Positions 1 to 64,000 of a stretch of DNA of 64,000 nucleotides are shown piece by piece. Source of the stretch: Clavibacter sp. VKM Ac-2873 (lineage in GTDB: Bacteria; Actinomycetota; Actinomycetes; Actinomycetales; Microbacteriaceae); NCBI RefSeq assembly GCF_015351075.1, contig NZ_JADKRS010000003.1, positions 62,001-126,000 of the forward strand, read 5' to 3'. Made by a program: the position numbers and the translations under genes. The notes beneath the pieces were generated by a model. That model made no database searches. It was not told the DNA's origin and saw only the letters and a program-made list of their open reading frames with translations. Positions within the stretch are counted from its first letter, which is position 1, and each line of letters begins with the position of its first letter.

Positions 1-496
1 CCTCCGCTGCGCGCGCCTCCCCCGCGGATGTGACGGTCTGCACCGTGAGGGAGCCGCGAGCACGGAGGCTGCGGATGAGGTCCGCGGACGGGAGACCGAA
101 CGTGAAGCTGACGAGCGGGACAGGGTCCGAGAGGAGGAGCTGGACCTTCTCCTCCCAGCGGTCGTCGTCCTCGTGGAGGTCGGGGAGCTCGAGCACCCCC
201 AGCCGCTCGGCCGTCGGCCGCAGCGCCGCACGGTACCGATCGTGCTCGCGCACCGAGGCCCGGGAGGCGTGGGGCACGAACAGGTTCACGCCGAACACGG
301 CCGTCCGCTCCCGGACCGCCTCGATCTGCGTCCTCAGCGCCTCGGGCGTGAGGTAGCCCGCGGCGAGCTGCCCGAAGTGCCCGGCCGTCGCGGCCGCGAT
401 CACGAGCTCGGGGGTCGAGGCCCCGCCCGCCATGGGCGCGGCGAAGACCGGCGCGCGGTCCGCGAGGAGGCGAGGCAGGGGCACGGTCGCGGTCAC
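1..496 (-). CDS. Nitronate monooxygenase-like (NPD family) flavoprotein, C-terminus outside window
   Basis: About 165 residues of the N-terminal part are visible and the frame is open to the window edge, so the 3' end is missing. The GTG start at 496 follows a GGAGGAG ribosome site. Near the start is APVFAAPMAGGASTPELV, the FMN-binding opening of the 2-nitropropane dioxygenase/nitronate monooxygenase family, followed by an alternating alpha/beta pattern with FGVNLFVP and FTFGLPS, both typical of this TIM barrel. These enzymes oxidise alkyl nitronates with FMN and O2; related enoyl reductases share the fold. The next gene in the same direction is a MerR regulator 86 nt upstream, so co-transcription is possible. 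Family assignment is firm, substrate is not. Confidence 0.85.
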   Translation of the reverse strand, partial: MTATVPLPRLLADRAPVFAAPMAGGASTPELVIAAATAGHFGQLAAGYLTPEALRTQIEAVRERTAVFGVNLFVPHASRASVREHDRYRAALRPTAERLGVLELPDLHEDDDRWEEKVQLLLSDPVPLVSFTFGLPSADLIRSLRARGSLTVQTVTSAGEARAAE

Positions 497-581
497 GGCC
501 TCCTCCGCCCGATGAGGCGCGCCCCCCGCGTGTCGTGGACGCGCGGATCGGATCCGGCCGCGCCCCCGGTAGCCGGGCCGG

Positions 582-995
582 TCACGCAGCCACGGTCGCG
601 GTGCCCGCGTACGCCGGCCCGCCCTCGCGCAGCGCCGGGCAGTGCTCCGGCGTCGGGTGCAGGCAGACGTCGATGACCCGCTCGAGCTCCTCGCGCGCCC
701 GCTCGAGCTCGGCGATGGCCGCGGTTATCCGGTCGCGCTCGGAGCGCAGCAGCGCGAGCGACTCGGGCGCCGCGACGCCGGTGTCGACGCTCGGGAGCAG
801 CTGGCGGATCGTGCGGCTCGGGAGGCCCGCCGCGAACAGCTGCTGGATCAGCTGCACGCGCTCGACCGCGGCCTCCGGGTAGACGCGCTGGCCGCTCATC
901 GTGCGCTCGGCCGGCAGCAGGCCCTGCTCCTCGTAGTACCGGAGCGCCCGCGTGCTCACGCCCGCGCGCCCCGCCACGTCGCCGATCCGCAGCAT
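582..995 (-). CDS. MerR-family transcriptional regulator
   Basis: 137 residues. It opens with MLRIGDVAGRAGVSTRALRY, the MerR winged helix-turn-helix, followed by YEEQGLL and a long coiled-coil dimerisation helix at about residues 78-110. The short C-terminus carries C111 and C119 (CLHPTPEHC) but not the SoxR iron-sulfur cluster pattern, so this may be a thiol or small-molecule sensor; the effector is unknown. ATG at 995 is chosen because the family motif begins there. The gene is divergent from an SDR oxidoreductase at 1134, and the shared 138-bp gap holds a palindrome placed as expected for a MerR operator, so the SDR is its likely target. Confidence 0.9.
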   Translation of the reverse strand: MLRIGDVAGRAGVSTRALRYYEEQGLLPAERTMSGQRVYPEAAVERVQLIQQLFAAGLPSRTIRQLLPSVDTGVAAPESLALLRSERDRITAAIAELERAREELERVIDVCLHPTPEHCPALREGGPAYAGTATVAA

Positions 996-1050
996 GCCGT
1001 CCTCGTCCCTCGTGGTGATGGTGGTGATCCTGTCGATCCGCCGGGCGGAC

Positions 1051-1082
1051 TTGCCCTTCACGTCGACGTCAACTCCTAGCGT
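1051..1082 (+). promoter_or_regulatory. Candidate MerR-controlled promoter with central palindrome
   Basis: A TTGCCC box (1051-1056) and a TAGCGT box (1077-1082) are 20 bp apart, the over-long spacing typical of MerR-activated promoters. The spacer contains TTCACGTCGACGTCAA (1058-1073), an inverted repeat with one mismatch per arm around ACGTCGACGT. It lies between the divergent merR and SDR genes. Confidence 0.6.
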
Positions 1083-1133
1083 AGGCCGCGCCGCACCGCG
1101 CGAACGACGCGGGCGGCAGGAGGAAGAGCACGC

Positions 1134-1847
1134 ATGGACATCCAGGATCAGGTCGCCCTCGTCACCGGCGCCAACCGCGGCATCGGCCGCACCTTCGTCG
1201 AGGAGCTGCTCGCGCGCGGCGCCCGCAAGGTCTACGCGACCGCGCGCCGCCCCGAGGCGATCGACATCCCCGGCGTCGAGGTGCTGCGCCTCGACCTCGC
1301 CGACCCGGCGTCGGTGGCCGCCGCGGCCGAGGCCGCGCAGGACGTGACGCTCGTGGTCAACAACGCGGGCATCTCCACGGGCGCGACGCTCGTCACGGGC
1401 GACATGGCGGAGATCCGCCGCGAGATGGACACCCACTTCTACGGCACGCTCGGCGTGATCCGCGCCTTCGCGCCCGTGCTCGCGGCCAACGGCGGCGGCG
1501 CGATCGTCAACATCCTCTCGGCGCTGTCGTGGTTCTCGACCCCCGCCAACGGCGGCTACGCGGCGGCGAAGGCGGCCGAGTGGAACATGACGAACGCGGT
1601 GCGGCTGGAGCTCGCCGGGCAGGGCACGTTCGTGCAGGGCGTGCACCTCGGGGCGGCCGACACCGACATCATGGCCGGCTACGACGGCCCGATGATCGAC
1701 CCTCGCGACGTGCCGCGGGCGTCGCTCGACGGGCTGGTCGCCGGATCCTTCGAGGTCGTCGTCGACGAATGGAGCCGCATGGTGAAGGACTCGCTGGCCG
1801 GCGACCCCTCGCCCTTCTACGAGAAGATGCGCGCGATCCTCGGCTGA
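1134..1847 (+). CDS. Short-chain dehydrogenase/reductase (SDR)
   Basis: 237 residues, the usual length of a classical SDR. It shows the NAD(P)-binding TGANRGIGR near residue 12, NNAGIS in the middle, and a catalytic Ser...Tyr-x3-Lys region (NILSALSWF, then GYAAAKAAEW). Substrate cannot be read from sequence. An AGGAGG ribosome site lies about 11 nt before the ATG. It is divergent from the MerR gene and probably induced by it. Downstream is a convergent membrane protein, so it is likely monocistronic. Confidence 0.9.
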   Translation: MDIQDQVALVTGANRGIGRTFVEELLARGARKVYATARRPEAIDIPGVEVLRLDLADPASVAAAAEAAQDVTLVVNNAGISTGATLVTGDMAEIRREMDTHFYGTLGVIRAFAPVLAANGGGAIVNILSALSWFSTPANGGYAAAKAAEWNMTNAVRLELAGQGTFVQGVHLGAADTDIMAGYDGPMIDPRDVPRASLDGLVAGSFEVVVDEWSRMVKDSLAGDPSPFYEKMRAILG

Positions 1848-1872
1848 TCCCCGCGGCCGGGCGCCGCGGCCC

Positions 1873-2592
1873 TCAGCCCGCCGTGACGCGCACGGATCCG
1901 CCCTCGAGCACGAACTCGAGCGCCGTGCCCTCGGGGAACTCGTCGCGGAGCTCGGCCGGCATGTCGCCCGTGACCGTGAGGACGCCGCGGGCCGGGAACG
2001 AGCCCGCCGCGCACCCGCCGACGGGGTTCGCCCCGCGGGCGAAGCGCGGGGCGACGACCGTGACGCACGCCTCGTCGTCCGCGGGGTTCTCGAGGCCGAT
2101 GACCGTGAGGCCGTGGAACTCGCCGACGCCCGTGGCGACGTCCTGGTACCAGTCGTCCCAGCGGTCGGGGACGGGGCGGTCGGGATCCAGCGCGACGGTC
2201 CCGACGTCGCGGCCCGTCATCGACGTGAGTCCCGAGGTGAGCGCGACGGTCGCGCCGACCGCGACGAGGACGGACGCCGCCCAGAGGATCGCGGTGCGGC
2301 GGCGCCGCGGGGACGCCGGGCGGGCGGCGGCGGCCTCGGCCGGGCCCTCCTCGGCGGCGTCGCGGTCGTCCTCGGCGGCGTCGCGCTGGTCGGCGGACGG
2401 ATCCGCGGGGGCAGCCGGGGGCGCAGCGAGGGGCGCGCGCGCCGGCGCGGAGGCCGAGGACCCGGCGCCCGACCGGCCCTGCTGCGACTCCAGCTCCCGC
2501 AGGCGGTCGAGCTCGGCCTCGTCGAGGTCGGGCCGCGGTCCGTACGCGCGACGGCGCAGCTCCCGGAGCTCGCTGCGCTGCGCCTCGTCCAT
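1873..2592 (-). CDS. Hypothetical single-pass membrane protein
   Basis: 239 residues, not recognised as a named family. Residues 1-40 are charged and probably helical (MDEAQRSELRELRRRAYG). Residues 45-98 are low-complexity Ala/Pro/Asp/Glu, and one transmembrane helix lies at about 101-122 after a basic RRRR stretch, giving an inside-N topology. The outside domain of about 110 residues contains two cysteines (ACVTVV and GGCAAG) that could form a disulfide. The start is supported by a leaderless-type box CAGGAT exactly 6 nt before the ATG. Function unknown. Confidence 0.75.
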   Translation of the reverse strand: MDEAQRSELRELRRRAYGPRPDLDEAELDRLRELESQQGRSGAGSSASAPARAPLAAPPAAPADPSADQRDAAEDDRDAAEEGPAEAAAARPASPRRRRTAILWAASVLVAVGATVALTSGLTSMTGRDVGTVALDPDRPVPDRWDDWYQDVATGVGEFHGLTVIGLENPADDEACVTVVAPRFARGANPVGGCAAGSFPARGVLTVTGDMPAELRDEFPEGTALEFVLEGGSVRVTAG

Positions 2593-2678
2593 GCGCCGAT
2601 CCTGTCACCGTGCGGCCCGCGCGTCCCGGGTCGCGGCCGACCCTGTCCGCCGGGCGACCGCGCGCCTACGCTCACCCC

Positions 2679-3530
2679 ATGCTCACCGAGACGGACCTGC
2701 GGCTCCCCGACGGCCGCACGCTGCACTGCTACGACACGGGACCGGGCGACGCCGCCGACCTCGTGGTCGTCTACCACCACGGCACCCCGAACGTCGGGCC
2801 GCCGCCCGCGCCGCTCGTCGAGGCGCCCGCGGGCCGCGGGATCCGGTGGGTGTCGTACGACCGGCCGGGGTACGGCGGATCCACCCGGCGCCCGGGCCGG
2901 ACCGTCGCCGACGCGGCCGCCGACGACGCGGCCGTCGCCGACGCCCTCGGGATAGACCGCTTCGCCGTGCTCGGGCACTCGAGCGGCGCGGTGCTCGCCC
3001 TGGCCGCCGCGGCCGCGCTCCCGGGGCGCGTCCTCGGCGCGCTGTGCGGGGCCGCCCTCGCGCCCGTCGATGCGGAGGGCCTCGACTGGTTCGCCGGCAT
3101 GCACGCGGGCGGCGAGCGGGAGCTGCGCGCGGCCCTCATGGGCGCGGAGGCGCTCGAGGCGGAGCTCGCCGCGTCCGAGTTCGACCCGGCGATGTTCACC
3201 GACGGCGACCTGCGCGCGCTCGAGGGCGACTGGGCGTGGCTGGACCGGGTCGCGGCGCACGGGCTGGATGCCGGGCCCGGCGGCATGGTCGACGACGACC
3301 TCGCGCTCGTCGCCGCCTGGGGCGTCGACCTCGCGGCCATCCGCGCGCCGGTGGTCCTCCTGCACGGCGACGCCGACCGCATCGCGCCCGTCGCCCACGC
3401 GCGCTGGCTCGCCGACCGCGTGCCGGGCGTCGAGCTCGTGATCCGCCCGGGCGACGGCCACATCGCGGTGCTGCACGGCGCAGCCGACGCGCTCGGGCGG
3501 CTGCGGGACCGGATCCGCGCGGCCGGCTAG
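2679..3530 (+). CDS. Alpha/beta-fold hydrolase
   Basis: 283 residues. An alpha/beta hydrolase with VVYHHGTPN (oxyanion-hole HG), the nucleophile elbow GHSSGAVLAL, an acidic residue in LLHGDADRIAP and the catalytic His in GDGHIAVLHG, so the triad Ser-Asp-His is complete. A longer upstream reading is possible, but the ATG at 2679 is preferred because the family fold begins at MLTETDLRLPDGRTL and a TACGCT box lies exactly 6 nt before it, as in other leaderless genes here. Substrate unknown. Its stop codon overlaps that of the convergent VOC gene by 4 nt. Confidence 0.9.
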   Translation: MLTETDLRLPDGRTLHCYDTGPGDAADLVVVYHHGTPNVGPPPAPLVEAPAGRGIRWVSYDRPGYGGSTRRPGRTVADAAADDAAVADALGIDRFAVLGHSSGAVLALAAAAALPGRVLGALCGAALAPVDAEGLDWFAGMHAGGERELRAALMGAEALEAELAASEFDPAMFTDGDLRALEGDWAWLDRVAAHGLDAGPGGMVDDDLALVAAWGVDLAAIRAPVVLLHGDADRIAPVAHARWLADRVPGVELVIRPGDGHIAVLHGAADALGRLRDRIRAAG

Positions 3531-3925
3531 GCGTCCGCGCCCGGGTCCATCCAGAACGGCGAGTAGTGGTAGCCGTCGAGGTCGTCGAACTGGCGCTGGT
3601 ACATCGCGGGGTGCTCGTCGGTGTCGCCGATGCGGCCGCCGGCCGCGCGGGCCCGCTCGACGAGCGCGTCCACCGCCGCGCGGCTGTCGAGGTCGAACGA
3701 GACGTTCACCTTCGAGGGCGAGTCGGGGCCGCCGACCAGCTCCTCGACGCCCCCGACGCTCGCGTACATCTCGCGGCTGGCGAGCATGACGAACTGGTCG
3801 GGCGCGATCGCGAAGCACGCGTTCCGCGGACCGGACATGGCGTCGATCCGTGTCCAGCCGAGAGCGGCGTAGAAGGCGGCCGCGCGTGCGACGTCCGCGA
3901 CGGGGCAGGTGAGGAAGAGGCTCAT
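3527..3925 (-). CDS. VOC superfamily (glyoxalase/bleomycin-resistance-like) protein
   Basis: 132 residues, one vicinal-oxygen-chelate domain built of two beta-alpha-beta-beta-beta halves: MSLFLTCPVADVARAAAFY at the start, and DDLDGYHYSPFWMDP near the end. Such proteins include lactoylglutathione lyases, dioxygenases and antibiotic-binding proteins. The actinobacterial subgroup with this C-terminus usually has no assigned substrate. It is convergent with the hydrolase, with a 4-nt overlap of the ends. Confidence 0.85.
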   Translation of the reverse strand: MSLFLTCPVADVARAAAFYAALGWTRIDAMSGPRNACFAIAPDQFVMLASREMYASVGGVEELVGGPDSPSKVNVSFDLDSRAAVDALVERARAAGGRIGDTDEHPAMYQRQFDDLDGYHYSPFWMDPGADA

Positions 3926-4054
3926 GCGGACGACCCTCGCGCGTGGGGAACCCGTTGTCGAGACCCGTGCGCGCGCCGGCCTGCCTGGCCTCGAGACGGC
4001 TCTCGCCGACCCGGACGGATCCGGATCGGCGAGAGGGAGGTGGAGCGGCGCGGG

Positions 4055-5656
4055 TCAGTGCCCGCGCGACACCCGCCGCGGCAGGGCGAACACGAGCGCG
4101 AAGGCGGCGACCGCGAAGATCGCGCTGACGCCCATCGCCTGGGCGGACGCGTCGGTGAACGCCTGCGGCACCATCTGCGGTCCGCGGATCCCGGCGCCCG
4201 CCACGCCCGCGAAGAGCACGCTGCCGATCACCGCGATGCCGACCGCCGAGCCGACGCGCTGCACGGTGCCGATGACGCCGGATGCCGCGCCCGCCTCCGC
4301 GGGGTCGACCGTCGCGACGATGAACTGCGCGTTCGGGGCGATGAAGAGGCCGTTGCCGATGCCCGCGAGCAGCAGCGGGACGAGCAGCATCCAGCTGTTC
4401 AGGTCCGCGGCCGCCGTGTTCAGCAGCACGAGCCACAGCCAGATGAGGCCGACGCTGACGAGCGCCGTGCCGATCACGAGCACGGTGCGGCCGAGGCGGT
4501 TCGTCAGGCGGTTGCTCTGCGAGGAGCCGACGATGCTGCCGATCGCGAACGGGATCGAGACGAGGCCCGACGCGAGCGCCGAGTTGCCGAGGCCCGACTG
4601 CCACAGGATCGAGATGGTGAAGAAGATGCTCGTGAAGGCCGCGAAGTAGACCATCGCGAGGATCACGCCGCCCGTGAACGCGGCGTGCGAGAACAGGTGC
4701 GGCGGCACGAGGACGCCCTTGGAGCGCTTCGTCTGCATGACCTCCCACGCGCCGAAGAGCGCGAGGAGCACGACGCCGCCGGCGAGCGAGAGGTAGGTCC
4801 AGAGCGGCCAGCCCTGGTCCTGGCCGTCGATCAGCGGCACGAGCAGGGCCACGAGGCCGGCGCTCACGAGGAGGATGCCGACGAGGTCGACGCCCGATGC
4901 CGCGGGGGCGGCGGCCTTCGTCGGGGCGCCACCGCCCTGCGCACCCGGGCGCTGCCCGGACTGCGCGCGCACGTCGCCCGCGACCTCCTCGGCCACCTTC
5001 CGGCTCGGGAGCAGGAAGATCGCCGCGATGACGGTCGCGAGGCCGACGGGCAGGTTCACGAAGAAGACCAGGCGCCAGCCCGACTCCTCCCCCGCCGCCT
5101 GGATGATGAGGCCTCCCACGATCGGGCCGAGGGCGGAGGAGACGCCGATGACGGCGCCCATGATGGCGAACGCCTTGCCGCGCGCCTGCGGCGGGAACAG
5201 CAGCTGGATGAAGGCGGTCACCGCGGGCACGAACAGTCCGCCGGCGAGCCCCTGCACCACGCGCGCGATCACGAGCTGGAGGTCGTCCTGGGCCACGCCG
5301 CACGCGAGGCTGGCGAGCGTGAAGAGCGCGATGCCCGTCACGAACACCCACTTGTGCCCGTAGCGGTCGCCGAGTCGGCCCGCGGGGATCAGCGCGAGGC
5401 CGAACGCGAGCGCGTAGCCGGAGATGATCCAGCTCAGCGTCGACTCGGAGGCCTCGAGGCTCGTGCGGATGGTGGGCAGCGCCACGTTCACGATCGTGGT
5501 GTCGAGCAGCGCGATGAACATGCCGGCCAGCAGCACGATGAGCGCCTGCCAGGCGCGGCGCGAGACGACGGGGGCGGCGGGCCGGGCGGCGCCGGGCGTC
5601 CCGGACGCGCCGGTGCCCCCGGCCGCCGGGCGGGCGGATGCGGTGGTGTCGGACAT
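4055..5656 (-). CDS. DHA2-family MFS multidrug exporter (EmrB/QacA type)
   Basis: 533 residues, the length of 14-helix DHA2 drug:H+ antiporters. It shows the first-helix signature LDTTIVNVALPTI, motif A GRLGDRYGHKW after helix 2, and about 14 hydrophobic segments with a Gly/Pro/Ala-rich cytoplasmic loop in the middle (about residues 205-240). The ATG at 5656 is chosen over in-frame upstream starts because AAAGGA precedes it and the upstream stretch is low-complexity. It is divergent from the rhamnogalacturonan lyase; no dedicated regulator lies next to it. Substrate unknown. Confidence 0.92.
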   Translation of the reverse strand: MSDTTASARPAAGGTGASGTPGAARPAAPVVSRRAWQALIVLLAGMFIALLDTTIVNVALPTIRTSLEASESTLSWIISGYALAFGLALIPAGRLGDRYGHKWVFVTGIALFTLASLACGVAQDDLQLVIARVVQGLAGGLFVPAVTAFIQLLFPPQARGKAFAIMGAVIGVSSALGPIVGGLIIQAAGEESGWRLVFFVNLPVGLATVIAAIFLLPSRKVAEEVAGDVRAQSGQRPGAQGGGAPTKAAAPAASGVDLVGILLVSAGLVALLVPLIDGQDQGWPLWTYLSLAGGVVLLALFGAWEVMQTKRSKGVLVPPHLFSHAAFTGGVILAMVYFAAFTSIFFTISILWQSGLGNSALASGLVSIPFAIGSIVGSSQSNRLTNRLGRTVLVIGTALVSVGLIWLWLVLLNTAAADLNSWMLLVPLLLAGIGNGLFIAPNAQFIVATVDPAEAGAASGVIGTVQRVGSAVGIAVIGSVLFAGVAGAGIRGPQMVPQAFTDASAQAMGVSAIFAVAAFALVFALPRRVSRGH

Positions 5657-6059
5657 GGGGTCCTTTCGTGCCGGCGCGGGCGTCGGCGGTGGTGGTGCGA
5701 GCGGATCCGGCCGGCGAGCGCGCGAGCGGGCGACGAGGGCGCGGGACGGGAGGTCGGGCGCCTCTCGTGCGGGCGGACGGCGTGCACGGAGGAGGATCCG
5801 CGGCGGTGCGGGAGAGACGGCCGGGCGGATGCGCCCGTCGCGCCAGTCTGGCACCGGTTGACCCATGCGGCCTATCTCGATGTCCGGCCACAGCCTCCCG
5901 TCATCGGAGGGCGCCGCATCGCGCGTGTCCGCACCCGCGCCGCCGCCGCCGCGCCGCCGCGGGGGAGGGTGTCCGCGCCGGCGGACGACCGGCCCCTACC
6001 GTGGGCCCGCCGCGCCGGATCGGGCTCGCGCATCCCCTCGTCATCCACCCGGAGGCTCC
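5657..6059. promoter_or_regulatory. 403-bp divergent intergenic region between exporter and pectin lyase genes
   Basis: No credible gene. It contains a perfect inverted repeat GCCAGTCTGGC at 5842-5852, a possible operator for the exporter, next to a TTGACC box at 5859-5864. A TACCGT box at 5998-6003 could drive the lyase gene, giving a leader of roughly 50 nt. The rest is C-rich spacer. Confidence 0.4.
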
Positions 6060-8087
6060 GTGCCCGTCCCTCGCCGCCGGCTCCGCCGCGCCCTCGTCGC
6101 CGCGCTCGTGGCGGGCGCCGTCGCGGTCGCCCAGCTCCCCGCATCCGCAGCCCCGGCGGAGGCAGCCGGCGACCCCGGGGCCACGGCCGCTCCCTCGTCC
6201 GCATCCGCCACCGCGGCGTCGGGCACCGGCGCCCGCCAGATGGAGCGCCTCGACCGCGCGCCGGAGGCCACTGCGGTCCCGGGCGGCGTGCACCTCTCCT
6301 GGCGCATGCTCGGCACCGACCCCGACGCGATCGCGTTCGTCGTCGACCGCGACGGCTCGCGCATCACGCCGTCACCGCTCACCGACGCCACCGACCTGCT
6401 CGACCCCGACGGCGGGCCCGACGCGCACTACGTCGTCTCGAGCGTGCTCGACGGCGTCGAGGCGCCGGTCACCGGCTCGTTCGGCGTGCGCACCGGCCCG
6501 TACACGTCGGTGCCCCTCGACCGGCCCGCCGACGGCGTCACACCCACGGGCGAGTCGTACGGCTACAGCGCCAACGACACGAGCGTGGGCGACGCCGACG
6601 GCGACGGGCAGTACGAGCTGTTCGTCAAGTGGGACCCGAGCGACTCCAAGGACAACAGCCAGGCCGGGTACACGGGTCCCGTCCTCCTCGACGCGTACCG
6701 GCTCGACGGCACCCGCCTGTGGCGCATCGACCTCGGCCCGAACATCCGCGCCGGGGCCCACTACACGCAGTTCCAGGTCTACGACTACGACGGCGACGGC
6801 CGGGCCGAGGTCGCGATGAAGACGGCCGACGGCACGGTCGACGGCCAGGGGAACGTGCTCGGCGACGCGTCCGCCGATCACCGGAACCCCGCCGGACGCG
6901 TGCTGGAGGGTCCCGAGTCGCTCACGGTGTTCGACGGGCTCACGGGCGCCGTCATCGACAGCGTGCCGTACGACCCGCCGCGCGGCGCCATCGCGTCGTG
7001 GGGCGACACCTACGGCAACCGGGTCGACCGCTTCCTCGCCGCCACCGCCTACCTCGACGGCGAGCGCCCCAGCCTCATCGTGAGCCGCGGCTACTACGCG
7101 CGCACGGCCATCGCCGCCTACGACCTGCGCGACGGGCATCTGGTGGAGCGGTGGATCCTCGACAGCGCCACCCCGGGCAACGCGGCGGCCGCCGGCGAAG
7201 GCGACCACGCCATGGAGGTCGCGGACGTCGACGGCGACGGGCGCGACGAGATCGTGTTCGGCTCGATGACGGTCGACGACGACGGGACGCTCCTCTACTC
7301 CACCGGCCTCGGGCACGGCGACGCCCTGCACGTGGCCGACCTCGTGCCGGACGACCCGGGCTACGAGGTGTTCGCGGTGCACGAGATCATGTCCCGCTCG
7401 GGCGATCGGGCGGCGACCATGCGCGACGCCCGCACCGGCCGCATCCTCTGGAGCATCCCCGGCGACCACGACACGGGGCGCGGATCCGCGGCCGACGTCG
7501 ATCCCCGCCACCCCGGCGCGGAGGCGTGGGCGTCGGGGCTCGGGCCCGACGGGAAGGACCACCCGCAGCTCCGCTCGGCGGACGGCGACCTCATCGCGAA
7601 CCGCATGCCGGGCACGGTCTTCACGGCGTGGTGGGACGGGGATCCGCTCCGCGAGATCGTGGACGACGACTACGACGCCTCGATCGGCGCCGGCACGCCC
7701 CTCATCGCGAAGTGGGACTGGGCCACCGCGACCCAGCGCACGGTCCTCCGGGCCGACGGCGCCCTGAGCGACAACGGCACCAAGGGCGACCCGATGCTCC
7801 AGGCCGACCTGATGGGCGACTGGCGCGAGGAGCTCGTGTGGCGCAGCGCCGACTCGAGCGAGCTGCGCATCTACTCCACCACCGACCAGTCGGACATGCG
7901 GCTGCGCACGCTCATGCAGGACCCCGTCTACCGGCTGGCGGTCGCGTGGCAGAACACGGGCTACGACCAGCCGCCCGAGGCGAGCTACTTCATCGGCGCG
8001 GGGATGGGCACGCCGCCCGTGCCGCGCATCCGACTCGCGGGGCCGGACGGTGGGCCTGCGGACGCGCCTGCCGACGCGGCCGGATAG
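6060..8087 (+). CDS. Secreted rhamnogalacturonan lyase, PL11 family
   Basis: 675 residues. The N-terminus is a signal peptide: basic VPVPRRRLRRALVAAL, a hydrophobic core and cleavage around residues 28-35. The mature part begins with a fibronectin-like strand region, then an eight-bladed beta-propeller with calcium-binding Asp-rich loops (GDADGDGQYELFVKWDP, YDYDGDGRAEVAMKTADG, DVDGDGRDEIVFGSM), the hallmark of YesW/YesX-type lyases that cleave the rhamnose-galacturonate backbone of pectin by beta-elimination. GTG at 6060 follows GGAGG at 4 nt and starts directly at the signal peptide. It points to a plant-associated lifestyle. Whether it is endo- or exo-acting cannot be told. Confidence 0.92.
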   Translation: MPVPRRRLRRALVAALVAGAVAVAQLPASAAPAEAAGDPGATAAPSSASATAASGTGARQMERLDRAPEATAVPGGVHLSWRMLGTDPDAIAFVVDRDGSRITPSPLTDATDLLDPDGGPDAHYVVSSVLDGVEAPVTGSFGVRTGPYTSVPLDRPADGVTPTGESYGYSANDTSVGDADGDGQYELFVKWDPSDSKDNSQAGYTGPVLLDAYRLDGTRLWRIDLGPNIRAGAHYTQFQVYDYDGDGRAEVAMKTADGTVDGQGNVLGDASADHRNPAGRVLEGPESLTVFDGLTGAVIDSVPYDPPRGAIASWGDTYGNRVDRFLAATAYLDGERPSLIVSRGYYARTAIAAYDLRDGHLVERWILDSATPGNAAAAGEGDHAMEVADVDGDGRDEIVFGSMTVDDDGTLLYSTGLGHGDALHVADLVPDDPGYEVFAVHEIMSRSGDRAATMRDARTGRILWSIPGDHDTGRGSAADVDPRHPGAEAWASGLGPDGKDHPQLRSADGDLIANRMPGTVFTAWWDGDPLREIVDDDYDASIGAGTPLIAKWDWATATQRTVLRADGALSDNGTKGDPMLQADLMGDWREELVWRSADSSELRIYSTTDQSDMRLRTLMQDPVYRLAVAWQNTGYDQPPEASYFIGAGMGTPPVPRIRLAGPDGGPADAPADAAG

Positions 8088-8147
8088 CGTGCCCGTTCCG
8101 TCATCCGGCGGATGCGCCCGCGGCGGCCGCGTCGATACCGTGGGCGG

Positions 8148-9557
8148 ATGAGCGCCGCACCCGCACCCGACAGCGTCGACCGGTTCTGGGTGCGCCCGCG
8201 GCCCGACCGCGCCGGGCTGCGCTTCGACGTGCTCCTCGCGCTGGTGATGCTCGTGCTCACCACCGGGAGCTGCATCATCTCCTACGCGGTGGGCATCTTC
8301 CCGTCGCGGCCGCCGATGTGGGTCATCGTCGCGTGGATCCTCGTGATGAGCCTGCCGCTCGCCCTCCGCCGCCTCCAGCCGGAGGCGCTCACGCTCCTGG
8401 TGAGCGCGGTGTACATCGTCGGCGTCTACCAGCGGGTGCCCGAGACGATGTTCGCCAACATCGCCATCTTCATCGCGTTCTACTCTCTCGGCGCGTGGGG
8501 CCGGAACCGGGTGCGCGCCCGCATCGTGCGCGGGGTCATAGTGCTGGGGATGTTCGCGTGGCTCTTCGCGACCCTGCTGCAGGCCTCCGGCTTCCTCGCC
8601 ATCAGGGGATCGCGGTTCGACAACGCCCCCGCCGACGCCTGGGTGTCCGCCCCCGTCGCCGCTGGCCTCATCTCCATCATCACGAACCTCCTCTACTTCG
8701 GCGGCGCCTGGTACTTCGGCGACCGGGAATGGGCGTCGGCGCGCGACCGCTGCGCCCTCGAGACGCGCACGGCCGAGCTCGCGACCGAGCGCGAGCGGGT
8801 CGCGGAGCAGGCCGTCACGCTCGAGCGGGTGCGCATCGCCCGCGAGCTGCACGACGTCGTCGCGCATCACGTCTCCGTGATGGGCGTGCACGCGGGCGCG
8901 GCCAGGCGCGTCCTCGCGCGCGACGCCGAGAAGGCGGCGGCATCGCTCGGCATCGTGGAGGACAACGCGCGCAGCGCCATCGAGGAGCTACACCGCATGC
9001 TCATCGCGCTCCGGCAGGAGGACGACGGCGCGGGATCCGATGGCGCCGCCGACTCCGATCCGACCCGAACCGCATCCACCCGCGGCGTCGACCAGCTGCA
9101 CGAGCTCGTGGCGGATGCGCGCGGAGCCGGCCTCGCCGTCGCCTTCGACGTCATCGGCACGCCGCGGCCGCTCACGCCCACGGTCGACCTCATCGTCTAC
9201 CGGGTGGCGCAGGAGTCGCTCACGAACGTGCGGAAGCACGCGGGCACGGGCGCCCGCGTCGACCTCCGCCTCCGGTACCTGGCCGACCGCGTCGAGGTGG
9301 AGGTGAGCGACGGCGGTCCCGCGGGCGCGGCGGCGTCGGCGGCCGCGGGTGGCGTGCGGAACGGGCCCGGCGGCCTCGGCCAGCGCGGCATGCGGGAGCG
9401 CGTGGCGGCGGTGGGCGGATCCATCGAGATCGGCCCGAAGGCCCGCGGCGGCTACCTCGTGCGCGCCTCGGTGCCGACCGGGCCGACGCCGGTCGTGCCG
9501 CCCGTGCCGCTGCCCGTCCCGGTCGACGTGACCATCCCCGAGGAGACCCGCGCATGA
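8148..9557 (+). CDS. NarL-type sensor histidine kinase
   Basis: 469 residues. Five or so membrane helices occupy residues 25-190, followed by a coiled coil and the HisKA_3 dimerisation domain with the phospho-accepting H235 in ARELHDVVAHH. The HATPase domain includes YRVAQESLTNVRKHA (N box) and GPGGLGQRGMRERV (G2 box). The extracytoplasmic loops are short, suggesting a membrane-embedded or envelope-stress signal. The start is supported by TACCGT exactly 6 nt upstream (leaderless). The ATGA overlap with the response regulator downstream makes a clear two-component pair. Confidence 0.94.
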   Translation: MSAAPAPDSVDRFWVRPRPDRAGLRFDVLLALVMLVLTTGSCIISYAVGIFPSRPPMWVIVAWILVMSLPLALRRLQPEALTLLVSAVYIVGVYQRVPETMFANIAIFIAFYSLGAWGRNRVRARIVRGVIVLGMFAWLFATLLQASGFLAIRGSRFDNAPADAWVSAPVAAGLISIITNLLYFGGAWYFGDREWASARDRCALETRTAELATERERVAEQAVTLERVRIARELHDVVAHHVSVMGVHAGAARRVLARDAEKAAASLGIVEDNARSAIEELHRMLIALRQEDDGAGSDGAADSDPTRTASTRGVDQLHELVADARGAGLAVAFDVIGTPRPLTPTVDLIVYRVAQESLTNVRKHAGTGARVDLRLRYLADRVEVEVSDGGPAGAAASAAAGGVRNGPGGLGQRGMRERVAAVGGSIEIGPKARGGYLVRASVPTGPTPVVPPVPLPVPVDVTIPEETRA

Positions 9558-10297
9558 CCGCCGACCCGACCTCCCCCGCGCCCGGCTCCCCCGCGCCCGG
9601 CTCCCCCGCATCCATCCGCGTCCTGCTCGTCGACGACCAGGCGCTCGTGCGCGCCGGGATCCGGGTGATCCTCGAGAGCGAGGACGGCATCGAGGTGGTC
9701 GGCGAGGCCGCCGACGGCGAGGAGGGCGTGCGCCTGGCCGCCGCGCTCGCGCCCGACGTGATCTGCATGGACGTGCAGATGCCCCGCGTCGACGGCCTCG
9801 AGGCCACGCGGCGCATCGTCGCCGACCCCGCGATCCGCGCGGGCGTCCTCATGCTCACGACGTTCGACCGCGAGGACTACCTCTTCACCGCGCTGGATGC
9901 GGGCGCGAGCGGCTTCGTGCTGAAGAGCGCATCGCCCGAGTCGCTCGTGGAGGCCGTGCACGTGATCGCGCGCGGCGACGCGCTGCTCTCGCCCGACGTC
10001 ACGCGCCGCGTCATCGAGCGCTTCGGCCGCGGATCCGCCGACGCCGCCTCCCCCGCGCCGATCCCGACGATCCCGACGGACCCGCGCGTGCAGACCCTCA
10101 CCGACCGCGAGCTCGAGGTGCTGCGGCTCCTCGCCGAGGGGCTCGCGAACGCGGAGATCGCCGAGCGCCTCTACCTCGGCGAGGCCACCGTGAAGACGCA
10201 CGTCTCGCGCCTGCTGCTGAAGCTCGGCGTGCGCGACCGCGTGCAGGCGGTCGTGTTCGCGTACGAGCGCGGGATCGTGGTGCCGGGGGCGAGCTGA
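9554..10297 (+). CDS. LuxR/NarL-family response regulator
   Basis: 247 residues. The receiver domain spans about 20-140 with phospho-acceptor D73 (CMDVQMPRVDG), DD at the N-terminal acidic pocket (LLVDDQALVRAG) and the conserved Lys in FVLKSA. The LuxR-type DNA-binding domain at about 180-240 shows LTDRELEVLRLLAEG and TVKTHVSRLLLKLG. It starts within the kinase stop codon (ATGA), so translation is coupled. The N-terminus carries a short Pro/Gly repeat encoded by tandem 15-bp units, probably disordered. The regulon is unknown. Confidence 0.95.
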   Translation: MTADPTSPAPGSPAPGSPASIRVLLVDDQALVRAGIRVILESEDGIEVVGEAADGEEGVRLAAALAPDVICMDVQMPRVDGLEATRRIVADPAIRAGVLMLTTFDREDYLFTALDAGASGFVLKSASPESLVEAVHVIARGDALLSPDVTRRVIERFGRGSADAASPAPIPTIPTDPRVQTLTDRELEVLRLLAEGLANAEIAERLYLGEATVKTHVSRLLLKLGVRDRVQAVVFAYERGIVVPGAS

Positions 10298-10355
10298 CGG
10301 CGGCGGATCCCCGCGGCCCTGTCCACGGGCGTCGGGCCGCACCTAGGGTGGCGCC

Positions 10356-10664
10356 ATGGATTCCCCGCCGTTCCTCGTCGGCTACGCCGTGTTCCTCGTG
10401 CTGGTCCTCGTCGCCGGGCTGACGGGCTTCGGGACATCGCGGGATCGGCGCGGGCCGCGGACCCGCCGAGGGAGCACGCGGAACGACGGCGGCGGCATGT
10501 ACGTCCCGACCGACGCGTGGAGCGGGCACATGGCCGACGGGCACGGCGGAGGCCACGGTGACGGCGGGCACGGCGGGCACGGCGGGCACGGCGGCGACGG
10601 CGGTGGCCATGGCGGCGGAGGCGACGGCGGAGGCGGAGACGGTGGAGGCGGCGGCGGCGACTGA
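10356..10664 (+). CDS. Small membrane protein with Gly/His-rich tail
   Basis: 102 residues. Residues 5-27 form one transmembrane helix (FLVGYAVFLVLVLVAGLTGF), followed by a basic segment (DRRGPRTRRG) and from about residue 62 a tail of GGH, GDGG and GGG repeats with several histidines. TAGGGT lies exactly 6 nt before the ATG, supporting a real leaderless gene. The His/Gly tail could bind divalent metal, but that is inference. No family recognised. Similar small membrane proteins with low-complexity Gly tails occur in Microbacteriaceae. Confidence 0.7.
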   Translation: MDSPPFLVGYAVFLVLVLVAGLTGFGTSRDRRGPRTRRGSTRNDGGGMYVPTDAWSGHMADGHGGGHGDGGHGGHGGHGGDGGGHGGGGDGGGGDGGGGGGD

Positions 10665-10694
10665 CGTCCACCGCCCCTGGCAGGTCGGGCCGGG

Positions 10695-11477
10695 CTAGAA
10701 CCCGCCGCGCTGCGACATCGGGGACAGCACCAGCTCGTCGATCCGCACGTGCGGCGGCGAGGCGAGCACGAACATCGCGGCGCGCGCCACGTCCTCGGGC
10801 GCGAGCATCGCGGCGCGCTCGGCGGCGTCGGGCACGGTCGGCCGGAGCGCGAGGAAGTCGCTGTCGATGGTGCCCGGGCAGAGGTGCGTGGCGCGGATCC
10901 CGGCGCCCGCCTCCTGCGCGTTGAGGTCGCGCACGAGCGTCGAGAGCGCCGTCTTCGAGGCGCTGTAGGCGACACCGGCTCCGGGCGAATGGGTCCACGC
11001 CGCGTACGAGGAGACGAGCACGACCGTGCCGCCGGAGGCCCGCAGCAGCGGGAGCGCGGCGGCCACCTGGTGCGCGGGTCCGGTGAGGTTGGTCGCGACG
11101 ATGCGGTCGAAGTCGGCGAGGTCCTGATCGGCCCAGGAGCGGCGCGGGGCGTTGAGGCCGGCCGCGACCACCACGCCGTCGAGCCGGTCGAGGCCCGCGA
11201 CCACGGCGGCGAGCGCGGCGTCGTCGGTCACGTCGAGCGGGGCGACGACCGCGGTGGATCCGAGGTCGTCCACCAGCGCGCGCGTCTCCTCGAGCGCCTC
11301 CCGGCGGCGGCCCGAGAGCACGAGGTGCCAGCCGTCACGGGCCGCGGCGACGGCGGTCGCGCGGCCGACGCCGGATCCCGCGCCGCTGATCCACAGGGTC
11401 CGCAGGCTCGCCGCTCCCTCCCCCGGCGCGTCGCGTTCGTGGTCGTCGTGCTGGTCGTGCGTCCGTGCTCCGGACAT
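10695..11477 (-). CDS. SDR-family oxidoreductase
   Basis: 260 residues. The Rossmann motif is ISGAGSGVGRATA and the catalytic centre is VSSYAAWTHSPGAGVAYSASK with Ser and Tyr-x3-Lys. The usual NNAG is replaced by VAAGLNAP. The start at 11477 (MSGARTHDQH...) gives a hydrophilic N-terminal tail of about 28 residues before the Rossmann strand; GGGGAG lies about 8 nt upstream. It is divergent from a second SDR at 11530 with only 52 bp between the start codons, so both share a regulatory region. Confidence 0.88.
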   Translation of the reverse strand: MSGARTHDQHDDHERDAPGEGAASLRTLWISGAGSGVGRATAVAAARDGWHLVLSGRRREALEETRALVDDLGSTAVVAPLDVTDDAALAAVVAGLDRLDGVVVAAGLNAPRRSWADQDLADFDRIVATNLTGPAHQVAAALPLLRASGGTVVLVSSYAAWTHSPGAGVAYSASKTALSTLVRDLNAQEAGAGIRATHLCPGTIDSDFLALRPTVPDAAERAAMLAPEDVARAAMFVLASPPHVRIDELVLSPMSQRGGF

Positions 11478-11529
11478 GGCGGTCTCCCCTACGTTGAGGG
11501 AAACGCTATTAGGACTGTGGGGAACACGC

Positions 11530-12336
11530 ATGCTCATCGACCTCAACGACAGGCTCGTCGTCGTCTCCGGTGCCGCGCAGGGCATCGGCCGCGCCATCGC
11601 CGAGCGCTTCCGGGAGGAGGGCTGCCGGGTCTTCGGGCTCGACCTCCGCTTCCGCGACGCGCTGCCGGACGGGATCACCGCGATCGTCGCCGACGTCACC
11701 GACCAGGCCTCCGTGCAGGCGGCGATCGCGCAGGTGGTCGAGGAGGCCGGCCGCGTCGACGTGCTGGTGAACAACGCGGGGATCAACGTCGAGGGGTCGG
11801 TCGAGACGCTCGAGCCCGCGCGCTTCCAGGCGGCGTTCGACGTGAACGTGGGCGGCGTGTTCCTGCTCTCGCAGGCCGTCATCCCCACGATGAAGGCGGC
11901 GGGAGGCGGGCGCATCATCAACGCGGCGTCGTTCGCGGCCGTCATCCCGAGCGTCGGCGCGGCCGCCTACGGGGCCTCGAAGGCCGCGGTCGTGCAGTTC
12001 ACGCGCGTGCTCGCAAGCGAGCTCGGGCCGTGGGGCATCACCGTCAACGCCTACGCACCCGGCATGATCCCCACCGCCATGAACGGCTTCGCCGAGATGC
12101 CGGAGCCGGCGCAGGACCGCCTGCTGGACACCCTCAGCATCCGCCGCTGGGAGCGGCCCGACGACGTGGCCGACCTCCTCGTCTTCCTCGCGAGCGACCG
12201 CGCCGGCTACATCACGGGCACGCTCGTCGACGTGAGCGGCGGCAAGCTCGCGACGCAGATGCCGCAGCGCGCCTACGAGGGCGCGGGCGCGCCGGAGCGC
12301 GGGCCGCGGGACGGCATCTCGGCGGATCCTCGATGA
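11530..12336 (+). CDS. SDR-family dehydrogenase, probable aldose dehydrogenase
   Basis: 268 residues. VSGAAQGIGRAIAERF (cofactor loop), NNAGIN and YGASKAAVVQFTR (Tyr-x3-Lys) are all intact, and the C-terminus has YITGTLVDVSGG, typical of glucose-1-dehydrogenase/3-oxoacyl reductase-like SDRs. GGGGAA lies about 4 nt before the ATG. The stop overlaps the start of an SMP-30 lactonase (ATGA). An SDR plus a lactonase in one operon is the usual first two steps of non-phosphorylative sugar oxidation (aldose to lactone to aldonate); this is inferred from context. Confidence 0.88.
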   Translation: MLIDLNDRLVVVSGAAQGIGRAIAERFREEGCRVFGLDLRFRDALPDGITAIVADVTDQASVQAAIAQVVEEAGRVDVLVNNAGINVEGSVETLEPARFQAAFDVNVGGVFLLSQAVIPTMKAAGGGRIINAASFAAVIPSVGAAAYGASKAAVVQFTRVLASELGPWGITVNAYAPGMIPTAMNGFAEMPEPAQDRLLDTLSIRRWERPDDVADLLVFLASDRAGYITGTLVDVSGGKLATQMPQRAYEGAGAPERGPRDGISADPR

Positions 12337-13241
12337 GCGTCGCCGTCTGGGACGCCGTGCCGCTCGACGCCGTCCGCGCCGAGCACGCCGAGGCGCCGCT
12401 CTGGGACACCGAGCGCGGCACCCTCCTCTGGGCCGACCAGTACGTCGGCATCGTGCGCGAGGCCGCGTTCGATCCCGTGACGTTCGCGGTCGGGCCGGTC
12501 CGCGAGACGCACGTCGGCGGACCGGTCGGCGCGGTCGTCCGCCACGCGGAGGGCGGCCACGTGCTCGCCGCGCGCGACGGCTTCGTCCGCCTCACGGCCG
12601 AGGGCGAGCTGATCCCGATGGTCGACGTGCTGCCGGCCGACGGCATCCGGCGCCGCATGAACGACGGCGAGGTGGATCCGCAGGGCCGGCTCTGGGCGGG
12701 ATCCATGGCCTTCGACAAGACGCCCGGCGCCGGCGCCCTCTACCTCCTCGACCGAGGACGCGCGACGACCGTGCTCGAGGGCGTCACCATCTCCAACGGC
12801 ACCGCGTTCTCCGCCGACGGCGCCGAGATGCTCTACATCGACACGACCACGCAGCAGGTGCGCCGCTTCCGGGTCACCGACGACGACGGCAGCGGCCGGC
12901 CGGGGGTGGCGGATCCCGAGGTGGTGGTCGAGATCGACCCCGCAGACGGCCACCCCGACGGCATGTGCCTCGACGACGAGGGGTTCCTCTGGATCGCGCT
13001 GTGGGGCGGCAGCGAGGTGCGGCGCTACTCCCCGACCGGCGAGCACGTCGGCTCGGTGCGGGTGGATGCGCCCCAGGTGTCCAGCTGCGCGTTCGTCGGC
13101 CCGGATCGCGACGTGCTCGTGATCACGACCTCGCAGGAGGGCTACACGCCCGAGGACTCGGCCCGGCATCCGCGCGCGGGCATGCTGTTCGCGGTGCGGC
13201 CGGGCGTCGCGGGGCCAGGACCATCGGCCTACCGGGACTGA
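12333..13241 (+). CDS. SMP-30/gluconolactonase/LRE family lactonase
   Basis: 302 residues forming a six-bladed propeller. It has the metal site and active-site motifs of the family: the Glu in EHAEAPLWD, MNDGEVDPQGRLWAGSM, the Asn in TISNGTAFS, and the Asp in GHPDGMCLDDEGFLW, plus SSCAFVG near the end. These enzymes open sugar lactones with a divalent metal. Translation is coupled to the SDR by a 4-nt overlap. The sugar is unknown; pectin-derived sugars would fit the neighbouring lyase, but no direct evidence links them. Confidence 0.9.
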   Translation: MSVAVWDAVPLDAVRAEHAEAPLWDTERGTLLWADQYVGIVREAAFDPVTFAVGPVRETHVGGPVGAVVRHAEGGHVLAARDGFVRLTAEGELIPMVDVLPADGIRRRMNDGEVDPQGRLWAGSMAFDKTPGAGALYLLDRGRATTVLEGVTISNGTAFSADGAEMLYIDTTTQQVRRFRVTDDDGSGRPGVADPEVVVEIDPADGHPDGMCLDDEGFLWIALWGGSEVRRYSPTGEHVGSVRVDAPQVSSCAFVGPDRDVLVITTSQEGYTPEDSARHPRAGMLFAVRPGVAGPGPSAYRD

Positions 13242-13255
13242 GAGGGACTGAGCCG

Positions 13256-13266
13256 CCCCCCCCCCC
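13256..13266 (+). repeat. Homopolymeric tract of 11 C
   Basis: Eleven consecutive C between the lactonase stop and the ABC exporter start, just after a short tandem GGGACTGAG repeat. It is non-coding. Length variation could alter transcription or leader structure of the downstream gene, but no promoter can be placed precisely around it. Confidence 0.8.
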
Positions 13267-13364
13267 GTCCCCCACCGGGTTCCCCCTCACGGCGGACGCC
13301 CCCGCGCGCCCCCGCACCTAGCGTGAGCAGCACGGATCACCCATGCCCACCGAGGAGGCCATTC

Positions 13365-14246
13365 GTGCTCGAAGTCCAGAACGTCACGCGATCGTTCGGG
13401 GACCGCCGCGTCCTCGACGACGTGTCCTTCGCCGTGCGGCCGGGGAGGCTGACCGGATTCGTCGGCGGCAACGGCGCCGGCAAGACCACCACCATGCGGA
13501 TCATGCTCGGCGTGCTCACCGCCGACTCCGGCACCGTGTCGCTCAACGGGAGCGACCTCGGCACCTCGAGCCGCCGCACCTTCGGCTACATGCCCGAGGA
13601 GCGCGGCCTCTACCCGAAGATGAAGCTGCAGGAGCAGATCGTCTACCTCGGTCGCCTGCACGGCATGAGCGCCGCCGACGCGACCACGAGCACCGAGCTC
13701 CTGCTCGAGCGACTCAGCCTCGGCGAGCGCCGTGACGACCCCATCGAGTCGCTGTCGCTCGGCAACCAGCAGCGGGCGCAGATCGCCGCGAGCCTCGTGC
13801 ACGACCCCGAGGTGCTCGTGCTCGACGAGCCGTTCTCCGGGCTCGACCCGATCGCCGTCGAGACCGTGCTCGGCGTCCTCACCGAGCGGGCCGCGCAGGG
13901 CGTGCCCGTGCTCTTCTCCTCGCACCAGCTCGACATCGTGGAGCGCCTCTGCGACGACGTGGTCGTCATCGCCGAGGGCCGGATCCGCGCATCCGGCGAC
14001 CGCGAGGAGCTGCGCGACCAGCACAGCCGCCCCCTCACGGAGCTGCAGATCGCGGGCGACGGCGGCTGGGTGCGCGACGTGCCCGGCGTCGAGGTCGTGG
14101 AGTTCGACGGCGGCTACGTGCTCTTCGAGGCCGACGAGGAGGCGCGGCAGCGCGTGCTCGCCGAGGCCGTCTCCCGCGGATCCGTCACGGGGTTCACCCG
14201 CCGCCGCCCCACCCTCAGCGAGATCTTCCAGGAGGTCGTCCAGTGA
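13365..14246 (+). CDS. ABC transporter ATP-binding protein (ABC-2 exporter type)
   Basis: 293 residues. Walker A GGNGAGKTTT, signature LSLGNQQRAQ (a Q-rich variant of LSGGQ), Walker B VLVLDEPFSGLD and the switch His in FSSHQLD are present, followed by a C-terminal domain of about 90 residues of the DUF4162 type. An earlier in-frame GTG at 13323 exists, but GTG at 13365 has GAGGAGG about 7 nt upstream and begins at the first strand of the domain. It is coupled to the permease by a GTGA overlap. It resembles the Na+ efflux (NatA)/antibiotic ABC exporters; substrate unknown. Confidence 0.92.
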   Translation: MLEVQNVTRSFGDRRVLDDVSFAVRPGRLTGFVGGNGAGKTTTMRIMLGVLTADSGTVSLNGSDLGTSSRRTFGYMPEERGLYPKMKLQEQIVYLGRLHGMSAADATTSTELLLERLSLGERRDDPIESLSLGNQQRAQIAASLVHDPEVLVLDEPFSGLDPIAVETVLGVLTERAAQGVPVLFSSHQLDIVERLCDDVVVIAEGRIRASGDREELRDQHSRPLTELQIAGDGGWVRDVPGVEVVEFDGGYVLFEADEEARQRVLAEAVSRGSVTGFTRRRPTLSEIFQEVVQ

Positions 14247-15376
14247 GCACCACCAGCGCCACCCGACGGGGCGCCGCCCCGACGTTCGCCCAGTCCACGA
14301 TGCTCGTGACGGGCCGCGAGGTGCGCATGCGCCTGCGCAGCAAGTCGTTCCTCATCAGCACGGGGATCCTGCTCGTCGGGGTCCTCGCCTCCATCATCGT
14401 GAGCGGCTTCCTCACCGCGAACGGCGGCCCCGGCGGCGGCAGCGAGACCACGCGCGTGGCCGTCGTCGGCTCCGCCGCGCAGGCCGTGTCCGGCGCGCCG
14501 TCGCTCGAGGGCGTGCCCGCGAACAGCGTCGAGGACGCGCGGTCGATGGTGCGCGACGGCGACGTGGAGGCCGCGGTCGTGCCCGACACCCAGGCCGGCG
14601 CCGACGGCGCCGTGCTCGTGATCGGCGACACCTCCGCCCCCGACGGCGTCGTGAGCGCCCTCACCGACACCCCCCGCGTCGAGCTCCTCGACGAGCCGAC
14701 CACGAATCCCGCCATCGCCTACATCGTGGCGCTCGCGTTCGGCATCGTGTTCTTCATCTCGGCGCTGACGTTCGGGCAGATCATCGCCCAGAGCGTCGTC
14801 GAGGAGAAGCAGACCCGCGTGGTCGAGCTGCTCATGTCGACCATCCCCGTGCGCGCGCTGCTCGCCGGCAAGGTGCTCGGCAACAGCATCCTGGCGTTCA
14901 CGCAGATCGCGCTCATCGCCCTGATGTCCGGCGTCGGCCTCCTCGTGACCGGCCAGACCGCGCTGCTCGCGATCGTCGGCCCCGCGGTGATCTGGTTCGT
15001 CGTGTTCTTCCTGTTCGGGTTCGTGCTGCTCGCATCGCTCTTCGCGGCCGCGGCCTCGCTCGTGTCCCGCCAGGAGGACGTGGGCGCCGTCACGGCGCCG
15101 GTCACGTACCTCGTGATGATCCCGTACTTCGCGGTCATCTTCTTCAACGACAACCCCGTGGTGATGACGGTCATGTCGTACATCCCGTTCTCGGCCCCGG
15201 TCGGGATGCCGATGCGCCTGTTCCTCGGATCCGCGCAGTGGTGGGAGCCGCTCGTCTCGCTCGCCGTGCTCATCGCGACGACGGCGGTCGTCGTGGCCCT
15301 CGGGTCGCGGATCTACAGCAACTCGCTGCTCCGCACCGGATCCCGCGTGAAGCTGAAGGACGCGCTGAGGGGCTGA
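14243..15376 (+). CDS. ABC-2 type permease (NatB/YhaP-like)
   Basis: 377 residues. An N-terminal amphipathic segment and helix 1 (about 33-55) are followed by an external domain to about residue 155 and then five membrane helices. The motif VEEKQTRVVELLMSTIPV after helix 2 is the cytoplasmic coupling region of the NatB/ABC-2 family. It is the membrane half of the exporter whose ATPase overlaps it by 4 nt. A strong hairpin terminator lies 33 nt after the stop, ending the operon. Confidence 0.92.
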   Translation: MSTTSATRRGAAPTFAQSTMLVTGREVRMRLRSKSFLISTGILLVGVLASIIVSGFLTANGGPGGGSETTRVAVVGSAAQAVSGAPSLEGVPANSVEDARSMVRDGDVEAAVVPDTQAGADGAVLVIGDTSAPDGVVSALTDTPRVELLDEPTTNPAIAYIVALAFGIVFFISALTFGQIIAQSVVEEKQTRVVELLMSTIPVRALLAGKVLGNSILAFTQIALIALMSGVGLLVTGQTALLAIVGPAVIWFVVFFLFGFVLLASLFAAAASLVSRQEDVGAVTAPVTYLVMIPYFAVIFFNDNPVVMTVMSYIPFSAPVGMPMRLFLGSAQWWEPLVSLAVLIATTAVVVALGSRIYSNSLLRTGSRVKLKDALRG

Positions 15377-15408
15377 CCCGCCCGCGCGACCGCCGCGCGC
15401 CCTCGACG

Positions 15409-15447
15409 GCCCGGCCGCATCCGCTCCCCCTGCGGGTGCGGCCGGGC
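15409..15447 (+). terminator. Strong 16-bp stem-loop after ABC exporter operon
   Basis: Arms 15409-15424 and 15432-15447 pair over 16 bp with one G-T wobble and a 7-nt loop (TCCCCCT). There is no U-tract, as is common in high-GC actinobacteria. Confidence 0.75.
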
Positions 15448-15615
15448 GCCGCGCTCCCCCGGACGATCGTCCACGCGATCACGACCGCGGGCCGTGCCCG
15501 CCCGACGTCTTTCGTGTCGCCCGACGCCGGCCCGGCACGGCGCGTGAACTCGCGCGGCTCGCCCGCGCGCGACGCTACGGTGAGCCCGACCCGCTCCCCG
15601 AACCCGAGGACCCCC

Positions 15616-16188
15616 ATGGCCGTCGCCGCCCGCCGCATCCTGCCCACCGCGTTCGCGGCCGTCCTCCTCACCGCGATGCTGAGCGGGTGCTCCCTGCAGC
15701 AGCTGGCCGACCTCGTGCCGCACGCCGAGACGCGCGACGACGACGGATCCATCACCGCCGGCGGCACCACCGACGTCTTCACGCTGCGCCAGGGCGACTG
15801 CCTCGACGACGCCGCATTGGCCGCCGTCAACGCGCAGGACCCGGACGATGCGCTTCCCGCGGGCGACACCGACGCGCGGGACCGCAGCGAGGTGAGCGAC
15901 GTGAGCACGGTGCCGTGCTCCGCGCCGCACGACTTCGAGGTCTACGCGGCCCTCACGATCCCGGGCGGCGCGTTCCCGGGCGATGACGCGGTGTCCACGC
16001 AGGCCGACGACCTGTGCGGCGGGGCGTTCGGGCCCTTCGTCGGCTTCGACTACCAGGACTCGATCTACGACTACCAGGGCTACCAGCCCACGAGCGACAG
16101 CTGGAGCACCGGCGACCGCGCCGTGACCTGCGTCATCGGGGATCCCGCGGGGAAGACCGTGGGCTCGCTCGCCGGCATCGGGCGATAG
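15616..16188 (+). CDS. Septum-formation-domain lipoprotein
   Basis: 190 residues. The N-terminus (MAVAARRILPTAFAAVLLTA) is a signal peptide ending in the lipobox LSGC, so Cys at about residue 24 is the lipidated N-terminus. The mature part has FTLRQGDCLDD, STVPCSAPHDFEVYA and AVTCVIGD, the cysteine-containing core of the 'septum formation' domain found in actinobacterial membrane proteins. The role is presumed to be in the envelope. GAGGA precedes the ATG and a TACGGT box lies about 36 nt before it. Confidence 0.85.
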   Translation: MAVAARRILPTAFAAVLLTAMLSGCSLQQLADLVPHAETRDDDGSITAGGTTDVFTLRQGDCLDDAALAAVNAQDPDDALPAGDTDARDRSEVSDVSTVPCSAPHDFEVYAALTIPGGAFPGDDAVSTQADDLCGGAFGPFVGFDYQDSIYDYQGYQPTSDSWSTGDRAVTCVIGDPAGKTVGSLAGIGR

Positions 16189-16212
16189 CGACGCGGGCGG
16201 GCCGACGGCTCG

Positions 16213-17166
16213 CTAGACGCGGCCGGCCTCCTCGCCGCCGCGGGTAGCGCCGTCGACCTCCACGCGGTCGCCCTGCACCTCGACCGTCGCGGGGCCGTCC
16301 ACCTCGACGCGCGTGGCGCCCTCGCCGTCCCCCTCGACGATCACGGTGACCTCGGGGCCGGATCCGGCGTGCTCCGCGTAGGTGTCGAACTCGGCGTCGG
16401 CGTCGTGGCGCTCCTGGGCCTTCTCCTGCGTCTCCTCGACGTCCGCCTTCGCGGAGTCGGCGAGGACGGCGCCGGCGGCCTTCGCGCGGTCGGCCACCTC
16501 GGAGCCGACCTCCCGGGCCGTGTCCGCGGCGCGCGCCCCCGCGGCCTGCGCGCGGGCGGCGGCGTCGGCGGACGCGTCCTGGATGCGGTCACCGGCCTCG
16601 CGGGCGCGATCCGCGACCTCGGATCCCGCCGCCTTCGCCTTCTCCAGCCCCTCGGACCCCGCCGCCTTCGCCTTCTCGAGCCCCTCGGACCCGGCCGCCT
16701 TCGCCTTCTCCACGGCGTCCGCCCCGGCGTCCTTCGCCTTCTCGAGCGCGGCGCCCGCGGGCGATTGCTCGTCGTCGAACGGACCGTGCACGTCGGTCAC
16801 GCGGATGTTCACGCGCACGTCGCCGGCGGCAATCTGCCGGGCTGCGCGGGCGACCTGCTCCCGCGTCTCGTCGACGACGTCCTGCACGGGCGTCGGGTAC
16901 TCGACCACGAGGTCGATGTCGATCACGGTGCCGCCGGCCTCCTCGGAGACCGTGACGCCGGGTCCCGTGCTCGTGCCGCGGATCGCCCGCGACGCGGCGT
17001 CGAGCGCGCGCGCGGCCGTGCCGCCGAGGTGGTGCACGCCCGAGACGCCCGCGGCGGTCTCGGCCGCGGCGACGCCCACGCGATGCGCGGCCGTCTCCCC
17101 CTCCGGGTGCGCGGCGTCGATGCCGGTCAGGTCGATGGGACGGATGGCGGGTGCGGCGTCGTTCAC
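16213..17166 (-). CDS. Asp23/Gls24-family protein with LEA-like Ala/Lys repeat domain
   Basis: 317 residues. The N-terminal half (about 20-150) is an Asp23/Gls24 domain (HRVGVAAAETAAGVSGVHHL, then DIDLVVEYPTPVQDV and VRVNIRVTDVHG), as in envelope-stress proteins. The second half (about 155-265) is a helix of 11-residue repeats, with three near-identical units of GLEKAKAAGSE encoded by 33-bp tandem repeats, resembling LEA or apolipoprotein-like amphipathic helices. A beta-rich Val/Glu tail follows. GTG at 17166 follows AAGGAG. It is downstream of the aquaporin and Gls24 genes in the same direction, suggesting an osmotic or envelope-stress group. Confidence 0.85.
   Translation of the reverse strand: MNDAAPAIRPIDLTGIDAAHPEGETAAHRVGVAAAETAAGVSGVHHLGGTAARALDAASRAIRGTSTGPGVTVSEEAGGTVIDIDLVVEYPTPVQDVVDETREQVARAARQIAAGDVRVNIRVTDVHGPFDDEQSPAGAALEKAKDAGADAVEKAKAAGSEGLEKAKAAGSEGLEKAKAAGSEVADRAREAGDRIQDASADAAARAQAAGARAADTAREVGSEVADRAKAAGAVLADSAKADVEETQEKAQERHDADAEFDTYAEHAGSGPEVTVIVEGDGEGATRVEVDGPATVEVQGDRVEVDGATRGGEEAGRV
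16625..16745 (-). repeat. 33-bp tandem repeats inside the Asp23 gene
   Basis: About four copies of a 33-bp unit that encode the Glu-Lys-Ala-Lys-Ala-Ala-Gly-Ser repeat. Neighbouring copies are nearly identical at DNA level, so copy number could change by slippage without a frameshift. Confidence 0.75.
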
Positions 17167-17243
17167 GGCGGTGCTCCTTCGGTGGTGCGGATGCGGATCG
17201 GTGGGTGCGCGGGTGGGTGCGGGGCGGCGGGAACGCGCGCGGC

Positions 17244-18062
17244 TCAGGCGGGGACGTCGGCGGCGCGGGTCAGCGCGCGGTGCGCGAGGCCCGCGATCGC
17301 GGCGCCGACCAGGGGCGCGACGATGAACGCCCACACCTGCCCGAGCGCGACGGGTCCGCCGTAGATCGCGGCCGCGATGGAGCGGGCCGGGTTCACGGAC
17401 GTGTTGCTGACCGGGATGCTGATGAGGTGGATGAGGGTGAGCGTCAGCCCGATGACGATCGGCGCGACGGACGCGTACGCCTTCTGGCCGGTGACGGCGA
17501 GGATCACGGTCACGAACACGGCGGTGAGGATCACCTCGACGAGCAGCACGGCCCCGAGGCCGAAGCCGCCGGGCGATGCGGCGCCGTAGCCGTTCGACGC
17601 GAAGCCCGCGTCCTGCGCCGACGCGAGGTAGCCGGCGGGGCCGTCAGCGGCGATGAGCGCGAGGGCGCTGGACGCGAGGATCCCGCCGACGAGCTCGGCG
17701 ATCACGTAGCCGGGCACCTCGCGCCAGCCGATGCGGCCCGCGAACGCGAGGCCGACGCTGACGGCCGGGTTGAAGTGGCCGCCGGAGATCCCGCCGACCG
17801 CGGCGACGCCCGCCATGACCGTGAGGCCGAACGCGAGCGCGACGCCGAGGAAGCCGACGCCGGTGGCGTTGCCGTCGTCCGGGAACGCGGACGCGTAGAG
17901 CGCGGTGCCGACGCCGCCGAAGACGAGGAGGAACGTGCCGAACGCCTCGGCGCCCCAGCGCGCGGCGGCGGACGGGCGGTTCCCGACGGATGCCGCCTTC
18001 TGCCCGCGGCCCTGGGCCGGGGTGTCGCGGGGGGCGTTCGTGGCGGTGGTCGACGTGCTCAT
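17244..18062 (-). CDS. aqpZ: Aquaporin (MIP family, AqpZ-like)
   Basis: 272 residues. Six membrane helices and both NPA loops are visible: SGGHFNPAVSVGLA in the first half and NTSVNPARSIAAA in the second. The His in the second half before the loop (LIHLISIPVSN) and Arg in NPARS fit a water-selective filter, so AqpZ rather than a glycerol facilitator is favoured. The first 34 residues are hydrophilic. It lies between two Asp23/Gls24 genes in the same direction, consistent with an osmotic stress operon. Confidence 0.92.
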   Translation of the reverse strand: MSTSTTATNAPRDTPAQGRGQKAASVGNRPSAAARWGAEAFGTFLLVFGGVGTALYASAFPDDGNATGVGFLGVALAFGLTVMAGVAAVGGISGGHFNPAVSVGLAFAGRIGWREVPGYVIAELVGGILASSALALIAADGPAGYLASAQDAGFASNGYGAASPGGFGLGAVLLVEVILTAVFVTVILAVTGQKAYASVAPIVIGLTLTLIHLISIPVSNTSVNPARSIAAAIYGGPVALGQVWAFIVAPLVGAAIAGLAHRALTRAADVPA

Positions 18063-18188
18063 CGGTTCGTGTCCTCAGTGGTGCGGATGCTGGTGATGCG
18101 GTTGCGGGTGGCTCGGGTCGCGCGGGACGGGATGCCCCGCGCACGGCGACGGGACCGGGCGCGCCCGGTCCCGTCCGCGCGGGCGGTG

Positions 18189-18635
18189 CTACTGGACGCG
18201 GCTCTTCTGGTCGTCGTCGTCCTTGTCGTCCGACGGGATGTGCACGTCGGAGACGGTGACGTTGACCTCGGTCACGTCCATGCCGACGACCTGCGAGATG
18301 GCGTCGGTGACGGACTCGCGGATCCGGTCGGCGAGGTCCTGCAGCGCGACGGGGTACTCGGCGACGACGACGATGTCCGCGGCGACCTGCTTCTCGCCGA
18401 CCTCGACGGAGATGCCCTGGCCGCGGTCCTGCTGGCCGATGACGTTGCGGATCGCGCCGACGGCACGCGCGGCGCCGTTGCCCAGGTCGTGGACGCCGGG
18501 GACCTGGCGGGCCGCGATGCCGGCGACCTTCTCGACGACGCCGTCGGCGATGGTGTTCTTGCCGGCGGCGGAGTCGGCGGGCGTGTGCTTCGCGGCGGCG
18601 CGGCTGGAGGCGGTGGCGGGGGTGACGTCGGTCAT
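18189..18635 (-). CDS. Asp23/Gls24-family envelope stress protein
   Basis: 148 residues. GVVEKVAGIAARQVPGVHDL at about 33-52 and ISVEVGEKQVAADIVVVAEY at about 75-94 are the Gls24 core; the end is acidic (DDKDDDDQKS). AGGAGC precedes the ATG. It is first of three same-strand genes (with the aquaporin and the longer Asp23 protein). Gls24/Asp23 proteins attach to the membrane via partners and respond to cell-wall or alkaline stress in Gram-positives; the exact role here is unknown. Confidence 0.9.
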   Translation of the reverse strand: MTDVTPATASSRAAAKHTPADSAAGKNTIADGVVEKVAGIAARQVPGVHDLGNGAARAVGAIRNVIGQQDRGQGISVEVGEKQVAADIVVVAEYPVALQDLADRIRESVTDAISQVVGMDVTEVNVTVSDVHIPSDDKDDDDQKSRVQ

Positions 18636-18904
18636 GTGGTGCTCCTGATGCTCGGTGGCGCGATCCCGGATGCGGGTCGCGGTGCCAGCTCGATGACCGG
18701 CACGTCAAGGAGACGGGCAGGGCGCCCGGACCGTCCCGGACGTCCAGCGTTCCCTCAGGAGCGAGGCGCCGCCGTTCGCTCCGTGGCCACCGGGCAGCCT
18801 CCGGCGTGCGCTTTCCGGCCAGGAACGCGGGCGCGGCCGGATGCGCCGCCGACCGGTCCTCCGCCGCCGGTCCGGATGTCGCCGGGCAGGCCTAGGTTGA
18901 GGCC

Positions 18905-20176
18905 ATGACCGACGCCGACGGCACGATCCCGCACCACGACGTCCTCGTCATCGGCGGGGGGAACGCGGGCCTCTCGGTCGCCGGACGGCTCCGGCGGTAC
19001 GGCGTCGACGACGTCGCGGTCGTCGAGCCGCGCGACACGCACTACTACCAGCCGATGTTCTCGCACGTGGCGGGCGGCACCGCGCGGGCGTCGCAGGCCA
19101 CCCGGCCGCAGGGATCCGTCACGCCGAAGGGCGTCACGTGGCTCCAGGACCGCGTCGCCGGCATCGACCCGGTCCAGAAGACGGTCGCGCTCACCTCCGG
19201 CGGGCGCCTCTCCTACGGCGACCTCATCGTGTGCCCCGGAATCCAGAAGGACTGGGACCGCGTGCCCGGCCTCGCGGAGGCGATGGACTCGCCCGTCGGC
19301 ATCTCCAACTACGAGCACCGCTACGCCGCGAAGGCCTCGCGCGTGCTGCGCGACGTGCGCTCGGGCACGGTCGTCTTCACGCAGCCCGGCGGACCGGGCA
19401 CCTGCTCGGGCGCGGCGCAGAAGCCCATGTACCTCGCGTGCGACCACTGGCGCGCGGTCGGCGTGCTCGACGACATCCGCGTGGTGCTCGTGGTGCCGAC
19501 GCCCACCCTGTTCGGCATGCCGCTCGTCGACGCCGAGCTGGAGCGCAAGGTCGCCGAGTACGGCATCGAGGTGCGGTACGGGCGCGAGCTCGTGGGCGTG
19601 GATCCGGTCGCCCGCACCGTGGAGATCGCCGGCGATGCCCGCGCCCGCGCGCTCCTCGGGCCGGATCACGCGGCGCATGCCGACGACGCGGGCGTCGCCG
19701 AGCGCGAGACCATCGCCTACGACGTGCTCCATGCGGTCCCGCCGCAGTCCGCGCCCGACTGGCTCGCGGGCACCGGCCTCGCGGCGCCCGGCGATGCGGG
19801 CGGCTTCGTCGAGGTGGATCCGCTCACCCTCCGCCACCCGCGCTTCCCCGACGTGTGGGCGCTCGGCGACGCGGCGGCCACCACGAACTCGAAGTCCGGC
19901 GGCGCCCTCCGCAACCAGACCACCGCGGTCGCGAAGAACCTCGTCGCCGCCCGGCAGGGGAAGCCGCTGCCGCAGGTCTACGACGGGTACTCCGTGTGCC
20001 CGTTCGTCGTCTCGCGCTCGACCGTGGTGTTCGCGGAGTTCGACGACCGCTACCGCCCGAAGCCCACGATCCCGGGCTGGACGGGCCTCGCGAAGGAGCG
20101 CCGCATCACGTTCCTCGCCGACCGGTACGTGCTGCCGTGGGTCTACTGGAACCTGATCCTGCAGGGGCGCGCCTGA
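18905..20176 (+). CDS. Sulfide:quinone oxidoreductase-like FAD flavoprotein
   Basis: 423 residues. The FAD motif VLVIGGGNAGLSVAGRL lies at 14-30. Two cysteines sit where sulfide:quinone oxidoreductases of the mitochondrial SQOR type have their redox pair: C167 in GTCSGAAQKPMYLACD and C365 in YSVCPFVVSRS. ALGDAA at about 319-324 is the second FAD motif. Predicted to oxidise sulfide to persulfide or polysulfide and pass electrons to the quinone pool at the membrane face. TAGGTT lies exactly 6 nt before the ATG (leaderless). No sulfur dioxygenase or rhodanese lies next to it. Confidence 0.85.
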   Translation: MTDADGTIPHHDVLVIGGGNAGLSVAGRLRRYGVDDVAVVEPRDTHYYQPMFSHVAGGTARASQATRPQGSVTPKGVTWLQDRVAGIDPVQKTVALTSGGRLSYGDLIVCPGIQKDWDRVPGLAEAMDSPVGISNYEHRYAAKASRVLRDVRSGTVVFTQPGGPGTCSGAAQKPMYLACDHWRAVGVLDDIRVVLVVPTPTLFGMPLVDAELERKVAEYGIEVRYGRELVGVDPVARTVEIAGDARARALLGPDHAAHADDAGVAERETIAYDVLHAVPPQSAPDWLAGTGLAAPGDAGGFVEVDPLTLRHPRFPDVWALGDAAATTNSKSGGALRNQTTAVAKNLVAARQGKPLPQVYDGYSVCPFVVSRSTVVFAEFDDRYRPKPTIPGWTGLAKERRITFLADRYVLPWVYWNLILQGRA

Positions 20177-20253
20177 TCGCCCACGCCTGATCGCTGTGCC
20201 GATCCGCCGTCCGGCGGACGCGCCGCCGCGACCCCGGCCGCCACGATGGATCC

Positions 20254-20910
20254 ATGACGCGCCCCGGTGAGACCGTGCCCGACACCCGGGGCCGCACCGG
20301 CCTCCACCTCCGCGGGACGGACCTCGACCGCAACCCCGACGTGGCCGTGAAGCGCGTCGAGGTCACCTCCGACGGCTGGCACGTGCTCCGCCGGACGACG
20401 CTCGACCTGCGGCTGCGCGACGGATCCTGGCAGGAGCAGCAGCGCGAGACCTACGACCGGGGGGACGGCGCCACCGTCCTGCTCTACGCGGCCGACACCC
20501 ACCGGATCCTCCTCACCCGCCAGTTCCGCTACCCCGCGTACGTCAACGGCCACCCCGACGGCATGCTGATCGAGGCAGCGGCCGGCCTCCTCGACGAGGA
20601 CTCCCCCGAGGACGCGATCCGCCGCGAGGCCCGCGAGGAGCTGGGCGTCGAGGTCGTCGCGCTCACGCACCTGTTCGACCTCTTCATGAGCCCCGGATCC
20701 GTCACCGAGCGCGTGCACCACTACCTCGCGGCGTACACGCCGGCCGACGTCGTGGGCGTGGGCGGCGGCGTGGCCGAGGAGGGCGAGGACATCGAGCGGA
20801 TCGAGGTCACGCTCGAGGAGGCGCTCGCGATGGTCGCCGACGGCCGCATCGCCGACGGCAAGACGGTGATCCTGCTCCAGCACGTGGCGCTGCACGGGTT
20901 CCCGGCGTAG
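20254..20910 (+). CDS. Nudix hydrolase, GDP-mannose/ADP-ribose pyrophosphatase (NudK-like)
   Basis: 218 residues. The Nudix box GLLDEDSPEDAIRREAREEL is preceded by a typical strand (LLTRQFRYPAYVNG). The spacing inside the box and the DGMLIEAAAGLLDED context resemble NudK GDP-mannose hydrolases; the residue before the Pro-Glu is Ser rather than Glu. The protein probably dimerises through its N-terminal beta sheet. The start is supported by a CACGAT box exactly 6 nt upstream. Substrate specificity is inferred. Confidence 0.85.
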   Translation: MTRPGETVPDTRGRTGLHLRGTDLDRNPDVAVKRVEVTSDGWHVLRRTTLDLRLRDGSWQEQQRETYDRGDGATVLLYAADTHRILLTRQFRYPAYVNGHPDGMLIEAAAGLLDEDSPEDAIRREAREELGVEVVALTHLFDLFMSPGSVTERVHHYLAAYTPADVVGVGGGVAEEGEDIERIEVTLEEALAMVADGRIADGKTVILLQHVALHGFPA

Positions 20911-20935
20911 GTTCGCATTCCCTCGACGGGAATGC

Positions 20936-21631
20936 TCAGAGCACAGGTGCCGGACCCGAACCGCGGACCTGGATCCGCGCCTCCTCCTCCCAGTCCCGCG
21001 CCATGTCGCGATAGCGCTTCCTCTGCGCCTTGTTGAAGCCCGCACGATCTGCGAGCAGGGCGAATGCCCGCGCCACCTGGTCGGGTATCGCGGCAGGATC
21101 TCCTGCGGTCGCCTCCAGGAGGATGCGGATCACCGTTGCCGGATCTCCGCCGAACTCGATGAGCCTCACGAGCTCGCGAGCGTCCTTGGCGCCTTTCTCC
21201 GAATCAGGTCGGTCGAGCAACGCCGCCATCTTCGTGGTGATGTGCGCTTCGATGGTGAGGAGGGACCAACCGCGCAGCTTCTGATCGTCGACGTATCGCG
21301 CGAGTACCTCCACCTTCAGCAGCAGGTGGTCCCCGAGCTGGGACTCGTAGGGGAAGTAAGCGTCTATGTGGATGCCATCCGCTGTGCCTCGAGCCTTCTT
21401 TGCCCCTCCGCTGTGCCGAGAGCTCTCGCTGTAGTCCTCCAATCGATCCCGCAGGGTGACCCGTCGAGACGGGTCCTGGACGATGAGGTCGATGTCCTGG
21501 CTGATATCACCACCGACCCTCAGGTAGGTCGCCCACCCTCCGATCAGGATCGACGGGTCGAGCTCGTATCCGAGGGAGTCGACGAGGAGGTGTAGCTGCG
21601 CGGACTCGTCGGCGGAGATGTCAGGTGGCAT
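20936..21631 (-). CDS. Nucleotidyltransferase-fold toxin, MenT/AbiEii-like
   Basis: 231 residues. The N-terminal third carries the nucleotidyltransferase signature: ILIGGWATYLRVGG followed by QDIDLIVQD (GG...DxD), as in AbiEii and MenT toxins, which transfer nucleotides to tRNA acceptor ends. Further on, KVEVLARYVDDQKLRGW and a helical C-terminal half complete the fold. The start (ATG at 21631) overlaps the end of the upstream gene by 11 nt. This tight coupling behind a winged-helix gene is the layout of type IV AbiE/MenAT modules. I cannot tell the target, and a non-toxin nucleotidyltransferase is possible. Confidence 0.7.
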   Translation of the reverse strand: MPPDISADESAQLHLLVDSLGYELDPSILIGGWATYLRVGGDISQDIDLIVQDPSRRVTLRDRLEDYSESSRHSGGAKKARGTADGIHIDAYFPYESQLGDHLLLKVEVLARYVDDQKLRGWSLLTIEAHITTKMAALLDRPDSEKGAKDARELVRLIEFGGDPATVIRILLEATAGDPAAIPDQVARAFALLADRAGFNKAQRKRYRDMARDWEEEARIQVRGSGPAPVL

Positions 21632-22229
21632 CGGGAGCCTGGTCCCACTCGCGTTCCCGGAGGAACTTGTCACGGATCGCGTATCGGTATTCGGACGCAG
21701 CCCACCCTGGAGTCGCGAAGAGGTCGGCATAGGTCTGGGCTGGCGAGCTGTACCCGCCCCACGTCCGTGCTGCACGCTTGTCCATGGCGACGATCCGGAC
21801 CTCCCCGCCAGGCGGCAGCTTCGTCGCCGCGGCCACATGAGGCACGTAGAGCAGATGCTCGACGAAGTCAGCGACATGGACACCACCGAGGTGCACGTTC
21901 GCCGCGTCCGGACCGCCGAGCGCATAGGGACCAGCCGAGCTGTCCATGAGCGGTCTGGCCCCCTCGACCGTGGTCATGGCGAGGGTGTCTTGGATGAGGT
22001 TCCTCCGCGCACACAACAAGGTGAGCACCTTGTCCAGGCTCGTCACCGAGAAGCCACCGCGGGGATACTTGAGGATCGCGCCAATGAGGCTCAGGCGATC
22101 AAGGGCCAGGTTCGTCGTCGAGGCAGGCACCCCCGAGGCGAAGGCGAGATCCTCGACGCTCTTCCACCTGCGCTCCTGCAGGAGTGCAGCGTCAGCGAGA
22201 GTGCGCCAAACCAGTTCGTTGCCCTTCAT
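21621..22229 (-). CDS. Winged-helix antitoxin-like protein, MenA/AbiEi-type
   Basis: 202 residues. Residues 15-60 form a winged helix (RRWKSVEDLAFASGVPASTT, then LALDRLSLIGAILKYPRGGF), as in AbiEi antitoxins that repress their own operon. The C-terminal part (about 100-200) has no recognised fold but is conserved-looking, with VHVADFVEHLLYVPHV and RIVAMDKRAARTWGG. It precedes and overlaps the nucleotidyltransferase gene. The region upstream holds an inverted repeat that could be its operator. GC is somewhat lower than in the neighbours, consistent with horizontal gain. Confidence 0.65.
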   Translation of the reverse strand: MKGNELVWRTLADAALLQERRWKSVEDLAFASGVPASTTNLALDRLSLIGAILKYPRGGFSVTSLDKVLTLLCARRNLIQDTLAMTTVEGARPLMDSSAGPYALGGPDAANVHLGGVHVADFVEHLLYVPHVAAATKLPPGGEVRIVAMDKRAARTWGGYSSPAQTYADLFATPGWAASEYRYAIRDKFLREREWDQAPDAT

Positions 22230-22238
22230 GGCACACCC

Positions 22239-22292
22239 CTCGCTCTTTGGAATTCCTGAGTATCAATCTACAGGTAAACCTGCGACCAAAGC
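22239..22292 (-). promoter_or_regulatory. AT-rich promoter/operator of the MenAT-like module
   Basis: Reading the minus strand, TTGGTC (about -35) and TGATAC (about -10) are separated by 18 bp, and the spacer contains CAGGTTTACCTG (22271-22282), perfect CAGGT/ACCTG arms. A second palindrome GGAATTCC lies downstream of the -10. The position suits autorepression by the winged-helix protein. Confidence 0.5.
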
Positions 22293-22327
22293 CAGAGCAA
22301 CCTCGTCGGGTAGGCGAGGATGGACAG

Positions 22328-23422
22328 GTGACCGACGCCACCTCCCCCGTCTCCCCCCTCCGCCTCCACGACACCGCCGCCCGCGGGTTCGCCTCCGACA
22401 ACTACTCCGGGATCCACCCCGAGGTGCTCGAGGCCATCGCGGCCGCGAACGGCGGGCACCAGGTCGCGTACGGCGGCGACGCGTACACGGCCCGGCTCCA
22501 GGAGGTCGTGGGCGAGCACTTCGGCCGCGGCGCCGAGGCGTTCCCCGTGTTCAACGGCACGGGCGCGAACGTCACCGGCCTCCTCTCGATGCTGCCGCGC
22601 TGGGGCGCCGTGATCTGCGCGACCACCGCGCACATCAACACCGACGAGGGCGGCGCCCCCGAGCGCGTCGGCGGCATCAAGCTCCTGCAAGTGCCCACCG
22701 AGGACGGCAAGCTCACGCCCGAGCTCATCGACCGCGAGGCATGGGGCTGGGGCGACGAGCACCGCGCGCAGCCGCTGGCCGTGAGCATCACGCAGACCAC
22801 CGAGCTCGGCACGGTCTACACGCCGGCCGAGGTGCGGGCGATCGCCGACCACGCGCACGAGCGCGGCATGCGCCTGCACATGGATGGCGCGCGCCTCTCC
22901 AACGCCGCCGCCACGCTGGACGCCCCGTTCCGCGCCTTCACCTCGGATGCGGGCGTCGACGTCGTGAGCTTCGGCGGCACGAAGAACGGCCTGCTCTACG
23001 GCGAGGCGATCGTGGTGCTCGATCCCGAGGCGTCCGAGGGCCTCACCTACCTCCGCAAGCTCAACATGCAGCTCGCCTCGAAGATGCGGTTCGTGAGCGC
23101 GCAGCTGCTGGCGCTCCTCGGATCCGAGGTCGACGGCGTGCCGCTCTACCTCCGCTCCGCCCGCCACGCGAACGGCATGGCCGCGCGCCTCCGGTCCGCG
23201 CTCGACGGCGTGGACGGCGTCGAGTTCACGCAGGAGACGCAGGCGAACGGCCTGTTCGCGATCCTGCCCGACGGCGTCGCCGACCGCCTCCGCTCCGAGT
23301 TCCGCTTCTACGACTGGGACCCGGCCCGCCGCGAGGTGCGCTGGATGTGCTCCTTCGACACCACCGAGGACGACATCGACCGCTTCGCCGCGGCGATCCG
23401 CCGGGAGGTCGGGGCGGCGTAG
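22328..23422 (+). CDS. Low-specificity threonine aldolase/beta-eliminating lyase family, PLP-dependent
   Basis: 364 residues. It opens with RGFASDNYSGIHPEVLEAI, typical of L-threonine aldolases. The PLP lysine lies in SFGGTKNGLLYGEA, with HMDGARLSNA (the Asp that binds the pyridine nitrogen) about 60 residues earlier. It cleaves threonine or allo-threonine to glycine and acetaldehyde; other 3-hydroxy amino acids are possible. The GTG at 22328 is chosen because GAGGAT lies 6 nt before it (leaderless type) and the family homology begins there; in-frame upstream codons run into the toxin-antitoxin promoter. Confidence 0.88.
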   Translation: MTDATSPVSPLRLHDTAARGFASDNYSGIHPEVLEAIAAANGGHQVAYGGDAYTARLQEVVGEHFGRGAEAFPVFNGTGANVTGLLSMLPRWGAVICATTAHINTDEGGAPERVGGIKLLQVPTEDGKLTPELIDREAWGWGDEHRAQPLAVSITQTTELGTVYTPAEVRAIADHAHERGMRLHMDGARLSNAAATLDAPFRAFTSDAGVDVVSFGGTKNGLLYGEAIVVLDPEASEGLTYLRKLNMQLASKMRFVSAQLLALLGSEVDGVPLYLRSARHANGMAARLRSALDGVDGVEFTQETQANGLFAILPDGVADRLRSEFRFYDWDPARREVRWMCSFDTTEDDIDRFAAAIRREVGAA

Positions 23423-23656
23423 CTCCCTCCGCATCCTCGAGGCCGGAGGACGGCGCTCGGGAGCCGTGCCGCCGCTCCGCCCAGGGTCAGGTTCAGGTGC
23501 GGGAAGCGCGCAGCGGCATGTGGAGGTCTCCTGACCGTCGATGAAGGCGTTGCCCCGTTCACTGGCGCCTGCCCGGGGAGAGCCGCACGGGCGCGTGGCC
23601 CGATCGGCGTCGAGGCTCCGTCCGGCGCGGGTCGGCCACCCGGCCCACCGCGCGCG
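23423..23656. other. Intergenic, nothing recognised
   Basis: 234 bp between the convergent aldolase and SnoaL-like genes. I see no coding signal, RNA fold or repeat I can defend. Confidence 0.6.
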
Positions 23657-24079
23657 TCATCCCCGCGGGGCGGGCAGCGCGCCGATCTGACCGAGCAGGG
23701 CGAGGAGGTCCGGCTGCCCGGTCTCGTCGATGATCCTGCCGTCTGCGAAGCGGTAGAAGTTGCTCGCGGCGACGGCGATGGGCTTCCCCGTCGCCGGGAC
23801 GCCGAGGAACTCGCCACCGTGCGTCCCGCGGAGCTCGAAGCGGGCGGCGACATGGTCGCCTTCGACGACCAGCTGCTCGAGGGTCCACTGCACGTCCGGG
23901 ATCGCGCCCCGCATGACTCCGAGGATCTGGAGGTAGCCGTCGAGTCCGTGCAGGGGCTCGGGGGAGAACGGCGTCATGAACGCCGCATCCGGGTGGATCA
24001 CCTCGCGGCCGATCGCCTCGTCTCCGCTGTTGATGAACTCGAGGAACCGCTGCATCGTGGCACGCAGGTCGTGGCTCAT
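23657..24079 (-). CDS. SnoaL-like/ester cyclase-type polyketide cyclase family protein
   Basis: 140 residues, one NTF2-like cone fold. MQRFLEFINSGDEAIGREVIHPDAAF at the start, GLDGYLQILGVMRGAIPDV and GKPIAVAASNFYRFADGRI are the usual SnoaL-like ester-cyclase features. Such proteins are often small-molecule binding enzymes of unknown substrate. It is divergent from a MarR regulator, with an inverted repeat between them, so MarR control is likely. The ATG at 24079 is preferred over an upstream reading that begins inside the operator region. Confidence 0.8.
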   Translation of the reverse strand: MSHDLRATMQRFLEFINSGDEAIGREVIHPDAAFMTPFSPEPLHGLDGYLQILGVMRGAIPDVQWTLEQLVVEGDHVAARFELRGTHGGEFLGVPATGKPIAVAASNFYRFADGRIIDETGQPDLLALLGQIGALPAPRG

Positions 24080-24119
24080 GTCTCTCCGATCTCGTCGAGG
24101 CGCCCGAGCGGCACCCGCG

Positions 24120-24149
24120 GCGGATACTTTACATAGCAAGCACATCCGC
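24120..24149 (+). promoter_or_regulatory. Candidate MarR operator/promoter
   Basis: An AT-rich island with outer arms GCGGAT (24120-24125) and ATCCGC (24144-24149), and within it an imperfect CTT...AAG dyad around TACTTTACATAGC. It lies between the divergent SnoaL-like and MarR genes. Confidence 0.45.
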
Positions 24150-24198
24150 TAGCCTGGCGGTGCCGGCTCCTTCCACCGGCGACGGAGGAGGTGCGCGG

Positions 24199-24630
24199 AT
24201 GAGCGCCCAGGAGTACTTCGCCGCCGTGGTGCGGCACGAGACCGACCTCTGGAACGCCGTGGAGAGGCGGATGCGCGGCGATGGTGTCGTGAGCCTGGCG
24301 CGCCTCGAGGTGCTGCGGGTCATCGCGGCGGCGCCCGACGGAGCCCGCGTGCAGGACGTCGCGACCGGCGTCGGCGGCTCCATCGCCGCGGCCAGCCGGC
24401 TCCTGGACCGCCTCGACGCCGGCGGGCTCCTCGTGCGCGCGCCCGATCCCACCGACCGGCGGAGCGTCCGCAGCCGCCTCTCCCCCGCCGGCGAGGCCGC
24501 GTTGACGGCAGCGCACGACCGGTTCGTCGAGGCGCTGGACGCCGTGCTGGGCCATGCGGACGCCGCGGCGATCTCGGCCGGCCTCGCCGCGCTGGAGCGC
24601 GTGCAGCAGGCGCTGGAGTCGAGCCGCTGA
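24199..24630 (+). CDS. MarR-family transcriptional regulator
   Basis: 143 residues. The winged helix occupies about 35-100: LARLEVLRVIAAAPDGARVQ, then GGSIAAASRLLDRLDAGGLL and the wing APDPTDRRSVRSRLS. GGAGGAGG precedes the ATG at 24199; an upstream in-frame ATG lacks a ribosome site. It is divergent from the SnoaL-like gene, its probable target. Ligand unknown. Confidence 0.9.
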   Translation: MSAQEYFAAVVRHETDLWNAVERRMRGDGVVSLARLEVLRVIAAAPDGARVQDVATGVGGSIAAASRLLDRLDAGGLLVRAPDPTDRRSVRSRLSPAGEAALTAAHDRFVEALDAVLGHADAAAISAGLAALERVQQALESSR

Positions 24631-24907
24631 ACCGAGCGATGGACACGGGGGACGGCGTACGCCCCGGCCAGCTCGGCGTCATCAGCCGCCGGGGGGGGCG
24701 TGCCGCACCGGGCGTCCCGGCGCGACGACCACGGAACCGCGAACCCCGTCATGACGGGGAGGCACCTGCCACCCACGACGACGGGGACGCGACGCTCGGG
24801 CCCTCGGCGCCTTCCCCTACTGTGTGCGGCGCCGGATCCGGCGCTCTCGGCGGGGATTGCAAGTCCCGCTGGAGAGCATCCGCAGCACACGACAGAACGG
24901 GACAGCC

Positions 24908-25129
24908 ATGATGAGCAGCACCTCCCGCGTCACGACGACGCGATCCCTTCTCCTCCTCGGCGCGATGAGCGCCGCCATGATCCTCACCCCCATGTCCGCC
25001 CAGGCCTCGACCCCGAGGCTGGAGAGCACCAGCCTCCGCTACCACCACCAGGTCCGCCCCGACCCGTGCTACTCCGGGACCCCGACCTTCGAGTGGCCCC
25101 CGAGCGTCCACTGCGGACCCGACAACTAG
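24908..25129 (+). CDS. Small secreted peptide precursor with two cysteines
   Basis: 73 residues. A signal peptide of about 33 residues (basic start, LLLLGAMSAAMIL core, cleavage after AQA) leaves a mature peptide of about 40 residues rich in Pro, Ser and aromatic residues with two cysteines (PDPCYSG and VHCGPD) that could form one disulfide. No family recognised. A second ATG follows one codon later. A TACTGT box lies about 85 nt upstream and the leader contains a short GCGGGGA/TCCCGC hairpin. Directly after the stop is a 17-bp hairpin. It could be a secreted peptide effector, bacteriocin-like peptide or surface peptide. Confidence 0.65.
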   Translation: MMSSTSRVTTTRSLLLLGAMSAAMILTPMSAQASTPRLESTSLRYHHQVRPDPCYSGTPTFEWPPSVHCGPDN

Positions 25130-25136
25130 GCACGCC

Positions 25137-25176
25137 CCACGGCGCCGTCTTCAGCTACGTGAAGGCGGCGCCGTGG
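25137..25176 (+). terminator. Long 17-bp hairpin after the secreted peptide gene
   Basis: Arms 25137-25153 and 25160-25176 pair over 17 bp with one T-G wobble and a six-base loop (GCTACG), 7 nt after the stop codon. No U-tract follows. The following 200 bp (25177-25379) carries no gene I can support. Confidence 0.75.
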
Positions 25177-25379
25177 TGCGGTGGCGACGAACGTGCCGCT
25201 CCTGGAGAGCAGCAATGCGCACCAGCATCACGTCTCGCGCGGTGGAGTCTGAACCGAAATCCCGTGACGTAGCCAGTCTGCGTGAGGCGCGTCAGGGGCT
25301 CATCCGACCGTCACGTGAACTCGTGCCACCTATCGCACGATCGTCGCTGCGCCTGCGATCCGGAGCGGGCGCTTCCGCC

Positions 25380-26429
25380 CTACCTCGCCAGGCGCGGGAA
25401 CAGCGCCTCGGCGGCGGAGCGGTCCACCTCTCCGAGCCGCTCCGCCCCGGGGCCGTCATAGACGTCCAGCTCGTGGTCGAAGCGCGCGCTCCATTCCGGG
25501 TCGGCGTAGGGGAAGTCGCTCCCGTAGAGGATGTGACCCGGCTCCGCGAACGCGAGGAGCGACGGCAGGGACGTGGGCGACGCGGACAACGCGGTGTCGA
25601 AGTAGAACTTGCGCAGTCCCGCCTGGATGCCCTCCGGCGTGGTGCCGGGGTTGAACATCGCGGCGGCGCTGAAGCGGCTGGCCGCGTAGGGCAGGAACCC
25701 GCCCGCGTGCGAGAGGATCACGCGCAGGTCCGGGTGCCGGTCGAACACGCCGTGGGCGACGAGGTCCACGGCGGTGCGCGTCGTGTCGAACGGGAAGTCC
25801 AGCAGCGCCGTCGGCATCCCCGGCAGCTGCGCGATCGGCGGCGACGTGGGGTGCACGAAGACCACGGCCGAGCGCGCCGCGAGCTCCACCCACAGCGGCT
25901 CGTACGCGGGATCACCGAGGTAGCGCCCGTTCGCGTTCGACAGCAGGAGCACCCCGTCGGCGTGGAGCTCGTCGAGCGCCCGGACGGCCTCGGCGACCGC
26001 GCCGTCGAAGTCCGGCAGCGGCAGCACGGCGAAGTGCCCGAACCGGTCCGGCCGCGACCGGACCAGCTCGGCCTGGTAGTCGTTCAGGTCGCGCGCGAGC
26101 ACCCGGGCCGCGGCATCGTCACCGAAGTGGACGCCGGGTGCGCTCATCGACAGGATCCCGGTCTGGATGCCGGCCTCGTCCATCATCGCGATGGCCGCTT
26201 CGGGGTCCCATTCCGGCATCTGCCAGCCGCCGATCGTGCGCGGACCCCGTCGCGGTCCCGTGTCGCCGTTCGGCGCCCACGGATTCCACTGCGCGGATCC
26301 GCCCGATACGGCCGGGGCGCCCCCGGCCGACCCGGCCCCGCTCCCCATCGCCCGCTCTCCTGCCGCCTTCAGCGCCTCGAAGTAGAGGGGCGGGAGCAGG
26401 TGCTGGTGGACGTCGATCTTTCCTGGCAT
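25380..26429 (-). CDS. Amidohydrolase family protein (ACMSD-like decarboxylase/hydrolase)
   Basis: 349 residues, a metal-dependent TIM barrel. The metal site is visible: KIDVHQHLLPP at the start, the His in VVFVHPTSPP, the His in LSHAGGFLPY and the Asp in YGSDFPYADPEW. This arrangement matches amidohydrolase-2/ACMSD members (2-amino-3-carboxymuconate semialdehyde decarboxylase, gamma-resorcylate decarboxylase). GGAGGTT precedes the ATG. It follows the DUF3533-type membrane protein gene by 105 bp and may be co-transcribed. The substrate is probably an aromatic or ring-cleavage acid, by inference. Confidence 0.85.
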   Translation of the reverse strand: MPGKIDVHQHLLPPLYFEALKAAGERAMGSGAGSAGGAPAVSGGSAQWNPWAPNGDTGPRRGPRTIGGWQMPEWDPEAAIAMMDEAGIQTGILSMSAPGVHFGDDAAARVLARDLNDYQAELVRSRPDRFGHFAVLPLPDFDGAVAEAVRALDELHADGVLLLSNANGRYLGDPAYEPLWVELAARSAVVFVHPTSPPIAQLPGMPTALLDFPFDTTRTAVDLVAHGVFDRHPDLRVILSHAGGFLPYAASRFSAAAMFNPGTTPEGIQAGLRKFYFDTALSASPTSLPSLLAFAEPGHILYGSDFPYADPEWSARFDHELDVYDGPGAERLGEVDRSAAEALFPRLAR

Positions 26430-26534
26430 GTCAAGAACCTCCGATGGCGTTGATGGATGTCACGTGCGTGTGGTGCGGGTCATCGTCGTGATGGCCGCCG
26501 GTCAGGTGGAGCCGTGCTGCTGATCGCGTCGCGG

Positions 26535-27734
26535 TCAGGGTGACGGCGTGAGCGGAAGGTATTCCGAGCTGGTGGTGACGGCGGCGTGCGAGGCGTGGGC
26601 GGGCGAGGGCGCGGCCGACGCGCGGGTCCCCGGCTCGGGACGCCGTGCCTCCATCGCGCGGGCCGCGGCTTCCCGACGGGCGCGGATGAGCATGGCCGTC
26701 AGGGTCAGCAGGATGCCCGCGACCGCCCAGATCCCCAGCCGGATGATCGGAGCGGTCACGGCCGCGCCGTCGAAGTACTGGACCGACCGCAGGAGGTCGA
26801 GCGCGTCCCCCTGGGGGAAGACGTAGTAGAGCGTCTGGAAGAAGTCGTCGAGGACGTGGATCCCGAGCGGCCCACCGGAGGACGTGTTGCCCAAGATCAC
26901 CAGGGCGAGCGTCATGGCCAGCGCGGCGATGGTGCCGCCGAGGGCCGCGACTCCCGTCACCGCTCCTCCGATCGCGACACCCGTCAGCCAGAGGACCCCG
27001 AACACGCCCCAGGGGCCGACGGTCACGGCATCCAGCGCGGAGTCGATCCAGAGCGTGATCAGGCCGGCGAGCAGGCCGGAGTAGATGACGAGGACGACGC
27101 TGCGCTCGACGAACTTCGGCGCCGTGTCGACCGTGCCGAGGATGCGCCCGAACACCGTCGCGCCGAGAGCCGCGCCCAACCCCGCGAAGAGGATCGCGTA
27201 GAACTCGATCGATCCGACCGGGTCGTTCTCCGGCAGAGGGGCGAGGTCGGTGGTCTGGTTCGTGGACTGCGCCTTCGCCGCGATCGAGGCGCCGATGCCG
27301 GAGACCGCCTGGGCGACGGCGCGGCCCCCGCCGCTGGCGGTGTAGGTGGAGACCGTGCCGCCGGTACCCGGCGCGGGCAGGACGACAGCGCCGTCCACGT
27401 CCCGGTCGAGCACGGCGGCCTGGGCCTCCTCGGGGGAGGGCACCACGGTGAGCTCCAGCGACCCCTGCTGCTCGAGCGCGACGATCGTGTCGGCGTCGCC
27501 GGTCACCGCGAGGTGGATGTGGTTCGGCGTCGGGTCGCCGAACGCGGTCGAGTAGCTGACGAGCATCGCCATGGCGAGGAGCAGGATCGCGACCCCGCCG
27601 AGGATCAGGTTCCGGTAGCGATGGATGGAACCCGGCCCCTCCGACGTCAGCGCGCCTCCCGCGACCGCCGCCTCGAAGTCGGGGTGCTGCGGGGAGTCTC
27701 CGCGGCGATGTGCCGTCTCGGTCACGTGGGTCAT
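26535..27734 (-). CDS. Multi-pass membrane protein, ABC-2/DUF3533-like, probable efflux component
   Basis: 399 residues. A hydrophilic N-terminus is followed by helix 1 (ILGGVAILLLAMAMLVSYS), an external domain of about 140 residues (FGDPTPNHIHLAVTG..., YTASGGGRAVAQAVSGIG) and five or six C-terminal helices including GNTSSGGPLGIHVLDDFFQ. This is the layout of YhgE/Pip and SNG1-like (DUF3533) proteins. Two adjacent ATGs are possible starts; 27734 has better spacing from AAAGGA. It is divergent from a TetR regulator with a clear palindrome between them, typical of a repressed efflux gene. Confidence 0.78.
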   Translation of the reverse strand: MTHVTETAHRRGDSPQHPDFEAAVAGGALTSEGPGSIHRYRNLILGGVAILLLAMAMLVSYSTAFGDPTPNHIHLAVTGDADTIVALEQQGSLELTVVPSPEEAQAAVLDRDVDGAVVLPAPGTGGTVSTYTASGGGRAVAQAVSGIGASIAAKAQSTNQTTDLAPLPENDPVGSIEFYAILFAGLGAALGATVFGRILGTVDTAPKFVERSVVLVIYSGLLAGLITLWIDSALDAVTVGPWGVFGVLWLTGVAIGGAVTGVAALGGTIAALAMTLALVILGNTSSGGPLGIHVLDDFFQTLYYVFPQGDALDLLRSVQYFDGAAVTAPIIRLGIWAVAGILLTLTAMLIRARREAAARAMEARRPEPGTRASAAPSPAHASHAAVTTSSEYLPLTPSP

Positions 27735-27743
27735 CATGTCCTT

Positions 27744-27771
27744 TACAGTTGTCCAATAGATGACGACTGTA
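27744..27771 (+). promoter_or_regulatory. 28-bp TetR operator between efflux gene and its regulator
   Basis: Inverted repeat with 10-bp arms TACAGTTGTC (27744-27753) and GACGACTGTA (27762-27771), one mismatch, 8-bp spacer. It overlaps the minus-strand leader of the membrane protein gene and lies 32 bp before the tetR start. Confidence 0.75.
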
Positions 27772-27803
27772 CACACGGTCGGGGCCTCTGACAAGATGGA
27801 TGC

Positions 27804-28436
27804 ATGACGCAGGGAACGAGCGCATTGCCGGACGGCGCGTCCCGGGTCGACCCGCGGGTCGCCCGCACCCGCTCCGCCCTGATCCAGGCGCTCACGGCGC
27901 TGGTGTCCGAGGCCCCGAAGGGCACGGCGATCTCCATGAGCGCGGTGGCGCAGCGGGCGGGCTTCAGCCGGCAGGCGCTGCACAACCACTACGACAGCGT
28001 CGGCGACCTCGCGACGGATGCGTGGATCAGTCGGCTCCTCCAGGACTGCCCACCCGCCGCCGACGGCCCGGCGAACCTCGCACAGGCGCTCACCGACGCG
28101 GTCCGGGAGCACGGGGTCGAACCACTGCTGGCCGCCGGGCGCGCGGACCGCGAGTTCTTCGACAAGCTCCGGGCCATCCCGCGCGGGGAGCGCGTCGCCG
28201 AGGTCATCGCGGCGGTGGTGAGCACCTGGTTGATGGAGTCGCACCATGACGACGCCTCGCCGGGGATCGCCCTCACCGCTGACGCACGGACCTTCGCGAT
28301 CGGCGGGATGGTCGCGCTCGTGTCGACCTGGCAGATGGCGGACGCGCCGCCGAGCACGGCCCAGCAGGTCGCGACGCTCCGCGCGTTCGCCGCCGCGACC
28401 GCGGCCGCCACCGCGACCGCGACCGCGTCCGACTAG
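27804..28436 (+). CDS. TetR-family transcriptional regulator
   Basis: 210 residues. The helix-turn-helix is AISMSAVAQRAGFSRQALHN at about 37-56 within an N-terminal domain starting VDPRVARTRSALIQAL; the ligand-binding helices follow. CAAGAT lies exactly 6 nt before the ATG (leaderless). It is divergent from the DUF3533-type membrane protein and probably represses it through the 28-bp palindrome. The tail is a run of Ala/Thr residues. Confidence 0.9.
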   Translation: MTQGTSALPDGASRVDPRVARTRSALIQALTALVSEAPKGTAISMSAVAQRAGFSRQALHNHYDSVGDLATDAWISRLLQDCPPAADGPANLAQALTDAVREHGVEPLLAAGRADREFFDKLRAIPRGERVAEVIAAVVSTWLMESHHDDASPGIALTADARTFAIGGMVALVSTWQMADAPPSTAQQVATLRAFAAATAAATATATASD

Positions 28437-28508
28437 ACGGCGGGGACGTCAGGGCCCCTGAGCCGCACGCCGACCCGCCCGAGCCGCGGAGCCCGGGCGG
28501 GACGTGCG

Positions 28509-29174
28509 TCAGGCGTCGTAGGCGACGTAGTGCAGCTCGGCGTCCCGTCGCTCGTCGTGGAGCGTGACGTACGCCTGCGCGATGACGTCGGGCTCGGCAT
28601 CCGGGCGACCGCCGCCGATCAGCGCGGTGATGGCGACGAACGCGACGTAGACCCCGCGCTCCGCGAGGGCGGCGTGGAGGTTCAGCGTCCAGTTCCGCAG
28701 TCCCGCCGCGGCGATGTTGATGTTGCCGCGGGCCGGCGTGGGCGCGAGCGAGCCACCGCCCGTGGTCACGATGACCGTCCCGGAACCCGCGGCGATCATG
28801 TCCGGCAGCACGGCGCCGATGGCCGCCACGGCACCGCCCAGGTAGAAGTCGATCTGCGGCTGCAGGTTCTCCATCGTCACGTCCAGCGCGTCGACCGACT
28901 CCAGAGCGCGATCCGCCGGGGAGAACTCGAGCACGTCGATCGGACCGAGCTCGTCGCGGATCGAACGGAGCGCGTCCCTGACCGTGTCGGGCTGGGTGAT
29001 GTCGGCCGTGAAGCCCCGGGCGGTGATGCCATCGGCACCGAGCGTGCGCTCCAGGCCGTCCAGCTTGGACCGGTCGCGCGCCACGAGTGCGACGTCGAAG
29101 CCCTTCCGCCCGAAGGCCCGCGCGATCTCGAGGCCGAGTCCCGGCCCCGCTCCGATGATGGTGATGAGGGGCAT
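28509..29174 (-). CDS. SDR-like Rossmann-fold protein lacking the catalytic Tyr-x3-Lys
   Basis: 221 residues. The cofactor loop is IIGAGPGLGLEIARAFGRKG and the general SDR order is kept, but where Tyr-x3-Lys is expected the sequence reads RGNINIAAAGLRNW, so both catalytic residues are absent; Ser may be in TTGGGSL. It may be a binding protein or an atypical reductase. GGAAGGA precedes the ATG at 29174. It is divergent from a TetR gene; two identical-type operators lie between them, so it is the likely target. Confidence 0.8.
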   Translation of the reverse strand: MPLITIIGAGPGLGLEIARAFGRKGFDVALVARDRSKLDGLERTLGADGITARGFTADITQPDTVRDALRSIRDELGPIDVLEFSPADRALESVDALDVTMENLQPQIDFYLGGAVAAIGAVLPDMIAAGSGTVIVTTGGGSLAPTPARGNINIAAAGLRNWTLNLHAALAERGVYVAFVAITALIGGGRPDAEPDVIAQAYVTLHDERRDAELHYVAYDA

Positions 29175-29226
29175 GATGCGTCCTTCCCGTGGCGCGCTGC
29201 CGAGCCACGTGTCCTGATGCGATAAG

Positions 29227-29275
29227 TTGAGTAGGTCCTCAAGTGCGCTCGAGCCTATGTTGAGGATGCCCTCAA
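29227..29275 (+). promoter_or_regulatory. Twin TTGAG-N6-CTCAA operators
   Basis: Two 16-bp palindromes, TTGAGTAGGTCCTCAA (29227-29242) and TTGAGGATGCCCTCAA (29260-29275), 33 bp apart start to start (about three helical turns). They sit between the divergent SDR-like and TetR genes and are the evident TetR sites. Confidence 0.8.
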
Positions 29276-29292
29276 GATCAAGTGGAGCCCCC

Positions 29293-29862
29293 ATGAGTCC
29301 TGCACCCGGCCTGCGCCGAGACGCTCAGGCGAACGTCGAGAAGCTGCGCGCTGCCGCCGTGGCGGTGTTCACCGCACGAGGGCTGTCCGCTCCGCTGGAG
29401 GACATCGCCCGAGAAGCCGGCGTGAGCATCGGGACGCTCTACAACCGCATCGGCTCCCGGGACCAGCTCATCGACGCCGTCGTGCCGGACATCGCCGGCG
29501 CGAAGCTCGCGTCGCTCCGGGACCGGACCTTGGCCGAGGGCTCCCCGCGCGCGCGGCTGGAGACCTTCATCGCGGAGATGATCGATCTGCAGCGCAGCGA
29601 TCCCGCCATGAACGACGCGATGCTCCGCCGCTATCCCGACGCGGTGCTCCTCATCAGCGCGTGCGAACGGTCCATGGCCCTCGGGGCGAAGCTCGTCGAC
29701 GACGCCCACGACGCCGGCGTGCTCTCGCCCGATTTCACGACGGATGACCTCATGAGCGTGCTGTGGATGGCCGGGATGGCCAGCCACGACCCCACCGCGC
29801 CGGACGGATGGCGTCGCGTCGTCGACCGCAGCATCGCTGCGGCCTGGATCGCCGGGAGCTGA
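29293..29862 (+). CDS. TetR-family transcriptional regulator
   Basis: 189 residues. The helix-turn-helix covers about 14-60 (VEKLRAAAVAVFTARGLSAP, then IAREAGVSIGTLYNRIGSRD). The C-terminal domain resembles the SbtR/KstR2-like group, with RSDPAMNDAMLRRYP. The ATG at 29293 lies after both operators, so the protein probably controls itself as well as the divergent SDR-like gene. Confidence 0.9.
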   Translation: MSPAPGLRRDAQANVEKLRAAAVAVFTARGLSAPLEDIAREAGVSIGTLYNRIGSRDQLIDAVVPDIAGAKLASLRDRTLAEGSPRARLETFIAEMIDLQRSDPAMNDAMLRRYPDAVLLISACERSMALGAKLVDDAHDAGVLSPDFTTDDLMSVLWMAGMASHDPTAPDGWRRVVDRSIAAAWIAGS

Positions 29863-29962
29863 CACCGGCCTCCGCGAGCACCCGCCCAGCCGGGCGATGC
29901 GTTCGCCCAGGATGCGCGCTCGCGGACGACCACGGGGCGTCGTCCCCTCGTACCCTTCATCC

Positions 29963-30622
29963 ATGCCCGTCTTCCTCGACCTCGACAACACCCTCGTCGA
30001 CCGGGATGACGCCTTCGCCTCGTGGGTCGGGGGCGCGGTTCGCACGTGGGGTGGCGACGAGAGCGACGCTCGGTGGCTCATCGACGCCGACAGGAGCGGC
30101 TACACCCCCCGGCGAGAACTGGCGCGGATGATCCAGGAGAGGCTCACCCCGCCCCTGTCGACCGATGCCATCGTCGACCAGCTCCTCTACGAGCACGTCG
30201 CTCTGATCGCGTGCTACCCGGGGGTGGTCGATGAGCTGGAACGACTGACCCGCGCCGGCGTCGCGCTCGTCGTCGTCACGAACGGCGAGTCCACGCAGCA
30301 GAGGATGAAGCTGCGGCTCACCGGGCTCGACCGCCTGGTGATGGACAGCGTCATCTCCGGAGAGCTCGGAGCCAATAAGCCCGATCGGCCGATGTTCGAC
30401 GCCGCTCGAGCCGCCGTGCCCGACGACGGCTTCGCGTGGATGGTCGGTGACCATGTCACGGCTGACATCGCCGGCGCCCGCGCCGCGGGTTGCTCGACCG
30501 CATGGGTGAGCCACGGTAGGCCGTGGCCGGAGACGTGGACACCCGACCTCATGGCGAGCCAGCCCGGCGATGTCCTGAGCCGTGTACGCGACCGCCTGCT
30601 TCGGCGTAGCGTCACGCGCTGA
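29963..30622 (+). CDS. HAD-family hydrolase (phosphatase)
   Basis: 219 residues. HAD motif I is VFLDLDNTLVDRDDAF with the nucleophile Asp at residue 5, motif II VVVTNGES, motif III with Lys in GANKPDRPMFDAA, and motif IV WMVGDHVTADIAGA. The helical cap between motifs I and II places it in subclass I. A TACCCT box exactly 6 nt before the ATG at 29963 fixes the start. It probably dephosphorylates a small metabolite. Confidence 0.92.
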   Translation: MPVFLDLDNTLVDRDDAFASWVGGAVRTWGGDESDARWLIDADRSGYTPRRELARMIQERLTPPLSTDAIVDQLLYEHVALIACYPGVVDELERLTRAGVALVVVTNGESTQQRMKLRLTGLDRLVMDSVISGELGANKPDRPMFDAARAAVPDDGFAWMVGDHVTADIAGARAAGCSTAWVSHGRPWPETWTPDLMASQPGDVLSRVRDRLLRRSVTR

Positions 30623-30837
30623 GCTCCCCTCCGACGGCAGGGCCATGGGACGGACGGCTCCCCTCATGGGAGGCGTCCGGCAGGGGCCGGCCACCGGACG
30701 CCGGAGGTGGCCGACGCACGACCGTGCCGTCCGGAGCGCCGCCCGTCTCGATGGACCGGTCCGGTGGAGGGTCCGCTGAAGGGGGTGGGATGCGGCACCC
30801 TCCGCGGCCTCCCCGGGCACCATCCCCTGACACGGAA

Positions 30838-30875
30838 CGGCGGCGGGCGGCCCCCTCGGGAGCCGGCCGCCGCCG
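30838..30875 (-). terminator. GC-rich hairpin after ppc
   Basis: CGGCGGCGG (30838-30846) pairs with CCGCCGCCG (30867-30875), extended by partial pairing inward. It lies 20 nt beyond the ppc stop. The rest of the 272-bp gap (30623-30894) shows no gene. Confidence 0.65.
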
Positions 30876-30894
30876 TGTCTCGTGCGGGCGCGGA

Positions 30895-33627
30895 TCAGCC
30901 CGTGTTCTGCAGGCCCGCCGCGATGCCGTTGACGGTGAGGAGCAGGAGCCGGTGGTCCGGATCCGTCGGGTCGGCCTGGCCGGGCGCGCCCTGGCCCGCC
31001 GCATCGGAGGCCGGCCTGCGCAGCGCGCGGAGGGCGCGGAGCTGGAGCAGCGAGAGCGCGTCGACGTACGGGCTGCGCAGGCGCACCGCGCGGCGCAGCA
31101 CCGGTCGCCCCTCGAGGATCTCGTCGCGGCCGGTCGCCTTCCGCACCCACTCGCGCGTCAGCTCCATCTCCTCCGTGACGAGCGCCGCGAGATCCGGCCG
31201 GTCGCCGAGCGCGAGGTAGCGCTCCGCGAGGCGGCCGTCGGTCTTGGCGAGCGACATCTCGACGTTGTCGATCATCGACGTGAACAGCGGCCACTCCTCG
31301 TACGCCTTCCGGAGCACCGCCTCGTCCCCGACGGCGGCCAGCGCGGATCCGAGGCCGAACCAGCCCGTGAGGTTGATGCGCGCCTGCGTCCACGCGAACA
31401 CCCACGGGATCGCCCGCAGGTCCTCGAGCGACTCGACCGAGAGGCCGCGGCGGGCGGGCCGCGAGCCGAGCGCGAGCAGCCCGATCTCCTCCATGGGCGT
31501 GACCTGCGCGAACCACGGCGCGAAGCCGGGCGCCTTCACGAGCTCGAAGAAGCGGGCACGCGAGGCCTCGTCCATCGTGCGGACCATCTCGGCGGACCCC
31601 TGCGCGGCGACCGCGTTGCGCTCCTCGTTCGAGGGCGCGGACGCGAGCAGCGTGGCCGCGGCCATCTGCTCGATGTGGCGGGCGGCGATGCGCTTGTCGC
31701 CGTAGTGGGCGAAGATCACCTCGCCCTGCTCGGTGAGCTTGAAGCGGCCGTCGACGGATCCCGGCGGCTGGGCCCGCACGGCGCGGTCGGCCGGTCCGCC
31801 GCCCCGGCCGAGGGCGCCGCCGCGGCCGTGGAAGAGCGTGAGCTCGATGTCGTTCTCGCGCGCCCAGGCGGCGATGCGGGCCTGCGCGTCGAACAGCGCG
31901 AAGGTGGCGGACACCGGCCCGACGTCCTTCGAGGAGTCGGAGTAGCCGAGCATGACCTCGAGCTTCCGGCCGGTGGCGGCGAGACGCGCCGCGACCTGGG
32001 GCAGCCGGATCATGCCGTCGAGGATCTCGGTGCTCGCGTTCAGGTCCGCGAACGTCTCGAACAGCGGGATGACGTCGAGCACGGGCGCCTCCTCCGCGGA
32101 GCCGAGCGCCAGCGCGGCCAGCTCGTGCACCGTGCGGATGTCGTCGGCCGACTGCGTGAACGAGACGATGAAGCGGGAGAACGGCGGGACGCCGTGGCGC
32201 TCCTGGAGGCGGGCGAGCGTGCGGAACACGTCGAGCACCTCGACCGTCATGGGCGCGAGCTCGGGGGCCTGATCGCCGGAGGCGTCGGCCGAGGCCACGG
32301 CGAGCACCTCGCGGAGCGCCTCGCGGTGCACCTGCGAGTGCTGCCGCACCTCCATCTCGGCGAGGTGGAAGCCGAAGGTCTCGGCCTGCCAGACGAGGCC
32401 CTGCAGCTCGCCGCCCGCGATGCGGTGCGCACCCGCGCTGCGGAGCGAGGCCTGCAGCACCCGGAGGTCGGCGAGCAGCTCGGCGGCGGACGGATAGGCG
32501 ATGGGGTCGTCGTGGCGCTCGCGCGTGGCGGCGAGGCGGCCGGCGATGACGAGGAGCACGCGGCGGTGCAGCTCGGCCGGGGCGCGCGTGCCGATGCGGG
32601 CGGTGAGGTGCGGCGCGAGCGCGTCCTGCGCGGCGGCGAGCTCCCGCAGCTCGGCGCTCGGCGGGGTGTCCGCGTCGCCGAGCGTGAGCGAGCGGCCGAC
32701 GCGGAGGGCGACGCGCTCGAGCCCGAGCAGGATGTGCTCGCTGGCGATGCCCGCGGCCTCCTCGGTGACCGCCGCGGTGACGTACGGGTTGCCGTCGCGA
32801 TCCGCCGCGATCCAGTTGCCGAGCCGGAAGAAGGCGGGCGCCACGGCGTCGCGCACGCCGGCCTCGTCGCCGAGCAGCCAGTCGTCGAGCAGGCGGTAGA
32901 CGCGCGGGACGACCTCGAACAGCGTCTGGTCGAAGACGCCCATCGCGGTGCGGACCTCGTCGAGCGGGGTGGGCCGCGTGGTGCGCAGCGGCGACGTGCG
33001 CCACAGGCCGTCGATCTCCTCGAGCAGCCGCCGGTCGACGTCCTGGCCCGTGAGGGTGCCCGCCATGGCGCCGTCGCGTTCGGTGAGCAGGTCGCCGATG
33101 CGGCGGATCCCCGTGGCCACCGCCCGGCGCCGGGCCTCGGTGGGGTGCGCCGTGAGCACCGGGTGGAAGCGCATCGCGCCGAGGCGGCGCATGGCCTCCT
33201 CGCGGCCGAGCTCCGCGGTGAGCGTGCCGACCGCGTCCGGGATGGAGTCGGGCACGAAGCCCGAAGCCGCCTCGCGCTCGCGGAGGACGCGCACGCGGTG
33301 GTGCTCCTCGGCGAGGTTCGCGAGGTGGAAGTAGCAGGTGAACGCGCGGGCGACCTGCTCGGCGCGCTCGGGCGTGAACGTGGCGACGAGCCGCTCGGCG
33401 TCGTCGATGGAGGCGTCGCGCGCGCTCTCGTACGCGTCGATGACGAGCTCGCGGAGCCGCTCCACGTCGTCCAGCAGGTCCTGGCCGCCGGACTCGCGGA
33501 GCACCTGGCCGAGCAGCCCTCCGAGGTGGCTGACGTCGGAGCGGAGCGCCGGCTCGACGGCGTCGCGCGTGCCGTCGCGGGTGGAGTCGTGCTCGAGGGG
33601 AAGCGGCTTCTTCGGGGGAGTCGTCAC
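30895..33627 (-). CDS. ppc: Phosphoenolpyruvate carboxylase
   Basis: 910 residues, full length for bacterial PEPC. The catalytic His lies in RFHPVLTAHPTEARRRAV (H161), the second motif GRGGALGRGGGP in the middle third, and the protein ends in QNTG, the invariant PEPC C-terminus. It makes oxaloacetate from PEP and bicarbonate to refill the TCA cycle. The GTG at 33627 has TATCCT 7 nt upstream, a leaderless-type start, and the homology begins shortly after. It stands alone, with a hairpin terminator downstream. Confidence 0.97.
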   Translation of the reverse strand: MTTPPKKPLPLEHDSTRDGTRDAVEPALRSDVSHLGGLLGQVLRESGGQDLLDDVERLRELVIDAYESARDASIDDAERLVATFTPERAEQVARAFTCYFHLANLAEEHHRVRVLREREAASGFVPDSIPDAVGTLTAELGREEAMRRLGAMRFHPVLTAHPTEARRRAVATGIRRIGDLLTERDGAMAGTLTGQDVDRRLLEEIDGLWRTSPLRTTRPTPLDEVRTAMGVFDQTLFEVVPRVYRLLDDWLLGDEAGVRDAVAPAFFRLGNWIAADRDGNPYVTAAVTEEAAGIASEHILLGLERVALRVGRSLTLGDADTPPSAELRELAAAQDALAPHLTARIGTRAPAELHRRVLLVIAGRLAATRERHDDPIAYPSAAELLADLRVLQASLRSAGAHRIAGGELQGLVWQAETFGFHLAEMEVRQHSQVHREALREVLAVASADASGDQAPELAPMTVEVLDVFRTLARLQERHGVPPFSRFIVSFTQSADDIRTVHELAALALGSAEEAPVLDVIPLFETFADLNASTEILDGMIRLPQVAARLAATGRKLEVMLGYSDSSKDVGPVSATFALFDAQARIAAWARENDIELTLFHGRGGALGRGGGPADRAVRAQPPGSVDGRFKLTEQGEVIFAHYGDKRIAARHIEQMAAATLLASAPSNEERNAVAAQGSAEMVRTMDEASRARFFELVKAPGFAPWFAQVTPMEEIGLLALGSRPARRGLSVESLEDLRAIPWVFAWTQARINLTGWFGLGSALAAVGDEAVLRKAYEEWPLFTSMIDNVEMSLAKTDGRLAERYLALGDRPDLAALVTEEMELTREWVRKATGRDEILEGRPVLRRAVRLRSPYVDALSLLQLRALRALRRPASDAAGQGAPGQADPTDPDHRLLLLTVNGIAAGLQNTG

Positions 33628-33731
33628 GGTGTCGAGGATACGGAAGCCGCGCGGCGGATCCTGCGCATGACGTCCGGGGACGCGTCCTCCGGCCGCGGAT
33701 CCGGCCGTGGCGGGGACCCGCGGGGGACGGA

Positions 33732-35006
33732 TCAGGCGGCGACGGGCGCGGCGGTCCGCTCCTCGCGCGGCATCCGCAGCGCCGCGTACGCGGAGGCGGC
33801 GAGCAGCAGCACCGCGCCCGTCGCGAAGGCGACCGGGAACGACACCGCGTCCGCGAGGTACCCGGCGACGAGCGGGCCGACGATGGCGCCGAGGTCCGAG
33901 ACCATCGAGAACACGGCGACGGGTCGGCCGCTGCGGCCGCCCGCGGCGTCGCCCACCGCGGCGCCCGGCGCCGTGCCCATGAAGGACGCGGCGGCGCCGA
34001 ACAGGCAGAGCAGCACCGTGAGCACGATCACGTTCGGCGCGAACGGGATCGCGACCATCAGCACGCCCGCGACGGCGAATGAGCCGACGATCGCCGGCCG
34101 GCGCCCGACCTGATCGACGAAGCGGGCGGCGGGCGCGAGGGCGAGGGCCTGGACGACGGCGGCGCACGCGAACGCGATGCCGGTGGAGGCGGCGGGCGCG
34201 CGGATCACCTCGACGACGAGCAGCGGGATCAGCGAGCTGCGGACGCCCATCGACGCCCACCCGTTACCGAGGTTCGCGAGCAGCGCGGCGCGGTAGCGGG
34301 TGTCGCGGAGCACCTCGCCGAAGGGGCGCGACGGCTCCGCGGGGCCGGTCGCCTCGGCCTGGCCCGTCCGCTTCGACAGCAGCAGGAGCCCGATGACGCT
34401 CGCGACCGCGAGGGTCGCCGCGTAGAAGAAGAAGGGAGCGGTGAGCGAGACGGTCGCGAGCACGGCGCCGAGCGCGGGGCCGGCCATGCCGCCGATGAGG
34501 AAGCCGCCCTGGTAGAAGCCGATCGCGCGGGCGCGGCGGGTGGGATCCGTCGAGCCGAGCAGCAGCGTCATGGCGGCCACCGAGAACATCGCCGACCCGA
34601 TGCCGCCCGCGCCGCGGAGCAGGAGGAGCTGCACGTAGTCCTGCGCGAGGCCCGCGAGCCCGGAGGAGAGGGCGACGATCGCGAGGCCGATCGCGAGCAC
34701 GGTGCGCTCGCCCGTCGCGTCCATGATCCGCGCGACGAACGGGCTCATCACGAGCCGCATCAGCGCGAAGGCCGAGATGACCGCGCCGATCTCGAAGCTG
34801 CCGACCCCGAAGCCGCGCGCGTAGACGGGCAGCACGGGCACGACCACGCCGAAGCCGACCATGACGAAGAAGGCGATGATCCCGAGGACGAGCACGTCGC
34901 GCGGCAGCGTCGCGCGCGGGGCGCGGACGGGGCCGCGGGTGTCCGGCATGCCGCCGTCGCCGGGCTCGGGGGTGCTCGCGGATCCGCCACGACGGAAACC
35001 GCGCAT
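33732..35006 (-). CDS. MFS transporter (12-helix, DHA1-like)
   Basis: 424 residues with about 12 hydrophobic helices; helix 1 is VLGIIAFFVMVGFGVVVPVL and a motif-A-like loop RLVMSPFVARIMDATGERT follows helix 2. The N-terminal 35 residues are hydrophilic. The start is supported by TAACCT exactly 6 nt upstream (leaderless). No regulator is adjacent, and the substrate is unknown. It is upstream of ppc in the same direction but 104 bp away, so probably separate. Confidence 0.9.
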   Translation of the reverse strand: MRGFRRGGSASTPEPGDGGMPDTRGPVRAPRATLPRDVLVLGIIAFFVMVGFGVVVPVLPVYARGFGVGSFEIGAVISAFALMRLVMSPFVARIMDATGERTVLAIGLAIVALSSGLAGLAQDYVQLLLLRGAGGIGSAMFSVAAMTLLLGSTDPTRRARAIGFYQGGFLIGGMAGPALGAVLATVSLTAPFFFYAATLAVASVIGLLLLSKRTGQAEATGPAEPSRPFGEVLRDTRYRAALLANLGNGWASMGVRSSLIPLLVVEVIRAPAASTGIAFACAAVVQALALAPAARFVDQVGRRPAIVGSFAVAGVLMVAIPFAPNVIVLTVLLCLFGAAASFMGTAPGAAVGDAAGGRSGRPVAVFSMVSDLGAIVGPLVAGYLADAVSFPVAFATGAVLLLAASAYAALRMPREERTAAPVAA

Positions 35007-35076
35007 GCGTTCAGGTTACGCGGTGCGCGGCGCCCGTTCCGCCGCTCAGGGCGTGGCCCGTGCCGCCCGTGACGAC

Positions 35077-36369
35077 CTAGCTGCGACCGGGATCAGCCGC
35101 CCGCGCCAGCGCGGCGCTCGGATCGGAGGCCACCTCGGCGGTCCCGTCGTACACCGACCGGTCGATCTCGCCGTCCGGCGCCGCGACGAGCATCGCCACG
35201 AACGTGTCGCCGTTCACGTTGAGGAAGGTGCGGAGGATCCCGGTGAACCAGTCGACCGCGATGAGCAGCCCGACCGCCTGCACCGGCAGCCCGAGCGTCG
35301 ACGCGAGGAACAGCGCGACGACCGGGAAGCCGCCGGGCACCGTGATCGTGCCCATGTTCAGGAGGATCGCGAGCCCCATCCCGAGCAGCACCTGCGGGGG
35401 CGAGAGCGCGAGGTCGCCGGACTGGGCGAGGAAGAGCACGACGATCGTGTAGTTGAGGACGGCGCCGTATGACCCCATGGTCAGGCCGATGGAGAGCGTG
35501 AAGGCCGCCACCCGCTCGCTCACGCCGACCTTCTCGACGGTGTTCCGCAGCACCGTCGGGTAGGTGACCGCGCTCGAGGTCGTCGTGACGGCGATGAGGG
35601 TCTGCTCCGCGAGCTTCCGCGGCAGACGGCGCGGGTCGAGGCGCGTGCGCACGGCGACGACCGCGACGAACACGACCGTGAGGATGAGCACGCCGAGCGC
35701 CGTCGTGCCGAGGTAGGCGAGCGCGCTCGTGATGACCGCGAGCCCGACGTCGGCGGTGAGGCCCGCGAGCAGCGCGAAGACGCCGAGCGGGGCGATGCGC
35801 ATCACGAGGCGGATGAGGCGGAGCAGCACCTGCTGCAGCTGCTCGAGGAGCTGGAGCACGAGCGTGTTCCCCGTGGTGGCGACGTAGCCGTTGAGCGCGA
35901 CGCCGAACAGGAGCGAGAAGACGATGATCGGCACCATCGACGCGGTCGACATCGATGCGACGACGTTGGTGGAGAAGAATCCGAGGACGGTGTCCTGCCA
36001 CGTGGCGGCCTCCGGCGCGGAGTCGGCGAGCGCGGGGTCGACGTCACCCGTGAAGGTCGCGCCCGCGCCCGGCTGCAGGAGGGTGCCGAGCCCCACGGCC
36101 ACGACGGCGGCGAGGACGGAGAAGCCGATCATCCACGCGAACGTGCGGAGCGCCATGCGGCCGGTGCCCGCCCCGCCGACGGACCCGGTCGCGACGATCA
36201 CCGAGGCCATGACGAGCGGCACGATGGCCATCTGGATGAGACGGATGAAGACCTGTCCGAGCACGGCGACGTCGGACGCGAGCCCTCCCGCCACCAGTCC
36301 GAACGCGATGCCGACGACGGCGGCGAGGCCGATCTGCACGGCGGGGTTCCTCAGCGCGGTGCGCGTCAT
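35077..36369 (-). CDS. Dicarboxylate/amino acid:cation symporter (DAACS family)
   Basis: 430 residues. Hallmarks of the glutamate/dicarboxylate transporter fold are present: VTTTSSAVTYPTVLRNT (serine-rich re-entrant loop HP1), NMGTITVPGGFPVVA (the NMDGT region reads NMGTIT, an atypical variant) and about eight helices. It probably imports a C4-dicarboxylate or acidic amino acid with Na+ or H+. AGGAG precedes the ATG at 36369. The change from Asp to Gly within the conserved motif may affect the coupling ion or substrate. Confidence 0.88.
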   Translation of the reverse strand: MTRTALRNPAVQIGLAAVVGIAFGLVAGGLASDVAVLGQVFIRLIQMAIVPLVMASVIVATGSVGGAGTGRMALRTFAWMIGFSVLAAVVAVGLGTLLQPGAGATFTGDVDPALADSAPEAATWQDTVLGFFSTNVVASMSTASMVPIIVFSLLFGVALNGYVATTGNTLVLQLLEQLQQVLLRLIRLVMRIAPLGVFALLAGLTADVGLAVITSALAYLGTTALGVLILTVVFVAVVAVRTRLDPRRLPRKLAEQTLIAVTTTSSAVTYPTVLRNTVEKVGVSERVAAFTLSIGLTMGSYGAVLNYTIVVLFLAQSGDLALSPPQVLLGMGLAILLNMGTITVPGGFPVVALFLASTLGLPVQAVGLLIAVDWFTGILRTFLNVNGDTFVAMLVAAPDGEIDRSVYDGTAEVASDPSAALARAADPGRS

Positions 36370-36506
36370 CAGCGGCTCCTGGGTCGGCCCGGGCGGCCCG
36401 CTGCCGGCCCGGCGCATGCTGACCATTCAGCCGGAGCGCTGTTGCGCCCCCGTTTCGACGGTGTTGCCGTCGGGTCACGACGCGCAGGCCGCGCTCAGCC
36501 CGCCGG

Positions 36507-37244
36507 CTAGGCCCGGCCGTGCTCCACGTCGAGCTCCACGCGGTCGGCGGCGAACCGCGTCACGTTGAGGAGGAGCGGCGTGCCGTCGGGCAGCGTGTTG
36601 AGCGCGCGGACCACGAGCACGACCGCGCCCGACGGCAGCTGCAGCTCCACGGACTCGGCGGCCGTCGCGAGGCGCCCGGTGACGGTGGTCACCGCCCGCA
36701 GGTAGTCGTCGACCCCGACCGCGCGGAGGGCCGTGGTCATCGAGCCGTCCGGGCGGTAGCGGTCGACGATCCCCGGCACGAGCTCGTCGACCAGCCACGA
36801 GGTGGCGCGGACGACGGGCCGGCCGTCGACCAGGCGCAGCGTCTCGAGGCGGAGCGCGGGCCGGCCGGCCAGGGCGAGGCGCTCGGCCACGTCGGCGGGC
36901 GGATCCTCGATCGCCCACTCGAGCAGCTCGCCGGACGCCCGCGCCCCGCGACCGGCGAGGCTGTCGGTGAGGCGCGTGCGCAGGCCGATGCGGTGGACGA
37001 TCACGTCGTGGCGGGTGACGAACGTGCCGCTCCCCCGGCGGGAGACCACGAGCCCGTCGGCGGCGAGCGCCGCGACGGCCTGGCGCACCGTGTGCCGGTG
37101 GACCTCGAAGCGCTCGGCGAGCTCGCTCTCCGACGGCAGCTTCGCGTCGGCCGGGACCGTGCCCTGCAGGATCTCGGCGCGCAGCTCCTCCGCGATGAGC
37201 CGCCATGCGGAGTACCCGCTCGTGGATCTGCTCTGCGTCGCCAT
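36507..37244 (-). CDS. phnF: GntR/HutC-family repressor of phosphonate genes (PhnF)
   Basis: 245 residues. The GntR winged helix is at about 12-75 (WRLIAEELRAEILQGTVPAD, LPSESELAERFEVHRHTVRQ, SRRGSGTFV) and a UTRA ligand domain fills the rest (VRATSWLVDELVPGIVD, LLLNVTRFAADRVEL). It is divergent from phnG, the standard position of PhnF, and probably represses the C-P lyase operon. A palindrome ATCTAGAT near the phnG promoter may be its site. Confidence 0.9.
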   Translation of the reverse strand: MATQSRSTSGYSAWRLIAEELRAEILQGTVPADAKLPSESELAERFEVHRHTVRQAVAALAADGLVVSRRGSGTFVTRHDVIVHRIGLRTRLTDSLAGRGARASGELLEWAIEDPPADVAERLALAGRPALRLETLRLVDGRPVVRATSWLVDELVPGIVDRYRPDGSMTTALRAVGVDDYLRAVTTVTGRLATAAESVELQLPSGAVVLVVRALNTLPDGTPLLLNVTRFAADRVELDVEHGRA

Positions 37245-37351
37245 GTCCCGTCGATGCTATCGGCCGGCCGTGGCGCCGGATCCGCGCGCGGTCGTGGTCA
37301 CGTTCCCCATGTGTTCACCTGCTCGCGACCGGCTCGACGCGCGCGGGCGGG

Positions 37352-37413
37352 TTGCCGCGCCCCGGCCGCCGCTAGCTTCGACTTATCTAGATCAGCAGAC
37401 AACTCGGAAGGGG
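37352..37413 (+). promoter_or_regulatory. phnG promoter, PhnF operator candidate and ribosome site
   Basis: TTGCCG (37352-37357) and TAGCTT (37373-37378) form a short-spaced promoter (15 bp). The palindrome ATCTAGAT (37385-37392) directly downstream is a plausible HutC/PhnF-type site, and GGAAGGGG (37406-37413) is the phnG ribosome site. Confidence 0.5.
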
Positions 37414-37420
37414 CGCGGCC

Positions 37421-37912
37421 ATGACGACGACCACGACCAGCACGACCGGGCGGGAGGACGTCGCGGCCCGCCAGCGCTGGATGCGCGTCCTCGCCGCCGC
37501 CGACGTGGGCGCGCTCGACGCCGCATGGGCCGCGTGGGAGCCCAAGCCCGACGTGCAGCACATCCGGGGTCCGGAGGCCGGGCTCGTCATGGTCCGCGGC
37601 CGCGTCGACGCCGGCGGCGCCCGCTTCAACCTGGGCGAGGCCACCGTGACGCGCGCCACCCTGCGGCTGCACGGACCCGCCATGGCGGCGGACGCGCTCG
37701 GCAGCTCCTACGTCCTCGGATCCGACCTCGAGCACGCCCGCCTCGCGGCCCTGTTCGACGGGATGCTCCTCGACGCCGGCCTGCACGACCGCGTGCTCGC
37801 CGAGGTGGTCGCGCCGCTCGAGCGCGAGCGCGCGCAGGCGGACGCGCGACGCGCCGCCGAGGCCCGCAGCACGCTCGTCGACTTCTTCACGGTCGCCCGG
37901 GAGCACGCGTGA
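37421..37912 (+). CDS. phnG: C-P lyase subunit PhnG
   Basis: 163 residues. RQRWMRVLAAADVGALDAAW at about 13-32, IRGPEAGLVMVRGRVDAGGA and FNLGEATVTRATLRL are the PhnG core. With PhnH, PhnI and PhnL it makes the nucleophilic exchange that attaches methylphosphonate to ATP ribose; with PhnJ it forms the core C-P lyase complex. It is first of the operon and overlaps phnH by GTGA. Smaller changes from E. coli PhnG do not touch the recognisable core. Confidence 0.93.
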   Translation: MTTTTTSTTGREDVAARQRWMRVLAAADVGALDAAWAAWEPKPDVQHIRGPEAGLVMVRGRVDAGGARFNLGEATVTRATLRLHGPAMAADALGSSYVLGSDLEHARLAALFDGMLLDAGLHDRVLAEVVAPLERERAQADARRAAEARSTLVDFFTVAREHA

Positions 37913-38541
37913 GCGCCGCGACGGGCCGCGCCCCCGGCATCCCCGCGCCCGGCTTCCCCGACGCGACCCGCGGCGCGCAGGCCGCCTTCCGTGCCCTCCT
38001 CGACGCGCTCGCGCACCCGACGCGCGTGCACCCGCTCACCGGCCCGGCCGAGGCGCCCGCCGGCCTCGGCGCGGGTCTCGGCGCCGTCGCGCTCACCGTC
38101 CTCGACGAGGAGTCCGCGCTCTGGCTGGATCCCCGCCGCGCGGCCGACGCGGAGGTCGTCTCCTGGCTGACGTTCCACACGGGCGTCCGGATCGTCGCCG
38201 ACGCCGCCGACGCCGCCTTCGTCCTCGCCGACCCGGCGTCGCTCCCCCCGCTCGCGTCGCTGTCCGCCGGCACCGACGAGGAGCCGCACCGCTCCGCGAC
38301 CGTCCTCGTCGACGTGCGCGACACCGCGGGCCCCCTGCGCCTGCGCGCCGAGGGCCCGGGGATCGACGGGCACGCGATCGCCGACGCCCCCTGGGCCGAC
38401 GACGCGTTCCTCGACGCCTGGCAGGCGAACGGCCAGCGCTTCCCGCGCGGCGTCGACCTGCTCCTCGTCGACGCCGGATCCGTCGCCGGGCTCCCCCGCA
38501 CCACCCGCCTCCGGGCGGCCGACCCCCGATCGGAGGCCTGA
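37909..38541 (+). CDS. phnH: C-P lyase subunit PhnH
   Basis: 210 residues. GFPDATRGAQAAFRALLDAL near the start and AHPTRVHPL are characteristic of PhnH, and the end has FLDAWQANGQRFPRGVDLLL. PhnH is a PLP-transferase-fold subunit without a cofactor, part of the core complex with PhnG, PhnI and PhnJ. GTG start overlapping the phnG stop; only 1 nt separates its stop from phnI. Confidence 0.93.
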   Translation: MSAATGRAPGIPAPGFPDATRGAQAAFRALLDALAHPTRVHPLTGPAEAPAGLGAGLGAVALTVLDEESALWLDPRRAADAEVVSWLTFHTGVRIVADAADAAFVLADPASLPPLASLSAGTDEEPHRSATVLVDVRDTAGPLRLRAEGPGIDGHAIADAPWADDAFLDAWQANGQRFPRGVDLLLVDAGSVAGLPRTTRLRAADPRSEA

Positions 38542-38542
38542 C

Positions 38543-39709
38543 ATGTACGTCGCCGTCAAGGGCGGGGAGAAGGCGATCGCCGCCGCGCACGCCCTGCTCG
38601 CCGCCGAGGGCCGTGGCGCCCCCGGATCCGCGTCGATCGAGGCCGGGCAGATCGCCGGCCAGCTCGGCGTCCTCGTGTCCCGCGTGATGACGGAGGGATC
38701 GCTGCACGACCCGGAGCTCGCCGCGCGTGCCCTCATCCAGGCGCAGGGCGACGTGCTGGAGGCCGTGACGCTGCTCCGCTCCTACCGCACGACGCTGCCG
38801 CGCTTCGGGTACACGCTGCCGGTCGACACCGCGGGGCTCCCGCCGCAGCGCCGCGTCTCCGCGACGTTCAAGGACCTGCCGGGCGGCCAGCAGCTCGGCG
38901 CGACCTTCGACTACACGCACCGCCTCTTCACCGACGCCGAGGCGGCCCCGGTGACGTCGCGCGCGGCCGAGGCGGGCGCCACCATGCCGCGCGTGGCCGA
39001 CCTCCTCGGCGCGAGCGCGCTCATCGAGCCCGACTCCCACCCCGGCCAGGACGACGAGGAGCCCGCGGACATCACGCGGGAGCCCACGGTGTACCCGATG
39101 TCGCGCCCCGAGCGCCTCCAGGCCCTGGCCCGCGGCGACGAGGGGTTCCTCCTCGGCCTCGGCTACTCCACGCAGCGCGGCTTCGGCACGACGCACCCGT
39201 TCGCGGGCGAGATCCGCGTCGGCGAGGTCGAGGTGGAGCTCGACGCGCCGGAGCTCGGCTTCGCGGTGCCGCTCGGGCGGATCGAGGTCACCGAGTGCCA
39301 GATGGTCAACCAGTTCACGGGCAGCGCCGACCGGCCGGCCCAGTTCACGCGCGGCTACGGCCTCGCCTTCGGACGCGGCGAGCGCAAGGCGATGTCGATG
39401 GCGCTCGTCGACCGGGCGCTCCGGGCCGACGAGCTCGGCGAGCGCGTGACCGCCCCCGCGCAGGACGAGGAGTTCGTGATCAGCCACTGCGACAACGTGC
39501 AGGCGACGGGCTTCGTCGAGCACCTCAAGCTCCCCCACTACGTGGACTTCCAGGCCGAGCTCGTGCTCGTCCGTCGGCTGGCCCGCGAGTGGCGCGAGCG
39601 GCAGGAGGCGCCGGATGCCGCGCCGGAGGGGCCGCCCGACACGGCGCCCGTCGACGCGCCCGCCGACGCATCCGCCGACGTCCTGGCCGGAGCGGGGGCC
39701 CGCGCATGA
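38543..39709 (+). CDS. phnI: C-P lyase subunit PhnI
   Basis: 388 residues. MYVAVKGGEKAIAAAHALLA at the start is the PhnI signature, as are GYSTQRGFGTTHPFAGEIRV and CQMVNQFTGS further on. PhnI is the nucleosidase-type subunit that, in the complex, displaces adenine from ATP with the phosphonate. The last 40 residues are a low-complexity Ala/Pro/Asp tail not found in E. coli. ATGA overlap with phnJ. Confidence 0.95.
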   Translation: MYVAVKGGEKAIAAAHALLAAEGRGAPGSASIEAGQIAGQLGVLVSRVMTEGSLHDPELAARALIQAQGDVLEAVTLLRSYRTTLPRFGYTLPVDTAGLPPQRRVSATFKDLPGGQQLGATFDYTHRLFTDAEAAPVTSRAAEAGATMPRVADLLGASALIEPDSHPGQDDEEPADITREPTVYPMSRPERLQALARGDEGFLLGLGYSTQRGFGTTHPFAGEIRVGEVEVELDAPELGFAVPLGRIEVTECQMVNQFTGSADRPAQFTRGYGLAFGRGERKAMSMALVDRALRADELGERVTAPAQDEEFVISHCDNVQATGFVEHLKLPHYVDFQAELVLVRRLAREWRERQEAPDAAPEGPPDTAPVDAPADASADVLAGAGARA

Positions 39710-40587
39710 GCACCTCCCTCATCGGCTACAACCTCGGCTACCTCGACGAGCAGACCAAGCGCATGATCCGCCGCGCGCTCCTCAAGGCCGTCGCCATCCC
39801 CGGCTTCCAGGTGCCGTTCGCGAGCCGCGAGGTGCCCATGCCGCGCGGCTGGGGCACGGGCGGCGTGCAGATCACGGCGGCGATCGTGGGCGAGGACGAC
39901 GTCCTCAAGGTCATCGACCAGGGGGCGGACGACACGACGAACGCCGTCTCCATCCGCGCGTTCTTCGCCTCCGTCGCCGGGGTCGCGACGACCACGCGCA
40001 CCGACGAGGCCACCGTGATCCAGACGCGGCACCGCATCCCGGAGACGCCGCTCGCCGCCGGCCAGGTCATCGTCTACCAGGTGCCCATGCCGGAGCCGCT
40101 GCGCTTCCTCGAGCCGCGCGAGACGGAGACCCGGCGCCTCCACGCGCTCGAGGAGTACGGGCTGATGTACGTGAAGCTCTACGAGGACATCGCGCGCTTC
40201 GGGCACGTCGCCAAGACGTACGACTACCCCGTGATGGTCGGCGGCCGCTACCTCATGGCGCCGTCGCCGGTCCCGAGCTTCGACAACCCGAAGATGCACA
40301 TGAGCCCGGCGCTGCAGCTGTTCGGCGCCGGCCGCGAGAAGCGGATCTACGCGGTGCCGCCGTTCACGAGCGTCGAGAGCCTCGGGTTCGACGACCACCC
40401 GTTCGAGCCGCAGGCCTTCGAGGACCCGTGCGCGATCTGCGGGTCGACGGGCGTCTACCTCGACGAGGTCATCACCGACGACCGGGGCGGGGCCATGCAC
40501 GTCTGCTCCGACACCGACCACTGCGAGCGCACGGCGGCTTCCGCCGCCGACGCCGCTCGCACCCACGACGAGGAGGCGCTCGCGTGA
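39706..40587 (+). CDS. phnJ: C-P lyase PhnJ (radical SAM enzyme)
   Basis: 293 residues. The iron-sulfur and catalytic cysteines are all present: C242 and C245 (DPCAICGS), C267 (HVCSD) and C273 (DHCER), the same spacing as E. coli C241, C244, C266 and C272. PhnJ uses S-adenosylmethionine to break the carbon-phosphorus bond of 5-phosphoribosyl-1-phosphonate, releasing the alkane and a 1,2-cyclic phosphate. So the enzyme looks active. Coupled to phnI (ATGA) and phnK (GTGA). Confidence 0.97.
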   Translation: MSTSLIGYNLGYLDEQTKRMIRRALLKAVAIPGFQVPFASREVPMPRGWGTGGVQITAAIVGEDDVLKVIDQGADDTTNAVSIRAFFASVAGVATTTRTDEATVIQTRHRIPETPLAAGQVIVYQVPMPEPLRFLEPRETETRRLHALEEYGLMYVKLYEDIARFGHVAKTYDYPVMVGGRYLMAPSPVPSFDNPKMHMSPALQLFGAGREKRIYAVPPFTSVESLGFDDHPFEPQAFEDPCAICGSTGVYLDEVITDDRGGAMHVCSDTDHCERTAASAADAARTHDEEALA

Positions 40588-41363
40588 GCGACGACCGACC
40601 GCTGCTCGAGGTCCGCGGGGCCGCCCACCGCTACGGCGACCGCTACGGCTGCCGCGGCGTCGACCTCGACCTGCACCCGGGCGAGGTGCTCGCCGTGGTG
40701 GGCGAGTCGGGATCCGGGAAGTCGACCCTGCTCGGCACCCTGTCCCAGCGGCTCGCGCTCAGCGAGGGGAGCATCCGCTACCGGCTGGCCGACGGCGAGA
40801 CCGTGGAGCTGGCGGACCTGTCCGAGAGCGCGGTGCGGAAGCTCTGGCGGAGCGAGTGGGGCTTCGTGCACCAGGATCCCGCCGACGGCCTGCGCATGCA
40901 CGTGAGCGCGGGCGGCAACGTCGGCGAGCCGCTCATGGCGAACGGGTGGCGGCACTACGGGCGGATCCGCGAGACCGCGGCCGAGTGGCTGCAGCACGTG
41001 GAGATCCCCGTCGACCGCATCGACGACCACCCGACGACGTTCTCCGGCGGCATGCGGCAGCGGCTGCAGATCGCCCGGAACCTCGTCGTCTCGCCGCGGC
41101 TCGTCTTCATGGACGAGCCCACGAGCGGCCTCGACGTCTCCGTGCAGGCGCGCCTGCTCGACCTCATCCGCGGCCTCGTGGCGGAGCTCGGCCTGGCGGT
41201 CGTGATCGTCACCCACGACCTCGCCGTGGCCCGCCTCATCTCGCACCGCACGCTCGTGATGAAGGACGGCCGCGTCATCGAGTCCGGCCTCACGGACCGG
41301 GTGCTCGACGACCCGCAGGCCGCGTACACCCAGCTGCTCGTCTCCTCGATCCTGCAAGGATGA
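40584..41363 (+). CDS. phnK: PhnK, ABC-type ATPase of the C-P lyase complex
   Basis: 259 residues. Walker A GESGSGKSTLL, signature FSGGMRQRLQIARNL, Walker B LVFMDEPTSGLD and switch His in VTHDLAVARL are intact. It resembles dipeptide-transporter ATPases but no membrane partner is in the operon; PhnK binds the core complex at PhnJ and drives turnover with ATP. Coupled at both ends by 4-nt overlaps. Confidence 0.95.
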   Translation: MSDDRPLLEVRGAAHRYGDRYGCRGVDLDLHPGEVLAVVGESGSGKSTLLGTLSQRLALSEGSIRYRLADGETVELADLSESAVRKLWRSEWGFVHQDPADGLRMHVSAGGNVGEPLMANGWRHYGRIRETAAEWLQHVEIPVDRIDDHPTTFSGGMRQRLQIARNLVVSPRLVFMDEPTSGLDVSVQARLLDLIRGLVAELGLAVVIVTHDLAVARLISHRTLVMKDGRVIESGLTDRVLDDPQAAYTQLLVSSILQG

Positions 41364-42106
41364 TCCGCCCCATGACCGGACATGCGCCCGCACGGGCCCC
41401 GATGCTCACCGTCGACCGGGTCGGCAAGACCTTCACCATGCACCTGCAGGGCGGCCAGCGGCTCGCCGTGCTCGACGACCTCTCGTTCGCCGTCGGCCGC
41501 GGGGAGGCCGTCGTCCTCGGCGGCGCCTCCGGGGCCGGGAAGTCCACGGTCCTCAAGCTCGTCTACGGCAACTACCTCGCCGACCGCGGCCGCATCGTGG
41601 TGCACGCGCCGGGCGGCGAGGTCGACATGGCCACGGCGACGCCGCGCGCGGTGCTCGCCGCCCGCCGCGACGCGGTCGGCTACGTGAGCCAGTTCCTCCG
41701 CTGCGTCCCGCGCGTCGGCACGCTCGACGTGGTGGCCGAGCCGCTCGTCGAGCGGGGCGTCGACGCGGAGGAGGCCCGCGATCGCGCGGCGCGGATGCTC
41801 ACGCGGCTGTCCATCCCGGAGCGGCTGTGGTCGCTGCCGCCCGCCACCTTCTCGGGCGGCGAGCAGCAGCGCGTGAACGTGGCGCGCGGGTTCCTGCCGG
41901 AGCTGCCCCTGCTGCTCCTCGACGAGCCGACCGCCTCCCTCGACGCACGGAACCGCGACGTCGTGGTGGAGCTGATCGGCGAGAAGCGCGAGGCCGGCGT
42001 CGGCATGCTCGGGATCTTCCACGACGCGGAGGTGCGCGCCGCGGTCGCCGACCGGATCGTGGACGTCGAGGCCTTCGTGCCCGCGCTCGCGGCGGCCGCG
42101 CGGTGA
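41360..42106 (+). CDS. phnL: PhnL, ABC-type ATPase of the C-P lyase complex
   Basis: 248 residues. Walker A GGASGAGKSTVLKL, signature FSGGEQQRVNVARGF, Walker B LLLLDEPTASLD and GIFHDAEVRAAVADR at the end match PhnL. VSQFLRCVPRVGTLDVVAEPL is the Q-loop region specific to this family. It pairs with PhnK on the core complex. The ATG overlaps the phnK stop; a second in-frame ATG five codons on is possible. Confidence 0.94.
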   Translation: MIRPMTGHAPARAPMLTVDRVGKTFTMHLQGGQRLAVLDDLSFAVGRGEAVVLGGASGAGKSTVLKLVYGNYLADRGRIVVHAPGGEVDMATATPRAVLAARRDAVGYVSQFLRCVPRVGTLDVVAEPLVERGVDAEEARDRAARMLTRLSIPERLWSLPPATFSGGEQQRVNVARGFLPELPLLLLDEPTASLDARNRDVVVELIGEKREAGVGMLGIFHDAEVRAAVADRIVDVEAFVPALAAAAR

Positions 42107-42894
42107 CCCGCCACGCCGTCTACGCGCTCCCCGGGATCGGCTCCGACGACGCCACCGGACTGCTGCTGCGGGAGCGCGCCGAGGCGTGGCTCGGGCGGTC
42201 CGTCGCCGGCGGATCCCCGGCCCCCGCCCCCGCAGCTCCCGCCGGCTGGACCCGGGCCGAGGTCGACGCGATCACGGTCGACGCGCGCCGCTACGGCTTC
42301 CACGGCACCCTCAAGGCGCCCTTCCACCTGGCCGACGGGCGCGACGCCGCCGAGCTCGACGCCGCGGTCGCGGGCCTCGCGGGCGCCCGGGCCCCTGTCG
42401 CGCTGCCCGGCCTCCGGGTCGCGGCACTCGGCGGCTTCCTCGCGCTCGTGCCGACCGCGCCCTCCCCGGGTCTGGACGCGCTCGCCGCGGACGTCGTGAC
42501 GGGCCTCGACGCGTTCCGCGCGCCCCCGACGGAGGCGGAGACGGCCCGCCGGGATCCGGCCTCGCTCAGCCCCCGGCAGCGCGAGCTCCTCGCCGCCTGG
42601 GGCTACCCGTACGTGCTCGACGCGTTCCGCTTCCACCTGACCCTCACCGACCGGATCCCGGCCGCCGCCCTGCCGCGCGCCGAGGCCGACCTCGCCGCGT
42701 GGTTCGCCGACGCGACGGACCGGCCGGTCGCCGTCGACGCGCTCGCCCTCGTGGTCGAGGACGCGCCCGGCGCCCCGTTCCGCCTCCGCTCCGTCCACCC
42801 GCTGCGCGCCGACCCCGACGGCCCCGCGCAGGACCCCCGCCCCGCGCACGACCCCCGCGCCGACCCGGCGCTCGACCCCGAAGGAACCCGATGA
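42103..42894 (+). CDS. DUF1045 2H-phosphoesterase-like phosphonate metabolism protein
   Basis: 263 residues. Two His-x-Thr-Leu motifs, H67 in YGFHGTLKAPF and H178 in FRFHLTLTDR, are the paired catalytic motifs of the 2H phosphoesterase fold, which opens 2',3'- or 1,2-cyclic phosphates. It lies inside the operon between phnL and phnM with 4-nt overlaps at both ends. No phnP is present in this window, and PhnP normally opens the 1,2-cyclic phosphate made by PhnJ, so this protein is the natural candidate for that step. That role is inference. Confidence 0.85.
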   Translation: MTRHAVYALPGIGSDDATGLLLRERAEAWLGRSVAGGSPAPAPAAPAGWTRAEVDAITVDARRYGFHGTLKAPFHLADGRDAAELDAAVAGLAGARAPVALPGLRVAALGGFLALVPTAPSPGLDALAADVVTGLDAFRAPPTEAETARRDPASLSPRQRELLAAWGYPYVLDAFRFHLTLTDRIPAAALPRAEADLAAWFADATDRPVAVDALALVVEDAPGAPFRLRSVHPLRADPDGPAQDPRPAHDPRADPALDPEGTR

Positions 42895-44072
42895 CCCGCG
42901 AGACCGTCCTGCGCAACGCCCGAATCGTCCTCGAGGACGAGGTGCTGCACGGATCCGTCCTGATCCGCGACGGCCTCGTCGCGGACATCTCCCCCGGCAC
43001 GCCCGGCGAGGTCGGCGGCGTCGGCGAGGACCTCGACGGCGACCTCCTGATCCCCGGCCTCGTCGAGCTGCACACCGACCACCTCGAGTCCCACGCGCAG
43101 CCCCGCCCGGGCACGCGCTGGGATCCGGTCCCCGCGGTGCTCGCGCACGACGCCCAGCTGAGCGGCGCCGGCGTCACCACGGTCTTCGACGCGATCCGCA
43201 TCGGCACTCTCGAGGGCCGCGACGACGCCACCACGCTGTCCCTCTCGCTCGCCGAGGCCATCGAGCACGCCGGCGCGGAGGGGCTGCTGCGCGCCGACCA
43301 CCTCATCCACCTGCGCTGCGAGGTCGCGGCGCCGGGCACCGTGGAGGAGTTCCGCGAGTTCGACCACATCGCCTCCGTCCGCCTGGCCTCGCTCATGGAC
43401 CACACCCCCGGGCAGCGCCAGTACGCGGACGTCGAGGCGTTCACGCGCTACATGGTGGGCCGCGGTCGCGTGGCCGCGAGCGGCATCGGCGCCCTCATGG
43501 AGGAGCTGCGGTCCGTCGCCGAGGAGCACTCGGCACCCAACGGCGCGGCCATCGCGGCGCTCGCCACGGCCCGCGGGGTGACGCTCGCCGCCCACGACGA
43601 CGCCACCGCGGTGCACGTGGCGGAGTCCGCGGCGCTCGGGGTGCGCATCTCCGAGTTCCCGACCACCGTGGTCGCCGCCCGCGCCGCGCGCGCACACGGC
43701 CAGCTCATCGTGATGGGCGCGCCGAACATCGTGCGCGGCGGCAGCCAGTCGGGCAACGTGGCGGCGACCGAGGTGCTCGCGCTCGGCCTCCTCGACATCC
43801 TCTCCTCCGACTACGTGCCCGCGAGCCCGCTGCAGGCGATCGTGCAGCTCGACGCGGACGGGATCCTGCCCCTCACCGCGGGCGCGAAGCTCGTCAGCGG
43901 CAACCCCGCCCGGGCTGTGGGGTTCGACGACCGCGGCGCGATCCGGGTGGGCGCGCGCGCCGACCTGGTGCGCGTGCACCGCCACCGCATGGCCCCGAGC
44001 GAGCGGCACCCGGGCGGCCGGACCGTGCCCGTGGTCCGCGCGGTCCTGCGTCGCGGAGCGCGGGTGTCGTGA
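42891..44072 (+). CDS. phnM: PhnM, triphosphoribosyl-1-phosphonate diphosphohydrolase
   Basis: 393 residues, amidohydrolase fold. The metal motif is [11 protein letters not shown] at about residue 57, with a further conserved His in [10 protein letters not shown]. The substrate motif [14 protein letters not shown] and the terminal [12 protein letters not shown] are characteristic of PhnM, which removes diphosphate from the triphosphate intermediate. AAGGAAC precedes the ATG; the start overlaps the DUF1045 stop and the stop overlaps phnN. Confidence 0.95.
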
Positions 44073-44755
44073 CGGACCCGCGCCATCCCGGACCCCGCGA
44101 CCCCGCGCCCATCGGCCCCGGCCCCTTCGTCGCCGTCGTCGGCGCCAGCGGCGTCGGCAAGGACGCCCTCCTCGCCGCCGCCCGCGCGGCGAGCGGCCCG
44201 GAGGCGGAGTTCCCGCGCCGTGCCATCACCCGCCCGCCCGGGCCGGGCGAGGACTTCGACGCCGTCGGCGAGGAGGAGTTCGCCGCGGCGGAGGCGCGCG
44301 GCGCGTTCGCCGTCACCTGGCGCGCGCACGACCTGCGCTACGGGATCCCCGCCGCGGCCGACGACGCCGTGCGCCGCGGCGCCGCCGTGGTCGCCAACGT
44401 GTCCCGCGGCATGCTCGACGTCCTCGACGCGCGCTACGCCCGGCTCGTGGTGGTGCGGATCACGGTGTCCGACGAGGTGCGCGCCCACCGCCTGCGCGCC
44501 CGCGGCCGCGAGCCCGCCGACGACATCGCCCGCCGGCTCGCGCGCGCGGATCCCGCGCCCGGCCGCGTCGCCGACCACGAGGTCCGGAACCACGGCACGG
44601 TCCAGGAGGGCGGCGACGCCCTGCTCCGCGTGATCACGGCGGCCCTCGCGGCCCCGTCCGCCGCGTCGGGCGCGCCGTGCCTCCGCCCCGCGGCCGACGC
44701 CACCACCACCCACCCCCTCGACCCCGCGCCCCGCGGACGGACGGAGACCCCATGA
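44069..44755 (+). CDS. phnN: PhnN, ribose 1,5-bisphosphokinase
   Basis: 228 residues. P-loop [13 protein letters not shown] at about 29-41, then [20 protein letters not shown] and [13 protein letters not shown], as in guanylate-kinase-like PhnN. It phosphorylates ribose 1,5-bisphosphate to PRPP, returning the sugar to nucleotide synthesis. The last 40 residues are a low-complexity tail. GTGA overlap with phnM and ATGA overlap with the next gene. Confidence 0.92.
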
Positions 44756-45369
44756 CCGCGAAGCTCACCGAGGAGCCCGTGATCGGCCCCGACGTCGCCA
44801 TGACCGGCAGCGAGCTCGGCCGCTGGACCCAGATCGGCGCCGCCACGCGCCTGCTTGACACCGTGATCGGCGACTACAGCTACTGCGACCGGCTGTGCGA
44901 CTTCGCGCACGTCGACGTGGGCCGCTTCTCCAACATCGCGAGCGCGGTGCGGATCGGCGCCACCGACCACCCGCTCGACCGGGCGACCCTGCACCACTTC
45001 ATGTACCGCAGCACCATGTACTGGGACGACGCGGAGGACGACGCCGAGTTCTTCGCGCACCGCCGCTCCCGCCGCACGAGCATCGGCCACGACACGTGGA
45101 TCGGGCACGGCGCCATGATCAAGCCGGGCGTGCGCGTCGGGGACGGCGCGGTCGTCGCGGCCGGCGCCGTCGTCACGCGCGACGTGCCGGACTACGCCAT
45201 CGTCGCGGGCGTGCCCGCCACCGTGATCCGCTTCCGCCAGCCGCCGGAGATCGCCGCGCGCCTGCAGCGCCTCGCCTGGTGGGACTGGGACCACCAGACC
45301 CTCCGCGACAGGCTCCCCGACTTCCGGGCCCTGCCGACGGAGGCGTTCCTGGAGCGGTACGAGGGCTGA
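44752..45369 (+). CDS. Hexapeptide-repeat acetyltransferase of phosphonate operon
   Basis: 205 residues, left-handed beta-helix fold. Repeats such as [20 protein letters not shown] and [20 protein letters not shown] are visible, with a probable catalytic His in [17 protein letters not shown]. This family is often encoded with phnM/phnN in C-P lyase operons and probably acetylates aminoalkylphosphonates or another intermediate, as PhnO does in E. coli, though it is unrelated to PhnO. Its stop lies 15 nt from the stop of the convergent transport operon. Confidence 0.88.
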
Positions 45370-45390
45370 CGCGCCGCGACGGGCTCAGCC
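45364..45390. terminator. Small hairpin spanning the convergent stop codons
   Basis: GGCTGA (45364-45369) and TCAGCC (45385-45390) form a 6-bp stem that contains both convergent stop codons. It is short; a weak bidirectional terminator at best. Confidence 0.4.
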
Positions 45391-46281
45391 GGGCCCGTCG
45401 CTGGCGGCGGCCAGCAGCGGCACGAGGATCCCGCCGATCGGCATCGGCAGGCCGAGCGCCCGGCCCCGGCGGAGGATCACGCCGTTGCGCGCCGCCCACT
45501 CCAGCGGCCGGCCGGCCACCCGGTCGGCGAGGATCGAGGTGCCCTGGTCGGCGGGGGCCGCGCGGAAGTCGTCGACGATCCGGTCGGCCACGCCGTCGTC
45601 GAGCACGGCGCCCTCGGCGCGCGCCACCTCGAGGCACTCCCGCGCGTAGGCCCGGGCGAGGTCCGCGACGTCGTCCCGCCGGAACACGCCGGCCCGGCGG
45701 CCGGTGGCGGCCATGATCCCCGCGACCGCGTTCTGCACGAGCTTCCGCCAGGCGGCCGTCGTGAAGTCGGCCGCGAGCTCGACCCGGCACCGGCCGCCGG
45801 CGAGCGCGTCCACGGCGACGCGGGACGCCGGCACGTCCGGCAGCGTGAGGCGCGGGGTGCCGCGGAGCAGCACGGATCCGTCGGCCAGCGCCTCCGCCGG
45901 GAACCACACCACCGCGGGCACGACCGCGCAGCCCGGGACGTGCGGCGCGACGTCCTCCACCTGCTCGATCCCGTTCTGCAGCACGACGACCACCGTGCCC
46001 GCGTGGCACAGGGCCCGGAGCCACGGCGCCGCCGCCTCGACCTGCGTGGCCTTCACCGCGAGCAGCACGAGGTCGACGGGCGCGGTGATGCCGGCCGGAT
46101 CCGTGCGCACGGGCCCGGGGACCGCGATGGTCGTCCCGTCCTCCGTGCGCAGCGCGAGCCGCTCGCGCGCGGTGCGCCCGCAGAGGAGCAGCGGCACCCC
46201 CGCCTCGTGCAGCGCGGCGGCGACGGACGTGCCGATCGCGCCCGGGCCGACGACGGCGACGGCCGGCCGGCCCGCCGTCAC
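45385..46281 (-). CDS. Ketopantoate reductase-like (ApbA/PanE family) enzyme in phosphonate transport operon
   Basis: 298 residues. The NADPH loop VVGPGAIGTSVAAALHEAG lies at the start; VVLQNGIEQVE and the catalytic Lys in AAWRKLVQNA, with NGVI and GLPMPI near the end, are ApbA/PanE features. It starts at GTG 46281 inside the phnE stop codon (GTGA), so it is translated with the importer. Whether it makes pantoate or reduces another 2-oxo acid is unknown; its place suggests a reduced product of phosphonate breakdown. Confidence 0.87.
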   Translation of the reverse strand: MTAGRPAVAVVGPGAIGTSVAAALHEAGVPLLLCGRTARERLALRTEDGTTIAVPGPVRTDPAGITAPVDLVLLAVKATQVEAAAPWLRALCHAGTVVVVLQNGIEQVEDVAPHVPGCAVVPAVVWFPAEALADGSVLLRGTPRLTLPDVPASRVAVDALAGGRCRVELAADFTTAAWRKLVQNAVAGIMAATGRRAGVFRRDDVADLARAYARECLEVARAEGAVLDDGVADRIVDDFRAAPADQGTSILADRVAGRPLEWAARNGVILRRGRALGLPMPIGGILVPLLAAASDGPG

Positions 46282-48026
46282 CGGTAGACGCGCCGCAGCC
46301 AGGCGGCGAGGCCCTCCACGGCGAGCACGCTCACGAACACCATGGCGACGAGGGTCGTCACCTGCCCGTGCAGGGTCATCACCGAGGACGCGTTCGTGAG
46401 GTGGAACCCGATCCCGCTGCCGCCGACGATGCCGAGGATCGTGGCCGCCCGGATGTTCGTGTCGACCAGGTAGAGCGAGTTCCCGACGAGCGACGGCAGG
46501 CCCTGCGGCCAGGTCGCCGCGAGGAAGCGCTGCCCGCGCGTCGCGCCGACCGCGGTGAGGGCCCGCTCGGGACCCGCGCCCACCTCCTCGAAGGAGTCCG
46601 CGATGAGCTTGCCGAGGAGCCCGACGCCGCCGAACGCGAGCGCGACCACCCCAGCCTGGTTGCCGAGGCCCGTGATCATGATGAGGAGGATCGCGAGCAC
46701 CAGCTCCGGCACGCCGCGGAAGATGACGAGCACGACGCGCGAGGCGTTCCGCACGGCGGGGGTCGGGGCGACGTTCCGCGCGGCCAGGGATCCCACGACC
46801 AGCGCGAGCACCACGGACAGCAGCGCCGCGGCGAACGCCACCTGGATCGTGACGAGCAGCGCGTCGGCGAACTCGCCGAACGTGTGCGTGCCGGTGCTCG
46901 GCGGCCAGAAGCTCTGGAAGGTCGGCCCCACGTACTCCCACGTGATCTGGCTGAGGTCGACGTCCGCCATGAGGTACCCGCCGACGATGACGACCACCGC
47001 GAGCGCCGACCACGCGACGGTGCGCACCCGGTCGGGCGTCCACGGGCGCCGCTGCATCGACTCGATTGTGACCGCGCGCGCCGGCGCGGCGCTCCGCGAG
47101 CCCGCGGCGTCGGCGCGGTCCCGCGTGAGGCGCCGCACGATCCGGTCGCCGAGCCCGCGGCCGGAGGGCCGCACGCCGAGCGCGCTGCGGCGGATGGAAG
47201 ACGACACGACCTCGAGCAGCACGCACAGCGCGAAGATGATGATGGCGATGCCGATCCCGCGGCCGTAGCCCTCCGGGAACTGGCCGAACGCGACCTTCAT
47301 CGCGTAGCCGAGGCCGCCCACGCCGGCGTAGCCGAGGATCGCGGATCCGCGGAGGTTGATGTCGAAGCGGTGCAGCACCGTGGCGATCCACGAGGGCAGC
47401 ACCTGCGGGAACACGCCGGACCAGAACTCCTGGGCGCGCGTGCCGCCCGTGGTGCGGATCGCGCGCTGCGGGCCCTCGTCGACCTGCTCGATGGCGTCGG
47501 CGAAGAGCTTCGAGATCATGCCGATCGAGTGGATCCCGATGGCGAGGATGCCCGGCAGCGGGCTGCCGAGCGTGAAGGCGAGGGCGAACGCCAGGGCGAG
47601 CACCACGTCGGGCACCGCGCGCGTGACCACGCCGATCGTGCGGCCGAGGCCGCGCAGCCACGGCGCCGGCGCGGTGTTCCGCGCCGACGCGTAGGCGACC
47701 GGGACGGAGACGAGCGCGGCGGCGAGCGTGCCGAGCACGACGATGCCGAGCGTCAGCCCGATGAGGTACGCGAGGTCCGCGGGCGCCGGGAAGCTGATCG
47801 GGTCCATGCGCGTGAACACCTTCGCGGCGTTCCCGACGCTGCGGAGGACGTTCGACCAGGTGAAGTCGAGCGTCGTCAGCGCGTGGATCGCGAAGGCGAC
47901 CATCGCGAGGACCACGACGAGCGCGAGCGCCTTCTGCGGGTCGGGCCGCCGGCGCGGGGCGCGCCCCTCGACGTCCGGGAGGACGCCGGCCGGGGCCGGG
48001 CCCGGGCGCTCGGCGACCGCGGTCAC
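46278..48026 (-). CDS. phnE: Fused double permease PhnE of phosphonate ABC importer
   Basis: 582 residues, about twice a normal PhnE. Two homologous permease domains follow each other, at about 30-285 and 325-580, each with about six helices and its own coupling loop: EQVDEGPQRAIRTTGGTR in the first and EEVGAGPERALTAVGATR in the second. The two halves would form the usual pair of permeases from a single chain. GTG at 48026 overlaps the phnC stop. The linker (about 290-325) is basic. Confidence 0.93.
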   Translation of the reverse strand: MTAVAERPGPAPAGVLPDVEGRAPRRRPDPQKALALVVVLAMVAFAIHALTTLDFTWSNVLRSVGNAAKVFTRMDPISFPAPADLAYLIGLTLGIVVLGTLAAALVSVPVAYASARNTAPAPWLRGLGRTIGVVTRAVPDVVLALAFALAFTLGSPLPGILAIGIHSIGMISKLFADAIEQVDEGPQRAIRTTGGTRAQEFWSGVFPQVLPSWIATVLHRFDINLRGSAILGYAGVGGLGYAMKVAFGQFPEGYGRGIGIAIIIFALCVLLEVVSSSIRRSALGVRPSGRGLGDRIVRRLTRDRADAAGSRSAAPARAVTIESMQRRPWTPDRVRTVAWSALAVVVIVGGYLMADVDLSQITWEYVGPTFQSFWPPSTGTHTFGEFADALLVTIQVAFAAALLSVVLALVVGSLAARNVAPTPAVRNASRVVLVIFRGVPELVLAILLIMITGLGNQAGVVALAFGGVGLLGKLIADSFEEVGAGPERALTAVGATRGQRFLAATWPQGLPSLVGNSLYLVDTNIRAATILGIVGGSGIGFHLTNASSVMTLHGQVTTLVAMVFVSVLAVEGLAAWLRRVYR

Positions 48027-48877
48027 CGGGTGCCGTCCGCGCGCACGTCGAGCGGCTCCTCGAACGGCAGCACGTCGCCGAGCTCGGTGGCGATGGCGGC
48101 GAGCGCGGAGGTCGTCGACGCGACGCGCCCGTAGATCTCCATCACCTGGGCCTTGCCGATGCCGCGCGTGGGGGTGTCGAGCACGACCTCGCCGTGCCGG
48201 AGCCCGACGATGCGGTCGCCCCAGCCGAGCGCGAGGTCCACCTGGTGGAGGCTGCACACCACGGTGAGGCCGTCGTCGGCGGCGATCTCGCGGATGAGGC
48301 GCATCACCTGCTCGCTGGACTCGGGGTCCAGGCTCGCGACGGGCTCGTCGGCGAGCAGGATCTCGGGCCGCTGCATGAGCGCGCGCGCGATGGCGACGCG
48401 CTGCTGCTGCCCGCCGGAGAGCCGGTCGGCGCGCTCGTAGGCCTTCTCGAGCAGGCCCACGCGGTCGAGGTGGCCGAGCGCCTCGGTGCGCGCGGCGCGG
48501 GGGTACGTCCAGATGCCCAGGCGCGGCCCGCGGAGACGGCCGAGCGCCCCGGTGAGGACGTTCTCGAGCACGGTCAGCGAGGGCACGAGCTCGAACTGCT
48601 GGAAGATCATCGCGACCCGGCCGCGGAGGGCGCGGAGGTCCTGCTGCCCGAGGGCGGCGACGTCCTGGTCGAAGACGCGGACGCTGCCGGCGGTCGGCAG
48701 CTCGAGGCCGTCCAGGTGCCGGAGGAGGGTCGACTTGCCCGACCCGGACAGGCCGAGGAGCACGACGACCTCCCCGCGCTCGACGGTGAGGTCGACGTCG
48801 TGGAGCGCCCGCGTGCTGCCGAAGTCCTTGGTGACCCCGGAGACGGAGACGAGCGGGGAGGTCGTCGTGCCGGTCAT
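48023..48877 (-). CDS. phnC: Phosphonate ABC importer ATPase PhnC
   Basis: 284 residues. Walker A GLSGSGKSTLLRHL, signature LSGGQQQRVAIARALMQ, Walker B ILLADEPVASLDP and switch His in CSLHQVDLALGWGDR (typical for PhnC) are intact. The family motif FQQFELVPSLTVLENVLTG lies in the middle. It energises uptake through the fused PhnE. 21 nt separate it from phnD. Confidence 0.95.
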   Translation of the reverse strand: MTGTTTSPLVSVSGVTKDFGSTRALHDVDLTVERGEVVVLLGLSGSGKSTLLRHLDGLELPTAGSVRVFDQDVAALGQQDLRALRGRVAMIFQQFELVPSLTVLENVLTGALGRLRGPRLGIWTYPRAARTEALGHLDRVGLLEKAYERADRLSGGQQQRVAIARALMQRPEILLADEPVASLDPESSEQVMRLIREIAADDGLTVVCSLHQVDLALGWGDRIVGLRHGEVVLDTPTRGIGKAQVMEIYGRVASTTSALAAIATELGDVLPFEEPLDVRADGTR

Positions 48878-48898
48878 GGTCGGATCAGTCCGTCCGCG

Positions 48899-49870
48899 TC
48901 ACTTCGCGCACTTGGCGGCGGCGATGGAGTCGCAGAGGTCCGCGATGCCCTTGTAGTAGGAGACGTCCTCCGGCTGGGCGCCGAAGTAGCCCTTCGTGAA
49001 GCCGTCGGTCAGCGGGACGCCGGAGGCCTTGATCGCGTCGAGCGTCGCGCCCTGGAGCGCCGTGGTGAGCTTCGCCTTCACGTCGGCCGGCAGCGCCGAG
49101 GAGATGGAGAGCGGCCCGCCGGGCACGTACTCCTTGCCGATGACGGTGAGCTTGCCTGCAGCAGCCTCGGGCTCGACGATCGAGTCCTCGGCGAATCCGA
49201 CGTCGCACTGGCCGGACGCGACCGCCTGCGCCGACTTGTCGTGCGCGCCCGCGAAGAAGGGCGTGAAGTCCGCGAACTGCGGGTTGCCGTTGGCGTCGGC
49301 GCCCGTGCTCGTGACGTCGAGGCCGGCCTTCTGCAGCTGGTAGAGGCCGAAGAGGAAGCCGGAGGTGGAGTTCGGGTCGACGAAGCAGACCGTCTTGCCC
49401 TTGGCGCCCGCGAGATCGGTGATCGAGGAGCCCTTGGGCACGATCGCCTCGGAGTAGTAGCCGGGGTCGGTGACGTCCTTCGAGGTGAGGGCCGCGGCGA
49501 CGGGCTCGATCTCGGCGCCCTTGTTCGACGCCATGACGTACTGCAGGGCGCCCGAGCTCATCAGGTCGATCTTGCCGGCGACGGCCGCGGCGATGAGCGC
49601 GGTGTAGTCGGCCGTCGGGTAGTACTCGACCTTGAGGCCGGTCTCCTTGGCGATGTAGTCCTCGAGCGGCTTGTTGTTCGAGTCGGAGCCGGCCTGGTCG
49701 GGCGTGGCGCCGAAGACGAGGGTGCCCTCGGACTTGGCCCAGGTGCCCGAGGTGTCGGCGGATGCGGCCGACGCGTCGGAGCCTCCGGCCGAGCAGCCGG
49801 AGAGCGCGAGGGCGGCGACGAGCGCGGAGGCCGCGAGGGCTCCGATGCGGGTGCGGGGGGACAGGGACAT
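48899..49870 (-). CDS. phnD: Phosphonate-binding lipoprotein PhnD
   Basis: 323 residues. The signal peptide ends in the lipobox ALSGCSAGG, so it is anchored by Cys at about residue 26. The binding domain has LVFGATPDQAGSD near its start, YYPTADYTALIAAAVAGKID, FVDPNSTSGFLFGLYQLQKA and GFAEDSIVE, as in phosphate/phosphite/phosphonate receptors. The ATG at 49870 fits the signal peptide. Candidate -10 TAGAGT lies at 49931-49936. First gene of the import operon. Confidence 0.93.
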   Translation of the reverse strand: MSLSPRTRIGALAASALVAALALSGCSAGGSDASAASADTSGTWAKSEGTLVFGATPDQAGSDSNNKPLEDYIAKETGLKVEYYPTADYTALIAAAVAGKIDLMSSGALQYVMASNKGAEIEPVAAALTSKDVTDPGYYSEAIVPKGSSITDLAGAKGKTVCFVDPNSTSGFLFGLYQLQKAGLDVTSTGADANGNPQFADFTPFFAGAHDKSAQAVASGQCDVGFAEDSIVEPEAAAGKLTVIGKEYVPGGPLSISSALPADVKAKLTTALQGATLDAIKASGVPLTDGFTKGYFGAQPEDVSYYKGIADLCDSIAAAKCAK

Positions 49871-50184
49871 GGACGTGCCTCTCGAGTCGGGACCCGCGGG
49901 CGGAGGTGGGGAGGCCACGGGTCGATGCCGACTCTAGGAACGCGCGAGGGAAGCGGCGTGCCGCCCAGATGGCGCATCCGTGAACTTGTCCGGAAGAGCA
50001 GACATCTCGCTCCGGAGCGCGCGGCCTCAGCCCATGTCGGAGCCGAGCTCGACCTCCGTGAAGATCGAGCGCCTTCAGCGGTCTAGGGCTGGATGCGGGA
50101 CGGAGGACACGACTGAATGGCGCACCTACTCCCCAACGCCGTTAGCGCGGGACTTGATACCAGCCAGTTGAACGCCACTATTCA
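49871..50184. other. Junction region: phnD promoter, epimerase 3'-end remnant, insert edge
   Basis: 314 bp without a gene. It contains a candidate phnD -10 (TAGAGT, 49931-49936), a 10-bp GACATCTCGC (50001-50010) also found at the other edge of the insert, and a fragment of an epimerase 3' end whose frame (minus strand) reads SIFTEVELGSDMG then stop (50027-50070). From about 50071 the sequence becomes poorer in GC. Confidence 0.7.
50033..50070 (+). repeat. Direct repeat copy A (38 bp, epimerase 3' end)
   Basis: Matches 52643-52680 in 37 of 38 positions (one G/C difference at position 13). On the minus strand it codes for the last residues of the epimerase, but here it is cut off from the gene. 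It is read as one edge of an insertion. Confidence 0.9.
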
Positions 50185-52587
50185 CTAGTCTCGAACGAGC
50201 TGATCCCTCCACGCGCGAGCCGACGCCTGAATTCCCTGAAGCGCTCGCAGTGCATTACCGACAGCATGGCTCATGGGACGCAAATGCCGCGAAATATTGC
50301 CCATCATTGTGAGCTGTTCTTCAACCACGTCTGCCCCAGGAAGCTCAAGGGAACGCACCAAGCCGTCCAGCGATTCGAACATGCCCCTTCTCGCACTCGC
50401 GTCCGGAGAATCACGAACGATGATTGCGGCTCGTGCAATAGCTGAATCATAATCAGCCCACACTTCTGCCAGCCTTTTTGTGGCGACTTCCACGCCTTCA
50501 ACAGGGACAGCCAGGTCGGCACCAAGTTTGGCCATCTGGGCTGCCCCCGCGTAGGTAGGCGTAGGGCGCGAAGTCGGCCTGTCAGTGAAGACCGCTCCAA
50601 GGCGGTCGAACGCGTTCTTGAAGCCCCCGGTTGCCTCCTCAAGGGCGCCCTGGCGTGCCTCTAGAGCCTCCATAACCTCAAGGAGATCGCGATCATCCTC
50701 TTGCTCGCGCGGCTTAGCTACAGCCTCGCTTCCTGACGCGTCTCGGGCATCCACAGTTGCCTTTAGACGCGTGGCAACCTCTTCCAGCAGCTGGTCATAT
50801 TCAATGGAATTGGGCACCAATCGACGAATCTCGCCAACATCCAGAAACTGCGTAGAAGCAATTTTTGACAAGACCGGATCATCGGCGGCAACAACGTCTG
50901 TCGAGCTAACGTCAACCCACACAAGGGGCAGAAGGAGGCGCGGCTCCTCCTCGCGCTGAGCTGCGGCACTGAACTGCAAAAACTCGGAGCGGCAGGCTTG
51001 GCTCTGTAGATAACGTGGCGTGACCACCGCGAGAAGGAAGGACGTGCTCTGCGTCTCATCGAGGAGACGCGCTCGCCAATCCACACCCCATTCGAGGCTG
51101 TCCCTATCTACAAAGAGCGATATCTTTCGACCAAAAAGGAAATCGTAGTACGCGACGAGATCCTTTGCGAACTGCACAATGCGTCCACGGCTGTGCTCAT
51201 CGTCGGAATGAACGTAACTCAGGAACATCGTTGCATCCGCCGCCCCCGGGGCAGACAGGCTCCCATTACTAGAGAGTTGGTCATTCATTTGAAGAGCCCT
51301 TTCGAGGTTTGAAGATTGAGCAGAAGCAGAGACGAAACCGGAATCATCAGCGAGTGCCGCGACGGGGATAGCCCAGATATTTTCGGCGAGTTGAATCGTT
51401 TCAGAGCCGGTGTAGAAGATGAATCCACGATGCAGTCCACGACTGCGGCGAAGAGCTTCCAATGATGCCGCGTCTCGAGGATGCACACTCTTAGACGCCT
51501 TAACTTCTATACCCACGACCCGGTCACTTTGATCCACGAGCACGAGATCAACTTCGAACGATGAGCCACTCGCCTGCCTCCAGAAGTACGGCTGAATCCC
51601 CAATTCGGACCATCCTGCAGCGGCGAGAACTTGATTAACTACATGGCTCTCGAGCACCGCGCCGAACGCCTCCCGATTTGCGAGCAAATCGACGCCCGCC
51701 CGATGCAACGACTCGATAGAAAATGACGTATCGACGGGGTGAATCTTAGCTCTCGCATGGCTTTGGCGAGACGGCGTTGTGGCTAAATTGGGCAGCCAGT
51801 GCACCAGGAACAAACGCTCGAACACACCCAGGTAGCGATCCACAGTGCGCCTATCCACATCGAGCCGCGCGGATATACGGCTGGCATTGAAAATTGCACC
51901 GGGCGAACGGAGAAGGTCGTCGAGAGCAGAATGCGCCGAGAATGCGTCGATACCTATGCCCGGCAACAAAGTATCGCCGAGGACCGCCTGAACATCGGAG
52001 CGAATCTGCTCGAAAGACTGTCGTTGCGTCCGAATCCGTCTAGGAAGAACCTGCCCCGGAAAGCCACCTACACGCATGATGGAGAGAAGATCACTGTCGT
52101 CTTGCGCGCCAAAGCGTCGCATAATGACGTCGCTGTCGAACATATGGTCGACAATAGAGCCGGCAAGGCCCGCGATTTCCCACTGAGTAAGCGGGTACAT
52201 GACGAATCGGCGCGACCGCCGCGTGAGCGGATCGGCTCCACCCAGACCCGTCCGCCCGATGGAGGCGGAACCGGTAAGCACAAAGTGCGTCTCGGGGAGG
52301 AGGCCGTCCACTACCTCCTTGAGCAAGAGCGGGAGATCCGGAAGCAACTGAGCCTCGTCAATGATCGCAGGACGCGGCAAACGTTCAAGCCAGGACTTCT
52401 GGTCAGATTTAGCGAGTGCGAGCGTAGCCGGGTCGGCAAGGGAGGCATAGGAGTAGCCGGCACTCTCCAATCGGTTTCTGACCAGCGTTGTCTTCCCGAC
52501 CGCCCTAGCCCCCTCCAGGATGAGCACAGGCACTCCGCTGGCGCTAAGGAGCCGGTCACCGAGAGGCCGTCGCAGGATAGATGTCAT
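50185..52587 (-). CDS. AAA+ ATPase - DUF4143 - TIR domain fusion, candidate anti-phage defence protein
   Basis: 800 residues from ATG 52587, which has TATAGT 7 nt upstream; a TTG 21 nt earlier is less likely. Domains: AAA+ ATPase at about 12-170 (Walker A EGARAVGKTTLV near 26-34, Walker B AIIDEAQ at 74-80, sensor LTGSAS at 104-109); DUF4143 region at about 190-400 ending in a PD-(D/E)XK-like core (FEVDLV at 344-349 and EVK at 361-363); TIR domain at about 454-610 (MFLSYVHSDD, SLFVDRDSLEWGVDW, and the probable catalytic Glu 535 in CRSEFLQF); then a helical tail. TIR domains in bacterial defence cleave or cyclise NAD+. Low GC and codon use unlike the neighbours indicate transfer. The domain order is unfamiliar to me. 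Confidence 0.85.
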   Translation of the reverse strand: MTSILRRPLGDRLLSASGVPVLILEGARAVGKTTLVRNRLESAGYSYASLADPATLALAKSDQKSWLERLPRPAIIDEAQLLPDLPLLLKEVVDGLLPETHFVLTGSASIGRTGLGGADPLTRRSRRFVMYPLTQWEIAGLAGSIVDHMFDSDVIMRRFGAQDDSDLLSIMRVGGFPGQVLPRRIRTQRQSFEQIRSDVQAVLGDTLLPGIGIDAFSAHSALDDLLRSPGAIFNASRISARLDVDRRTVDRYLGVFERLFLVHWLPNLATTPSRQSHARAKIHPVDTSFSIESLHRAGVDLLANREAFGAVLESHVVNQVLAAAGWSELGIQPYFWRQASGSSFEVDLVLVDQSDRVVGIEVKASKSVHPRDAASLEALRRSRGLHRGFIFYTGSETIQLAENIWAIPVAALADDSGFVSASAQSSNLERALQMNDQLSSNGSLSAPGAADATMFLSYVHSDDEHSRGRIVQFAKDLVAYYDFLFGRKISLFVDRDSLEWGVDWRARLLDETQSTSFLLAVVTPRYLQSQACRSEFLQFSAAAQREEEPRLLLPLVWVDVSSTDVVAADDPVLSKIASTQFLDVGEIRRLVPNSIEYDQLLEEVATRLKATVDARDASGSEAVAKPREQEDDRDLLEVMEALEARQGALEEATGGFKNAFDRLGAVFTDRPTSRPTPTYAGAAQMAKLGADLAVPVEGVEVATKRLAEVWADYDSAIARAAIIVRDSPDASARRGMFESLDGLVRSLELPGADVVEEQLTMMGNISRHLRPMSHAVGNALRALQGIQASARAWRDQLVRD

Positions 52588-52633
52588 GCGAGGAACTATA
52601 CACGGCAAGTGCTACGAATTGGACATCTCGCGA

Positions 52634-53437
52634 TCATCTTGTCATGTCGGAGCCCAGCTCGACCTCCGTGAAGATCGAGCCGAGCCGGACGCCCGCGGGC
52701 GGCGACATGTCCGCGCCGAGCTCCGGGAAGCGGTGCGCGAAGACCTCGGCGTCGTCCTCGGGGTGGTACCCGATGGCCTCGCCCGCCGCGAGCGACACCC
52801 AGCGGCGGGTGTTCCGGGAGACGCCCCAGACGATCCGGTGGCCGGGCTCGTCCCACCGCAGCACGGCCTCCACGAGCCGCGCCGCGTCGCCCGAGGAGAG
52901 CCAGGTCGAGATGCTGCGGGCCTGCGACGGCTCGGGCTCGTGCGTCATGATCCGCGCGCTCACCACGACGTGCCCGTGCCGGTCGGCGTAGAGGCTGCCG
53001 AGGCCCTCCAGCAGCACCTTGCTCAGGCCGTAGAAGGTGTCGGGCCGGGGCGCGGGGACGTCCTCGCGCGCCGCATCGGTCGCGGGGAGGAAGCCGACGG
53101 CGTGGATGGAGCTGGCCGCGAGGATCCGCGGCACCCCCGCCCGCACGACCGCCTCGTGCACCGCGTGCGCGCCGTCGTTGTTCACCCGCTGGATCGCCTC
53201 CCACGGCCGCTCGGCCGCGTGCGCCGCGAGGTGCACCACGAGATCGGACCCGCGGAACGCCTCCGCGCACGCGTCGCCGTCGGTCGTGTCGACGATCCGG
53301 GAGGTCTCCCCCGGCGCGAGCGGCGTCGGCGGCGCCACCACGTCGAGCAGCCGGAGCTCGTGCCCGGCGGCGAGGAGCAGGGGGCGGATGCTCGTGGCGA
53401 TGCGCCCGGATCCTCCCGTGATCGTGATCGTGGCCAT
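52634..53437 (-). CDS. NAD-dependent epimerase/dehydratase, uronate-dehydrogenase-like
   Basis: 267 residues. Rossmann loop ITGGSGRIATSIRPLLLAAG at the start, ASSIHAVGF (Ser) and FYGLSKVLLEGLGSLYADRH with Tyr-x3-Lys. The latter motif and the later TWLSSGDAARLVEA resemble uronate dehydrogenases that oxidise galacturonate or glucuronate to the lactone. It follows the GH31 gene by 85 nt in a sugar operon, which suits pectin or xyloglucan sugars. Its last residues (SDMTR) come from the inserted repeat copy; the displaced original end reads SDMG. Confidence 0.85.
   Translation of the reverse strand: MATITITGGSGRIATSIRPLLLAAGHELRLLDVVAPPTPLAPGETSRIVDTTDGDACAEAFRGSDLVVHLAAHAAERPWEAIQRVNNDGAHAVHEAVVRAGVPRILAASSIHAVGFLPATDAAREDVPAPRPDTFYGLSKVLLEGLGSLYADRHGHVVVSARIMTHEPEPSQARSISTWLSSGDAARLVEAVLRWDEPGHRIVWGVSRNTRRWVSLAAGEAIGYHPEDDAEVFAHRFPELGADMSPPAGVRLGSIFTEVELGSDMTR
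52643..52680 (+). repeat. Direct repeat copy B (38 bp, in-frame epimerase 3' end)
   Basis: The partner of 50033-50070. This copy is the functional C-terminal coding end of the epimerase, followed by four new bases that give residues TR and a stop. The 10-bp GACATCTCGC is again found just outside (52622-52631). Confidence 0.9.
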
Positions 53438-53522
53438 GTCGGATCCCCTCGTCGTCGACGCGCGGCGCTGCGCGGCCGTCCTCCCATCCTGCCGGGAGGG
53501 ACGGGCGGACGACCAGCGCCCG

Positions 53523-55577
53523 TCAGCCGGCGAGCGACGCGGCCCCCTCCGGCAGCCGCACCTCCACCGCCGCGCCCTCGCGCACGAAGACGGGGATCAC
53601 GTGCAGCGGCGCGTCCGCGACGACGCGCTGGCCGCCCGCGTGCCGCGCGCCCGTCGACGCCTCGATCCACGACGTCCCCGCCGGCAGGTGCACGCTCCGC
53701 GAGCGCGCGCCCGCCTCGAGCACGGGCGCGACGAGCACGTCGGCGCCGAGCATGTACTGGTCGCCGAGCGACCAGCTCTCCGCGTCGTCCGGGAAGACGT
53801 GGAACATGCCGCGCATCACGGGCTGGCCGTCCTCGTGGGCCTCGCGCATCACGTCGCGGAGGTACGGCCGCAGGCGCTCGCGCAGGTGCACGTAGCCGGC
53901 GAGGATCCCGTAGACCTCCTCGCCGAAGCTCCAGAGCTCGTTGCCGGATCCGCTCGGAGCCCGGCGCGACCCGTCCGCCGCGCGCACCTCCACGCTCGGC
54001 CCGCGGTCGCCGTGCAGCCGCATCACGGGCGAGAAGGCGCCGAACTGGAACCAGCGCACGAGCAGCTCGTGGAACGCCGGGTCGTCCGTGCGGGCACCCG
54101 CGAAGCCGCCGATGTCGGTCGTGAACCAGGGGATGCCGGCGACGCCCATGTGGATCCCCGCGGTCACCTGCCGCGCGAGCGCCTCGAACGTGGAGTGGAT
54201 GTCGCCCGACCACACGAGCGCGCCGTACCGCTGGCTGCCCGCCCACGCCGCGCGCACCAGGTCGACGCCCGGCTCCTGCCCCGCCTGGATCCGTCCCTCG
54301 TGCATCGCGCGCGAGAACATCTGCGGGTAGACGTTGCCGACCCGCACGTTGGGGCCCGCGTGGTACCGGTAGTTGTCGTAGTCGTAGACGCCGTACTCGG
54401 GCTCCGCCTCGTCGAGCCAGAACAGCCGGATCCCGTGCGCGCCGTAGCCCCGCTGCGCCGCCTCCCAGAGGTACCGGCGCGCGTCCGGGTTGGTCACGTC
54501 GACGAAGGCACTCGGTCCCTCGAACTGCATCTGCACGTCGATGCCGCGCTCGCTGCGCACGAGGAGGTTCTCCTTCTTCATGCGCGCGTAGTTCTCCGAC
54601 TCGAGCGACACCTGCGGCCAGATGGAGACCATCAGCTCGATGCCCATGCCCCGGAGCTCCTCGACCATCGCGGTCGGATCCGGCCAGAACTCCTCCTCGA
54701 AGCGGAGGTCGCCCATCTTCGGCCAGTGGAAGAAGTCGGCGACGATCACGTCCATCGGCAGCCCGCGCCTGGTGTGCTCGCGCGCCACCTCGAGCAGCTG
54801 CTCCTGGTTCCAGTAGCGCAGCCGGCACTGCCAGAAGCCGAGGCCGTGCTCGGGCATCATGGGCGCGGATCCGGTGGCCCGGGCGTACGCGCGGTTGATG
54901 TCGGCCGGGGTGTCGCCCGCGGTGATCCAGTAGTCGAGCTGCTCGCTCGTCTCCGCCGTCCACTCGATGCGGTTCGCCGCGAAGGTCGCGCGGCCGATCG
55001 CCGGGTCGTGCCAGAGGAAGCCGTAGCCGCGGCTCGACATCACGAACGGCACGCTCGCCTGCGAGTTGCGGTGCGCGAGCTCGAAGGTGGATCCGGCGAG
55101 GTCGAGGATGTCCTGCTGGTACAGGCCCATGCCGTACAGCCGCTCGTCCGGCCCGGTCGCGAACGAGGCCGTGATGCGGAAGTCGCCGCCGAGGTGCGGC
55201 CGCTGCTCGCGCGCCCGCAGGTGCAGGGCGCCGCCCGTGCCGATCTCCTCGAGCAGCACCTCTCCGTGCCGGTCGAGGAACGTCACGTGGCAGCGGTTCT
55301 CCTCGTAGCCGGTCTGGTAGCCGTAGGAGGACTCGGAGGCGAGCACGGCCGTGATGCCGCCGTGCGTGATCCTGGCCGTCGCGCCGTCGACCTCGATGCG
55401 CGCGTCGGCCTCGGGCTGTGGCAGCAGCGCCCAGTCGGCGTCCGCCACGGGCGCCATGATCCGGGAGCGCACGCGGAGGCTGTCGGGTCCCCACGGCTCC
55501 ACGACGAGGGTCTCCCCGTCGCCGCGCCAGACGAGGCGCGTCCCGTCGGTCGTGAAGTGCTGGTCGTCGTCGATCAT
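53523..55577 (-). CDS. GH31 alpha-glycosidase, probable alpha-xylosidase/alpha-glucosidase
   Basis: 684 residues. The nucleophile D389 lies in LFWLDEAEPEYG and the acid/base D459 in VWSGDIHSTF, with the N-terminal beta-sandwich (about 15-240) and barrel GLPMDVIVADFFHWPKMGD. WLDEAEPE rather than WNDMNE favours the alpha-xylosidase branch (YicI-like), acting on xyloglucan fragments; the substrate remains uncertain. No signal peptide, so it acts inside the cell on sugars brought in by the ABC importer encoded upstream. Confidence 0.93.
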   Translation of the reverse strand: MIDDDQHFTTDGTRLVWRGDGETLVVEPWGPDSLRVRSRIMAPVADADWALLPQPEADARIEVDGATARITHGGITAVLASESSYGYQTGYEENRCHVTFLDRHGEVLLEEIGTGGALHLRAREQRPHLGGDFRITASFATGPDERLYGMGLYQQDILDLAGSTFELAHRNSQASVPFVMSSRGYGFLWHDPAIGRATFAANRIEWTAETSEQLDYWITAGDTPADINRAYARATGSAPMMPEHGLGFWQCRLRYWNQEQLLEVAREHTRRGLPMDVIVADFFHWPKMGDLRFEEEFWPDPTAMVEELRGMGIELMVSIWPQVSLESENYARMKKENLLVRSERGIDVQMQFEGPSAFVDVTNPDARRYLWEAAQRGYGAHGIRLFWLDEAEPEYGVYDYDNYRYHAGPNVRVGNVYPQMFSRAMHEGRIQAGQEPGVDLVRAAWAGSQRYGALVWSGDIHSTFEALARQVTAGIHMGVAGIPWFTTDIGGFAGARTDDPAFHELLVRWFQFGAFSPVMRLHGDRGPSVEVRAADGSRRAPSGSGNELWSFGEEVYGILAGYVHLRERLRPYLRDVMREAHEDGQPVMRGMFHVFPDDAESWSLGDQYMLGADVLVAPVLEAGARSRSVHLPAGTSWIEASTGARHAGGQRVVADAPLHVIPVFVREGAAVEVRLPEGAASLAG

Positions 55578-55654
55578 GCGTGCTCGTCCTCGGTGTCGTG
55601 GTGCGTCGGGTCGTGTCGTGTCGCGTGCCCGGTGCGGCGCCGGGCGCGCCCCGC

Positions 55655-56485
55655 TCAGTCCTTCACGGCCCCGGCCGTGACGCCCGCGGCGACGAAGCGC
55701 TGCGCGACGACCAGCAGGACGGCGGCGGGGATGGACGCGATGACGGCGGTCGCCATGATCCCGTTCCAGTTCGTCGTCGTGGACCCGATGTACCGGTACA
55801 GCCCGAGCGTGAACGGCACGATGCCGTTGCCCGAGGTGAGCGAGTTCGCGTTGAGGAAGTCCGCCCAGGCGAACAGGAACGAGAACAGCGCGGCTGTGAC
55901 GATGGCGTTCCGGCTGAGCGGCACGACGATCGAGACGAACGCGCGCCAGCTCGACGCGCCGTCGATGCGGGCGGCCTCGAGCAGCTCGTCGGGGATCCCG
56001 AGCATGAAGGCGCGCAGCACGATGACCGCGAACGGGACGGACGCCGTGGCGTCGGCGAGGATCAGGCCGGGATACGTGTTGAGCAGCCCGAGCGCGTCGT
56101 AGATCGCGAACAGGGCGGTCACGAGCACGATGCCCGGGATCATCTGCGCGAGCAGGAACACGAACATCACCGCGCCCGTGCCGCGCACCTTGAACTTCGC
56201 CATCGCGTAGGCCGCGGGGAGCGAGATCACGAGGGTGAGGATCACGCAGCCGATCGAGATGACGAGGCTCGTCACCAGGTTCGGCAGCTGCGTCGAGATG
56301 GCCTGCGCGTACCCGTCGAGCGTGGGATCCGCGGGGAACAGGCTCGGCGTGCTCGAGATGAGGTCCTGGGGCTTCGTCAGCGAGACGTTGAGCATCCAGT
56401 AGAGCGGGAACAGCAGCACCGCGCAGATGGCGAGGCCGATGGCGGCGTTCGTCCACCGGCGGACCGGGGTGTCGACGGTGTTCAC
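55655..56485 (-). CDS. Sugar ABC transporter permease (MalG-like)
   Basis: 276 residues, about six helices. The coupling loop EAARIDGASSWRAFVSIVVP (EAA motif) and the late WADFLNANSLTSGNG are typical of carbohydrate importers of the CUT1 class. The GTG at 56485 overlaps the stop of the partner permease (GTGA), so the two are made together. The ATPase is absent from the operon; CUT1 importers of actinobacteria often share a common MsiK-type ATPase. Confidence 0.93.
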   Translation of the reverse strand: MNTVDTPVRRWTNAAIGLAICAVLLFPLYWMLNVSLTKPQDLISSTPSLFPADPTLDGYAQAISTQLPNLVTSLVISIGCVILTLVISLPAAYAMAKFKVRGTGAVMFVFLLAQMIPGIVLVTALFAIYDALGLLNTYPGLILADATASVPFAVIVLRAFMLGIPDELLEAARIDGASSWRAFVSIVVPLSRNAIVTAALFSFLFAWADFLNANSLTSGNGIVPFTLGLYRYIGSTTTNWNGIMATAVIASIPAAVLLVVAQRFVAAGVTAGAVKD

Positions 56486-57441
56486 GACTGCGCCTCCGTG
56501 CGCTGGGCCCGGACGTAGATGAGGCCGAAGACGAGGGCGACGACCACGAGGATCTCCCCGGCCGCGGCGCCGACGCCGAAGTCGAGGTCGGTGAACGACT
56601 TCTCGTAGGCCCACGTGCTGAGGGTGTGGGAGCTGTTGGCGGGGCCGCCCTTGGTGAGGATCCAGATCACGTCGAAGACCTTGATCGTGTACACGAGGCC
56701 GAGCAGCAGCGTCACCGCGGTGACGGGGCGCAGCAGCGGCCAGGTGATGCTGCGGAAGGTGCGCCACCGGCCGGCGCCGTCGAGCGCGGCGGCCTCGTAG
56801 AGGTTCTCCGGGATGCCCTGCAGGCCGCCGTAGAGCAGGATCATGTTGAACGGGATCCCGAGCCAGATGTTGGCGATGATCACCGACCACAGCGACACCG
56901 ACGGGTCGCTCAGCCAGCCGATCGGCGTGCCGAGCACCGAATTGATGATGCCGAACTGCTGGTCGAACATCCACCGCCAGGCCGTCGCCGAGACGATGAG
57001 CGGCAGCAGCCACGGCAGCAGGATGAGCGACCGGAACGTCGTCGACAGCGGGAACCGGCGCGTGAAGAACACGGCGAGCGCGAGGCCGATGGCGAACTGC
57101 CCGGCGAGCGAGACCACCGTGAAGACGACCGTGTGCCACGCGATCGTGGCGAACAGGCTGTCGCTGAGGATCGTCACGTAGTTCTGGAAGCCCACGTAGG
57201 GCGCCTCGCCCGTGACGAACGCGCGCGGCCCGTACTCCTGCAGGCTCAGCAGGAAGCCGCGGATGATCGGGTAGACGAAGAAGATCGCGAGGAACGCGAC
57301 GACCGGCGCCATGAACCCGATGGCGGCGACGATGCTCACCGTCCGGTATGGCCGGCGGCGCGGGGGCCGCTCCTCGGCCGGGCCCGCCGACCCCGCGCCC
57401 CGGGTGGGGGCGAGGGGCCGGTCGATCACGCGGCCGCTCAC
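56482..57441 (-). CDS. Sugar ABC transporter permease (MalF-like)
   Basis: 319 residues. A hydrophilic start of about 35 residues is followed by six helices; the first is SIVAAIGFMAPVVAFLAIFF. The EAA loop is EAAALDGAGRWRTFRSITWP. Together with the second permease it forms the membrane channel of the CUT1 importer. GTG at 57441 overlaps the binding-protein stop codon; a later GTG four codons on is a weaker alternative. Confidence 0.93.
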   Translation of the reverse strand: MSGRVIDRPLAPTRGAGSAGPAEERPPRRRPYRTVSIVAAIGFMAPVVAFLAIFFVYPIIRGFLLSLQEYGPRAFVTGEAPYVGFQNYVTILSDSLFATIAWHTVVFTVVSLAGQFAIGLALAVFFTRRFPLSTTFRSLILLPWLLPLIVSATAWRWMFDQQFGIINSVLGTPIGWLSDPSVSLWSVIIANIWLGIPFNMILLYGGLQGIPENLYEAAALDGAGRWRTFRSITWPLLRPVTAVTLLLGLVYTIKVFDVIWILTKGGPANSSHTLSTWAYEKSFTDLDFGVGAAAGEILVVVALVFGLIYVRAQRTEAQS

Positions 57442-58652
57442 TTCTTCAGGCTCGCCGCGGCGTCGTCGAGCGCGGCCTGCGGCGTCTTGCTGCCGGTGAG
57501 CGCCTCCTGGATGGCCTGGTACAGCGCCTTCGATGTGTCCGGGTAGGCGATGCCGAGGTCGGCGGTGCGGCCCTGCGCGACGGAGACGGCGTCGACCCAC
57601 GGCACGAGCTCCGGATCCGTGGACGCCTGCTCGGCGGCCGCGTCGGCGTACGGGGAGATGTACGACTGGCCGGCGGTCCAGTCGGCGAGGTTCGCCGGGT
57701 CGATCATGCACTGCGCGAACTTCGCCGCCGCGTCCTGCTTCGCCTTGTCGCTCACGACGACCTCGATGAACTCGCCGCCGAGCGGGCTGGGCGCGGCGCC
57801 GCCGTCCTCCGCGGGGAGGGGCACGACGCCGTAGTCGAGGCCCGCCTGGTCGAGGGCGGAGAGCTGCCACGTGCCGTTGACCATCATCGCGAGCTTCCCG
57901 GCGAGGAACTGGTCGCGGATGTCCTGCTGGTTGGCGTTGACGTTCGCGCTCGACGCCTGCCCGTCCTTGACCATGTCGGTCCAGAGGGTGAGCGCGCGCA
58001 CGGCGGCGGGCGAGGAGATGTCGGACAGGTCGGCGCCGGCGCCCCAGAAGAAGGGCAGGAACTGGAAGGTGCCCTCCTCGGTGCCGATCGCGGAGAAGCC
58101 GAGGCCCTGCACGTCGCCCTGCGTGGTCTTCGCGGCGGCGTCCTCGAGGCTCGCCCAGTCGGTGGGCGGCTGCACGCCGGCGGCCGCGAGCTTGGCCTTG
58201 TCGTAGAACAGCGCGAGCGTGTTCGCGCCGATCGAGGACCCGTAGGTCTTCCCGTCCAGCTGACCGGCGGCGAGCACGTTCGGCAGCACCTTCGAGGTGT
58301 CGAGGCCCGACTCGTCGTTGGCGACGAGGAGGCCCGTGTCGGCGAAGCGGGCGATGGCCGGGTTGTCGAGCACGATGAGGTTCGGCGTGGTCTTCGACGA
58401 GGCGGCCTGCAGGAACTTGGTCTCGTTGTCGGGGTTCTGCGTGCGGTCGATGGTGATGCCGGTGCTCGTCTCGCAGCCGCTGACGAGCTTCCCGTACGGC
58501 GACGACGCGTCGTACTGGGTGAAGCTGTCCCAGAGGGTGAGCGAGTTCGGATCCGACGAGCCCCCTCCCCCCGTGGAGCAGCCGGTGAGGGCCAGGCCTG
58601 CGGTGACGACGACGGTGGCCGCCAGGGCGGCGCGCGTGCGCGTGTTGATCAC
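57438..58652 (-). CDS. Sugar-binding lipoprotein of CUT1 ABC importer
   Basis: 404 residues. The signal peptide (VINTRTRAALAATVVVTAG) ends in the lipobox ALTGC. The mature part has SLTLWDSFTQYD, NLIVLDNPAIARFADTGLL and GKLAMMVNGTWQLSAL, typical of group-1 sugar receptors (MalE/UgpB-like). The GTG at 58652 follows GAGAGGAA. First gene of the operon binding protein, two permeases, GH31 enzyme and epimerase, under control of the paired LacI sites. The sugar is unknown. Confidence 0.94.
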   Translation of the reverse strand: MINTRTRAALAATVVVTAGLALTGCSTGGGGSSDPNSLTLWDSFTQYDASSPYGKLVSGCETSTGITIDRTQNPDNETKFLQAASSKTTPNLIVLDNPAIARFADTGLLVANDESGLDTSKVLPNVLAAGQLDGKTYGSSIGANTLALFYDKAKLAAAGVQPPTDWASLEDAAAKTTQGDVQGLGFSAIGTEEGTFQFLPFFWGAGADLSDISSPAAVRALTLWTDMVKDGQASSANVNANQQDIRDQFLAGKLAMMVNGTWQLSALDQAGLDYGVVPLPAEDGGAAPSPLGGEFIEVVVSDKAKQDAAAKFAQCMIDPANLADWTAGQSYISPYADAAAEQASTDPELVPWVDAVSVAQGRTADLGIAYPDTSKALYQAIQEALTGSKTPQAALDDAAASLKK

Positions 58653-58750
58653 GGTATTCCTCTCTGAATACGTACCGGTGCGCCGGGAGCCGCCTCCGTC
58701 CACGGCGGCGGTGCCGGGGAGGAGCGGCCCGTCACGGCGGCTTCGCGGCG

Positions 58751-58799
58751 AGCCTAGGTGGTTTGGAGAACCGGTTCAACACTTTCGGCGAACCGGTTC
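58751..58799 (-). promoter_or_regulatory. Sugar operon promoter with two LacI operators
   Basis: On the minus strand: -35 TTGAAC (58774-58779), 17-bp spacer, -10 TAGGCT (58751-58756). Two perfect palindromes GAACCGGTTC at 58768-58777 and 58790-58799 are 22 bp apart (two helical turns). The nearer one overlaps the -35 box, so binding would block RNA polymerase. Confidence 0.85.
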
Positions 58800-58850
58800 T
58801 CCGATCGTGATGATCAGGACATGCCGGTGCCGCGCCGGCGGTGCCGCGGC

Positions 58851-59900
58851 TCAGGCGGAGGCGCCCGCGGGCCGGAACGCGGATCCGCTCACGCCGGGCG
58901 CGTGCGGCCCGGTGGATCCGAGCTCGACCAGCACGGCGGGCAGCAGCTCGAGGACGCCGGGCTCGGCCGCGCCCGCGAGCTCGTCGACCGCGAGGCCGGT
59001 GGCGCGGCGCACCATCTCGTCGCCGGGCAGGTCGATCACGGTGAGCGGCAGCGCGGCCTGGCGCATGACCACCTCGGGCGCGACCGTGATGAGGGAGCAG
59101 TCCCCGGGGATCCGGATGCCGCGCGCCCGGAGCGCCGCCGCGATCGGCTCGAGCTCGCCGGGCGTGTGGGCGACGACCGCGCTCGCGTCGGGCAGGGCGG
59201 CGCGCGCCGCGTCGAGCCAGCGCTCGGCCGCATCGTCGCCGCCGCCCGCGGAGGGGACGACCGCGCCCCGGATGCCGTGGTGCGCGCACCGCTCCGTGAA
59301 TCCGCGGCGGAAGCGCACGGCGAAGCCCATCTCCGTCTCTGCGGCGGGCGCGCCCGACCCGAGCAGCGCGATCTCCCGGTGCCCGAGCGCGACCAGGTGG
59401 TCGACGGCGACGCGGCCGGCCTCCTCGAAGTCGAGGTCCACCGCGCTGAACGCGGACGAGCGGCCCGGGTGGCCGACGAGGACGGTGGGGAGGCCGATGG
59501 CCTGGAGCACGGGGATCCGCGGGTCGTCGTCGCGGATGTCCATCACCACGAGCGCGTCCGCGAGCACGTCCCCGCGCAGCTCGTCCTCGCCCTTGCCCAT
59601 GATGAGCAGGTCGAACCCGCGCGTGTTGGCCTCGTACATCCCGGCCCGCACGAAGCGCATGAACACCTCGATGTCGGACTCGCGCGACGCCGGGTCGATG
59701 GAGGCGAGGAACCCGAGGATGTTGGTGCGCCGGAGCGCGAGCGCGCGGGCGGCGGGATCCGGTCGGTAGCCGAGCTTGCTGACGCTCGCGAGCACGCGCT
59801 CGCGGGTGGCGTCGGGCAGCTTCTTCTTGCCCGAGAGGACGTAGGAGACCGTGCTGCGTGCGACGCCCGCGTCGGCAGCGACGTCGCGGATGGTCACCAT
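58851..59900 (-). CDS. LacI-family repressor
   Basis: 349 residues. The DNA-binding part is TIRDVAADAGVARSTVSYVL with the hinge helix following (PDPAARALALRRT). The sugar-binding domain has RGIRIPGDCSLITVAPE and other periplasmic-binding-like features. The start at 59900 has TACCCT exactly 6 nt upstream (leaderless). It lies upstream of the sugar operon in the same direction; the GAACCGGTTC pair between them is its evident target. Confidence 0.93.
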   Translation of the reverse strand: MVTIRDVAADAGVARSTVSYVLSGKKKLPDATRERVLASVSKLGYRPDPAARALALRRTNILGFLASIDPASRESDIEVFMRFVRAGMYEANTRGFDLLIMGKGEDELRGDVLADALVVMDIRDDDPRIPVLQAIGLPTVLVGHPGRSSAFSAVDLDFEEAGRVAVDHLVALGHREIALLGSGAPAAETEMGFAVRFRRGFTERCAHHGIRGAVVPSAGGGDDAAERWLDAARAALPDASAVVAHTPGELEPIAAALRARGIRIPGDCSLITVAPEVVMRQAALPLTVIDLPGDEMVRRATGLAVDELAGAAEPGVLELLPAVLVELGSTGPHAPGVSGSAFRPAGASA

Positions 59901-60062
59901 GCGCTCAGGGTACCCAGCATGCGCGGGCGCGCTCGGCCAGCGGGCGACGGGCGCCTCGATCCGCTCGGCCGGCACCACGAGGGCGGGCACCCGCCGCCGG
60001 GCGCCGCGCACGCCGAGGGGCCCGGACGATCCGCCCGGGCCCCTCGCGTCGTGCGTCGTCCT

Positions 60063-60635
60063 CTACGCGGAGACGGCGGCGACGTTCTTCTCGATGTGCG
60101 CGTGGAACGCCTGCAGCCAGCCGACGAGGAACTCCTCGGTGCCCGCGTTCGAGATCGCGCCCTCGGGCGAGATGAGGCCCTCGGTGGTCTGGATGTACGC
60201 CTCGGGCTGCGAGAGCTCGGGCGACGCGAGGAACGACAGGATGCTGCGGAGGTGCTGCTGCGCCACGGCCGTGCCGACCGCGCCGATGGACGTGCCGATG
60301 ACCGCGCTGGGCTTGCCCTGGAACGCGTTCTCGCCGTAGGGGCGACTAGCGAAGTCGAGCGCGTTCTTGAGCACGCCGGGCACCGAGCGGTTGTACTCGG
60401 GCGTGATGATGAGGACGGCGTCGGCGTCGGCGATCTGCGCCTTGAACGCGTTCGCGACGTCGGGGTAGTCCCCGTCCATGTCGGCGCTGTAGAAGGGCAG
60501 CGGCGCGATGGGGATCTCGGTGAGCTCGAGGCCGGCCTGGGCGCCGAGGCGCTGCAGCGCGAGCGACAGGGCCCGGTTGATGGAGGTGGACGACAGGCTG
60601 CCGACGAGGTAGCCGACGCGGTAGGTGGTGCTCAT
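60063..60635 (-). CDS. NADPH-dependent FMN reductase (NAD(P)H:quinone/azoreductase-like)
   Basis: 190 residues, flavodoxin-like. VGYLVGSLSSTSINRALSLA binds FMN phosphate and the second FMN loop is TPEYNRSVPGVLKNALDFAS. Such enzymes reduce FMN, quinones or chromate with NADPH. AAGGAA precedes the ATG at 60635. No partner monooxygenase lies nearby, so a general quinone-detoxifying role is possible. Confidence 0.92.
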   Translation of the reverse strand: MSTTYRVGYLVGSLSSTSINRALSLALQRLGAQAGLELTEIPIAPLPFYSADMDGDYPDVANAFKAQIADADAVLIITPEYNRSVPGVLKNALDFASRPYGENAFQGKPSAVIGTSIGAVGTAVAQQHLRSILSFLASPELSQPEAYIQTTEGLISPEGAISNAGTEEFLVGWLQAFHAHIEKNVAAVSA

Positions 60636-60799
60636 GGGTGTTCCTTCCCGCATGGATCGCTTCCATGCGCGCGCATGGAGCATAGCCCCGGCGGGTGGGC
60701 GGATCCCGAGGGCGTCGCGGAGCGGATCGTGCGCGCGGCGGCGGCCAGTCAGTGGAAGAAGATCAGGATGCACGGCGTCTCGGCTGCTATGTTCTTCTC

Positions 60800-60855
60800 G
60801 TCAGCGCCCCCCCAAGGCTAGAGCCGCACGGCTTCCTTAAATGAGGGGGGCCTTT
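60800..60855 (+). ncRNA. Structured RNA upstream of the AbiF-type gene (abiF-RNA-like)
   Basis: A nested fold: P1 pairs 60806-60812 with 60845-60851 (7 bp, GCCCCCC/GGGGGGC); P2 pairs AAGG 60814-60817 with CCTT 60835-60838; P3 pairs AGCC 60822-60825 with GGCT 60830-60833 around a GCAC loop. An extended -10 (TGCTATGTT, 60785-60793) would start transcription at about 60800, right before the structure. A conserved RNA class upstream of AbiF genes is known; this position and shape match that idea, but alignment is not possible here. Confidence 0.55.
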
Positions 60856-60877
60856 CCATGTCAGGAGCAGGTGATCC

Positions 60878-61741
60878 ATGGACAAGCCGCACCTGAGCCT
60901 CGCCGCCCAACGCGAGCTGCTGCGCTCACGCGGGCTGGAGCTCGCCTCCGACGAGGAGACCGACCGCGCGCTCTACGACCGCAGTTACTACCGCATCAGC
61001 GGATACGCGAGGCAGTTCCAGGTGGATCCGAAGGACGGGCGGAACGACTTCGTCCCGGGCACCTCCCTCGCTCAGATCCTCGAGCTCATGGACCTGGATG
61101 AGGAGCTGCGCAAGCTCCTCTTCTCCGGCCTGACCGAGGTGGAGCTCAGCGTACGGTCGCGATTCGCCCACGAAGCCGCCGGGATCCTCGGCGCGGATGC
61201 CTTCTACCTGCGACCGGAGAACTACCTCCCCATCACCCCTGACCTGGACGCCCACGTGACGAGCATCTAGAGGGAGCTGCGTCGACCGTCCGTCACCGTG
61301 AGCCGCTACCGCTCCGGAGACGATCTCTCCGGGGTCCCCGTCTGGGTCGCCATCGAGATGGTCAGCTTCGGGGTCCTGGCGCGCATGGTCCAGTACCTCG
61401 CCGACCCCACCCCCGCGCGACTCACGGCGCAGTCGCTGTCGCTCCCGTGGACGGGCTTCCAGCCGACGATCCATGCGCTCGCGGTGCTCCGGAACGCCTG
61501 CGCGCATCACGCGCAGCTCTGGCACCGAAGATCGAACATCGTGGCGGCACCCGAGAGGAAGGACCTGCGGAACGAGCGGACATACGCTCGGAACGACGGA
61601 TCCATCTACGCCACGATCATCGCGCTCAAGCGCTACACGCGCGCCCTCGACCGACACAGTCCCTTCGGCGAGCGCGTGGACGAGCTGCTCGACAGGAATG
61701 CGTCGTTCAGGGGCGGGATCTGCTTCCCCTCCGCTCGATGA
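60878..61741 (+). pseudogene. AbiF/Abi_2-family HEPN protein interrupted by in-frame TAG
   Basis: One continuous frame of 288 codons with a single TAG at 61268-61270 (codon 131). Before it: PHLSLAAQRELLRSRGLELA, YDRSYYRISGYARQFQ and LTEVELSVRSRFAHEAAG, the N-terminal Abi_2 features. After it: GVPVWVAIEMVSFGVLARMV and the HEPN RNase motif RNACAHHAQLWHR (R205 and H210). Thus the first fragment lacks the catalytic motif. The GTG at 61298 could restart translation but has no near ribosome site. A recent nonsense mutation is likely; read-through or a sequencing error is possible. AGGAG lies 10 nt before the ATG. Confidence 0.85.
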
Positions 61742-61774
61742 GGTCTGGGGCGGCTCCCGCTCCTCGCAGTAGCC

Positions 61775-64000
61775 CTACCCCAGCAGCACCTCCCACGTGC
61801 GCAGGGACGGCCAGAGCGCATGGCGCGGGAGCACGTCGGGGCCGCACGCGCGGGATCCGAGGCCGTGCTGGGCGTCGTCGAGGTAGAGGTGCAGCCCGTC
61901 GGAGGCGGGGAGCTCGTGGGGGTGGCCGACGTCGGTCATCTGCTGCGGGGTCCAGCGGGAGAGCTGGAAGCCGGCCCGATGGCCGGCGGCGTCGGGCACG
62001 GTCGTCACGGTGAGCGGTGTCGTGCATCCGTCGCCGACCACGAGCGATCGCAGCTCCGGGCGGTGGCCCGTCTCCTGCGGGCGGGCGTAGGCGACCTGGA
62101 GGCCGTCGACGCTCGACGCGAAGCGGCCGACGCGGACGGCGGTGCGGCTGTCGGCGTACGCCTCCCCCGGGCCCGTGCCGTGCCAGGTGACGGGGTGCTC
62201 GGCGAGCGCGCCCGGGAGGTCGATCCGCACGCCGACCCGCGGCCACGTGCAGTCCCACGCGCCGAACGGCACCACCTCGGTCGCGAGCAGCAGGCCGCGA
62301 TCGGTCGCGGTCCAGCGGAACGCCACGTCGACGCCCTGGCCGGAGTGCGCGGCCTGCACGCGCATGCGCGTCTCCAGGCCGTCCGCCGTGCGGGTCGCGC
62401 CGAGGAGCCGGTGCGTGAGCCGGTGCAGCCCGCGCTCGCGCCAGCGGTCGGACGACGGCGGGGTCTCCTCGGCGCCGCGCCCGCGGGTGAGCTCGGGCTC
62501 GGCCAGCTCGTAGGATCCCTGGCCGGCACCCCGGTCGTTCTCGGTGGGGGCGCGCCACAGCTCGAGCCGCGGGCCGCGCACGCGCAGGCCGCCCCACGCG
62601 ACGAGGTCGCCGCGCGCGTCGAAGGCGCCGACGCCGAGCGCGTCCCCGTGCCAGCGCCCGGCGGGTCGGGGCCGGGGTGCGGGCCGGTCGCGCACGAGGG
62701 CCTGGTGCGACGACACGACGTGCCCCGCCTCGGCCCAGGGAGCATCGTTCCGGGTGACCACCTGCACGGTCACGTGCGCCTCCTCGGCGTGCCCGGCGGC
62801 GCGCGCCTCGACCGGCAGGGGGATGGTCGCCGCGGAGCCCGCGGCGAGCGGCGCGTGCTCGAGGATCCCGCGGGCGACGGGCCTGCCGTCGTGGGCGAGG
62901 ATCCAGACCAGGTCGACGTCGTCGGTGGGCGCCGAGTGCCGCCGGTTCTCGACGCGCACGGCGGATCCGTCGGCCGCGACGCGCACCCGCACGGGCGCGA
63001 TCACCGCGGCGAGCTCGGTGAGGCCCGGCGTGGGCGTTCCGTCGGAGAGCAGGAGCCCGTCCATCACGAAGGGGCCGTCGTGCACGGGCTCGCCGAAGTC
63101 GCCGCCGTACGCGTGGAAGGGGCGGCCGTCGGCCGTGCGCGCGAGGAGCCCGTGGTCGCGCCACTCCCAGACGAAGCCGCCGTGCAGGCGCGGCCAGCGG
63201 TCGATGGCGTCCTCGTAGTCGGCGAGGGATCCGGGCCCGTTGCCCATCGCGTGCCCGTACTCGCACAGGATGAACGGCTTCGCGCGCTGCTTCGCCCCGG
63301 TCGCGCCCGTCGTCTCGTGGATGCTCGCGACGGGCGTGCCGCACACCGAGTCGATCTCCTCGAGCGTCGGGTACATCCGCGAGTAGACGTCGGTGTGCTC
63401 GCCCGTGAGGTCGCCCTCGTAGTGCACGGGCCGGGTCGGATCCGCGCGCCTGACCCACGCCGACATGGCCGCGATGTTGCGCCCGGTGCCGGACTCGTTG
63501 CCGAGCGACCACATCACGATCGACGGGTGGTTCCGGTCGCGGCCCACGGTGCGGGCGATGCGGTCGAGGTACGCGTCCCGCCAACGCGGGTCGTCGGAGG
63601 GGTTGTCGCGCCACTCGACGTCCCAGAAGCCGTGCGTCTCGAGGTCGCACTCGAGCACGACCCAGAAGCCGAGCTCGTCGGCGATGTCGATGAGGCGCGG
63701 GTGCGGCGGGTAGTGGGACGTGCGGATCGCGTCGATCCCGCTGCGCTTCATCAGCTCGAGGTCGGCGCGCGCCTCGGCCTCGTCGAACACGCGCCCGCGC
63801 TCGGGGTGCGACTCGTGCCGGTTGACGCCGCGGAACGTGAGGCGGCGGCCGTCGACGAGCAGCGCCTCGCCGTCGATGCGCACCGTGCGGAACCCGATCC
63901 GCAGCGACGCGGTCTCGCCCGGCGACGACACGGTCGCGTCGTAGAGGCGCGGGCGCTCGGCGCTCCAGGCGTCGACGGCGGGGAGGGCGATGGGCGCGAC
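61775..64000 (-). CDS. GH2 beta-galactosidase (LacZ-type), N-terminus outside window
   Basis: 742 codons visible, open to the window edge; roughly 250-280 residues are missing. RGVNRHESHPERGRVFDE and IRTSHYPPHPRLIDIADELG are the barrel start, with the acid/base Glu in MWSLGNESGTG and the nucleophile Glu in FILCEYGHAMGNG. The C-terminal domains (Bgal_small_N type) include APTENDRGAGQGSY and HELPASDGLHLYLD. It hydrolyses beta-galactosides; with pectin and xyloglucan enzymes nearby, plant galactans are likely substrates. No signal peptide can be judged. Confidence 0.95.
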   Translation of the reverse strand, partial: VAPIALPAVDAWSAERPRLYDATVSSPGETASLRIGFRTVRIDGEALLVDGRRLTFRGVNRHESHPERGRVFDEAEARADLELMKRSGIDAIRTSHYPPHPRLIDIADELGFWVVLECDLETHGFWDVEWRDNPSDDPRWRDAYLDRIARTVGRDRNHPSIVMWSLGNESGTGRNIAAMSAWVRRADPTRPVHYEGDLTGEHTDVYSRMYPTLEEIDSVCGTPVASIHETTGATGAKQRAKPFILCEYGHAMGNGPGSLADYEDAIDRWPRLHGGFVWEWRDHGLLARTADGRPFHAYGGDFGEPVHDGPFVMDGLLLSDGTPTPGLTELAAVIAPVRVRVAADGSAVRVENRRHSAPTDDVDLVWILAHDGRPVARGILEHAPLAAGSAATIPLPVEARAAGHAEEAHVTVQVVTRNDAPWAEAGHVVSSHQALVRDRPAPRPRPAGRWHGDALGVGAFDARGDLVAWGGLRVRGPRLELWRAPTENDRGAGQGSYELAEPELTRGRGAEETPPSSDRWRERGLHRLTHRLLGATRTADGLETRMRVQAAHSGQGVDVAFRWTATDRGLLLATEVVPFGAWDCTWPRVGVRIDLPGALAEHPVTWHGTGPGEAYADSRTAVRVGRFASSVDGLQVAYARPQETGHRPELRSLVVGDGCTTPLTVTTVPDAAGHRAGFQLSRWTPQQMTDVGHPHELPASDGLHLYLDDAQHGLGSRACGPDVLPRHALWPSLRTWEVLLG

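Follow-up and report, generated by a model that had tools for sequence, protein, structure and literature searches.

A TIR-armed variant of the defence candidate PDC-S01, inserted as a single gene at the 3' end of an epimerase gene in Clavibacter

What might a protein do that joins an ATPase, a nuclease-like domain and a TIR domain in one chain, and how did its gene come to lie at the end of a metabolic gene? Both questions are raised by a locus of Clavibacter sp. VKM Ac-2873, contained in the 64,000-nucleotide stretch of DNA that we analysed (hereafter the window). A reading of this DNA from its letters (the sequence-only reading) had proposed that the gene is a candidate new defence system, acquired horizontally. 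We found the open reading frame where that reading had placed it, on the minus strand and coding for 800 amino acids (Table 1). An in-frame TTG at 52608, upstream of the ATG, is an alternative start that would give a protein of 807 aa. The gene is present as a single copy in its 3.3 Mb genome, and a promoter and terminator scan found none.

Table 1. Features of the locus, in window coordinates
Feature	Position	Strand	Remarks
AAA_14-DUF4143-TIR gene	50185..52587	-	800 aa; ATG at 52587, stop 50185-50187; frame intact
P-loop ATPase, residues 1-165	52093..52587	-	Walker A about 52486-52512; STAND/NLR-like in the predicted model
Winged helix and PD-(D/E)XK-type domain (DUF4143), residues 166-415	51343..52092	-	Pfam DUF4143; E345-x-D347...E361-x-K363 invariant in 11/11
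Linker, residues 416-450, probably flexible	51238..51342	-	pLDDT <50 at 421-448; low conservation
TIR domain, residues 451-615	50743..51237	-	E535 codon 50983-50985
Helical tail, residues 616-800	50188..50742	-	Predicted model; stand-alone TIR proteins L004, L015 and L090 align over TIR and tail
Left copy of 38-nt direct repeat	50033..50070	.	One mismatch against right copy
Right copy of 38-nt direct repeat	52643..52680	.	Within 3' end of epimerase gene
Insert including both repeat copies	50033..52680	.	2648 bp; 2610 bp gained
Target gene, NAD-dependent epimerase family	52634..53437	-	Pfam Epimerase E 1.8e-16

The domains that the sequence-only reading had named are all matched above the curated Pfam cut-offs: AAA_14 at residues 20-138 (E 7.8e-17), DUF4143 at 225-365 (E 1.1e-23) and TIR_2 at 482-558 (E 1.7e-7). 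The Walker A motif lies around G26-K32 and Walker B at D77-E78, followed by the nuclease-like core E345-x-D347...E361-x-K363 and the TIR glutamate E535. Eleven of the 16 proteins with this domain order (see below) were aligned, namely the window's and ten named relatives, with L002, L003, L052, L058 and L059 left out (alignment A2); the aligned proteins show 31-62% identity to the window protein. G26, G31, K32, D77, E78, E345, D347, E361, K363, S529, C532 and E535 are invariant in all 11, as is an LTGS stretch. AAA_14, DUF4143 and TIR_2 are each matched by all 11 full-length proteins scanned (E up to 0.1), and for TIR_2 this rules out the objection that the TIR assignment is too weak. The C-terminal tail was also recovered as helical in the predicted model, over about residues 616-800. 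Its TCAD9 match (E 0.0074) occurs in one of the 11 proteins and is not believed, and its matches to viral spike, adhesin and chemoreceptor chains were taken as chance of the coiled-coil type. A comparison of the window protein with PHROGs gave no match.

Is this domain order a one-off? A search for it elsewhere, with the matches placed in the open frames of the fetched loci, returned 16 intact proteins with the full AAA_14-DUF4143-TIR order, the window's included. Five come from genomes of the window's order (L002, L003, L052, L058 and L059), and the rest from Microbacteriaceae VKM Ac-2855 (L105), Subtercola vilae (L106), an Actinomycetes MAG (L107), Agreia sp. PsM10 (L108), Rathayibacter iranicus (L109), Arachnia propionica (L115 and L117), an Eggerthellaceae MAG (L118), a Chloroflexi MAG (L121) and an Olsenella MAG (L123). 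An order common to 16 intact proteins rules out a chance fusion or a frameshift artefact. Relatives in Propionibacterium acidifaciens (L122, 4935-7393) and Actinomyces dentalis (L125, 4941-6966) are each split over two overlapping frames, through decay or sequencing error. The search of relatives covered 149 genomes, the window's own included, with any match in 28; none of the 17 other genomes of the genus gave a match. Residues 1-452 found matches in 128 of 396 genomes of the order, and alignment A1 in 134 of 396 genomes of the phylum. In the GTDB contig collection the alignment query gave 27 loci, and the single-protein query confirmed none of 8 pattern hits. Matching plasmid records numbered 182, none over at least 80% of the query; the single matching phage record was partial, at 23.5% identity, with no full-length match among phages, and none of 59 IMG/VR pattern hits was confirmed.

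We next consider how much of this protein was already known. PADLOC model PDLC04790 (PDC-S01, in which an ATPase is fused to PD-(D/E)XK) covers residues 3-414 of the window protein with an E-value of 7.9e-80, and the seven PADLOC models that the protein matches are 375 to 452 positions long. PDC-S01 is, in the available part of the source, reported as the fourth most common defence across prokaryotes and as an unvalidated single-gene candidate (PMC12988326); excerpts of another paper describe it as frequent in rumen genomes too (PMC13356809). An archaeal "AAA+ superfamily ATPase fused to HTH and RecB nuclease domains", which we infer to belong to the same family, is tabled as "likely involved in defense (or some plasmid gene)" in the portion seen of PMC4158269. 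The window protein is, like PDC-S01, the product of a single gene, and differs from it in the TIR domain and the tail of about 185 residues that follow the AAA-DUF4143 half. The proposal of a new defence system therefore needs dividing: the TIR arm on PDC-S01 is new, and the PDC-S01 half is already published as a defence candidate. In the open-licence literature we found no paper on DUF4143 joined with a TIR domain and none linking FxsC with a TIR domain, and the main text of the DefensePredictor paper (PMC13092281) contains no occurrence of either TIR or DUF4143.

The predicted model of the window protein contains both an ATPase fold and a TIR fold; it was built with only 11 supporting sequences, and at a pTM of 0.55 the mutual arrangement of the domains is not fixed. 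In model comparisons, whose rows barely cover residues 301-449 and 615-800, the N-terminus resembles STAND ATPases and the cores of plant NLRs, and the TIR that follows resembles plant and SPARTA TIRs. The model suggests an ATPase of the STAND/NLR type more than a generic AAA+ one; other AAA+ proteins with a winged helix also fit the Foldseek ranking, in which RuvB, ORC and DnaA appear as well. The window protein has a P-loop with Walker A and B and then a winged helix, a combination that is not unique to STAND. G174, G175 and P177, which may correspond to the STAND-specific GxP-type motif, are invariant in all 11 aligned proteins, and nSTAND3 is matched by two of the 11 (best E 1.4e-4). The 11 proteins together match 23 Pfam families, none of which is a C-terminal sensor repeat (LRR, TPR or WD), so we liken the window protein to an NLR and do not file it as one. 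A profile search of solved structures aligned the TIR part with the flax rust resistance TIR (7vu8) and AT1G72930 (3jrn). E535 falls on the glutamate of the S-x-W-C-x-x-E stretch in both, presumably their catalytic residue.

How the gene reached its present site can be read from the DNA around it. The sequence-only reading had placed it at the end of a metabolic gene, which our Epimerase match bears out, and we additionally found a 38-nt direct repeat that bounds the insert. The last codons and the stop of the epimerase gene are now supplied by the insert. All other frames of at least 70 aa listed between the repeats overlap the AAA_14-DUF4143-TIR gene, which makes this a one-gene insert. All 17 other searched genomes of the genus have the epimerase gene, with a DNA match that ends at exactly 52643 every time. 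Eight of these sister genomes (L022, L023, L025, L027, L028, L029, L034 and L036) have an uninterrupted site: a continuous sequence matches the window at about 48.53-50.07 kb and at 52.643-53.49 kb, with an overlap that is the repeat, so 2,610 bp were gained. The other nine have the repeat and a different downstream neighbour. The GC content of the repeat-bounded unit is 0.58, against 0.71 and 0.77 in the 1 kb on either side and mostly 0.70-0.79 in the window, in line with the low GC noted earlier. The precise insertion, the uninterrupted sister sites and the foreign GC support the horizontal gain that had been proposed; as part of our best explanation, which we hold to be slightly better than an even bet, the unit would have been acquired horizontally, by insertion at the 3' end of a conserved gene that was not destroyed in the process.

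A second GC dip lies at 21001-22000 of the window (0.648, against a background mostly above 0.70). Genome G016 (locus L041) carries, just downstream of the epimerase gene and exactly where the window's unit is inserted, some 1.2 kb of unrelated DNA with a GC of 0.52-0.61, around which no direct repeat was found. Reading the neighbouring genes within the window showed no defence island around the AAA_14-DUF4143-TIR gene.

No integrase gene lies between the repeats, despite an att-like repeat that is made of the 3' end of a gene. Only two Phage_integrase-family genes were found in the whole genome, both outside the insert and adjoining, by our reading, ParA-like and DprA-like frames; they are presumably XerD and XerC, which sit beside such genes. 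Any dedicated site-specific enzyme of that family thus acted in trans or is gone. Equally possible is a homologous or illegitimate insertion with target duplication, as described for restriction-modification (R-M) systems: R-M units are described, in the available part of PMC3874152, as modules that move without a known mobile element and with target duplications of the order of 100 bp. The window insert is like them in moving without a known mobile element, and differs in being one gene with no methyltransferase match and in having the 3' end of a gene as its duplicated stretch. We had also looked for recombinase-like inverted arms in seven repeats, and these were no better than shuffles (14 of 200 shuffles were as good for the window copy, and 28 to 175 of 200 for the others).

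Are flanking repeats a mark of this family? Our measure was the best ungapped repeat within 600 nt either side of a frame, with a cut of 30 that was picked after seeing a gap between 18 and 31 in the scores; an earlier trial on 20 loci had given three outliers. After removal of loci fetched twice, of 5 duplicate and 6 short-flanked genes, of the fragments L057, L122 and L125 and of 3 TIR-only proteins, 114 distinct AAA-DUF4143 genes remained. Ten of them score at least 30, as does none of 2123 random intervals (drawn with overlap from 28 loci and the window; highest score 20). Of the 16 TIR-fused loci, only L001, L003 and L107 belong to these ten. L107, with antitoxin-like frames on both sides, and L071, with a repeat in coding-looking DNA, are doubtful and may have other origins, and we put the number of AAA-DUF4143 genes flanked by direct repeats of 38-194 nt at 8 to 10 of 114. 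We had expected such repeats to be specific to AAA-DUF4143 genes, and the control genes leave this unsupported. After 7 HipA, 4 Fic and 2 Mrr genes (each out of 30) were dropped for short flanks or frames, the counts at a cut of 30 were 2/23 for HipA, 0/26 for Fic and 0/28 for Mrr, or 2/77 pooled (one-sided p = 0.07 against AAA-DUF4143; p = 0.15 against 8/112 when L107 and L071 are removed). At a cut of 20, random intervals gave 2/2123 and the controls one Fic, three HipA and no Mrr gene, pooled 4/77 (p = 0.26). We therefore claim a route common to small modules, not one peculiar to the AAA-DUF4143 family.

The repeat corresponds to the 3' end of a gene at L001 (the epimerase), at L103 (a thiolase), at L096 (38 nt of a mechanosensitive channel gene) and perhaps at L062, and no gene end was identified at L003, L011 or L137. 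At L103 the AAA-DUF4143 gene lies between two 194-nt copies of the thiolase 3' end (1359-1552 and 2936-3129), and at L139 between an intact tRNA-Val and an extra copy of its 3' 47 nt (1073-1119 and 2897-2943). L003, a full-length relative with 39% identity, has a repeat of 67-74 nt with copies 2,607 bp apart. L092 falls under the cut; its weaker repeat, of 30 nt, consists of the 3' end of a gene of the cytochrome c family. The window's insert alone among these has a demonstrated empty site, and this single gene between two repeats offers a tangible example, open to checking, of a putative defence gene that has moved although it brought no mobility gene along.

The same genome holds, outside the window, a HipA-HTH (HipBA-like) module within an 82-nt direct repeat with one mismatch (L206, 425-506 and 2332-2413; contig G000:C8 near 40.6 kb). 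This repeat is the 3' end of a gene for a 220-aa pentapeptide-repeat protein, making it an insertion of the same kind as the window's; the module is one of the HipA cases counted among the controls above.

We next asked how the TIR arm relates to the rest of the protein. A tree of the AAA-DUF4143 half was built from 40 of 90 usable rows, comprising all 16 TIR-fused proteins, the TIR-less proteins with the best scores and a small selection of others. The TIR label needs six changes on this tree, at least four of them forced by well-supported branches, and none of 500 label shuffles does as well as the real labels. The main clade of 28 rows holds 14 proteins with a TIR and 14 without. Five MAG sequences without a TIR (L110-L114), whose AAA-DUF4143 half shares 53-58% identity with that of the window protein, branch close to the TIR-fused Microbacteriaceae, at a fork with weak support. 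Long branches (L003, L058, L103 and L124) make single placements unsure, and gains of the TIR are indistinguishable from losses. By this comparison of sequences the TIR arm is modular on the AAA-DUF4143 half. The majority of the AAA-DUF4143 relatives placed in frames are without a TIR, and the TIR alone therefore cannot account for the family.

What, then, would the protein do? The explanation that we favour, with just over half of our belief, is an immune receptor in a single chain, operating as a TIR-NLR does but with the domains rearranged, that is, an abortive-infection, TIR-armed variant of PDC-S01. We infer a defence role because PDC-S01 is a defence candidate, the archaeal AAA+/HTH/RecB fusion is tabled as likely defensive, TIR NADases act in phage defence (available parts of PMC12847820 and PMC11156904), and the insertion is patchy and foreign-looking. 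The ATPase would be a STAND-type switch, and the winged helix and nuclease-like domain would sense a phage trigger, perhaps a nucleic acid or a phage protein. Nucleotide exchange and oligomerisation would then bring the C-terminal TIR domains together to hydrolyse NAD+, and the loss of NAD+ would stop growth or kill the cell ahead of phage release; the nuclease-like domain may additionally cut DNA. Against this explanation weigh the neighbours of the gene, which do not read as a defence island, the pTM of 0.55 and the 11 sequences behind the model, the ranking of RuvB, ORC and DnaA by Foldseek, the absence of sensor repeats, the many TIR-less relatives and the lack of a full-length match on plasmids or phages.

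Plant TIR-NLRs (RPP1, WRR4A, Roq1) are like the window protein, as modelled, in having an NLR-like ATPase with a winged helix, and the TIRs appear close. Their TIR is N-terminal, whereas that of the window protein is C-terminal, with a PD-(D/E)XK-type domain in between and no LRR found. The window model's TIR also resembles that of SPARTA (a short Ago with TIR-APAZ); the window insert has no second gene and so no Ago partner, and its putative sensor is instead an ATPase in the same chain. SpbK of Bacillus subtilis is a TIR NADase defence protein acting by abortive infection, for which the available part of PMC12847820 mentions no ATPase or nuclease-like domain.

Alternatively, the PD-(D/E)XK domain could itself be the effector of a DNA-cutting defence ATPase, with the TIR acting as scaffold or secondary brake. 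The residues of the nuclease core are no less invariant than those of the TIR site, and the nearest AAA-DUF4143 relatives work, whatever their role, without a TIR. A decayed scaffold would not be expected to keep E535, S529 and C532 invariant in 11 of 11 proteins, however, and TIR-tail proteins exist that stand alone; we consider this reading unlikely, if the foremost of the alternatives. The repeats bear on a different possibility, which we rate as rather improbable: the unit could be a selfish or addictive module, whose AAA-nuclease promotes its own spread or retention, for example through the breaks at which the unit inserts, and whose defence is incidental. Direct repeats flank 8 to 10 of the 114 AAA-DUF4143 genes, the HipA-HTH module of the same genome was inserted likewise, and long target duplications accompany the insertion of some R-M systems (PMC3874152, in part). 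Yet the repeats around other accessory genes, both at the cut of 30 and at 20, imply that the nuclease is not needed, and the TIR arm has no evident use in mobility.

A regulator of stress or development that uses NAD turnover by the TIR, outside defence, is an idea to which we assign a small probability. It draws on an FxsC_Nterm match at residues 454-612 (NCBIfam, E 4.5e-12, under its cut-off), with FxsC-type TIR similarity in all 11 proteins, and on PMC7159879, which in the part available discusses actinobacterial FxSxx-type peptide systems with TIR and AP-ATPase proteins, though as conflict systems. Patchy presence, foreign GC and precise insertion speak against it. The sequence-only reading had pointed to Thoeris for comparison of the TIR segment, and a Thoeris-like TIR might make cyclic ADP-ribose for a separate effector elsewhere. 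In the model comparisons the TIR resembled plant and SPARTA TIRs; matches to Thoeris type III ThcB4 are weak, though they occur in 8 of the 11 proteins (best E 6.4e-6). The insert has no second gene, no ThsA-type effector is adjacent, and no partner was seen by eye around 10 relatives, and we regard this reading as very improbable.

If the one-chain receptor is the right explanation, the pairing of ATPase and TIR known from plant immune receptors would gain a link with an abundant family of prokaryotes, and in a domain order that we found in no open-licence paper. A natural PDC-S01 with a TIR arm has a measurable output, the loss of NAD+, which could reveal the trigger and the switch, and the window protein offers a way into a family of suspected bacterial antivirus genes that is very common but unproven. 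We tentatively extend this to the family, as a possibility to which we give well under half of our belief: PDC-S01 could be a family of NLR-like STAND receptors, with the nuclease-like domain as sensor or first effector and a TIR death arm repeatedly added, able to spread as integrase-less one-gene islets into the 3' ends of conserved genes and tRNAs.

Two further arrangements were observed among the relatives. The same TIR and helical tail stand alone, without the ATPase half, at L004 (1456-2622), L015 (814-2079) and L090 (1402-2679), and these three proteins also weakly match a TIR-retron family. At L043, three AAA-DUF4143 genes or pieces are clustered (1209-1787, 4539-6929 and 7143-8414), the middle one of which is TIR-fused and repeat-flanked.
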